The notes under the pieces are model-generated. The model saw only the letters and a list, made by a program, of their open reading frames with translations, ran no database searches and was not told the origin of the DNA. Below are positions 1 to 36,367 of a stretch of 36,367 nucleotides of DNA, piece after piece. This stretch comes from an uncultured Lachnospiraceae bacterium (lineage in GTDB: Bacteria; Bacillota; Clostridia; Lachnospirales; Lachnospiraceae), in NCBI GenBank assembly GCA_947565305.1, contig CANOFO010000019.1:1-36367 (forward strand). Direction: 5' to 3'. A program made the position numbers and the translations under genes. The stretch's first letter is position 1, and each line of letters starts with the position of its first letter.

Positions 1-699
1 ATTATAATACACTGATCCCGGTTCTTGAGAAACACCGGGAAGCATTTGGGGATATGCTGGAAGAGGTCACTGCTGACAGCGGTTACTGCAGTGAGAGGAA
101 TCTGCTGTATCTGAAGGAAAAGGGGATTGCCAGCTATACCAAGCTTCAGGATCATGAACAGAGAAAAACACGCGCCTATAAAGAAGACATCGGAAAGTAT
201 CACAACATGAAATATGAGGTTTTTGAAGATGAACATTATTAATATATGCCATGGCGGACGTGAATTAATGCATATCCGGACAGAGACAAAAGAACAGGAT
301 GGGTATACACAGACTTATGATGTGTATGGGTGTGCAGACTGCAGTGGATGTGAGCATAAAGCGAAATGTTTATATAAATATAATGCCGAAAAAGACACAG
401 AGAGAAATAATGTCATGAAAATCAATGAACGCTGGGAAGAATTAAAGGAAGAAACCCATGCCAATATACAGACCGAAAAAGGGATAGTGAACCGCCAGAT
501 CCGTTCCATACAGACAGAAGGCCACTTTAGAGACATAAAAGAGAACGAAAACTTCCGCCGGTTTAATTACCGTTCTACAGAAAAAGTATACAAGGAATTT
601 ATGCTATATGCGATTGACCCGAATATGAATAAATACCACCGTTTTCTGCGCGATAAAATACATAAATTCGAAAGGAAAACCGAGGAGAAAACTGTGTAG
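1..699 (+). pseudogene. IS1182-like transposase, 3' part, frameshifted
   Basis: This is the C-terminal part of a DDE transposase of the IS1182 type. The frame is open from the window edge and reads through TADSGYCSE, where the D is probably the second catalytic acid. It stops at 240-242. A second frame, open across the same point, continues with ICHGGRELMH, a Cys cluster (YGCADCSGCEHKAKC) and the family's TEGHFRDIKENENFRRF block, which probably carries the catalytic Glu. It ends at 699. The two parts join naturally if one extra A lies near 234-242 (EDEHY then YICHGG), so the element is probably inactive by a 1-base insertion, unless this is a sequencing error or programmed shift. The 5' part is outside the window. 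The family assignment is from motif recognition. Confidence 0.85.
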
Positions 700-765
700 G
701 AAAAAGAGAACTTCCGAAATAAGCAGCAAGGGGTTTTTGCGCCCTAAAATAGGGTGGCAAACAAG

Positions 766-833
766 AAAAAAGAGAGCTCCCATAGACGAGTCTGTGCTGA
801 AAAGCACGGAATTCTGCGGGCGCTCTCTTTTTT
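766..833. terminator. Bidirectional terminator-like stem-loop
   Basis: A perfect 12-bp stem, AAAAAAGAGAGC (766-777) with GCTCTCTTTTTT (822-833), encloses a smaller hairpin, GTGCT-GAAA-AGCAC (794-807), with a GNRA loop. A-runs and T-runs at the two sides would let it terminate both the rightward transposase transcript and the leftward chemoreceptor transcript whose gene ends at 910. It may belong to the insertion sequence end. Confidence 0.6.
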
Positions 834-909
834 GGGGAATCAGGTCTAAAAACTGTCATTTACCGACAGCCCTCTCTTTATTAATTTAATCCTGTTTTAT
901 TTCTTAAAA

Positions 910-2994
910 TCACTGCATATGAAATGCTGCCACAACCTCCTTGAGTTTCTCGATATTCTGCTGGTTATGTTCAATGAGGTCGCTATTGGTCCCTACAACG
1001 CCTGACATTTCCTGCGTCTTTCCTGCGATTTCCGTAATCCCCTCTGCTGCCTCCATGGTGGTATGACTCACACGTTCCACCGCATCCGCCATATCCACAA
1101 TGGCTGTCAATAAGGTCTCAATCTGATTATTGATGTCGCCCATATTGTCTTCCACTCCGGCCGCATCGATGCTGTACTGCTCTGCCACCTCCATAAAGTC
1201 ACCGTAATCCTTGAGCACCGTTTCTTCCAGAAAAGCCATACTTTCATCCAGGCAGGCTGTCATATTGCTCACCGCATGGTTGACTTCTGCAATAATTCCA
1301 TTGATATCCCCAACGGCAGACGAAGTCTGGTCAGCTAAGGCGCCAATCTCTCCTGCCACCACGGCAAAACCTCTTCCGGCTTCGCCAGCCCGCGCAGCTT
1401 CAATGGAAGCATTGAGGGCAAGCAGGTTTGTCTGGGATGAAATATCTAAAATCGACTGGGTCAGTTCGTTGATATGGGATACGGCTTTTGCCTGTTCCAT
1501 CGCTTCTTTTGTCTTCTGCTGTACACTGGCATACATCTCCTGCGTACGTTCACTGGCATCCCTGGTGCTCCCTTTCAGTTTCTCCGCCCTGCCGCGGATT
1601 TCTACAGAATCATTCTTGCCCGCATCGGAACGGCCGCGGATTGCCTCCGCCCTGTCACGGATATTGGCAATCGTGCTGTTCACCATATCCATGGCGTCTG
1701 CCGTCTCCTGCATAGCAGCCGCCAGTTGCTGTGTTGTCGCTGAGTTGTCCTCGCTCATATTGTTTACTTTCTCTGTGGTCTCGGACAGCTGCTCCATACT
1801 GGACGCCATGTCTGTATATGCCTGTCTGATACTCTCTACCATGCCCCGCAGGCTGTCCCGCATTTCATGGAGGGAATGCGCCATACTTGCAGTCTCATCC
1901 TTTTTCTTATACAGGCTCTCACTGGATGCATAATGGGTAAAGTTAAACTTCGCAGTCTCGCCCACTATGCTGTTAATCTGGCGAATTGGCTTTGTCAGAG
2001 AAATACTGAGTACAAACCCGACAAACGCTGCCACCAGCATCGCTGCCGCAGCCCCAATCAAAATCAGCATCTGCATCGTCTTTGCCTGTCCCTCAAACTC
2101 TGCTGCCGGCGCGGTCAAAACAAACCGCATCCCATTTACCAGAGAAATATAGCACATATTCTTCTTAACCCCATTCCAGGTATACTGCTGAATCACCTTC
2201 TCCTGGTCCGGCAGCGCCAGGCTTGCTGCAACTGCTTCCAATCCTGCCTCTGACAGGCTGGTTCCACTCTCAAGTTCCTTGTGGTGCATGATAATACCTT
2301 GCTCATTTGCCAGAAATGCATAACCGCTCTGGAAAACGCTGCATGACTCCAACACCTGCGTAAAAGCGCTGAAATCAATATCCATGCCGATAATCCCCAC
2401 AGATTCTCCATCTACAAAGATTGGAATGACATAGGAAATCATATATACATTGATGTTGGAATTAAGATAAGGCTCCATCCAGGTCGGCTGCTGGTTCTGT
2501 ACCGGGATGTAATACCAACCCACATGTTCTAAATCATCCGGCTCATACATGGAAAAGTCTGTTGGCTCTATTTCCTGAAATTCACTGTCCGCAGAATCCC
2601 TGGTATAAAAAACACCGCTGGTCGGCTCCGTAAATTCTGGGTTATAACGGATGTAAACACTCATGGCTCCCTGTGTATGTACTGCCGTCTGTTTTAACAT
2701 GGGCGCAATTCTCTGCGTGTATGCCTCCACGTATTTGGCATCAGATTTGAACTGCCCAAAATCCTCAAGTTCTGAAATTGCAAGGTCATTCAAGGTATCC
2801 ACAGACTGCGACACCTGCTTCATCATGCCGTCAAGCTGCTGGCTTTGATTCTCACAAACCAGTTCCATCTTATCCCGGGAATTCTCCTCCACCGCCCTGG
2901 AACTCTCAAAAATACTGATACTGCCACAAATCACTGTGGAAATCAAAGAACACATTAAAACTACCAATACAATTTTGGTCTTGATGCTTCTCAT
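910..2994 (-). CDS. Methyl-accepting chemotaxis protein with extracytoplasmic Cache-like domain
   Basis: This is a transmembrane chemoreceptor that would signal to CheA/CheW. Its 694 residues show an N-terminal membrane segment (about 7-29), a periplasmic-type ligand domain of about 270 residues with dCache features ([33 protein letters not shown]), and a second membrane segment at about 310-333. A HAMP region and a long coiled-coil signalling domain follow, with the conserved hairpin tip around residue 540 ([31 protein letters not shown]). The start is an ATG with AGGAAAGGGG 5-15 bases upstream. No CheR-binding NWETF-type tail is seen. It stands alone, away from the chemotaxis operon at 32.5-36.4 kb. 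Ligand unknown; dCache domains often bind amino acids or other small molecules. Confidence 0.93.
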
Positions 2995-3072
2995 AGAAAT
3001 CCCCTTTCCTAAATGTTATCATCATTATTTCGATTTTAACACGTTTTGCAAGAAAAATCTACTATACTTGAC

Positions 3073-3099
3073 ACTTTTTTCATGCCTTCACATATCCTA
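3073..3099 (+). promoter_or_regulatory. Sigma-K/sigma-E-like promoter of the GH18 gene
   Basis: AC at 3073-3074, 16 bases, then CATATCCTA (3091-3099) matches the mother-cell sigma-K consensus AC-N16-CATANNNTA. The related sigma-E -10 is similar. The start codon at 3124 lies about 25 bases downstream. A TTGACA at 3068-3073 overlaps it but has no good sigma-A -10 at 17 bases. The match fits the family, since SleL/YaaH-type spore hydrolases are made in the mother cell. Confidence 0.45.
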
Positions 3100-3123
3100 A
3101 TTAAAAAAGAAATCCGTGATTTT

Positions 3124-4302
3124 ATGAGAATATATGTAGTGCAGCCCGGGGACAGTGTGGACGCAATCGCAGATTCGCAAAATGTTTCCGCGCAGACAAT
3201 TATTTACGACAACCAGCTTGTATATCCTTATGCCCTGGCAGTCGGGCAGGCGCTTCTTCTGTCAGAGGCCTCCGCCCCCAGCAATGCTGATACCTCCGCC
3301 GGCTCTGGCACAGATGTCTTTGGCGCTGCAGAATATCCCGCCTATGTGGGCGGTTACGCTTACCCTTTTATCAGCCGCTGGGTACTGGAACAGACGCTTC
3401 CCTACCTCTCCGACCTCTTCATCTTCTCTTATGGGTTTACAACTGCGGGAGAACTGGTCCCCCCACAATTAGATGATACTTTTATGATTACCGCCGCAAA
3501 AAATTACGGTGTTGCCCCTATCCTGACACTGACGCCCTTCGGTCCAGACGGACGCTTCAGCAACTATCTGATTTCCCAGGTGGTAAATAACAAAACTGCC
3601 AAGATGACACTGATTGAAAATATCAGTACACAGATTCTCGAACGCGGTTTTGAGGGCGTAGATGTTGACTTTGAGTATATACTTCCAGAAGATAAGTTTG
3701 CTTTTGCCGACTTTGTCCGCGACATACGCACTGCCGTAAATGCACTGGGTTATCCAGTCTCTGTGGCGTTAGCGCCCAAAATTTCCGACACACAGACCGG
3801 TCTTCTGTACGAGGGAAAAGATTATGGGCTGCTGGGCGAGGCCGCAGACTACGTGCTTTTGATGACGTATGAATGGGGATATACTTACGGTCCGGCAATG
3901 GCAGTTGCCCCCATCAACAAAGTCCGCCAGGTCGTGGAATACGCCCTGACCAAAATCCCCTCGGAAAAAATAAACCTGGGCATCCCCAATTACGGCTATG
4001 ACTGGACGCTCCCCTATGTAAAAGGCACTTCCAAGGCGACCACAATCGGCAATATCGAAGCGGTACAGATTGCCATTGCCAGAGGGGCTGAAATCCGCTT
4101 CGATGAGACTGCTCAGTCCCCCTATTTCAATTATGTGCTGGATAATGCCACACACGAAGTCTGGTTTGAAGACGTACGCAGCCTCTCTGCAAAATTCGCC
4201 CTTGTAAAAGAATACCAGCTGCGCGGCATGAGCTACTGGCAGATTATGCAGCTCTTCCGCGCAAACTGGCTGCTGCTTGACAACACTTTTGTGATACAAT
4301 AA
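3124..4302 (+). CDS. LysM-GH18 hydrolase (SleL/YaaH-like spore peptidoglycan N-acetylglucosaminidase)
   Basis: This protein probably cleaves spore-cortex or cell-wall peptidoglycan. From the start at 3124 it has 392 residues. A LysM module comes first (MRIYVVQPGDSVDAIADSQN to about 50), then a short linker and a GH18 barrel. The catalytic strand reads FEGVDVDFEYI, close to DxxDxDxE, with the final Glu as proton donor; the first acid is Glu instead of Asp. YGYDWTLPY and LRGMSYWQI are typical late GH18 blocks. I prefer ATG 3124 to the longer reading from 3046, because the LysM begins there and the sigma-K-like promoter lies between the two. There is no signal peptide, as in SleL/YaaH. The Shine-Dalgarno is weak. 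It is divergent from the chemoreceptor. Confidence 0.85.
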   Translation: MRIYVVQPGDSVDAIADSQNVSAQTIIYDNQLVYPYALAVGQALLLSEASAPSNADTSAGSGTDVFGAAEYPAYVGGYAYPFISRWVLEQTLPYLSDLFIFSYGFTTAGELVPPQLDDTFMITAAKNYGVAPILTLTPFGPDGRFSNYLISQVVNNKTAKMTLIENISTQILERGFEGVDVDFEYILPEDKFAFADFVRDIRTAVNALGYPVSVALAPKISDTQTGLLYEGKDYGLLGEAADYVLLMTYEWGYTYGPAMAVAPINKVRQVVEYALTKIPSEKINLGIPNYGYDWTLPYVKGTSKATTIGNIEAVQIAIARGAEIRFDETAQSPYFNYVLDNATHEVWFEDVRSLSAKFALVKEYQLRGMSYWQIMQLFRANWLLLDNTFVIQ

Positions 4303-4347
4303 CTGCTGCCCATTAGCACTTTTATGTTATAATAAAAAAGCCATATT

Positions 4348-6459
4348 TTACTGCAGAGGCTGATTTAACGCCTCTGTGCCTGCCACCACAAACTTGCCGT
4401 CCCGGATGATATCTTCCCGGCTCCCATCCTGCAGGATAACGGCAATCCTGTCCAGTTCATCATAAGGAATGGTGATATCCGTATGGCAGTTGTAATATGC
4501 CTTGCTGGTATCCTCCTTCCTGAGGATGGATACCTCATTGTCCCTCGCCACAATCTCCTTGCCATCCGGATTAAAGACAGGCGTATCCTCCGCCCAGCTG
4601 TAACAGGTATCGCCCACCGCAAAATGGGGGCCCGTCTTCTCGGCAATCAGAATGGGCAGCTTATCCTGAATCTGATAGTCCACGCCCATCCGGTAAGCAG
4701 TGGTATTGGTACCGATTGCAAACTCTCCGAGAGGAAGCGTATCATGATGCTTTAAGAGGTTTTCTTTGAGGAACTTCTGATTTTCCTGCTCAGAAGCAAA
4801 ATTCCTGCAGGAATACCCGCATACCATCCCATCTTTAAAATCAAGTTCTAAATCCAGGTATTTCATACCGTTCAAAAACACCTGCGTCACATACAGATGC
4901 CCTTCTGTACCCTTTAGCAGCGGAGAAGTGAACACCTCTCCCACCGGAATATTGACATCCGCCACGCAGTTTTCAAAATTGGTCTGTCTCGCTGGATTTT
5001 CCAATGGATGCAAAGCTACCGTCAGATCCGTATTATTCTTACCTTTCCCGGTAACATGCACAGACACCCCCTTATCCAGGACATCAATCAATTTCTGCTG
5101 CATGGTTTGGTACAATTTATAATCCAGGGTATTGACTTCTGCCGTTTTGGCAAATATCTCCTCAAAATCCTCTCCAATCTCCGGTATGGGATAGGAGATA
5201 ATCGTAAAGCTGCGCTCTTCGCCCCTGATGTATTCATTCGTAATCTCCATAGACTGGCCCGCCGAATAGACATTCAGCTTCTGCTGCCTGCTGTCCAATT
5301 GGTATGCCCATGCGCACGATTCCGGTGCAAAACCCTCCTCACCAAAAGTCTCCACCACCGCCGGGCCGGCATAGAGCGCCGCAGCCTCTTTCCTTTCTTC
5401 ATAAGCGGTCCTCAACGCCTCCAGCCTCCGCTCCACAAACGCCTTGTCAAAGTAAGCTGCTTTGTCTGATTTATGGTCGTAATCGTACTGCCGGTTGGGC
5501 GACGTCCCTGTCACGGAAAGACCGCCATTTCCCCTACCGGAAAAAGACGTCTCTCCATTGCGGGAAACAACGGGCTGCAGTCCCATTTCCCGGAAATTAT
5601 TTACCGCCACGCGCATCATCCGTTCAAAGCCAATCGGATAGCGCAAATCCACATATTCCTTCTTCGATAAATCTTTCCCGGTAACTGCAAAACCAATGCG
5701 GTAGCCTTCCGTGTAAGTGTCCGCCATCGCCTGAATCTCTTCCTCTGCCATGCTGTTTAAAAATTCTGCAACCTTTATTTCATTGGCAGAAATGTATGCG
5801 CCATAGCGGTACAGATAGCGCAAATCAGACAAATCGCTGTCCATGACAGCCTGCACATGGAAATCCAGTTCCGGATTGGTCTGAGACTGTACGCTGATTT
5901 CCATAAACACTTCACTGTAATCATGGTAAAACCAGTAAATCACCTGCTGGATTTCTTTTTCCTGCGGCTGCTCCTCCTGCTCAAAACAGTTGTATACCTG
6001 AATCAACAATTCCCCAAAAATAGTCAGTTCGTAATTCCGTCCCTCAAACGCGTAGGGAATCAGGGAGCGTATATCCGCATAGAGCATTCCAAGCAGCTTC
6101 CCATAACCGTCCCCCAACTGTTCAGCGGCATATGCAGGATTGCCGTAACTCTGTCCATAATGTCCAGGCAATATGTCTTCATAAAGTTCCAGGTTCAGCG
6201 ACTGCAGCTCTTCCAGGCTTTTATTGGCAAAAAATCCTGGCAAGCCAACCTGCAAATTCCCACTTTGCAAAATACCTGCATATATTTCCTCTTCCAAAAG
6301 GCAAAGCCTGCGCAAAAAAGCAGCGGTATGCCGGAAATACCCTCGCCAGCGAACCGCCACCGTCTCCTCTGACTCTATCTGTTCCAAACGTTCCTCAACC
6401 AGCGGAAAACGCTCCTCCACTTCCTCACGATAAGATTGCCAAAATTCCTGATATCCCAT
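4348..6459 (-). CDS. M29-type aminopeptidase with long N-terminal extension
   Basis: This is a probable metal-dependent aminopeptidase of the M29 (thermophilic aminopeptidase, AmpS/PepS) family, cytoplasmic. The C-terminal half carries family blocks: GEVFTSPLLKGTEGHLYV (about residue 510), HHDTLPLGEFAIGTNTTAYR (about 571-590) and GPHFAVGDTCYSW (about 613). Their Glu, His and Asp residues are the expected metal ligands. At 703 residues it is far longer than typical M29 enzymes (about 410); the first 300 or so residues form an extension I do not recognise. The start ATG has GAGGT 7 bases upstream. It is the last gene of the leftward pyrE operon, 19 bases after the preceding stop. A hairpin at 4354-4376 covers its last codons, with a T-run beyond the stop on the coding strand, so termination may occur there. 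Confidence 0.85.
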   Translation of the reverse strand: MGYQEFWQSYREEVEERFPLVEERLEQIESEETVAVRWRGYFRHTAAFLRRLCLLEEEIYAGILQSGNLQVGLPGFFANKSLEELQSLNLELYEDILPGHYGQSYGNPAYAAEQLGDGYGKLLGMLYADIRSLIPYAFEGRNYELTIFGELLIQVYNCFEQEEQPQEKEIQQVIYWFYHDYSEVFMEISVQSQTNPELDFHVQAVMDSDLSDLRYLYRYGAYISANEIKVAEFLNSMAEEEIQAMADTYTEGYRIGFAVTGKDLSKKEYVDLRYPIGFERMMRVAVNNFREMGLQPVVSRNGETSFSGRGNGGLSVTGTSPNRQYDYDHKSDKAAYFDKAFVERRLEALRTAYEERKEAAALYAGPAVVETFGEEGFAPESCAWAYQLDSRQQKLNVYSAGQSMEITNEYIRGEERSFTIISYPIPEIGEDFEEIFAKTAEVNTLDYKLYQTMQQKLIDVLDKGVSVHVTGKGKNNTDLTVALHPLENPARQTNFENCVADVNIPVGEVFTSPLLKGTEGHLYVTQVFLNGMKYLDLELDFKDGMVCGYSCRNFASEQENQKFLKENLLKHHDTLPLGEFAIGTNTTAYRMGVDYQIQDKLPILIAEKTGPHFAVGDTCYSWAEDTPVFNPDGKEIVARDNEVSILRKEDTSKAYYNCHTDITIPYDELDRIAVILQDGSREDIIRDGKFVVAGTEALNQPLQ

Positions 6460-6478
6460 ACACTGACCTCATTTCCTC

Positions 6479-6799
6479 TCAATAAAATCCCAGTACATAA
6501 ACTGCCACCCAGCCCGCAAAGACCAACCCGGAGCAGACGCTCCCCAGAATAGGAAACAGCTTATAGCTGTCCTCTCCCAGGCTGATGAAGCCTATGAACA
6601 TGGAAGCAAACGCTACCATCAACGCAAACAAACCAGCGCTTCCGATATAATGATTGGCATTCCCTCCATTTTGAATAGAAATCCCAATCATAACGATGCC
6701 TGCCAGCAGCGAAAGCACTGCCAGCAACAGAGATACTTTCCCTCGCTTAGAATGTTTCTTATCTCCAAATTTATATGCGTTCTTTCTCTTTCGTCTCAT
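6479..6799 (-). CDS. Small membrane protein, DUF6142-like
   Basis: This 106-residue protein has a very basic N-terminus (RRKRKNAYKFGDKKHSKRGK) followed by three or four hydrophobic segments, about 23-42, 52-72 and 81-105. It resembles the uncharacterised DUF6142 family of Clostridia; that is recognition by eye, not a search. Its ATG follows AAGGAGAACAT, an excellent ribosome site lying inside the end of the VanZ-like gene, so the two genes overlap by 29 bases and are probably translationally coupled. Function unknown. Confidence 0.75.
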   Translation of the reverse strand: MRRKRKNAYKFGDKKHSKRGKVSLLLAVLSLLAGIVMIGISIQNGGNANHYIGSAGLFALMVAFASMFIGFISLGEDSYKLFPILGSVCSGLVFAGWVAVYVLGFY

Positions 6800-7250
6800 A
6801 TGTTCTCCTTATCCGGTTCATCCACAGGAAAATCAGACATCCCAAAGCGCCTCCGATGGTGTTCAGCAGAAGGTCATCCACATCAAAACTCCCCACTTTA
6901 GACACCAGCTGAATGGTCTCTACCGCAAGGCTCAGCTCAAAGCTGAAAAATGTCGTGCGCAGCAATGACCTGCATTTCATATGCAAAATTGGCAAAAAAA
7001 AGCCAAAGGGAATGAACGCCACAACATTCCCCACAAGATTCAACAGCACTGCTTTCATTCCAAGCACATGGCGGTATTCTATAAAACGTCCGATTTCCTT
7101 AAACAATTCCAAGTTATAATGGTAAGACCTGCTCTCAAAAGTACGTCCCATACTTTCTGCAAAAAACAAAAAATATGTTAACAAAATAATATACACTCCG
7201 AACATGATTTTGCTGCATATTCGGAGTATCTTCCTGTAATCTCTTTTCAA
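6771..7250 (-). CDS. VanZ-like membrane protein
   Basis: A protein of about 159 residues with four or five hydrophobic segments and VanZ-family features: NLVGNVVAFIPFGFFLPIL, then VETIQLVSKVGSFDVDDLLLNTIGGALG, ending in a membrane anchor and basic tail. VanZ is known as an accessory teicoplanin-resistance protein; most chromosomal members have no proven role. An open frame extends to 7340, but that would overlap a convincing 50-aa gene. I therefore chose TTG at 7250, which has AAAGG 8 bases upstream. ATG at 7205 is the alternative, though it would begin directly in the first membrane segment. It is co-transcribed with pyrE upstream and the DUF6142-like gene downstream. Confidence 0.75.
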   Translation of the reverse strand: MKRDYRKILRICSKIMFGVYIILLTYFLFFAESMGRTFESRSYHYNLELFKEIGRFIEYRHVLGMKAVLLNLVGNVVAFIPFGFFLPILHMKCRSLLRTTFFSFELSLAVETIQLVSKVGSFDVDDLLLNTIGGALGCLIFLWMNRIRRTYETKEKERI

Positions 7251-7261
7251 TTTCCCAACCT

Positions 7262-7414
7262 TTAAAATATGATATCTGACTTCCTTCTCAACATGGCAGC
7301 TCCGTTCACAATCGCTAACACTCCGCAGACAACGCCGCACACCAGCACGACAACGCCAATGGCAATATTCCCGGCTCCTGCAACAGTCATGGCCTTATAC
7401 GTCTTTTCATTCAT
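7262..7414 (-). CDS. 50-residue membrane peptide gene between pyrE and vanZ-like gene
   Basis: The ATG at 7414 is preceded by AGGAGAGGACT and lies 9 bases after the pyrE stop. The product begins MNEKTYKAMTVAGAGNIAIG, continues as one hydrophobic, glycine/valine-rich segment (about residues 12-41) and ends in a basic tail, MLRRKSDIIF. The stop is at 7262-7264, immediately before the TTG proposed for the VanZ-like gene. Tight spacing, a strong ribosome site and a coherent membrane-anchor composition argue that it is real although very short. I know similar short peptides in Lachnospiraceae but cannot assign a function. Confidence 0.75.
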   Translation of the reverse strand: MNEKTYKAMTVAGAGNIAIGVVVLVCGVVCGVLAIVNGAAMLRRKSDIIF

Positions 7415-7423
7415 AGTCCTCTC

Positions 7424-8098
7424 CTACCTCACTCCATACTGGGCATAATATTTATCAATGGCTGCTTTCATTTCATCATTAATATATATATTTCCTTTAT
7501 AAGGTTTATTATACAAATATTCTACCACATCTTCCATTGTAACAATCGCATTTGTCGCAAACCCATACAAATCTCTGATTTCCTCTAAGGCGCTCTTCTC
7601 ACCTTTGCCCCGCTCCATGCGGTTCAAGGACACAATGAGACCTTCTATCTCAATCTCTGCCTGGGCACGGATAATGGGAACCGTCTCTTCCATAGACTTG
7701 CCGGAAGTAGTCACATCCTCGATAATCACTACTTTGTCGCCGTCTTTCAGCTTGCTTCCCAGAAGGATACCGGTATCTCCATGGTCTTTTACCTCTTTGC
7801 GGTTGGAGCAATAACGGATTTCCTTGCCGTAGAGCCTGCTGTATGCCATTGTAGCAGCTACGCTCAAGGGAATGCCCTTATACGCAGGTCCGAACAGGAC
7901 GTCAAAATCATCCCCATAGTGTGCATGGATTGCACGCGCGTAATATTCTCCCAGCTTGTTTAACTGTTCTCCTGTCACATATGCCCCCGCATTCATGAAG
8001 AATGGGGACTTCCTTCCGCTCTTTAACACAAATTCGCCAAATTTCAATACCTGGCAGTCTACCATAAATTCAATAAATTCCTGTTTGTAACTATCCAT
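7424..8098 (-). CDS. pyrE: Orotate phosphoribosyltransferase
   Basis: PyrE joins orotate and PRPP to give orotidine 5'-monophosphate, the penultimate step of UMP synthesis, in the cytoplasm. The 224 residues contain the PRPP-binding loop VVIIEDVTTSGKSMEE (about 123-138), the orotate-side block FVLKSGRKSPFFMNAG near the N-terminus and GPAYKGIPLS. The ATG follows GAGGAGAA at a normal distance. It is in an operon driven from 8378-8406 with a small upstream gene, not with pyrD, pyrK, pyrF and pyrC, which lie 15-19 kb to the right. Confidence 0.96.
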   Translation of the reverse strand: MDSYKQEFIEFMVDCQVLKFGEFVLKSGRKSPFFMNAGAYVTGEQLNKLGEYYARAIHAHYGDDFDVLFGPAYKGIPLSVAATMAYSRLYGKEIRYCSNRKEVKDHGDTGILLGSKLKDGDKVVIIEDVTTSGKSMEETVPIIRAQAEIEIEGLIVSLNRMERGKGEKSALEEIRDLYGFATNAIVTMEDVVEYLYNKPYKGNIYINDEMKAAIDKYYAQYGVR

Positions 8099-8180
8099 AA
8101 CTTGTGATTCTCCTCAGTTTGCTTGGTCTGTACCAGTACAACGTATATCAAGTCCTTGACGTGCGTTGCACCTGCTGCTA

Positions 8181-8327
8181 TCATTTATCCTCATTACATA
8201 ATGTTTCGTATTTTCTTGTAAGTTCCTGATATTCTTCCAGCGTTTTGCATTCTTTTAAGTCATTCAGTATTCTCGCTCGTTCCAGTTTGCGCGCTAAAAT
8301 CTCAATGGTCTCGGCGCTGTTTGGCAT
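8181..8327 (-). CDS. 48-residue charged helical protein upstream of pyrE
   Basis: A short open frame, starting ATG at 8327 with AGGTGA just upstream and ending at 8181, encodes a highly charged, probably helical peptide (MPNSAETIEILARKLERARI at its start, ending LTRKYETLCNEDK). It is the first reading frame downstream of the promoter at 8378-8406 and ends 82 bases before pyrE. No known family is recognised; it lacks the SQELD motif of Spo0E-like phosphatases. It may be a genuine small protein or a leader cistron. Confidence 0.5.
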   Translation of the reverse strand: MPNSAETIEILARKLERARILNDLKECKTLEEYQELTRKYETLCNEDK

Positions 8328-8377
8328 ACAATCACCTGCTTTCTATGTGCGTATCAATAGGGCTTACCGATAAACCT

Positions 8378-8406
8378 ATTATACTGAAAAGCCTTTACGG
8401 TGTAAA
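8378..8406 (-). promoter_or_regulatory. Sigma-A promoter of the pyrE operon
   Basis: On the minus strand TTTACA (8406-8401), 17 bases, then TATAAT (8383-8378) is a near-consensus housekeeping promoter. It is followed by the 48-aa gene and pyrE. The -35 lies in an imperfect palindrome, CTTTAC-ACC-GTAAAG, which could be an operator. Confidence 0.7.
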
Positions 8407-8612
8407 GCCTTTCTTCTGGTGACTTTCATTTATCTTGCATTTGCACGGACAGAATCCGCCCCAATATTTGATATGTATGAAATTATAAAAAAACATTTTA
8501 ACTAAATACGGTATTATAATTAAAATAAACAACTATATATATTGATGTTGATAGTATTATACGGTAAAACACAAATATAAAGGGATAATGAGGGAATGGT
8601 ACAAATGATAAA

Positions 8613-8885
8613 ATGACTTACATAAAACAACGATCACCAAAATATAACATTCTTCAAAAAGTTATAAAATATTTATTTTTTAATTTGATTTTAACAATTT
8701 CTCCAATAATTATTAATTTGTTCATTTCCTTCACTAATCAAATTTCATATAAAGATAACATTTTATATTGTCCAGATATATGTTTTATGACGATAGTTAC
8801 TGCTTCAAGTTCAATAAAAGATTCTTTTAGAAGCAAAACGATTAAACGAGACAATTTTATATTTGGAGGTGGAATGGATGATTAA
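8613..8885 (+). CDS. Small AT-rich membrane protein, unknown
   Basis: This is a 90-residue predicted product with one strong membrane segment (about 20-44) and a second moderately hydrophobic stretch around YCPDICFMTIVTASSSIKD (about 52-70). The surrounding DNA is far more AT-rich than the rest of the window, suggesting transfer. No close Shine-Dalgarno is visible; GAGGG lies about 20 bases before the ATG. Its 3' end carries the GGAGGT ribosome site of the next gene and overlaps it by 8 bases, so the pair is probably coupled. The first gene of a three-frame plus-strand cluster ending in an FHA domain. Function unknown; possibly a truncated larger membrane protein. Confidence 0.5.
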   Translation: MTYIKQRSPKYNILQKVIKYLFFNLILTISPIIINLFISFTNQISYKDNILYCPDICFMTIVTASSSIKDSFRSKTIKRDNFIFGGGMDD

Positions 8886-9096
8886 ATTTTCTTTTTCTAT
8901 TTTCTCTCTTTTTATATTAATTAATTTTCTATATATTTATTCATTTTATTTATATTTGCATGGACAATATAAAAAAGCCCCAAAAAAATATTACAAAAAA
9001 AGATGGATTATAGAAGATATTGCAATGCGGCAAGAGAAAAATCTCGAAATAACCGAATCAAAAATAATACCACAGAAATTATTGATTACAACTTAA
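8878..9096 (+). CDS. Membrane-anchored short protein, likely N-terminal part of a split FHA protein
   Basis: ATG 8878 has GGAGGT at 8865-8870, the best ribosome site of the cluster. The 72-residue product has a single membrane segment at about 5-27, then a basic, charged tail (HGQYKKAPKKYYKKRWIIED). Bacterial FHA proteins often have exactly this layout, one N-terminal membrane anchor, linker and FHA. Here the FHA lies in the -1 frame and overlaps by about 94 bases. I infer an original anchor-linker-FHA gene broken by a frameshift around 9050-9090. A slippery A-AAA-AAA at 8982-8988, in frame for a -1 slip, leaves programmed shifting possible. The tail after 9085 looks unnatural. Confidence 0.5.
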   Translation: MIKFSFSIFSLFILINFLYIYSFYLYLHGQYKKAPKKYYKKRWIIEDIAMRQEKNLEITESKIIPQKLLITT

Positions 9097-9428
9097 TCAA
9101 TAGTTTAGTTGGATATGCTGTGATAGAATTTTTAGATGAATATAAAAGGATTTTAAAAACCCATACAATTTTCAAGTCTAACTTGAGCATAGGGAGAGAG
9201 GAATCAAATGATATTGTTTTGAGAGAACAAACAGTATCAAGAAATCAATGTTTGATAACATATCAAAATAATGAATTTTATATATGCCATTTATCCAAAA
9301 CCAATCCCACATTATTAAATGGAATATCCATTGAAAACACACAAAAATTATCTTTTGGCGATATTATAAAAATTGCAAATTACACATTGCGTTTTAAGGA
9401 AGCTATAAATGAGCCTCGTGTCGGATGA
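9003..9428 (+). CDS. FHA (forkhead-associated) domain protein, start uncertain
   Basis: The C-terminal 90 residues are a recognisable FHA domain, a phosphothreonine-peptide binding fold: LSIGREESNDIVLREQTVSR with the conserved GR, S/ND and VSR residues, then NPTLLNGISI and LSFGDIIKIANYTLRF. The usual SxxH is SRNQ, with Gln in place of His. FHA proteins read Ser/Thr kinase signals; no kinase or phosphatase is in the window. The ATG at 9003 lacks a ribosome site, and the first 30 residues look like out-of-frame translation, so this is probably the back half of the gene starting at 8878. It is followed after 20 bases by a partial palindromic repeat that may mark a breakpoint. Confidence 0.65.
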   Translation: MDYRRYCNAAREKSRNNRIKNNTTEIIDYNLINSLVGYAVIEFLDEYKRILKTHTIFKSNLSIGREESNDIVLREQTVSRNQCLITYQNNEFYICHLSKTNPTLLNGISIENTQKLSFGDIIKIANYTLRFKEAINEPRVG

Positions 9429-9450
9429 TAACATATGAGGATGAATTATC

Positions 9451-9490
9451 TTCCGATAGGAGTTTGGAGTGTTACAACTTTGGAGACACC
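9451..9490. repeat. Half copy of the palindromic element at 11036-11148
   Basis: Forty bases matching the right arm of the 11036-11148 element at 35 of 40 positions: TTCCGATAGGAGTTTGG, then a diverged stretch, then ACTTTGGAGACACC. No left arm is seen nearby, so it is a degenerate single half. The rest of the gap to the lipoprotein gene holds nothing I can assign. Confidence 0.7.
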
Positions 9491-9593
9491 TTGATTTTGT
9501 TAATTCTTCAAGTTCCTTTATTCCGTCCGCTGACAATGCCAGAACGCAGCCCGCAATTTAGCCAAGTGACATTTATTCCAAGATAAAGCAATC

Positions 9594-10847
9594 CTACTCA
9601 CTAATTGCCGTCACAGAACCATTTTCAAAATAAATATACCTATTATCTGAATAACACCATTGTTCCGTAGTCCCCCATGCATATGTTGTCTTGTTAATTT
9701 TATATGGTTCTCCCCAAGAAGAAGCCCTAACCTCCTCAGCAGTCATGCCAATTGCTGGGGCTGGAGCCTGTTCTGGTTCTTCTTCCGCATATTCATCATG
9801 AAAATATTTCGATTTTGTAGCAAATACCCTTTTTCTATCCATTTGTTCAAAATAACTATCTTTTATGACTTCTATCTTGAAAGAAGAAGAAGCTTCACTA
9901 TAACTCATCTTATATTCTATATCCGCTGCACTAAATAGCATCGTATCATCATCATTTAATGTCAGTAAACCTGTCTCCCTTTCTTCCAGTGCACCTTCCT
10001 CTGATATTTCAAAGACAGTTGCTTCCCAACCTTCTAATTTCATTTCTCCGAATTTATCCCCCATCTGAGGATATTCACAGATAACCCAGTCTCCACGAAG
10101 CCAATACATGAGTTCTGCACGCTCCAGATATTTTTCACTTTCCTGATAATCAGCAAGTTCCCTAAAGGCTTTGATGGCCTCTACAAATTCGCCTTCTTCA
10201 TAATATTCTATACCATGGGCATATGCCAATTCTTTCTCTAACTTCTGCTTAACTTCCTTATTGCTGACTAGAGATAAATACTTGTCTGCCTCATCAAGGG
10301 AATTTGATTTGATAAGAAAATCAGTATAACCTTCAACCGTTTTTTCTAAATATTCCTTCGACTCCTTATATTCACTATCTGCAAAATACTCATATGCATC
10401 TTGAAATTTTCCATTTTCATACGCCTTTACCGATTCATTATATAGCTTCTCTTCTAAGGAATCCATTTTATCCTGTATACTTGTTAAATCAATTAAATTT
10501 TTTTCATTATCATTTAAAGCATTATACCGATTCTTAATATCCATAAGTTTCTGGTCATCTGCTGAACCGGCAAAATTATCAACATCAGCCTGAAGTTTCC
10601 TAATTGTATCAATGTTGACATTTTTATATTTTAATAAATATTGATAATTATTGATTTTTTCTTTTTCTTTCTCAGATAGCGACTCATAATCTTCGAACAA
10701 AGAATCTAACTCTTCCTGAGTGATATCTTGTCCCTCAGCCAAACTCATAACAGCCTTGTTAATCTTAACAACCTTATTCCCACAGCCCCCTAATAAACTT
10801 ACAGCTATCAAAAAAAACATCACAATAAATATCTTTTTACATTTCAT
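9594..10847 (-). CDS. Lipoprotein with tetratricopeptide-like repeats and a BamE-like C-terminus
   Basis: This is a predicted surface lipoprotein of 417 residues. The start at 10847 has GAGGAG about 11 bases upstream and gives a clean signal peptide with lipobox LGGC (Cys 22); the longer frame to 10901 would spoil it. A charged helical region follows, then two TPR-like helices pairs (YENGKFQDAYEYFADSEYKE and YEEGEFVEAIKAFRELADYQ), a beta-rich middle part (about 255-350), and a C-terminal block beginning IGMTAEEVRASSWGEPYKIN that resembles the SmpA/BamE-type fold seen in many Firmicute lipoproteins. The role is unknown; the repeats suggest protein binding. It is separated from the GH43 gene by the palindromic element, so probably transcribed alone. 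Confidence 0.8.
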   Translation of the reverse strand: MKCKKIFIVMFFLIAVSLLGGCGNKVVKINKAVMSLAEGQDITQEELDSLFEDYESLSEKEKEKINNYQYLLKYKNVNIDTIRKLQADVDNFAGSADDQKLMDIKNRYNALNDNEKNLIDLTSIQDKMDSLEEKLYNESVKAYENGKFQDAYEYFADSEYKESKEYLEKTVEGYTDFLIKSNSLDEADKYLSLVSNKEVKQKLEKELAYAHGIEYYEEGEFVEAIKAFRELADYQESEKYLERAELMYWLRGDWVICEYPQMGDKFGEMKLEGWEATVFEISEEGALEERETGLLTLNDDDTMLFSAADIEYKMSYSEASSSFKIEVIKDSYFEQMDRKRVFATKSKYFHDEYAEEEPEQAPAPAIGMTAEEVRASSWGEPYKINKTTYAWGTTEQWCYSDNRYIYFENGSVTAISE

Positions 10848-11035
10848 AAATAATCTTACTCCTCTTTCTATGATATTTAGGCACCATTTGATTCTTATCA
10901 ATTAACCATATATATTATCATACCACACCCCCAAAACCATTACCATACCTTTCAGTAAAACGTAAAAAATCAGTATTCCATAAATGCTTCTATAACATTT
11001 TACAATTTTGTAAAATGGCATAAATTCATCTAAAA

Positions 11036-11148
11036 GGGGTGTCCCCAAAGCCATAGCACTCCAGACGCCGTATCGGAAAATGATTATTTTTGGAAGGGAT
11101 TTGACTTTCCGATAGGAGTTTGGGGAGCTACGACTTTGGGGACACCCC
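11036..11148. repeat. 113-bp palindromic (MITE-like) element
   Basis: Perfect 15-bp terminal inverted repeats, GGGGTGTCCCCAAAG (11036-11050) and CTTTGGGGACACCCC (11134-11148), continue inward as imperfect arms to TATCGGAAA/TTTCCGATA. The whole element can fold into one long hairpin. A partial second copy lies at 9451-9490. It resembles a non-autonomous miniature element; no target duplication is obvious. It sits directly after the GH43 stop and, read leftward, is followed by TTTT, so it may serve as that gene's terminator. Confidence 0.8.
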
Positions 11149-11165
11149 AGTTTAATTACAAATTA

Positions 11166-14100
11166 CTAAATTTTAAAGTTCTTTGTTTTTGCTTTGGTTA
11201 AAAGCTTCTTATAATATGATTTCTTAGACTTCTTCACGGTAAACTTCGCATTTTTCTTGATGCCCTTAAAGGCATTCTTGCCAATGCTCTTGATTGCCGT
11301 GCCGCTGAACTTAACCTTTGCCAGCTTACTATCACCTTCAAATGCACTTGCCCCGATGCTCTTTACGTTCTTGCCGATTGTAACGCTCTTAAGCTTAGTC
11401 TGTTTGCGGAACGCTTTCTTGCCGACCGATGTCACCTTGAAGGTCATTCCGTTATATTTTACCGTTGCCGGTACATTCAAAGTGGTAAGGTTCTTCTTAG
11501 CTGCCCCGGTCAAAGCTACTTCCTTTACAGATGCGGTACATTTGGTAATCTTATATTTCAGGTTCTTGCTTGTAAAGTTCTTCGGCATAGTAAATGTAGC
11601 TTTCTTATCAATATTCTTGAATGCATCTTTGCCGATTGTCTTCACAGACGCTCCCTGGAACGTAATCTTCTTCAATTTCTTGGCATTGAGGAATGCTTTG
11701 GCGCCGATTGTGGTAACATTCTTGCCAATCGTCACGCTGGTAAGGCTCGCCTGGTTGGCAAATGCAGAGTCGCCAATTGCGGTTACCTTAAACGTTTCTT
11801 TTCTGTATACCAGAGTATCCGGTATCACAATACTTGTAAGCTGTTTATTTGCCCCGGTTACTGTAACGCTCTTATCATTTGCGCTGTAAGCAGTTACCTT
11901 GTAGGTAAGGCCGCTGGTTTCTGTGAATGTCTGGTTCAAGCCTGGTTTTTCTTCTTCTGTCTTATCGCCCGGCTTTCCTTCTTCCGGTTTCTCTGCCTCT
12001 GCAATTGCTGCGTTCAGTTTATCCAGCGCTGCCTGGATTTCGGTTTCACTTGCATCTGCTTTGTTCAGTACTGCCTCTACTTCATCAATCACTGCCTGTA
12101 AAGCTGTTTTCTTTGCTGCACTGAGGTTTGCCAGCATAGCCTTAGCCGCTGTAACCTTCTCGCTCAGCTCTTCTTTCACTGGGTCTTCAACTGGCGGTTC
12201 GTCTGGCTTTCCTGCCTCCTCAATGGCTGTATTCAGTTCATCCAGCGCTGCCTTGATATCCTCTTCACTTGATTCTGCATCGTTCAATACTGCCTCTGCT
12301 TCTTCGATGGCTTCCTGCAAAGCTGCTTTCTTTTCTTCACCGAGCCCTGCCAGCATACCCTTGGCTACGGCAAGCCGTGCGCTCAGTTCTTCTTTCGGCG
12401 TAATCTTTTCTGCGTTCTCAATGGCTGTATTCAGTTTCTCTAACGCTGCTGTAATATCAGCTTCACTTGAATTGGCATTGTTCAGCACTGCCTCTACTTC
12501 CTCAATGACTGTCTGTAAGGCTGCTTTCTTATCGGCGCCCAAATCTGCCAGTAAATCTTTGGCCGCTGTAATCTTCTCCGCCAGCTGTTCCTTCACGTTC
12601 TTATCGCCTTCACTGGGAGCACTGCCGCCTTCTTCTGTGAACTGGAAGTAGTCCACGTTCATGATGCTGTCATCTTTCAACAGTTGTTTTGACGAGTTAA
12701 TCACTGCCTGTAACAGCGGTTTCTGTGCAGCAGGCAAGGACGCAAGTTCTGTCAGCTGCTCTGCATATTTAATCCTGTATTTTAATTTCTCTTTTAACAG
12801 TTTATCCGTTGCTTTATACTGGTCTGCTGTATCAATCGCCGCATTTAAGGTTGCAATTGCCGCCGTAAGCTGCTCGTCTGTAGCGCTGGCATTATTTACA
12901 ACCGCCTGTGCTTCGTTTACCTTTGCATCCAGGGCAGCTTTTTGTTCCGTTTCATTCCATGCAAATCCAGAACTTACATTATGTCCTTTTGTAATCTGGC
13001 GCTGCAGCTGCTCCTTTAACGGAAGGCTGGATTCTGCTGCCTTGACTGCTGTCCATAAATCTTTTAACTGATTCTGGTAAGTCTCTGTTGTCGCACCTGC
13101 CTTCTTCTCATGGAATACAAGGAAAATATTCTGTGTACCTGTAACTTTCTCGATTTCACCGGTTACCAGCTGATAAGTGTAGTTGCTTCCGGTTTCCGGA
13201 ACTTCGATTTCGCCAATCTTTTTGCCCTCCGGATAACCTACACGGACTTCAATTGTGCCGCCGTCTTTCGAGCCTACTGCTACAGTAATCCTGTCTGCGC
13301 CTTTGTTGCCGAAGTCTAACTGGGATACAGACGTCCAGTCACCCTCCTGAAGGTCAGTCAATACCATGTTATAATCTGTAAATAAGTTGCCCGGCCGACC
13401 AGTGTCAGCTGCTTTCACGCCCGCATTCCAGGCAATCGTCTCAGCTTCAATCCGCTCATACGGATTCATGGATTTCAGCTGCGGAATTCCTTCATAGGTA
13501 CCTGAAATCGGCAGGATTTTTCCATCCTCATCCAATGTGATTTCGTCAATATGAGTAGAACGGTATCCGCGTTCAACGCCCAAAGCCTTCGATACGGTCT
13601 GTGCATGGTAAATGAAGTAACTCTTGTTATTGAATACAAACGTCGCATGATGGTTGTTTCCGCCTACGCCAAACCATGTCTGCGGATTGGAGAAAATCTC
13701 TCCCTGATACTCAAATGGTCCCATCGGATTCTTAGATGTCATATAACAGATGGTTCCCGTCTTCGGATAGCCTGGTACTGTTGTCGCTGTAAAGTTGGAG
13801 CAATAAGAGTAATAATATGTATCGCCGAACTTAAATATTCCGCTGTCCTCAAACATGCACGGAGCGTCAATTTCCACTGCCTCTCCATCAAGGCTAATCA
13901 TATCAGCGCCCAATTTGGCGACCCTTGCAGTCTTGGGGTTATCGTGCTGATTGCCAGGAATACCGCCGCCGAAATAAATGTATGCGCTGCCATCGTCATC
14001 TACCAGCACTGCCGGGTCAAAGCACCATTCCACACCCGCGCATCCTGGCGTTGCTTTTGTAATCAGCGCCTTACCATTCGGATTTTGCTCGTCTACTGTC

Positions 14101-16175
14101 GGGTCTGTCCACGGTCCTAACGGAGTATCCGCTGTCAGGACACCGATGCCGGAGGCATCATTTGCAAAATAGAGGAAGAATTTATTTTTCCCATCAATTT
14201 CCTTATGTGCAATTGCCGGAGCCCAGGAATGGCTTGCCCACATTGCCGGACCTTTGCCGCCATTTCTGCCTGCCACTTCAATCTCACCGTGGTCTGTCCA
14301 GTTCATCAAATCTGCAGAAGATACCACCCTAAGGCTGGTGATGTAACCAAAATTGTTGGAATATGGGTTATCCTTATCGGAGAACTCATAGTCGTCTGCT
14401 GTCATGTACACATATACTCTGCCATTGTATTCAATCGCATAGGGGTCTGCCCCAAATTCATTGGTAGTAATCGGGTTTCCATAACCGAACTTCTTTGCCA
14501 ACGCCTGTGTGTTGTCTTTATATTTTAAGACAAATACATCATCTACATAGAAGTCCATCAAATCATTGGCTGCATTAGGAGAGTCTACTGTAGGTGTCTC
14601 CACAACCAAGATATTGGAAGCGGTATCCATATCATAAGGCATGCCCCAATCTCCTTCAATCTTGGTCCACTCGCCCTTTTTCACTGCCCCAGTTGCCAAC
14701 ACGGAACTTTCCGTTCCATTATGCAGCGTCAGGTTGAAGTCCTTGGTCTCTGGTCCAGTTGTATATTTTACCCATGCAGAAGCAGTGTAATAGCTGCCTG
14801 GCGCCAGTTTTCTGCTCATATCCTGTGCCGGTCCGTTCGTACATTTTGTACGGTTCGTCACTTTCACACTCTTACTGCCGGAATTATATTCATCGGTTGC
14901 CACTGCAAGGATATCTGTCTCTCCCTGCTCATATCCGGTCCATTTCTCCAAGTCCCTTTCAAAAGAACCGTTCCTGACGATATTCTCGGAAGGCATTGTC
15001 AGCGATACGTCATCAAGATAGAATACGGCCGGTGCACCCGCTTCGACTGTCTTACCCCAGCTCCAATACACTTCCATCACATCGGTATCAGGGTCATAAT
15101 CTGCCAGACTAATCTCGCTGGTAATTTTCGACCATCCATCGCTGTTTACCTCTACCGGTCCGCCAAAACCAATATAGGAGGCTTGGGTGTCGCCTTTTTT
15201 CTTACCCTTGATGGTTGCTGACAAACTGCCGCTGCCGCTTTCTGTCTTCGCCCAGGCAGTCAACGTATATTTTTTACCACCTACCAGTTTTCCTTCTGCC
15301 AGAAGGTCGAACAATTCATATTTTGCTCCTTCCCAGTCCTTTGAATAATCAGATACTTTAAGGCTGGCAGTTCCTTCATGCGCTATATTCTCTACGCGCG
15401 CAACACTGGCAGAACCCATTCCTTTCCAGTTCGTATCAATAGGGTCTATCTCAAAAGAACCATTGGAGAGCAAATCTTCGGCTTCCGGCTCCTCCGGCTG
15501 TTCCGGTTCCTGGCCCGGGATTCCCATGTAGGTGATGGAGATGTCGTCAATCCAGTAGTCCATAAAATCATTTTCTGCTGTAGGATGTTCTGCCCAGCCA
15601 CTCTCGATGAAGAAAATATTTTTAGTCGTGCTGAATGGATAGGTAGCTTCATTTTCCTTTCCCTCATTTTCAATTACATCACTGGGTGTATATTTCACCT
15701 CAAATGATACCCACTGACCTTTCTTTCCTTCAATTGCGCCCCACTTTGCCTGACGATAGTGGTAATTGTCTCCATTTTGGAATGTAACATTGAAATTCTT
15801 TGTCTCAGGACCACTCTTATACATGAACTTTCCTTTAATCGTGTACTCCGTGCCCTTTACCAACTTGCCGGAAAGATTATAGCCTGCACCGCCGGAAGTA
15901 GTTGTCCTGCCGCTTACATGCAGGACATGGGTCGAATTAGCTGCCCCATTATCTCCGGACACCACGGTTTCTATCTGGGCATTGTCAAATCCTGCCCATC
16001 CTGTCGTTCCATTTTCAAAGTCTCCATTCTCCACAAGCTCTATCGGCTCTAGCTGCGGCTCATCCGCCTTCTCCCCGGCTGCCTGTGTGTCGACCGGAAG
16101 CATGGTCAGTGACATTGCCGCTGCTAAGACCACGGCCAAAACACGTTTCCACTTGTTTCCCACTGCTTTCCTCAC
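11166..16175 (-). CDS. Secreted GH43 multidomain glycosidase with BspA-type surface repeats
   Basis: This is an exported glycan-degrading enzyme of 1669 residues, probably an arabinofuranosidase or xylosidase. The start is GTG 16175 with AAAGGAG 7 bases upstream, giving a clean signal peptide (RKAVGNKWKRVLAVVLAAAM); the ATG at 16274 would not. Order: three CBM4/9-like carbohydrate modules (about 50-215, 235-390, 398-548), GH43 five-bladed propeller (about 558-900), CBM6-like module beginning ERIEAETIAW (about 902), three FIVAR-type helical repeats (about 1190-1400), and two lysine-rich LRR_5 BspA-type blocks (about 1428-1669). Likely GH43 acids are D in GADPYAI (about 574), D in CFDPAVLVD (about 720) and E in MFEDSGIFKF (about 776). 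The CBM6 seems split by about 140 helical residues. No LPxTG, so wall attachment may be through the basic repeats. Promoter-proximal motif shared with the GH127 gene. Confidence 0.9.
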   Translation of the reverse strand: MRKAVGNKWKRVLAVVLAAAMSLTMLPVDTQAAGEKADEPQLEPIELVENGDFENGTTGWAGFDNAQIETVVSGDNGAANSTHVLHVSGRTTTSGGAGYNLSGKLVKGTEYTIKGKFMYKSGPETKNFNVTFQNGDNYHYRQAKWGAIEGKKGQWVSFEVKYTPSDVIENEGKENEATYPFSTTKNIFFIESGWAEHPTAENDFMDYWIDDISITYMGIPGQEPEQPEEPEAEDLLSNGSFEIDPIDTNWKGMGSASVARVENIAHEGTASLKVSDYSKDWEGAKYELFDLLAEGKLVGGKKYTLTAWAKTESGSGSLSATIKGKKKGDTQASYIGFGGPVEVNSDGWSKITSEISLADYDPDTDVMEVYWSWGKTVEAGAPAVFYLDDVSLTMPSENIVRNGSFERDLEKWTGYEQGETDILAVATDEYNSGSKSVKVTNRTKCTNGPAQDMSRKLAPGSYYTASAWVKYTTGPETKDFNLTLHNGTESSVLATGAVKKGEWTKIEGDWGMPYDMDTASNILVVETPTVDSPNAANDLMDFYVDDVFVLKYKDNTQALAKKFGYGNPITTNEFGADPYAIEYNGRVYVYMTADDYEFSDKDNPYSNNFGYITSLRVVSSADLMNWTDHGEIEVAGRNGGKGPAMWASHSWAPAIAHKEIDGKNKFFLYFANDASGIGVLTADTPLGPWTDPTVDEQNPNGKALITKATPGCAGVEWCFDPAVLVDDDGSAYIYFGGGIPGNQHDNPKTARVAKLGADMISLDGEAVEIDAPCMFEDSGIFKFGDTYYYSYCSNFTATTVPGYPKTGTICYMTSKNPMGPFEYQGEIFSNPQTWFGVGGNNHHATFVFNNKSYFIYHAQTVSKALGVERGYRSTHIDEITLDEDGKILPISGTYEGIPQLKSMNPYERIEAETIAWNAGVKAADTGRPGNLFTDYNMVLTDLQEGDWTSVSQLDFGNKGADRITVAVGSKDGGTIEVRVGYPEGKKIGEIEVPETGSNYTYQLVTGEIEKVTGTQNIFLVFHEKKAGATTETYQNQLKDLWTAVKAAESSLPLKEQLQRQITKGHNVSSGFAWNETEQKAALDAKVNEAQAVVNNASATDEQLTAAIATLNAAIDTADQYKATDKLLKEKLKYRIKYAEQLTELASLPAAQKPLLQAVINSSKQLLKDDSIMNVDYFQFTEEGGSAPSEGDKNVKEQLAEKITAAKDLLADLGADKKAALQTVIEEVEAVLNNANSSEADITAALEKLNTAIENAEKITPKEELSARLAVAKGMLAGLGEEKKAALQEAIEEAEAVLNDAESSEEDIKAALDELNTAIEEAGKPDEPPVEDPVKEELSEKVTAAKAMLANLSAAKKTALQAVIDEVEAVLNKADASETEIQAALDKLNAAIAEAEKPEEGKPGDKTEEEKPGLNQTFTETSGLTYKVTAYSANDKSVTVTGANKQLTSIVIPDTLVYRKETFKVTAIGDSAFANQASLTSVTIGKNVTTIGAKAFLNAKKLKKITFQGASVKTIGKDAFKNIDKKATFTMPKNFTSKNLKYKITKCTASVKEVALTGAAKKNLTTLNVPATVKYNGMTFKVTSVGKKAFRKQTKLKSVTIGKNVKSIGASAFEGDSKLAKVKFSGTAIKSIGKNAFKGIKKNAKFTVKKSKKSYYKKLLTKAKTKNFKI

Positions 16176-16288
16176 AATTTTTCTCCTTTCTCTTGGGAGA
16201 AGGATTGTAGAAATTCCACAACGGAACCGCTTCAATCCTTCTTGCCTTTTATAGATATAGCATAACCTTAGCATAACTATATTATTTT

Positions 16289-16354
16289 TTCATCCCCACA
16301 AACTATAGAAATTACACAAAAACAAGCCTCATGTATTTAGTTTTCTACATTTTT
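16289..16354 (-). promoter_or_regulatory. Bipartite motif upstream of the GH43 gene
   Basis: On the plus strand a left block at 16289-16308 (TTCATCCCCACAAACTATAG) and a right block at 16336-16354 (TTTAGTT-N4-ACATTTTT) are separated by 27 bases. Both blocks, their order and the spacing recur at 21908-21973 before the GH127 gene. The left block, nearer the gene, ends 114 bases before the start codon and lies about where a -35 would be for a TAATAT or TATAGT -10 at 16275-16282. It is probably an activator or repressor site. The remaining gap, 16176-16503, otherwise holds only the GH127 terminator. Confidence 0.6.
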
Positions 16355-16391
16355 TATCCTTTCGTATTTCAAACGAGAGCATTAGACAAAA

Positions 16392-16426
16392 CCAGGGAAA
16401 CACTGATTCAATCAGCGTTTCCCTGG
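16392..16426 (-). terminator. Intrinsic terminator of the GH127 gene
   Basis: The perfect arms CCAGGGAAAC (16392-16401) and GTTTCCCTGG (16417-16426), with further pairing inside (CTGAT/ATCAG), are followed on the minus strand by TTTTGT. It lies 78 bases beyond the GH127 stop and before the GH43 control region, so the two glycosidase genes are separate transcripts. Confidence 0.8.
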
Positions 16427-16503
16427 TGTACTGACACATATTCTTATCTCAGCCGAAATCACTTATTATATATCTTATGATTCTTGCTTTTGGTAATCGA
16501 GCA

Positions 16504-19500
16504 TTATTTCGTAATCTTTACGCTCTTTTTCTGCCCTTTATTTTTCAGCAGCTTTTTATATGCTTTCAGTTTCTTAGCAGGCACTTTAATTTTGGCCTTT
16601 TTGTTGATTCCTGAAAACGCCTTAGCTCCTACCTTTTTCAGTTTAGAACTCTTAATGGTAATCGTTTTCAGGCTTCCAGCGCCGTAGAAGACCTTTTTGC
16701 CGATGCTGGTAAGATTCTTGCTGCTGATTTTCACGCTCTTTAATTTCTTACATCCTGCAAACGCATTTGCACCAATCGTTTTCACGTTCGTTCCCACCGT
16801 TGCGGAAGCGGCTTTTTTACAGTTTTTGAATGCCGAAGCACCAACGTCCGTAATCTTAAAGGCAATATTTCCAATCTTGACGGTATTTCCTACTTTAATC
16901 TTCTTACTGTTCTTATTGGCGATGCCAACGACTGTTACCGTCTTCTTATTGACATCCGTCACTTTGTAGGAATAACCGGATACCTTATATACCTTGCCTT
17001 TTACAACTGCATTGTCCGCCTCAGCTTTCAGCTGCTGGTAGCCAGATTCCGCTGCTGTCAGCAGGTTATAGTTGCTTACCAGGGCTTTTTGGGCATTAGT
17101 TAACGCATTGTATGCAGCCCTTGCCTGGTCAATCAAATTCTTGCTCTGTGCGGTATATGCCACCTTGCCAATTGCCGCAATCTTGTCAATTACTGCCTGG
17201 GCAGCTTTCTTGTCTGCTTCCTGCTGGTCCTTATCACCTCCTGGCTGGTCACCGCCAGGTTTGCCTCCGATGGTACCCCCATCTTCCAATGTCTTATAAT
17301 CAGCCTCTGCTTTCGTGAGTATATCCACATTGGTCACCAGTCTCTTCTGGTCTTCATCCAATAACTCATAAAGTGTCAGCGCCGCGTTGATTTTAGCTTT
17401 GCACTCCGGCGTAAGCTCTACTTTGCCAATTGCTGCAATTTTATCTATCACCGCTTTCACAAGGTCTGCCTCGCCCTCATCTGCCGACTGTATTTTTTTC
17501 ATAGAGAAATCATCAATGAAGAAAATTACCAGTTCGTCATTTGTGGGATTTTCCTTATATTCTGTCTCTACCAAAATGCGGACCTTGGTTACATCAGCGC
17601 CCTTAGGAACCGTAAAGTCCCCACAGAGGTTGCCCCATTCATTTACTTTGACCTTCTTGGAAACCATGACCTCCTTGGTTTCATCTGTCCCGTATAGGAT
17701 GGAAACGTTAAATCCCACTTCCTGAGGAGGATTCGGATTGTGCGCTTCACCATTTTTATAAACAACCCAGCCGTCAACCGTGTAAGTGTCTCCGGCTTTG
17801 ACCTTGCCGCTGATATCCTGCGCGGCTCCTGCAGAAGTGCTTCTGCGGTTCTCCACTTTCAGGGAACGTGCCGCATCATGGAATGTAGACCATCCTTCCC
17901 CTAAGGTTGCCTCACCATATGGAACCCACTTATTTCCTGCATTGCCTTCATTAAAAGTCCCATTTTCAATAATCTCTTCCCCAGACCCCAGGCCATCTGC
18001 ACGGACCAGATTCAGAAGATACGCTTTGGACGTCATGTGGTCCTGTGCATATACTTTCATGGGCAGGATCGTCGTTCCTTCCGCAAGGTTGAATACCTGC
18101 GGCTTCGCCTCATTTATCAGTTTCCCATCAATATACAGAAGGCCACTGCTGGTTGCCAGCTTAAAGTTCAGGGTTACGCGTTCTGTCGTTGATGGTACCT
18201 GAACTGTGTAGCCATTTGATGAAGTCTTAACCTTGCCTGCCGATGCTGTCAGTTCTTTAATCTGCGCGTCCGTATCGTATGCGCGCATCAGGTACAGGCC
18301 GTTGACAATGCGGGCGCTGTCTTCCGTAGCGCTGCCGCTTTCAAATTTTACTTTGACAATATCAAACGTGTCATTGCCTACTGTCAAAGATTCGGCATTG
18401 GCAACCTCGCTTGCCGGAATCTCGAACGATTTCTTAAAGAACAATTCCGTTCCATTATATTTCTCTACCGTATAATTGAAGACGGTGGAACCAATCGTAA
18501 TCTTGATGGTCTTCCCTTCATCTTCTTTGGCAAACTGGCATACCAGGGAGTTGGTTTTGTTCTTATCTACTTTCATATTGTACTGGAAATATCCGCCTGC
18601 CTGCGCCTTGCGCGTACTTCCCAGTCCGCTGACGCCAGTCTCAAATACTGTCTTATCTTCCCTCATCTGATGGGTGGCGTCATTCTCATACTGCTGGTAA
18701 CCTGGCTGAACGGAATCAATAATGGATTCTGCAAACCTTCCCTCTTCTTTCTCCGCCAGAATCTTCTCCTCGGAGGCATCCTCTGCGCTTTCAAAATACC
18801 AGTAGATGCCGTAACGTTCCTCATTCAGCGTGTTGAACGGCACAAATGTCAGCCCTTCCCCGCCAAATACAGATTCCGCATCCGTTCCGCGGATATGGAA
18901 TTCCAGCTTCCCTTCAGTCTTCTCCAGCTTGGAATTGATGTTATTCATGAATTCCTTGGTGCTGTCCTTGCCCTGGATGGCAATGGTCTCCGTACCAAGA
19001 ACCTGTTTGATGGTCTTGCCGTATGTCAGTTCAAGGCGCACTTTTTCTCCACCTACTACCTTGTATGCCGGTGCGCTCAGGTTCGCGCCTGCCCACACGG
19101 TATCGTCCCACTCTTCCGTTCCCAGCTTAGCTGCCAGAACAGTCGGACCATACTTAAACGCATACACGGAAGAGTTATCCGGCAGGCCAAATGCTTTCAC
19201 TTCCATGGGATAAGTGATTTCCACCTTATCATTATCATTCCATGTCCTGTCGATGACAAAATACTGTTCTTCTATATTATCCTCTGCTGTCTGCCCATTC
19301 ACCTTTACAATTATGTTTCCGGCAGCCCAATCTGGAACACGCAGTTTTAACTTTGCCTGTACTGGCTGCACATCATTCAACAGATTTACCGTGAACACTG
19401 CCTTGTCGCTCGCGGTCACATCACTGTCCTGCGTCAGCTTGATGTTCTTCTCTTTCCACACTGCCTCGGAAGCCACATACTGGTTGACTGTCAATGCCTC

Positions 19501-21846
19501 CTCATCTTTGAAATAAATGCTGTCTCCCAGCTTCGTATAATTCTCCATACCGGTTCCGGTACAGCACCAGAACATATTAGTAGATGGTTCGGAGGTTCCG
19601 AAGAACTTATAGTAACCAGTTGCCATCGGCGTAAAATAGGAAAATGCGCCCTTGGCATTGACTGCGCCCATAATCGCATTGCGCAAAGTATTTTCATAGT
19701 AATCTGCGTACTTCCTGTCGCCCGTAATCTTAAACAGCTCTTTGGAGAGCTTGAGCATATTGTGGGCACAGCAGCTCTCGCAGTTGCACTGTGTCCTGGT
19801 TGCGTCCAATTCATTGTCCCCGCGAAAATGCTCCATATCACTGGTTCCGCCTGTAATAAATGCATGTTTTTCTACCACCAGCGTCCAGAAATCTTCTGCA
19901 TACTGGAGATAAGCCGCTTCGTCTGCGTTCTCCACTTCCTTCAAAGCCACATAGCGGTTCAGCGCACCTAAGAATTTAGGAATCGTTGTGTTGGCATGTC
20001 TGCCTTTTAAGGTATCGCCGGAACCGGACAGGATAATCCCATATAAATCCGGGTCGTCAAATTTATGTGCCGCTTCCTTATGTTCTGTCTTGTGGGTATA
20101 TTTATACAAGTCATACATACAGTCGTTCATGCCACCGTACTCTGTGTAGGAGACAGTTTTCTGCTGCTGAACTGTCCACTTGCTCACACGGTTGTATACC
20201 CAGTCTCCCAGATTGGAAGCAACTTCCAATGCCTCTGTATTTCCCGTGTATTTGTAGGTGTCCACAAGCCCCTGGATGGTCTTATGCAAATTGTACCAGG
20301 GTACCCATGTTGCCCCCTGAGCATCCCCCTGTACGATATCAAACTGCAGTTCCACATTATTGACGTCCCCTACGTTCGCTCCAAATAAAAAGCCTTCCTT
20401 GGAACCGCCATAACTTCCGGCTGCATCCTGGCATTCCTTTAAGCCGGAAATAATCTCGCCCAGCTTCGCATCCAGCTCCGCATCCCCGGTTACCTTGATT
20501 GCCTGGGCTGCCGCCGTCAGGTAATGCCCGATACAATGTCCTGCCAAAAGCCCATTCTCCCAGCCATTATAGCGGGCGGCTCCCCTGGTGTCGATACCCG
20601 CATTTTCACGGAATCCGACCAACACACGGTCCACATCAAATTTCTTCAGAAATGCAACATCCAAATCCTGCGCGCCTTTATAGTAACCGTCTGTCACAGA
20701 CACCTCATCCAGCCCAAACTGTTGATTTTTGTAGGCTGTGTACTGATTTTCTTCCACGACAAAAGGCGCGCCTTTCAGTACGGTAATCTCAAACCCCTTG
20801 GTTTCCGTTACCTCTCCATACTGTATCGTTGCTGCCAGGACTACCTTCTTATCCGCATCGGTGGGGCGGGTAACCTTGCCCGTAGTCTTCACCACATTCT
20901 CATCGGAACTGTGCCAGGTAATCGTGCTGCCTTTCTTCCCTTTTGTGGGCAAAGAAACGCTACCGGTAATCTTATCCATATCTTTTCCGGCAAATGGATT
21001 CAGCGCGCCGTAGTCTGCTCTTACAATCTCCTCAGGGGTCAATACCTTCACATACGCGCTGTACAATGCCTTGACCTGCTCTGCTGTCGCTGCCGCGCTG
21101 TAAATTTCATACTGGTCGAGGTCCAGCGTAGCATAGCCGCCGCCATACCCTGGTGAATTAAATCCCAGATACTTATGGTCTGTATTATTTGCCTTTATCC
21201 TTGCCTCACTGGTTGCCGGGGTAGAAGTCACTGCCTCACCATTCTTATAAAAGACAACCTTTCCGTCCACACTGCTGAAAGTAACAGCAACATGCACCCA
21301 CTCATCCACCGGGAAAAACTCTGCACGGCTGGCATTGATGGCATATTCCGTCAGCTTCTCCTGGTCTGAGCCCACGGATAACTTTAATGGGCAGTTGTCA
21401 CTCAGACAGGAGAGATACCATCCCTGCCCATTCCATAATTGATTAGGCTTATTCCACATGATAATGTGCTCCCCGGAAAGGCTTTTGGTTGCTTTAAGCC
21501 AGAACGATACCGTCATATCCTCCGGCTGCAGCTTCTCGCTCGTTCCCAAATCAAGATACGTGCTTCCGTCCAGGGAAAGCGCAGCGCCGTCTACCCCTTC
21601 CGCAAACCCAGCCTCTTTCTGCTGTCCGTCTTTGCCATGGGATGTTACCGGAATTCCATTCTCAGAACTGTCTGTAAGGTTATTGTCAAACTTAAGTTCC
21701 AGAACCTTCGCCGCGGCCAGCGCACTCATATCCGCCCCGCTGTCGCTGCCCGCCGCCTGGATGCTCAAAGGTTCGATACAACCCAGCATCATGGCGCCTG
21801 CCAATAGCAGGCTGACTGTTTTTTTCCATAAAACTTTTTTCTTCAT
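16504..21846 (-). CDS. Secreted GH127-type beta-L-arabinofuranosidase with BspA-type surface repeats
   Basis: This exported enzyme of 1780 residues probably removes beta-L-arabinofuranosyl units from plant glycans. The start ATG 21846, behind AAGGAGTGAAT, gives a signal peptide (MKKKVLWKKTVSLLLAGAMM). Order: laminin-G-like module (about 50-262), atrophied Ig-like domain (267-352), GH127/DUF1680 catalytic region (about 359-1000), beta-sandwich modules (about 1070-1283), CBM4/9-like module (1290-1452), two helical repeats (about 1455-1615) and LRR_5 BspA-type repeats to the end. The GH127 zinc-thiol site is visible: ESCC (about 690) and FWCCTG (about 760), where the first Cys of the CC pair is the nucleophile in HypBA1. 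A Glu in MEHF (about 672) may be the acid/base. GH146 is a related alternative. No sugar transporter or regulator gene lies nearby. Confidence 0.9.
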   Translation of the reverse strand: MKKKVLWKKTVSLLLAGAMMLGCIEPLSIQAAGSDSGADMSALAAAKVLELKFDNNLTDSSENGIPVTSHGKDGQQKEAGFAEGVDGAALSLDGSTYLDLGTSEKLQPEDMTVSFWLKATKSLSGEHIIMWNKPNQLWNGQGWYLSCLSDNCPLKLSVGSDQEKLTEYAINASRAEFFPVDEWVHVAVTFSSVDGKVVFYKNGEAVTSTPATSEARIKANNTDHKYLGFNSPGYGGGYATLDLDQYEIYSAAATAEQVKALYSAYVKVLTPEEIVRADYGALNPFAGKDMDKITGSVSLPTKGKKGSTITWHSSDENVVKTTGKVTRPTDADKKVVLAATIQYGEVTETKGFEITVLKGAPFVVEENQYTAYKNQQFGLDEVSVTDGYYKGAQDLDVAFLKKFDVDRVLVGFRENAGIDTRGAARYNGWENGLLAGHCIGHYLTAAAQAIKVTGDAELDAKLGEIISGLKECQDAAGSYGGSKEGFLFGANVGDVNNVELQFDIVQGDAQGATWVPWYNLHKTIQGLVDTYKYTGNTEALEVASNLGDWVYNRVSKWTVQQQKTVSYTEYGGMNDCMYDLYKYTHKTEHKEAAHKFDDPDLYGIILSGSGDTLKGRHANTTIPKFLGALNRYVALKEVENADEAAYLQYAEDFWTLVVEKHAFITGGTSDMEHFRGDNELDATRTQCNCESCCAHNMLKLSKELFKITGDRKYADYYENTLRNAIMGAVNAKGAFSYFTPMATGYYKFFGTSEPSTNMFWCCTGTGMENYTKLGDSIYFKDEEALTVNQYVASEAVWKEKNIKLTQDSDVTASDKAVFTVNLLNDVQPVQAKLKLRVPDWAAGNIIVKVNGQTAEDNIEEQYFVIDRTWNDNDKVEITYPMEVKAFGLPDNSSVYAFKYGPTVLAAKLGTEEWDDTVWAGANLSAPAYKVVGGEKVRLELTYGKTIKQVLGTETIAIQGKDSTKEFMNNINSKLEKTEGKLEFHIRGTDAESVFGGEGLTFVPFNTLNEERYGIYWYFESAEDASEEKILAEKEEGRFAESIIDSVQPGYQQYENDATHQMREDKTVFETGVSGLGSTRKAQAGGYFQYNMKVDKNKTNSLVCQFAKEDEGKTIKITIGSTVFNYTVEKYNGTELFFKKSFEIPASEVANAESLTVGNDTFDIVKVKFESGSATEDSARIVNGLYLMRAYDTDAQIKELTASAGKVKTSSNGYTVQVPSTTERVTLNFKLATSSGLLYIDGKLINEAKPQVFNLAEGTTILPMKVYAQDHMTSKAYLLNLVRADGLGSGEEIIENGTFNEGNAGNKWVPYGEATLGEGWSTFHDAARSLKVENRRSTSAGAAQDISGKVKAGDTYTVDGWVVYKNGEAHNPNPPQEVGFNVSILYGTDETKEVMVSKKVKVNEWGNLCGDFTVPKGADVTKVRILVETEYKENPTNDELVIFFIDDFSMKKIQSADEGEADLVKAVIDKIAAIGKVELTPECKAKINAALTLYELLDEDQKRLVTNVDILTKAEADYKTLEDGGTIGGKPGGDQPGGDKDQQEADKKAAQAVIDKIAAIGKVAYTAQSKNLIDQARAAYNALTNAQKALVSNYNLLTAAESGYQQLKAEADNAVVKGKVYKVSGYSYKVTDVNKKTVTVVGIANKNSKKIKVGNTVKIGNIAFKITDVGASAFKNCKKAASATVGTNVKTIGANAFAGCKKLKSVKISSKNLTSIGKKVFYGAGSLKTITIKSSKLKKVGAKAFSGINKKAKIKVPAKKLKAYKKLLKNKGQKKSVKITK

Positions 21847-21907
21847 ATTCACTCCTTCTCCCTTCTTAGTAATATATAAAATTATTTTATTGTATATAAT
21901 ATCTGAA

Positions 21908-21973
21908 TTCACCCCCACAAACTAAAGTTTTTTATCCTTTATCAGCAAAAAATCTTTAGTTCTTAACATTTTT
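21908..21973 (-). promoter_or_regulatory. Bipartite motif upstream of the GH127 gene
   Basis: The blocks are TTCACCCCCACAAACTAAAG (21908-21927) and TTTAGTT-N4-ACATTTTT (21955-21973), with the same 27-base gap as at 16289-16354. The two blocks contain inverted AACTAAAG/CTTTAGTT arms. The gene-proximal block ends 62 bases before the start codon, upstream of a possible TATTAT -10 (near 21895-21900), consistent with a regulator contacting the -35 region. No database motif is recognised; it is neither a cre site nor an AraR box. Confidence 0.6.
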
Positions 21974-22004
21974 AGTAAAATATTATGGTGATTTTAAATA
22001 AAAA

Positions 22005-22053
22005 AATAGTGTGAATTTCTCTTTATTTAGTAAAAAAGATAATTCACACTATT
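22005..22053. terminator. Bidirectional terminator after the pyr/glutamate synthase operon
   Basis: A 13-bp perfect stem, AATAGTGTGAATT (22005-22017) with AATTCACACTATT (22041-22053), has an A-run on the left and a T-run on the right of the plus strand. Read leftward it ends the operon whose last gene stops at 22065. It also separates that operon from the GH127 gene's own control region. Confidence 0.85.
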
Positions 22054-22064
22054 TTTATCCTTCT

Positions 22065-23471
22065 TTATGCATGGGGAATATTGGTATATTCCGAAATCTC
22101 CCTGTCCAGCGTTACCAAATCGTCCACACTCAGGTCATGCACACAGCTGTGACCAGTAATCCGCGCAAAAGTTTTCAGTTCCTCGCGCGTCACGCTGAGG
22201 TAATTTGCCACCCGCTTTGCCGACTGTTCTACCTTCAGCCGTTCCCTCAATACCGGGTCCTGGGTGGCGATGCCCACCGGGCAGCTGCCTGAGCCGCAGA
22301 TACGGTACTGCTGACATGCCGCCGCAATCAAGGCTGCGCTTGCCACTGCCACGGCATCCGCACCCATGGCCAGCGCTTTTGCCACATCTGCAGACACGCG
22401 CAAGCCCCCGGTAATCACAAGCGAAATGTCTGAGCGTACCGCATCCAGGTACTTCCGTGCCCGGTACAAGGCATAGACTGTAGGAACAGAAGTTGCCTCG
22501 CGCAGGAAAAATGGGCTTGAGCCCGTTGCACCGCCCCTGCCGTCAACAGTGATAAAATCCGGCTCCGCATAGACACAGTATTCCAAATCCCGCTCAATGC
22601 GCCCTGCTGCAATCTTTATGCCAATCGGCCTGCCGTCAGAGCGGCTGCGCAGCATGGTTACCATGTCCTTCAAATCTTCCTTGGAATTAAGTTCTGGGAA
22701 TTTACTGGGGCTCTGGACGTCCTCTCCCTGTTTCTTCCCACGCAGTTCGGCAATCTCCGCCGTCACTTTCTCCCCTGGCAGATGACCGCCCATGCCTGGC
22801 TTCGTCCCCTGCCCGATTTTGATTTCAATAGCATCGGCGCTGCGCAGGTTTTCATCTGTCACACTGTACTTATTGGGTATGTATTCAAATATGTATTTGT
22901 AGGAAGCTGCCCGCTCCTCCGGCAGGATCCCGCCCTCGCCGCTGCACATCGCCGTCCTAGCCATCGCTGAGCCTTTCGCCAGAGCTACTTTGATTTCCTT
23001 GGACAATGCGCCGAATGACATATGGGAAACATATACCGGACTGTCGAGAATCATCGGTTTCTTGGCATGTTTGCCTATCACGGTCATCGTGCTTACCGGC
23101 TCATCCTCATCGAGAGGCGGCGGGTTCAGCTGCGCCCCCAGCAACAGAATATCATCCCAGGACGGCATCGGCATCTTCGTCCCCATAGCACCGCTGATGG
23201 TCTTGCCGGTCACTGCCATCTGGTGAATCTCTTCCATGTAACGGCAGGAATCATCGTTGCGGTAAAACTTCTTGTCATAACTCAACTCCATCGAGGAGAC
23301 ATCTTCCTGCTCCTCAGCTTTCCCACTGACTAAATCCAGCGTGCTCACGCTGTCACCCCCCAAAGGCTCTTCCTTAAATTTCTCCTGCGGCTGATGGCAG
23401 ACAGGACACTCCTCAGGAGCGCTTTCCCCCTCATAGACATAACCACAGACACTACAAACAAATCTCTTCAT
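22065..23471 (-). CDS. Rubredoxin-like domain fused to FMN-binding glutamate synthase-type protein
   Basis: A 468-residue cytoplasmic flavoprotein. Residues 1-35 form a rubredoxin/rubrerythrin-type iron site (C6, C9, C22, C25 in CSVCGY and CPVCHQ). The rest, from about 75, is the FMN-binding synthase domain of glutamate synthase, single-subunit archaeal type: [20 protein letters not shown] (about 305), [20 protein letters not shown] and [15 protein letters not shown] (about 390), where cysteines would hold an Fe-S cluster. No glutaminase domain is present, so it may use ammonia or act as another amidotransferase-linked oxidoreductase. It starts with ATG after AGGAG, 30 bases after pyrD, as the last gene of the pyr operon. 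The link to pyrimidines is unclear; a flavin/iron electron path shared with PyrK is only a guess. Confidence 0.9.
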
Positions 23472-23501
23472 ACGCTTCTCCTTTCTTTCCCAATAAGTCG
23501 T

Positions 23502-24404
23502 TTACCCCACAGCCCCAATCAATTCATTGATATCTTCCACGTTATATTCTTCCATATATTCACAAATCCCCTGCGCAATTTCCATCGTCACCTGCGGATT
23601 ACGGAAGTTCGCCGTCCCCACGGCTACCGCGCTGGCTCCTGCCATCATCATCTCAATGGCATCTTCTGCTGTCAGGATGCCGCCCATGCCGATAATGGGG
23701 ATAGCCACCGCCTGCGCTGCCTGATAGACCATGCGCACCGCAATGGGATGGATAGCCGGTCCCGACAGCCCGCCAGTCTTATTGGCAAGGGCAAACTTGC
23801 GGCTGTGGATATCTATCTTCATGCCTGTAATCGTATTGATTAAAGACAGCACGTCCGCGCCCCCTGCCTCGGCAGCCTTTGCCATCTCCGCGATATCTGT
23901 CACATTGGGGCTCAGCTTCATGATGATTGGCTGCTTTGCGTGTCTCTTTACTTCCTTTGTAATGTCCTCTATGGATTTCGCATTCTGCCCAAAGGCAATG
24001 CCGCCCTCTTCCACATTCGGGCAGGAGATATTGATTTCCAACATATCTACCGGCTGCGAAGCAAGCCGTTCTGCTACCTCGCAGTAGTCCTGCACGGTTC
24101 TGCCGCAGACATTTACAATTATCCTCGTATCAAATTTCGCTAAGTAGGGGATATCGCGCTCCACAAACATGTCAATGCCAGGGTTCTGCAGCCCTACGGC
24201 GTTGAGCATCCCTCCATAAGTCTCTGCAATTCTCGGGGTAGGGTTTCCTGTCCAGGGTGCATTGGCGACACCCTTGGTGACCACAGCGCCCAGCTTATTC
24301 AAATCAACAAACTCTGCAAACTCCTTGCCGGAACCAAAAGTCCCTGACGCTGTCATAACCGGATTTTTAAATGTCACGCCCGCTAAACTTACCTTTGTAT
24401 TCAT
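23502..24404 (-). CDS. pyrD: Dihydroorotate dehydrogenase B, catalytic subunit
   Basis: PyrD oxidises dihydroorotate to orotate and passes electrons through FMN to PyrK, and so to NAD+. The 300 residues show the class 1 pattern: NPVMTASGTFGSG at the start, NAVGLQNPGID, EINISCPNV with the catalytic Cys, PIIMKLSPNV, and the phosphate-binding IPIIGMGGI and AVAVGTANF. The length is usual for type 1B. Its ATG overlaps the pyrK stop by one base (TGATG), so the two subunits are translationally coupled. Confidence 0.96.
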   Translation of the reverse strand: MNTKVSLAGVTFKNPVMTASGTFGSGKEFAEFVDLNKLGAVVTKGVANAPWTGNPTPRIAETYGGMLNAVGLQNPGIDMFVERDIPYLAKFDTRIIVNVCGRTVQDYCEVAERLASQPVDMLEINISCPNVEEGGIAFGQNAKSIEDITKEVKRHAKQPIIMKLSPNVTDIAEMAKAAEAGGADVLSLINTITGMKIDIHSRKFALANKTGGLSGPAIHPIAVRMVYQAAQAVAIPIIGMGGILTAEDAIEMMMAGASAVAVGTANFRNPQVTMEIAQGICEYMEEYNVEDINELIGAVG

Positions 24405-25171
24405 CAGAACTCCACCTCCTCTGCACGAAATACCGGACCTTCCTTACAGATTCGCTTGCTGTTCACATTCGTATGGCCATCCCGCTCTTTGGACTTGCAG
24501 ACACATCCCAGGCAGGCACCTATCCCACACGCCATCCGCTCCTCCAGTGAAACCCAACATTCCATATTTTTCTCTCTGGCATATGCTTTCACTGCCCGCA
24601 GCATAGGCATGGGTCCACAGGCATAGATTATCTCCGCATCCAGCCCATTCTCACGAATCGCATCCATGACGTTCCCTTCTGTGCCGTAACTTCCGTCCTC
24701 CGTCGCCACATAGGGATTGCCCAGCCGCTTAAATTCCTCCTGCAGGAACAGGGAATCCTGATAACCTAATATCATCTGTTTCTCGCATTTGAGTTCCTTG
24801 GCAAGCTGCAGCATCGGCGGTATGCCGATTCCGCCCCCGATGAGAAATGCCTTTTTCTCTTTGAGGGGAAAACCATTTCCCAGAGGACCTACGATATCAA
24901 CGCTTCCTCCGGTGCGCATCCTGGAAAATTCCTCGGTTCCCTTGCCCTGCACACGGTATACTATGCGCAACGCCTGGTCTGCCCGGTCAATCTCACAAAT
25001 ACTGATGGGTCTAGGCAGCAACCGGCTTCCCTCATGGCAATATATGGAAATAAACTGCCCAGGCTTTGCATTCCCGGCAATCTTATCTGTCTTCAGCCAC
25101 ATGCTGTAAATCCCATAGGAAATTTCTTCCTGCCGGATAATCACAGCCTGTTCCTTAAATTTATCCGCCAT
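24404..25171 (-). CDS. pyrK: Dihydroorotate dehydrogenase B, electron transfer subunit
   Basis: PyrK carries FAD and a [2Fe-2S] cluster that connect PyrD's FMN to NAD+. The 255 residues show the ferredoxin-reductase FAD block (LLPRPISICE), the NAD-binding IGGGIGIPPMLQLAKE, and near the C-terminus the cluster cysteines in ERMACGIGACLGCVC plus RICKEGPVF, the usual CxxxxCxxC...C spacing. It begins 22 bases after pyrF and overlaps pyrD. Together with PyrD it defines the heterotetrameric class 1B enzyme typical of Firmicutes. Confidence 0.95.
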   Translation of the reverse strand: MADKFKEQAVIIRQEEISYGIYSMWLKTDKIAGNAKPGQFISIYCHEGSRLLPRPISICEIDRADQALRIVYRVQGKGTEEFSRMRTGGSVDIVGPLGNGFPLKEKKAFLIGGGIGIPPMLQLAKELKCEKQMILGYQDSLFLQEEFKRLGNPYVATEDGSYGTEGNVMDAIRENGLDAEIIYACGPMPMLRAVKAYAREKNMECWVSLEERMACGIGACLGCVCKSKERDGHTNVNSKRICKEGPVFRAEEVEF

Positions 25172-25193
25172 ACTCTTCTCCTAATCCTTTTAC

Positions 25194-26123
25194 TTATTTA
25201 TTCATCTTAAGTGCACTGTCGATATCTTCCGCCATTGCCTTCACCGCAGCTCTGGAAGCTTCCGCAAAATGTTCTTCCCCAAATTGCGCATACTCCTCCT
25301 GCTTATAAGCCGCAATTATTCCCCGGGAAGAATTGACAATCGCTCCCAATCCATCCTCATTAAAGAAGTGCACCAGGTCCGCCCCTTTTCCGCCCTGTGC
25401 ACCGTAACCCGGCACCAGGATAAAACTCTTGGGCATAATCTTACGCAGAATCCTGCCCATCTCAGGGTAGGTCGCGCCTACCACAGCCCCAATATAGCTG
25501 TAGCTTTCGCCCATGCAGTCCTTGCCCCACTCTGCCACTTTCTCCCCTACCAGCTCATAGAGCGGCCTGCCTTCAATCAGCCTGTCCTGAAACTCACCGC
25601 TGGAAGGATTGGAGGTCTTGACCAGAATAAACAGACCTTTCTTCTGCTCCTTACACACGTCTATAAATGGTTTTACTCCGTCCGTCCCCAGATAGGGATT
25701 GACCGTCACAAAATCTTCCCCGAAAGGCACATACTCTTTGCTGCCCACTTTTACGGTTCCTATATGGCCCGCTGCATAGGCTGCAGAAGTAGAGCCAATG
25801 TCCCCTCGTTTAATATCGCCGATTACAACCAGGCCTTTCTGGCGGCAATAATCGACCGTTTTCTGAAATGACTTAAGCCCGGGAATGCCAAACTGCTCAT
25901 ACATGGCAATCTGCGGTTTCACTGCCGGAATCAAATCATAAGTATGGTCCACAATCTCCTTATTGAACTGCCAGATTGCCTCCGCAGCCCCCTCTAAGGT
26001 CTCGCCGTACTCTGAAAAAGCTTTCTTCTGGATATGCTCCGGGATATAGTTCATCATAGGATCCAGACCCACGACAATCGGTGCATGGGTCTTTTTAATC
26101 TTCTCAATCAGTTTGTCAATCAT
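25194..26123 (-). CDS. pyrF: Orotidine 5'-phosphate decarboxylase, long type
   Basis: PyrF decarboxylates OMP to UMP, the last step of the pathway. At 309 residues it belongs to the longer subfamily 2 form. VVGLDPMM near residue 18 and the catalytic DIKRGDIGST (about 97) give the Lys/Asp tetrad; FILVKTSNPSS and LVPGYGAQGG follow, the last binding phosphate. It begins 2 bases after the pyrC stop, so is co-transcribed. Confidence 0.96.
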   Translation of the reverse strand: MIDKLIEKIKKTHAPIVVGLDPMMNYIPEHIQKKAFSEYGETLEGAAEAIWQFNKEIVDHTYDLIPAVKPQIAMYEQFGIPGLKSFQKTVDYCRQKGLVVIGDIKRGDIGSTSAAYAAGHIGTVKVGSKEYVPFGEDFVTVNPYLGTDGVKPFIDVCKEQKKGLFILVKTSNPSSGEFQDRLIEGRPLYELVGEKVAEWGKDCMGESYSYIGAVVGATYPEMGRILRKIMPKSFILVPGYGAQGGKGADLVHFFNEDGLGAIVNSSRGIIAAYKQEEYAQFGEEHFAEASRAAVKAMAEDIDSALKMNK

Positions 26124-26125
26124 CT

Positions 26126-27403
26126 CTATGCCCTCTCATACAACACTCTTCCATTCGCGATAGTCGCCATGACCATCCCTTTTACTTTCTTTCCTGCAAA
26201 CGGCGTATTGCGCCCTTTCGATTTAAATTCCGCTGGGTCAATCACATACTGTTTCTTCGGATGGAACACAACAAGGTCTGCCGCCTTCCCTTCTTCCACA
26301 ACACCTTTGTCCAGCCCTAATATCTTTGCCGGATTGTAACTCATCTTCTCTGCCATCTGCATAATCGTCAGATATCCTTTATCCACCAACTCCGTCATTG
26401 TGATAGCTGCCGCTGTCTCCAATCCCACAATGCCAAAGGGCGCTTTCTTGATGCCCAATCCTTTCTCTATGGGCGTGTGGGGTGCATGATCTGTAGCAAT
26501 CACATCAATGATGCCATCTTTAAGTCCCTTGCGCAATGCCTCCACATCCGCCTTGGTCCTCAGCGGCGGATTCATCTTGTAGTTGGCATCATCTGCCGGA
26601 ATATCTGCACTGGTCAGGGAGAAATGATGCGGGCATACCTCTGCCGTCACGCGGATACCTTCATTCTTGGCCAACTCTATCATTCGTACGCTATCTTTGG
26701 TAGAGCAATGGCAAAGATGCAGCGCCGCACCGGTGTCTTTGGCAAGCATAATGTCACGCGCCACAATCACATCCTCCACAGCATTGGAAATACCTGCAAA
26801 ACCCATCTTCTTCATGGTCTTATCCGCATTTACCACGCCATTTTTAACCATATTGGCATCTTCACAATGCGCCAGCACCGGAATGTCATACTTGACGGCA
26901 AGCGTCATTGCCTCCCGGTAAAGCTGTGAATTCATCACGGTCTTTCCATCCTCGCTGAGCGCAGGGATTCCAGCCTCAACCATCGCCTCGATATCAGACA
27001 GTTCTTCTCCGCGCTGCCCCTTGGTGACTGCGCCAGCCTGCAGGATATTAATCAGACGCACATCACTCGCTTTGTTGTGGACATAATGCACCACATCCGC
27101 ATTGTCTACCACCGGTTTCGTATTCGGCATGGCAACAATGGTAGTAAAGCCGCCGCACGCTGCCGCCTTAGCTCCGGTCTCCACGGTCTCCTTATGCTCC
27201 TGCCCCGGGTCACGCAGATGTACATGCATGTCAATAAATCCCGGCATAACATAACAGCCTGTCGCATCCACAACGCGGTCCGCCTTCACCTTCTGCTTAG
27301 GGGCAATCTTCTTAATGATTCCATCCTCCACAAGCACGTCTGCCGCTGTCTCTGTCTGATCTGCCGGATTGATTACCGTCCCATTCTGAATAAGTAGTAA
27401 CAT
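26126..27403 (-). CDS. pyrC: Dihydroorotase
   Basis: PyrC cyclises carbamoyl aspartate to dihydroorotate with a binuclear metal site. The 425 residues fit the PyrC class I amidohydrolase fold: metal-binding HVHLRDPGQEHKET (about 60), a catalytic-metal His in LAHCEDAN, another in LHLCHCST, and the Asp in VIATDHAPHTPIEK (about 305). The ATG is preceded by AAAGGA. It is the first gene of the operon pyrC-pyrF-pyrK-pyrD plus the glutamate synthase-like gene; the promoter is at 27491-27519. Confidence 0.96.
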   Translation of the reverse strand: MLLLIQNGTVINPADQTETAADVLVEDGIIKKIAPKQKVKADRVVDATGCYVMPGFIDMHVHLRDPGQEHKETVETGAKAAACGGFTTIVAMPNTKPVVDNADVVHYVHNKASDVRLINILQAGAVTKGQRGEELSDIEAMVEAGIPALSEDGKTVMNSQLYREAMTLAVKYDIPVLAHCEDANMVKNGVVNADKTMKKMGFAGISNAVEDVIVARDIMLAKDTGAALHLCHCSTKDSVRMIELAKNEGIRVTAEVCPHHFSLTSADIPADDANYKMNPPLRTKADVEALRKGLKDGIIDVIATDHAPHTPIEKGLGIKKAPFGIVGLETAAAITMTELVDKGYLTIMQMAEKMSYNPAKILGLDKGVVEEGKAADLVVFHPKKQYVIDPAEFKSKGRNTPFAGKKVKGMVMATIANGRVLYERA

Positions 27404-27490
27404 ATTAAAATCCTTTCTGAATCGTTATAATATTCCTTGCTGAGTTGCCCCGATTCTACGGCAAAAACAGGTCCTTATTCCTATAAATCT

Positions 27491-27519
27491 ATTCTATCAC
27501 AGAAAAAAAGGAGGGGCAA
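27491..27519 (-). promoter_or_regulatory. Probable promoter of the pyrC operon
   Basis: On the minus strand TTGCCC (27519-27514), 17 bases, TAGAAT (27496-27491) with TG at -14/-15 makes a plausible sigma-A promoter. Its -35 and spacer coincide with the terminator-like hairpin at 27507-27527. The leader to the start codon is about 80 bases and contains a weak hairpin (TTGCC...GGCAA). I could not find a PyrR binding site. Confidence 0.45.
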
Positions 27520-27527
27520 CCTCCTTT
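27507..27527 (-). terminator. Terminator-like hairpin upstream of pyrC
   Basis: AAAGGAGG and CCTCCTTT form an 8-bp stem around GGCAA. On the minus strand this is followed by T7, so it is a leftward terminator or attenuator. No leftward gene precedes it nearby, since the upstream DNA carries a plus-strand gene, so attenuation of a pyr leader starting further right is one explanation. Confidence 0.55.
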
Positions 27528-27546
27528 GCCAATAATAATAAAATGC

Positions 27547-27574
27547 TTGAAAAAAAGGGTACATATGATACAAT
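27547..27574 (+). promoter_or_regulatory. Probable promoter of the chimeric plus-strand gene
   Basis: TTGAAA (27547-27552), 16 bases, TACAAT (27569-27574) fits a sigma-A promoter. Transcription would begin near 27581, so there is almost no leader before the first in-frame start. The gene lies divergently from pyrC. Confidence 0.5.
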
Positions 27575-27580
27575 TTTAGA

Positions 27581-27601
27581 GTGTATGGTTCCGCCATACA
27601 C
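27581..27601 (+). other. Perfect hairpin at the predicted transcript start
   Basis: GTGTATGG (27581-27588) pairs perfectly with CCATACAC (27594-27601) around TTCCG. It lies at the predicted +1 of the rightward transcript, and the first in-frame GTG is its first triplet. It could be a 5' stabiliser or an operator, and would hide that start codon. Confidence 0.55.
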
Positions 27602-29623
27602 ATAGAGGACAGAGGGGAAAATCAGAACCTTGGATTGACCGTACGCGACCGCACAGGTAAACTTCTCAAGGCAGACACTGATTATGACTGTTTGTTAAAC
27701 GTTAAGAAAACTGCCACTATTGCCGCCAAGAATGTCGGCAAATACACGGTAAAAATTGTATTTAAGGGCAACTACAGCGGAAGCAAAGATTTATCATTTA
27801 CGATACTGCCGAAACAAACATCTCTTTCTAAGCTGACAGCTGCCAGGAAGGCTTTCAAAGCAGTGTGGAATAAACAGAAAACACAGGTGACCGGATATGA
27901 AATCTGTTACTCCACGAATAAATCTTTTAAAAAGAAAACAACAAAGACTGTCACCATTAAAAGTTATAAGACAGTTTCCAGAACCATCTGGAAATTAAAG
28001 GCAAAGACAAAGTATTTTGTAAAAATCCGTACATACAAGAATGTAAAAGCCGACAGGAACACGGTGAAACTCTATAGCAAATGGTCCGCGGTTAAGAGCA
28101 TAAATACAAAAATAAAAATAAAAATGAAAATAAAAACGAGAACGAAACAAACGACAGAAAACTGGAACAGCCTCTTGAAAAGATACAGCGCAGATATTTT
28201 ATTTTTTGGCATCACTATTTTCATCCCACTATTTATGGAAAACGGCTACCTGAATCTGACACAGGCCAAAGCACATGCTTTGTATCTGACAGCCTTACTG
28301 GCAGTGATGGTCTTTATCATTTCTTTGTTCTTCACAGGAAAAGGCAGACATCCCATAAGCAGCGCCACAAAGGAAGCTACAATGGGCAAAATCCCCAGGT
28401 TCTGTGGCTTAGACTTTATACTGCTTGGTTTTGGAGCCGCTTTGTCTGTCTCTGCCCTGTTTTCCCAACACACCGCTGACGCTTTCTGGGGAAATGCCGG
28501 CTGGTACGTGGGAACTCTTACCATGCTTGCGCTGATACTGATATACTTTATCGTATCCAGATATTATATGCCCCGGGTAAACGAATGGCTGTTTGTATTA
28601 ACGGCAAATCTCGTGATATTCTTGCTGACAATGTTACACTCCATGGGAATTGATATCTTAGGGCTCCATGCCAACATTGTCCCCAAACAGTTTTATCTCT
28701 ATGTCTCCACCGTGGGGAATGTCAACTGGCTATCTGGCTACTTGTGCATCATTCTCCCGGCTTTTTTCGTATTCTTCATGCTGTCAACAGAGCGGGCATC
28801 CGTGATATTATATGGCATTGCCTTAATTTTGGGCATTATCAATTTACTGCTCTGTGCGAGCGAAAGTGTCTTTGCCGGCATATGGACCTGCACATTTTTC
28901 ACGCTGCCTTTTATCTGTAAAGAAAGCAGACGCATTCAACGGCTGGGAGCATTGCTCTTAGCCTTTGGCATGTGTTCACTATGGATTGGATTGTTCCCAT
29001 CATTTGCCGCGAAACGTAATACGTTCAACGGACTCTTTTCCGTTATCCTGGACTGGAAAACAGCGCTTATTATCTGCCTGCTTGGCTGTCTGTGCTGCTT
29101 TGTCTTGCCCATATTCTGGAAAAAAATGTCGGGACAGATGTGCCGGAGAATGGTAATATTCTTAGAAATAGCAATGCTCCTCTCTTTCCTGGCGCTGCTA
29201 TATAACTTTTTCAACTCTTACGATGTCAGCTGGGGCAATTACCGCGGAAAAATCTGGAATGCCTCTATGGATTTATTTCAAAACTTCGGCTTCAAAGATA
29301 AGCTGATTGGCGTAGGACCTGAATTGCTGGGCTATTATTACAATGGGCTGACCTCATATTCCCTGATTGTCCTCACTGCACACAATGAATTGCTGCAATG
29401 GCTACTGACAACAGGTGTTTTGGGAGCGGGTTTGTGGTGTTCTGTATTCCTGTGGCTGGCAATTTCTTATTTCCGCTCCCGCTGCTGGGAACAGGGGGCA
29501 ATAGCATTTTTCCTGCCTCTGGCAGCATATCTGGGGCAAGCAATGGTAAACAGCCCCAATGCCATGAATATAGCCTTATTCTATTTATTTCTGGCTCTGT
29601 ACCAGAACAAGATAACCAAGTGA
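27581..29623 (+). CDS. Chimeric gene: surface-protein remnant fused to O-antigen-ligase-like membrane protein
   Basis: An uninterrupted 680-codon frame of two unlike parts. Residues 1-185 look like the C-terminal end of a cell-surface protein: an Ig-like repeat (LLKADTDYDCLL...YTVKIVFKGNYSGSKDLSFTI) and an Fn3-like domain ending YSKWSAVKSINTK, with no signal peptide. Residues 190-680 form a polytopic membrane protein with about twelve hydrophobic segments and the Wzy_C pattern AHNELLQWLLTTGVLGAG near 600, typical of O-antigen ligase/polymerase proteins of surface glycan assembly. The junction is a low-complexity AAATA-rich stretch (28110-28140). ATG 28124 could start the membrane protein alone, but no ribosome site is seen there. 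GTG 27581 has none either. The 5' truncation suggests deletion or recombination; the fusion may be real or a remnant joined in frame. Confidence 0.7.
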   Translation: MYGSAIHIEDRGENQNLGLTVRDRTGKLLKADTDYDCLLNVKKTATIAAKNVGKYTVKIVFKGNYSGSKDLSFTILPKQTSLSKLTAARKAFKAVWNKQKTQVTGYEICYSTNKSFKKKTTKTVTIKSYKTVSRTIWKLKAKTKYFVKIRTYKNVKADRNTVKLYSKWSAVKSINTKIKIKMKIKTRTKQTTENWNSLLKRYSADILFFGITIFIPLFMENGYLNLTQAKAHALYLTALLAVMVFIISLFFTGKGRHPISSATKEATMGKIPRFCGLDFILLGFGAALSVSALFSQHTADAFWGNAGWYVGTLTMLALILIYFIVSRYYMPRVNEWLFVLTANLVIFLLTMLHSMGIDILGLHANIVPKQFYLYVSTVGNVNWLSGYLCIILPAFFVFFMLSTERASVILYGIALILGIINLLLCASESVFAGIWTCTFFTLPFICKESRRIQRLGALLLAFGMCSLWIGLFPSFAAKRNTFNGLFSVILDWKTALIICLLGCLCCFVLPIFWKKMSGQMCRRMVIFLEIAMLLSFLALLYNFFNSYDVSWGNYRGKIWNASMDLFQNFGFKDKLIGVGPELLGYYYNGLTSYSLIVLTAHNELLQWLLTTGVLGAGLWCSVFLWLAISYFRSRCWEQGAIAFFLPLAAYLGQAMVNSPNAMNIALFYLFLALYQNKITK

Positions 29624-29632
29624 CAAAACCTA

Positions 29633-29667
29633 AGGAACTGTTAAGAAATAACTTTTAAACAGTTCCT
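29633..29667. terminator. Terminator between the chimeric gene and the DUF1653 gene
   Basis: AGGAACTGTT (29633-29642) pairs with AACAGTTCCT (29658-29667) around a 15-base AT-rich loop. It lies between the 3' ends of two convergent genes (stops at 29623 and 29683), so is suited to ending both transcripts, though T-tails are weak. Confidence 0.65.
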
Positions 29668-29682
29668 AACTTCCCATGCTGC

Positions 29683-30252
29683 CTACCGCAGCCGACTGCA
29701 TTCATACCTCTGCATGGTGCGCAGACATGCTTTCAGTTCCTCATAACGCAAATCAAGAGGTCCTTCCTCGATAACAACGTCCATGACCACCGCCATACTA
29801 TTTATCATGCGGTCTGTAACCTCATCCCGCATATCGACAAGAATCGTATATTTCTCTTCTATTGTATCGGCATCAAAAAACGCCAGCAGCTTCTCCTCGG
29901 CAGTCAGCGGAGGCTTTGCAGGTTCCGGTCTGGGCAGTTCTTGATTTGCTGCGTTCTGAGCTTCCTGCCTTCCTTCTTCTTGTACCGGCACGCGACGCTC
30001 CGCCTCACCTGCCTTTTTAAATTCCACCCACTGAAAACGGTACTTTTGTTTTGCCTGTGGGTATTTCTGTTTATCCACCGAACTGACAAACATGGAAAAC
30101 GGCCTTGCATAGGTCTGAAACGTCCCATACAATGCCTGGTATATTACCATCTTCTCGCCCGTTTCTGAATGCTGCGCGATAGTTATAATCTGGTATAGCT
30201 TATTCTTAAAATGTAAATATTTCTCTCCCGGTCTTGGATCTCCCTGCGGCAT
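29683..30252 (-). CDS. DUF1653-domain protein with embedded repeat
   Basis: Residues about 5-75 form a DUF1653 domain (RPGEKYLHFKNKLYQIITIA, MVIYQALYG, RPFSMFVSSVD, QKYRFQWVEF), a small beta-barrel of unknown function. A low-complexity linker follows, rich in Glu, Arg, Pro and Ala (KAGEAERRVPVQEEGRQEAQ), then a helical C-terminal domain (about 115-189) that I do not recognise. Part of the linker is encoded by the repeat at 29983-30013, also found between ktrA and ktrB, so the linker was probably enlarged by that repeat. The ATG follows GAGGAAAACAT, 27 bases after ktrA, implying cotranscription. Confidence 0.8.
   Translation of the reverse strand: MPQGDPRPGEKYLHFKNKLYQIITIAQHSETGEKMVIYQALYGTFQTYARPFSMFVSSVDKQKYPQAKQKYRFQWVEFKKAGEAERRVPVQEEGRQEAQNAANQELPRPEPAKPPLTAEEKLLAFFDADTIEEKYTILVDMRDEVTDRMINSMAVVMDVVIEEGPLDLRYEELKACLRTMQRYECSRLR
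29983..30013. repeat. Repeat copy inside the DUF1653 gene
   Basis: TACCGGCACGCGACGCTCCG followed by CCTCACCTGCC matches the first 31 bases of the units at 30950 and 31009 at nearly all positions. On the minus strand it encodes about ten residues (AGEAERRVPV) in the linker. An intergenic repeat captured in frame is the simplest reading. Confidence 0.7.
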
Positions 30253-30279
30253 ATGTTTTCCTCTTTTCTTCCTGTTGCT

Positions 30280-30927
30280 TTACAGCCTCCTGACAAGTTT
30301 CTCAATATCGACTTTCTCTCCGATTACCATCAGATGCTCGTCTGCATTAAACACATAATCTGCACTCGGCAGCAACGTGCTCTTCCCCTCTCTCTTAATC
30401 CCCAGGATATTGGCATTATACCTTGCCCGGAAATTGGTCTCTTTGATAGATTTACCTACCCACTCTTCCAACGGCTGTATCTCATAAACAGAGTAATCCC
30501 CAACTTCCATATAATCATACACATGGTTGGCGCTGACTTTCATGGCAATCCGCTTAGCAATATCACGGTCGGGGTAGACCACCTCGTCTGCACCGTTCCT
30601 GAGCAGGAATTTTGCCTGAATGTCCCTGGTTGCCTTGCTGATGACATATGGTGCACCCAGTTCCTTCAGCTGGCTGGTAATTTCCAGGCTGCTCTGGAAA
30701 TTCGTGCCAATGCACACAAAACAAATATCAAAATTCCTGACTCCGAAGCTGCGCAGGACTTCCTCGCGGGTACAGTCTGCAATCTTGGCACTGGTAACCA
30801 GAGATAAGATATCTTCAAGATTTTCTTCCCTCTCATCCACTGCCATAACATCATTTCCATTTTTCACCAAATCCATGCATAGATGCTTACCAAATCTTCC
30901 AATTCCAATCACCAATATTGATTTCAT
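30280..30927 (-). CDS. ktrA: Potassium uptake regulatory subunit KtrA/TrkA type
   Basis: A cytoplasmic RCK protein of 215 residues that gates the KtrB channel. The N-terminal Rossmann domain begins ILVIGIGRFGKHLCMDLVKNG with GxGxxG, and an acidic residue follows in MAVDEREENL; the C-terminal RCK_C domain covers about 130-215 (RARYNANILGIKREGKSTLL, DEHLMVIGEKVDIEKL). RCK proteins of this type bind ATP/ADP in the N-domain and often c-di-AMP in the C-domain (family knowledge). The ATG follows AGGAGAAT. It lies 184 bases after ktrB, the gap being filled mostly by repeats. Confidence 0.92.
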   Translation of the reverse strand: MKSILVIGIGRFGKHLCMDLVKNGNDVMAVDEREENLEDILSLVTSAKIADCTREEVLRSFGVRNFDICFVCIGTNFQSSLEITSQLKELGAPYVISKATRDIQAKFLLRNGADEVVYPDRDIAKRIAMKVSANHVYDYMEVGDYSVYEIQPLEEWVGKSIKETNFRARYNANILGIKREGKSTLLPSADYVFNADEHLMVIGEKVDIEKLVRRL

Positions 30928-30949
30928 AATCTATTCTCCTAAACAGTAG

Positions 30950-31104
30950 TATCGGCACGCGACGCTTCGCGTCTCCTGCCATTTCATCGGAAGGCATTCC
31001 CTCTCGGGTATCGCCACGCGACGCTTTGCGTCACCTGCCAGCTCGTCGGAAGGCATTCCAGAAATGCTTCGCATTTGCCTTCCTCCTGTGCTTCGCATTT
31101 GCTT
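30950..31104. repeat. Tandem palindromic repeats between ktrB and ktrA
   Basis: Two units of 59 bp start at 30950 and 31009. Each begins TATCGSCACGCGACGC, then TTCGCGTC or TTTGCGTC, and contains CTGCC and CGGAAGGCATTCC. Small palindromes are GACGC-TTC-GCGTC and GGAA-GGCA-TTCC. Beyond them are AAATGC-TTC-GCATTT (31062-31076) and a second GCTTCGCATTTGC (31090-31102). Such REP-like repeats can form hairpins in the ktrBA transcript and may lower ktrA expression relative to ktrB or protect mRNA ends. A short frame across them is probably not a gene. Confidence 0.75.
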
Positions 31105-31111
31105 TGCGCCT

Positions 31112-32443
31112 CTACCCAATCGTAATTCGTTCTATGGGCAATTTCACTGAAGCATTATGCCTCTTCTCCGTAAATGACAAGGCGAAGGACATACTGCCAA
31201 TTCTTCCGCAGTACATGAGGAATATCAGCATATATTTTGAGAAGACTGTAACGTCCCGCGTAATTCCGGTGGATATCCCCACCGTGCCAATAGCGGAAAA
31301 TACCTCCATCAGGATATCCGATAGCGGAAGCGTTTTCTCCACGCCCGCCATCGCCAGACAGCAGACTGCCGCCAGCAAGAGGTTGATAAAAAAAACTGTC
31401 GCCGCTTTCTTGATGCAGTCCTCATCCATCCTCCTGCCAAAAATATTCAGCCCGCTCTGGTTGCGCAGCGTGGACCAGACATATAAAATGATTACCATCA
31501 TGGTAGTCGTCTTAACTCCGCCAGCAGTTGAGCCTGGGCTTCCGCCAATAAACATCAGTACCACGGTTAGCAGCCTCCCCCCCTCTGAATATGCGCCAGT
31601 ATCAATCGTATTGAAGCCTGCGGTGCGGGGCGTCACCGCGCCAAACACTGATGCCAGAATCTGCCCTTTCACATCATACGCTGCCAGATTCTCACGTTCA
31701 AAGAAATAAAAGCAGACACTGCCTGCCACAATCAGCGCCAATGTCATTACCAGCACAATTTTCGTGTGCAGCATATATTTCTTAACATTCCATTTCTGTT
31801 TGGAAATATCATCCCATACAATAAATCCGATTCCGCCAATGATAATTAACGCCATAATCACCACATTTACCAGCACATCATCGTAATATAAAGTCAGGGA
31901 ACTGTACGGCTCAAACCTCCCCATCAGGTCAAATCCGGCATTGCAGAATGCTGAGATTGAATGGAAAATGCCATACCAGATTCCCTCCGCAATGCCAAAC
32001 TGCGGGATAAAACGAATCATCAAAAGCACAGCCCCGACACCCTCAAAAATCAGCGCATAGCGCACAATCTTCAGCACCAGGCGCACTGTGCCGCCAATCT
32101 GCAGCGTATTCATGCTCTCCTGGATGAGGTTGCGTTCTTTCAGGCCGATGCGCCGTTTGAGGAAAATAGAAAAACATACGCCGATTGTGATAAATCCCAG
32201 CCCGCCAATCTGAATCAGCACAAGGATTACCGCCTGTCCAAACAGGCTCCAATTGGCATATGTATCCACCACCACCAGCCCGGTCACGCAGGTACTGCTG
32301 GTTGCCGTGAAAAAGGCATTGAGAAACCCGCTGCACTCTCCGCTTTTGGTCGCTATGGGAAGCATCAAAAGCACTGTCCCCACCGCAATAATCATTAAAA
32401 ATCCCAGGGCAATGGTCTGCACCCTGCTCAGTCTCTGTATCAT
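31112..32443 (-). CDS. ktrB: Potassium uptake transmembrane subunit KtrB/TrkH type
   Basis: A 443-residue membrane protein forming the K+ pathway with KtrA. The four M-P-M filter segments are visible: TSSTCVTGLV (about 50), SISAFCNAGFDL, GAVTPRTAGFNTI and SAIGTVGISTGIT, each with the conserved Gly near the filter. FIGGSPGSTAGGVKT is the TrkH/KtrB signature in the third repeat. I chose ATG 32443, behind AGAGGAGAT, over an upstream TTG 32491. The gene starts only 13 bases beyond the T-run of the terminator at 32456-32501. Confidence 0.93.
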   Translation of the reverse strand: MIQRLSRVQTIALGFLMIIAVGTVLLMLPIATKSGECSGFLNAFFTATSSTCVTGLVVVDTYANWSLFGQAVILVLIQIGGLGFITIGVCFSIFLKRRIGLKERNLIQESMNTLQIGGTVRLVLKIVRYALIFEGVGAVLLMIRFIPQFGIAEGIWYGIFHSISAFCNAGFDLMGRFEPYSSLTLYYDDVLVNVVIMALIIIGGIGFIVWDDISKQKWNVKKYMLHTKIVLVMTLALIVAGSVCFYFFERENLAAYDVKGQILASVFGAVTPRTAGFNTIDTGAYSEGGRLLTVVLMFIGGSPGSTAGGVKTTTMMVIILYVWSTLRNQSGLNIFGRRMDEDCIKKAATVFFINLLLAAVCCLAMAGVEKTLPLSDILMEVFSAIGTVGISTGITRDVTVFSKYMLIFLMYCGRIGSMSFALSFTEKRHNASVKLPIERITIG

Positions 32444-32455
32444 GACATCTCCTCT

Positions 32456-32501
32456 AAAAAAGGAGCATTCCGTGACCCACAAGGGCCGCAAAACACTCCT
32501 T
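32456..32501 (-). terminator. Terminator of the chemotaxis operon, abutting the ktrB ribosome site
   Basis: On the minus strand AAGGAG (32501-32496) pairs with CTCCTT, with inner pairing GGCCC/GGGTC around TTGT, followed by a run of seven T. It ends the MCP-cheW-cheA transcript. The AGAGGAG of ktrB follows directly, leaving no room for a promoter between them. Confidence 0.75.
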
Positions 32502-32513
32502 CGTGCTTAATGC

Positions 32514-33857
32514 TTAGTATTTACCAAATTCACCATCCAGGGAAATGATACGCTCATTCTCTTCCGCCTTATCCGCCGATGTACTCTGGATTGGAGCCAC
32601 ATTGGAGTTGTTGCCGCCCTTAAGTTTGTACTGTCCAATCATTGTACGCAGCGACATTGCCTGGTTAGATAACTGCTCGCTGGCAGCTGCACACTCTTCA
32701 CTGGTTGCAGAGTTGGTCTGAACAACCTGGGATACCTGGCTGATTGCCTGGTCAATCTGGCTGACTGCCGTTGCCTGGTCATTCGATGCCACTGCAATGC
32801 TGTTAATCAGGGATACGATATTGTCTACCTCTCCGAGAATCTCTGTCAGGGAAGCTGCCGTTCCCTCTGCAAGCTTGGAACCATGTTCCACCTTCTTGAT
32901 AGAATCTTCAATCATCTCCGCGGTCTCACTGGCTGCAGATGCGCTCTTGCCGGCAAGGTTCCTTACCTCTTCTGCTACAACTGCAAATCCCTTACCATGT
33001 ACGCCTGCCCTTGCTGCCTCTACTGCGGCATTCAAGGCAAGGATATTGGTCTGGAATGCGATGTCATCAATTACTTTGATAATCTTAGAAATGTTCTCAG
33101 AAGACTCGTTAATCTCTGTCATCGCGCCAATCATGTCTTTCATATGCCCATCGCTCTGCATAGCCTCATTCTTCATGGTATGTACAGATTCATTAGCCTG
33201 ATTTGCCTCCTCAGCATTGCGTTTGGTACGTTCTGCAATCTCTGTGATGGAAGCAGTTACCTCCTCGATTGCGCTCGCCTGTTCCGTGGAACCCTGTGCC
33301 AAAGCCTGGCTGGCATCGGATACCTGCTCCGCACCCATGGAAAGCTGTATGGAAGAATCCCTGATTCCGGAAAGCATCTGGTTATTCTCCCTGAAAATAC
33401 TGTCAAACGCGTTGCCCAAAACATCCTGGTCTCCCTTGATTTTTACATCTACGTCAAGATTACCCTGGGAAAGATGGTTGGCAATCTCCGCCTGATACTT
33501 AATCGTATCTACAATTTTCTTATAATCATCTACCAGTTCGCCAAATTCATCATTGCGGAACTTTTCTAACTGAACATCCACCTTACCATCTGCAATCTCC
33601 ATCGCCGCAATGCTCAGCATCTTCATGTTCCTCTGCATATCTTTCAGCAATGAAGCTGCCATAATAATTGTTAGGATAATAGCAACAGCCACCAGACCGC
33701 ACATAAAAAGTTCTGCATTTCGCACATAAGATTCGGAAACATTCTTTGTCCTGACTGTCGTTAATGTACTGATTCCCGCAAATGCAACCAAGCCAGTCAG
33801 AAAAATGACTATTACAAAACAGCTTATCAACCGTGTCTTAAACTTCATATTTTTCAT
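32514..33857 (-). CDS. Methyl-accepting chemotaxis protein with minimal extracytoplasmic part
   Basis: A 447-residue chemoreceptor-type protein. Two membrane segments (about 8-30 and 49-70) are separated by under 20 residues, so there is no real external ligand domain. HAMP-type linkers follow (about 71-175), then the signalling coiled coil with the tip [20 protein letters not shown] (about 268-287) and [20 protein letters not shown] disordered tail ([12 protein letters not shown]) and [10 protein letters not shown] end it. Such receptors may sense internal state or partner with others. It is directly after cheW (21-base gap) and is the last gene before the terminator. Confidence 0.92.
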
Positions 33858-33878
33858 TTTCTATCTTCTCCTTTACCT

Positions 33879-34409
33879 TTATGCCTCTGCAATTTCGCCT
33901 GCGGGGGCAGCATCTTCAAACGTCTCCACATCCTCATCCCGGATTAGCTTCTCCGGATCAAGCAACAGCTTTACCTCATTGTCCACCCTTGCAAGCCCAA
34001 ATACATACTTTTGGTTTCCGGCAGTGGACTGTGACAGGGACGGCGGAAGAATGATTTCTTTCTCATCAACGGTAATAACTCCCGCAATCTCATCTACAAT
34101 CAGCCCTACAACTGTCGACTTCACGCCAATTACTATAATGCAGGTTCGGTCTGTGTACTCACGGGGAACTTGCTTAAGCCTCACCCTGACATCAATGACC
34201 GGAATAATCTTTCCGCGGATATTAATCAGTCCTCGGATATAATCCTCTGTCTCCGGAACTGCCGTTATGGATTGAATTCCCACAATTTCCTGCACGTATG
34301 TAATGGCGATACCGTAACATTCATCTGCAATCTGGAATGTCATGAACATGCCTCTCTGGGTATCTTCCCTGCCGTCCAGATCATCCATCAAATCCAATTC
34401 TTCTGACAT
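33879..34409 (-). CDS. cheW: Chemotaxis coupling protein CheW
   Basis: CheW links chemoreceptors to CheA in the signalling array. The 176 residues hold one CheW fold: YGIAITYVQEIVGIQSITAV (about 32-51), the conserved IRGLINIRGKIIPVIDVRVR (about 63-82), CIIVIGVKSTVVGLIVDEI and the C-terminal VFGLARVDNEVKLLLDPEKL. A short acidic N-terminus and C-terminal tail extend it slightly past the usual 150. It starts 3 bases after the cheA stop, so is coupled to it. Confidence 0.94.
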   Translation of the reverse strand: MSEELDLMDDLDGREDTQRGMFMTFQIADECYGIAITYVQEIVGIQSITAVPETEDYIRGLINIRGKIIPVIDVRVRLKQVPREYTDRTCIIVIGVKSTVVGLIVDEIAGVITVDEKEIILPPSLSQSTAGNQKYVFGLARVDNEVKLLLDPEKLIRDEDVETFEDAAPAGEIAEA

Positions 34410-34412
34410 ATC

Positions 34413-36367
34413 CTACTTTTTCTCCTCTCCGGCAATCAAGCCTGCAATATCGAGAATCAATGCAATGCTTCCATCTCCAAGCTGTGTACAGCCGGACAAT
34501 CCCTGAACTTTTTTGATGTAAGAGGGAATTGGTTTTACCACAATTTCCTGTTCTGCAATCAGCTGGTCAATGAACACACAGACATTCTTATTCTCATGCT
34601 CTAATACCACTACGATACCATCTTCAATTTCAACCTTGGAATCCTCCAAATGGTAACGGCGGTTCAGGCGTATAAAGGGGTAACATTCTTCACGGAGCAT
34701 AATGTACTCTTCTCCGTCCGGCTCTTTCACCAGCATATCCTTGGTGACCCTGACGAATTCCTTGATGTCATTCGTCTCTACGACAAATGTGGAATTCCCG
34801 ACCTGCATGACAATGCCATTGATGATTGCCAATGTCAGCGGAATCTTCATGGTCATCTCGCTCCCGCCGCCTTCCACGCTGTCAATCTCCAGATTACCGC
34901 CCACAGCCTGAATGTTCTTAACCACCACATCCATGCCTACGCCGCGCCCTGAATATTCTGTAACCTGCTCTTTTGTGGAAAACCCGGCAAATGTGATAAA
35001 CTGGAAAATCTCTTTCTCGGTAAACTCTGACATAGCACGGTTGCCAATCAGACCATTATTTCTCGCTTTCTCATACAGTTTCTGCTTGTTCAGGCCTTTG
35101 CCGTCATCCCGGACAATAATATATACTTTTCCGCCTTCGTTCTTCGCCTCCAGGGTAATCTTCCCTTTGGGATTCTTGCCTGCCGCAAGGCGCTCTTCCT
35201 TGGACTCGATTCCATGGTCCACGGAATTACGCACTAAGTGCATCAAGGGGTCGGAAATATGCTCAATGATGTTCTTATCAACTTCCGTGTTCTCTCCGAT
35301 AACCTCAAGCTCAATATCTTTGCCCAGCTTCCTGGACACATCGAAAACAATACGGTTCATCTTCTGGAACGTATTCGTCAGCGGCATCATACGCATGGAC
35401 ATGATAACATCCTGCAGCTCTGTGGTAATCTTTGAAAGCTGGCTTGCTGACTTCTGGAAATTGGAGAGCTCCAGTCCCGGCACTTTCAAATCTGGATTCT
35501 GAAGCACCGTTGCCTCAGAGATAACAAGCTCGCCAATCATATCCATCAGCGAATCAAGCTTATCTACATTCACGCTGATATACGTCTGCTTGGGCTGCTG
35601 CTTGGGATGATTCTTCGCCAGCTTCTTGCTCTTGCCGGCTTCCTTACCCTTGATGACATAATCGCCAGGCGTCGGCTCTTTTTTCTCCGGCTTCTTCTCT
35701 TCCTCTTTCTCCTTGTCATCGAGTTCAATGACAATCGGCTGCTCCTCCGGCTCATGGAAGCCCATCTCAAACTCCTGCTTGGTGCAGTCATTGATTTCCA
35801 CACGTTCCATACCGGATGTCTCGCCAATCGCGGCTTTTACCTCCTCCTTAGAACACTGGCACTGTATCAGCATATGGAATCCATCTTCCAGAATCACATC
35901 GCCGCTGGCTTCGTTGCTGATAATGTCATCAGGAATATATTGTAAATCCTCTGCCACTTCTTTCAAGGCATACACAGCCGTATAGGCACGTATATTGCAC
36001 ATTTGGGTATCATCACGCCAATAAATTGATATCTTGTAATATTTGCTGCTCTCACTTCCTGTGGGCGCTATATAGAACTGGTCAGGCTCCACGTAAGTAT
36101 TTTCCGGGGGCAGTTCCTCACCCTTTTGGGAAATTCCGGTTTTCACCTTAGTCAGAAATTTATCAATCTCTTCCACAAGCTTAGTCTCATCACCATCCGG
36201 TGTTTCTCCGCTCTTGATTTTTTCCAACTCTCCAGTGATAAAATCAGATACCTCCAGCACATGGTCTACCAACTCCAGATGCGGAACGTTCTCTGGATGA
36301 GATTCTCTCAGATAATAAAATACATCTTCCAGTTTATGGGACACTTTCGTGATATTTTCATACATCA
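34413..36367 (-). CDS. cheA: Chemotaxis histidine kinase CheA, 5' end missing at the window edge
   Basis: CheA autophosphorylates on its P1 His and passes the phosphate to CheY. What is visible, 650 residues, starts in the P1 (Hpt) domain just after the phosphorylated His segment (MYENITKVSHKLEDVFYYL is the usual continuation of HTLKGSS...). The ATG at 36365 is therefore internal, and the gene begins outside the window. Then come a P2-like region (about 105-205), an acidic/Lys-rich linker (EEEKKPEKKEPTP), P3 dimerisation (about 265-330), P4 ATPase with N-box HLVRNSVDHGIE, DDGKGLN and GRGVGMDVV, and the CheW-like P5 domain to the end. CheW follows after 3 bases. Confidence 0.95.
   Translation of the reverse strand, partial: MYENITKVSHKLEDVFYYLRESHPENVPHLELVDHVLEVSDFITGELEKIKSGETPDGDETKLVEEIDKFLTKVKTGISQKGEELPPENTYVEPDQFYIAPTGSESSKYYKISIYWRDDTQMCNIRAYTAVYALKEVAEDLQYIPDDIISNEASGDVILEDGFHMLIQCQCSKEEVKAAIGETSGMERVEINDCTKQEFEMGFHEPEEQPIVIELDDKEKEEEKKPEKKEPTPGDYVIKGKEAGKSKKLAKNHPKQQPKQTYISVNVDKLDSLMDMIGELVISEATVLQNPDLKVPGLELSNFQKSASQLSKITTELQDVIMSMRMMPLTNTFQKMNRIVFDVSRKLGKDIELEVIGENTEVDKNIIEHISDPLMHLVRNSVDHGIESKEERLAAGKNPKGKITLEAKNEGGKVYIIVRDDGKGLNKQKLYEKARNNGLIGNRAMSEFTEKEIFQFITFAGFSTKEQVTEYSGRGVGMDVVVKNIQAVGGNLEIDSVEGGGSEMTMKIPLTLAIINGIVMQVGNSTFVVETNDIKEFVRVTKDMLVKEPDGEEYIMLREECYPFIRLNRRYHLEDSKVEIEDGIVVVLEHENKNVCVFIDQLIAEQEIVVKPIPSYIKKVQGLSGCTQLGDGSIALILDIAGLIAGEEKK

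What the first reader, a model, noticed from the sequence alone, without database searches (positions are those of the whole stretch)
16289..21973. Identical 66-bp bipartite motif upstream of both giant glycosidase genes
Both leaders carry TTCAYCCCCACAAACTAWAG, exactly 27 bases, then TTTAGTT-N4-ACATTTTT, at 16289-16354 and 21908-21973. The gene-proximal block has 18 of 20 positions identical and the distal block keeps all 15 non-spacer positions, while the 27-base gap shows little similarity. Equal spacing of about 37 bp between AACTA and TAGTT arms suggests a two-site or dimeric regulator on the same promoter geometry. It is neither cre nor AraR-like. This would be a regulon marker for arabinose-glycan genes.
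Basis: seen in the sequence. Interest (0 to 1): 0.75.

Follow-up and report, generated by a model that had tools for sequence, protein, structure and literature searches.

The report
Operator of a fibre-sensing enzyme switch
The matching DNA block in front of both giant enzyme genes is very probably the on-switch site, built into the promoter, through which one sugar-sensing three-protein system turns on a scattered set of secreted plant-fibre (arabinoxylan) enzymes in gut Lachnospiraceae.

Summary
In detail: two blocks (18/20 and 15/15 identities) at a fixed 27-bp gap, in leaders that otherwise hardly match. It marks a regulon. Six strong sites lie on five contigs of this genome, each before a secreted multidomain enzyme (GH43, GH127, GDSL esterase, CE1-like esterase+GH43). 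In the genus, 42 sites occur in 13 of 29 genomes; 40 precede proteins with signal-peptide-like starts.

The blocks sit in a sigmaA-type promoter: the proximal arm runs into a weak -35 ([AG]TGAAA), with a TATAAT-like -10 17 bp on. The distal arm is its inverted partner.

The likely binder is a YesN (AraC-type) response regulator encoded with a YesM-type kinase and a sugar-binding lipoprotein. It occurs in exactly the 13 genomes with the motif. In two scans of 392 genomes of the order, the only two foreign motif hits (weak ones) lie at the end of the two best foreign regulator genes. In one further genus the site precedes the kinase gene.

Binding is untested. The system resembles known three-component systems (CuaDSR); the operator is defined here.

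The parts
16289..16308 (-). Copy 1, proximal arm of the operator, overlapping the -35 (CTATAGTTTGTGGGGATGAA on the gene strand)
16309..16335 (-). Copy 1, 27-bp spacer
16336..16354 (-). Copy 1, distal arm AAAAATGT-N4-AACTAAA
16288..16293 (-). Copy 1, predicted -35 (ATGAAA)
   Evidence: column counts; 17-bp spacer to the -10
16265..16270 (-). Copy 1, predicted -10 (TAAGGT, a poor match; A2 and T6 kept)
   Evidence: A at hexamer position 2 and T at position 6 in 32 of 32 distinct sites
16198..16242 (-). 5'-UTR hairpin of the GH43-type leader, between predicted transcript start and ribosome-binding site
   Evidence: 20 leaders aligned, 5 of 11 consensus pairs with two-sided changes; here -23.1 kcal/mol, z -2.4, 3 of 200 shuffles as good
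11166..16175 (-). Secreted giant (1669 aa): CBM4_9, GH43, CBM6, FIVAR, LRR_5; start GTG 16175
   Evidence: (scanned with a longer start)
21908..21927 (-). Copy 2, proximal arm (CTTTAGTTTGTGGGGGTGAA on the gene strand)
21928..21954 (-). Copy 2, 27-bp spacer
21955..21973 (-). Copy 2, distal arm AAAAATGT-N4-AACTAAA
21907..21912 (-). Copy 2, predicted -35 (GTGAAT)
21884..21889 (-). Copy 2, predicted -10 (TAAAAT)
16504..21846 (-). Secreted giant (1780 aa): Laminin_G_3, GH127, CBM4_9, LRR_5; start ATG 21846

Best explanation
Each 66-bp block is the operator half of an activator-dependent sigmaA promoter. Two inverted half-sites (AAAAACTAAA...TATAGTTTTT, about 37 bp or 3.5 helical turns apart) are bound by a dimer of one AraC-type (YesN) response regulator. 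The proximal half runs directly into a weak -35 ([AG]TGAAA), 17 bp from a TATAAT-like -10, so the bound regulator sits where it can touch RNA polymerase (class II activation). The regulator is encoded elsewhere in the genome (contig C52) in a kinase-regulator-binding-protein gene set, directly behind another motif-bearing GH43 giant. The most likely sequence of events: a sugar-binding lipoprotein catches an arabinoxylan-derived oligosaccharide, the YesM-type kinase phosphorylates YesN, and YesN switches on the scattered set of secreted enzymes, perhaps including the giant in front of its own genes. Shown here: the sites, the geometry, the promoter elements, the gene set, and the co-occurrence and adjacency of regulator and site. 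Inferred: binding, phosphorylation, activation, ligand.
For: Regulon: 42 sites at E<=1e-4 in 13 of 29 genus genomes, 40 of 42 upstream of proteins with signal-peptide-like starts; the 6 strong sites of the own genome all precede secreted enzymes. Geometry: spacing 27 in 30 of 33 sites; -10 A2 and T6 in 32 of 32 distinct sites; the best internal similarity of the profile (29 gap-free rows) is between inverted arms. Control: 20 column-permuted models give 0 hits where the real model gives 45, on the loci fetched for the motif.

Regulator: a close YesN ortholog (50-54% identity, E<=1.9e-175) occurs once in each of 13 genomes, the same 13 as the motif; the 16 others have regulator homologs no better than E 2.4e-50 and motif hits no better than 0.0014. 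In all 13 the kinase, regulator and SBP genes are neighbours behind an ortholog of the C52 GH43 giant. In 10 of 13 that giant's motif is on the same contig; in 3 (G019, G020, G022) the contig ends inside the giant. In G140 the site precedes the kinase gene.

Two scans of the same 392 genomes of the order: the motif at E<=1e-4 occurs outside the own genome only in G470 and G583. These are also second and third of 25 regulator hits (42% and 40% identity). The site starts 16 bp after the regulator's stop codon in G470 and overlaps the last 29 bases of its frame in G583, in front of the SBP gene; in G470 two permeases, an arabinofuranosidase and GH43 follow.
Against: No binding, expression or ligand data. 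Co-occurrence inside the genus may reflect one shared ancestry; no tree was made. The query regulator was taken from G140 because a site lies beside its genes, so G140 is not independent. Two of 42 genus sites have no fitting target: G021:C1 lies 367 bp before an MreB-like gene, G018:C38 is a partial match near a contig end. Twenty-two regulator homologs at 32-38% identity in the order sample come without the motif at E<=1e-4. The G470 and G583 sites are weak: 25 and 26 bits with the covariance model (rough E-values) and only 11.0 and 9.7 bits with nhmmer (E 0.011 and 0.027 on 31 kb; that would not stand out in a whole genome). In G237 the regulator copies are only about 260 aa (the middle is missing) yet a site there scores 1.2e-9. 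In G000 a terminator-like palindrome lies between giant and kinase gene, so self-activation is uncertain. 'Signal-peptide-like' was judged by a hydrophobicity script and by eye, not by a predictor.
Confidence: 0.82

Rival explanations
1. The motif is the operator of some other DNA-binding protein, and the YesN system merely travels with the same enzyme genes.
For: Genus-level co-occurrence could be shared ancestry. A LacI-type regulator gene lies near the three-component genes in several genomes (Pfam-tested in G016: LacI 9.8e-16; others by eye).
Against: In a second family the only two motif hits lie at the end of the best foreign regulator genes, upstream of an SBP-transporter gene set; in G140 the site precedes the kinase gene. 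No LacI-like frame is seen beside the set in G000, G019 or G021 (G000's contig ends about 1.3 kb after the SBP gene).
Confidence: 0.11
2. The blocks are leftovers of a duplicated leader, with no regulatory role of their own.
For: The GH43-type leaders are homologous over their whole length, down to a 5'-UTR hairpin and a similar signal peptide.
Against: The window's GH127 leader shares little but the motif and promoter spacing with them; motif columns are near-invariant while neighbours drift; sites stand before unrelated genes in other genera.
Confidence: 0.03
3. The block is the recognition sequence of an alternative sigma factor (ECF or SigI type) rather than an activator operator.
For: The proximal block overlaps the -35 and is the most conserved part.
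Against: The -10 is sigmaA-like (A2 and T6 in 32 of 32), and the conserved distal arm lies some 40 bp or more upstream of the -35, beyond what sigma is known to contact (recalled).
Confidence: 0.03
4. The block acts as RNA (riboswitch or attenuator).
For: The arms are complementary (AACTA/TAGTT).
Against: RNAalifold predicts 0 pairs on 32 sites, no Rfam family matches there at gathering threshold (six sub-threshold chance-level matches around copy 1), and the block lies upstream of the predicted transcript start.
Confidence: 0.01

Closest known systems
CuaDSR of Ruminiclostridium cellulolyticum (PMC10384115; abstract and passages seen)
   Same: Sugar-binding lipoprotein, class-I sensor kinase and YesN/AraC response regulator of 538 aa encoded together.
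   Different: Senses cellobiose and controls a transporter-phosphorylase operon; here the targets are scattered secreted enzymes, and a conserved site is defined.
XuaDSR control of xynB in R. cellulolyticum (PMC12175519; two passages seen)
   Same: A two-component system for xylan-related genes acting on distant targets.
   Different: The authors write that they could not identify conserved binding sites; here a conserved site is found.
XydS/XydR of R. cellulolyticum (PMC3572039; passages seen)
   Same: AraC-type response regulator of 532 aa next to its kinase; activates CBM6-containing hemicellulase genes including one at a distance; binds upstream of its targets.
   Different: The term 'solute-binding' does not occur in the paper; no single consensus operator (its Table 3 lists several short shared words).
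AraC-type two-component regulons of Caldicellulosiruptor bescii (PMC8579813; passages seen)
   Same: Predicted activators with paired DNA repeats upstream of the promoter.
   Different: Described there as tandem repeats with large spacers (21- or 32-bp periods were searched for); here the arms are inverted, 37 bp apart, and one is fused to the -35.
AraPST of Geobacillus stearothermophilus and XylFII-LytS of Clostridium beijerinckii (recalled; searches gave listings only)
   Same: Binding protein plus kinase (plus AraC-type regulator) for pentose sensing.
   Different: As I recall, they control sugar transporters rather than giant secreted enzymes.

Membership tests
YesN / AraC-type response regulator | Receiver domain plus C-terminal AraC helix-turn-helix | tested here: met
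   Response_reg 5.6e-26 and HTH_18 7.3e-18 in the G000 protein; the same domains in G140 and G470
YesN / AraC-type response regulator | Binds the operator of its targets | not testable with these tools
   Only co-occurrence and adjacency
SBP-kinase-regulator three-component system | Three genes together: solute-binding protein, YesM-type kinase, YesN-type regulator | tested here: met
   13 of 13 genus genomes with the regulator, plus G140, G171, G237, G470, G583, by tblastn; order differs in G013 and G140. Pfam in G000: His_kinase 2.1e-25, SBP_bac_1 1.4e-7; the G470 SBP has no Pfam match but is 50% identical to that of G140
SBP-kinase-regulator three-component system | The binding protein is a sugar sensor for the kinase, not a transport protein | tested here: inconclusive
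   In G016 the four genes after the SBP gene are LacI, Big_2, FGGY kinase and Fucose_iso_C, no permease; other genus loci by eye only. In G470 two permease genes follow it. Ligand and kinase contact unknown
sigmaA promoter | -10 with A at 2 and T at 6, 17-bp spacing to a -35 | tested here: met
   A 32/32 and T 32/32; TG of the -35 in 32/32; the -35 itself is weak
Class II activator site | Operator overlapping or abutting the -35 | tested here: met
   Proximal arm continues into [AG]TGAAA; activation itself not tested
AraR or cre operator | Match to the known operator consensus | not tested
   No call compared the site with those consensus sequences; from memory it resembles neither
Cis-acting RNA element | Conserved base pairing | tested here: not met
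   0 pairs on 32 sites; no Rfam match at gathering threshold

The most novel reading that the evidence does not exclude
One three-component arabinoxylan sensor is the master switch for the giant, LRR-tailed secreted enzymes of a gut Lachnospiraceae genus. It works through a new operator type for YesN regulators: two inverted arms 3.5 helical turns apart, the inner one fused to the -35, so that the dimer must bend or loop DNA to reach polymerase. Its own genes sit behind a target gene, giving positive feedback.
Probability: 0.5. Interest if true: 0.7.

Novelty: new member of a known kind. Interest (0 to 1): 0.62.

Why it matters
YesN-type systems are common in gut Firmicutes (recalled; 27 of 29 genus genomes match the query at E<=1e-20), and their DNA targets are hard to find: one recent study of such a system says it could not identify conserved binding sites (PMC12175519), and the XydR paper says no consensus site is known for the AraC/XylS family (PMC3572039). 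A fixed, searchable operator lets one list the members of a fibre-degradation regulon in uncultured species and assign unknown secreted proteins to arabinoxylan use. It also gives a ready reporter sequence for finding the sugar that the system senses.

Tried and rejected
Riboswitch or attenuator reading of the block: rejected. Alternative sigma factor: disfavoured by the -10 columns. A regulator encoded in the window: none among the 22 window proteins scanned with Pfam has a DNA-binding regulator domain; one has no family at all, and the ORF at 34413-36365 and small ORFs were not scanned. Direct-repeat architecture: the best direct similarity in the profile is 0.56 against 0.76 inverted.

Weak family-level hits (E 7e-4 to 0.01; loci L086-L109): when read, 15 of 24 have no reading frame of 120 aa or more with a ribosome-binding site within 400 bp. 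Four of these genomes (G056, G374, G321, G181) also have 32-37% regulator homologs, which I first took as a hint. Read by eye, three do not look like sites; the fourth (L104, G181) keeps a proximal arm and a TATAAT at 17 bp but no distal arm. L107 (G407) looks like a possible further site. Neither was pursued. Structure prediction was not used: it would not test DNA specificity.

Not done: a tree of the genus to correct the 13-versus-16 co-occurrence for ancestry; a test of whether changes in the regulator's DNA-binding domain follow changes in the site; naming the genus (one search gave 19 exact matches, titled uncultured or unnamed Lachnospiraceae except one 'Eubacterium sp.'; records of the own genome may be left out there).
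Full report
CHECKING THE OBSERVATION. Aligned without gaps the two leaders agree in 18 of 20 positions of the proximal block and 15 of 15 of the distal one, and little elsewhere. Shuffled leaders never reach the alignment score (0 of 1000; maximum 19 against 24) or the two-block identity (maximum 25 against 33 of 35 in 300 shuffles). Both genes lie on the minus strand, so the motif reads AAAAATGT-N4-AACTAAA-N27-CTWTAGTTTGTGGGGRTGAA toward them.

THE MOTIF IN RELATIVES. A pattern search of 29 genomes of the genus gave many near matches, often CTATAGTTTTTGGGGATGAA, along with chance matches (the reversed control pattern also hits). I read 33 sites, 32 of them distinct. The distal arm lies 27 bp from the proximal one in 30 of 33, 26 bp in two and 28 bp in one; for three of the thirty and one of the 26s this register ties with another as best match to AACTAAA. 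A sequence-only model (R1) then found 42 sites at E<=1e-4 in 13 of the 29 genomes; the other 16 have none better than 0.0014. All 42 were read with their flanks: 40 precede a gene whose protein begins with a basic, hydrophobic, signal-peptide-like stretch (judged by script and eye). The exceptions are G021:C1, 367 bp before an MreB-like gene, and G018:C38, a partial match near a contig end. Over the loci, 45 sites pass nhmmer E<=1e-3; 43 precede such proteins, one precedes a histidine kinase (G140), and one is the G021:C1 case. Twenty models with permuted columns gave no hit at that threshold in the same 777 kb. Those loci were fetched because of the motif, so the 45 are no random sample; the 42 are genome-wide.

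PROMOTER ANATOMY. The column counts show a sigmaA promoter attached to the motif. Positions 16-21, [AG]TGAAA, form a weak -35 inside and just past the proximal block. After 17 bp comes a TATAAT-like -10 with A at its second and T at its last position in 32 of 32 distinct sites. The best internal similarity of the profile (29 gap-free rows) is between the two arms in inverted orientation (AAAACTAAATAT against TCCTATAGTTTT, correlation 0.76; best direct pair 0.56). AACTA and TAGTT are 37 bp apart, about 3.5 helical turns. No RNA structure is predicted over the motif.

THE REGULON IN THIS GENOME. Six strong sites lie on five contigs (two further matches at E 0.045 and 0.074 are taken as noise). 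Pfam domains of the six proteins: GH43+CBM6+CBM4_9+FIVAR (window); GH127 (window); GDSL esterase+CBM4_9 (C20); GH43 in two stretches+GH43_C2+CBM6+CBM4_9 (C52); GH43+CBM6+CBM4_9 (C93); esterase PF00756 ('CE1-like' is my label)+GH43 (C144). All six carry LRR_5 repeats. A GH10 xylanase is a target in G014. Xylanase, GH43, GH127 and two kinds of esterase together suggest substituted arabinoxylan; this is inference from families, not assay.

FINDING THE REGULATOR. In G140, from another genus, the site precedes kinase, SBP and regulator genes beside a GH10 gene and a GH43 giant. The regulator is a YesN-type protein (receiver plus AraC helix-turn-helix). Searched in the 29 genus genomes, a 50-54% identical ortholog (E<=1.9e-175) occurs once in each of 13 genomes. 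The next-best matches reach only E 2.4e-50, and at most 28% identity where they span the full length. These 13 are exactly the motif-bearing genomes. In all 13 the kinase, regulator and SBP genes are neighbours (in G013 the SBP comes first) behind an ortholog of the C52 giant (50-81% identity in the best stretch; GH43 confirmed by Pfam in G000, G013, G021 and G027). In 10 the motif in front of that giant is on the same contig; in G019, G020 and G022 the contig ends inside the giant.

FURTHER TESTS. In 397 genomes of the family, six have the motif at E<=1e-4: G000, G014, G140, G171, G237 and G267. Five of them are the top five of 23 regulator hits (the 18 others are 32-38% identical). G140 is the query itself, and G267's copy is a 252-residue piece at a contig end. 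The sixth, G237, is not on that list: its two regulator copies are short, one a 264-aa frame, the other matched in the same two segments. Its sites lie right behind an SBP gene and right behind a regulator gene.

In 392 genomes of the order, two foreign genomes, of a second family, have the motif at E<=1e-4, and they hold the two best foreign regulator hits (42% and 40%). The site starts 16 bp after the regulator's stop codon in G470 and overlaps the last 29 bases of the regulator's frame in G583. In G470 it stands before SBP, two permease genes, an alpha-L-arabinofuranosidase and GH43, with GH3 and GH127 nearby; G583 looks alike by eye. The 17-bp spacing and TATAAT are present in both. The two scans used different queries, a DNA profile and a protein, and their meeting at one place is the strongest evidence here. 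But these two sites are weak (25-26 bits with the covariance model, 11.0 and 9.7 bits with nhmmer), and 22 further homologs at 32-38% identity in that sample have no such site; they are probably paralogs with other targets.

HOW IT PROBABLY WORKS. See Best explanation. Shown: sites, spacing, promoter elements, targets, co-occurrence, adjacency. Inferred: that YesN binds, as a dimer, after phosphorylation; that it activates; that the SBP senses an arabinoxylan fragment. In the own genome a terminator-like palindrome lies between the C52 giant and the kinase gene, so whether the system boosts itself is open. In G016 the genes beyond the SBP are a LacI-type regulator, a Big_2 protein, an FGGY sugar kinase and a Fucose_iso_C isomerase, which fits sugar use; the LacI protein is a possible rival regulator but is not seen beside the set in G000, G019 or G021.

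COMPARISON. The architecture is that of known three-component systems: CuaDSR (PMC10384115, abstract and passages) and, from its name, XuaDSR (PMC12175519, two passages). XydS/R (PMC3572039, passages) controls hemicellulase genes. The closest solved relatives of the regulator are single receiver or DNA-binding domains (6swf, 3oou, 6swi, 3lsg) and, of the SBP, 9pmy (E 1.2e-55). Operators reported for AraC-type two-component regulators in C. bescii are tandem repeats (PMC8579813, passages); here the arms are inverted. A fifth paper (PMC10766802) held nothing to the point in the one passage seen. My six paper searches (open-licence PMC only; listings of the top 10-20) showed no paper on this motif or regulon; that is a weak negative.

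VERDICT. A real operator-promoter of a real regulon, with a well-supported but untested regulator: a new member of a known kind, with an unusual operator layout. On checking I lowered the main confidence from 0.83 to 0.82 and raised the first rival from 0.10 to 0.11, because the weakness of the two order-level sites and the nearby LacI gene are now stated in full.

Noticed in passing
window 16198-16242 (minus strand); leaders of L110, L113, L115-L117, L122, L127, L130, L139, L140, L142, L143 and others: GH43-type leaders carry a 5'-UTR hairpin (GGAAGGATTG...CAATCCTTCC) between predicted transcript start and ribosome-binding site, with two-sided changes in 5 of 11 consensus pairs over 20 leaders, although the consensus energy is only -0.5 kcal/mol. 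Of six folded, four have z from -2.4 to -4.3 and two about -1. The window's GH127 leader lacks it by eye. It may stabilise the mRNA.
   Followed up: partly
window about 11035-11150; G000:C52 about 10820-10940; window about 9430-9500: A long terminator-like palindrome (CTCCCCAAA...TTTGGGGACA) follows the window GH43 giant and the C52 GH43 giant; its 24-base core occurs perfectly only at those two places in the genome, with a partial copy by eye at window 9430-9500.
   Followed up: partly
L200:7718-8512 and L151:946-1731 (G237): G237 has two shortened YesN regulators, one a 264-aa frame with receiver and AraC parts joined and the usual middle of about 270 residues missing; both lie close to motif sites.
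   Followed up: no
L188:12433-18179 (G016): Beyond the three-component genes lie a LacI-type regulator, a Big_2 protein, an FGGY kinase and a Fucose_iso_C isomerase; similar frames by eye in several other genomes.
   Followed up: partly
L151:1-811 (G237): A motif-headed, cut-off secreted protein matches Laminin_G_3 (68 bits) and, overlapping and weaker (32 bits), PF07953, a lectin-like domain named after clostridial neurotoxins; I read it as an ordinary carbohydrate-binding domain.
   Followed up: no
window 31003-31090 (minus strand): Rfam GA-cis RNA above its gathering score (38.1 against 34.7 bits).
   Followed up: no
window 214-699: Transposase domain DDE_Tnp_1_6 in a 161-aa frame.
   Followed up: no
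L107 (G407) and L104 (G181): Possible further, diverged sites in other genera: L107 with both arms before a signal-peptide-like start, L104 with proximal arm and -10 only.
   Followed up: no
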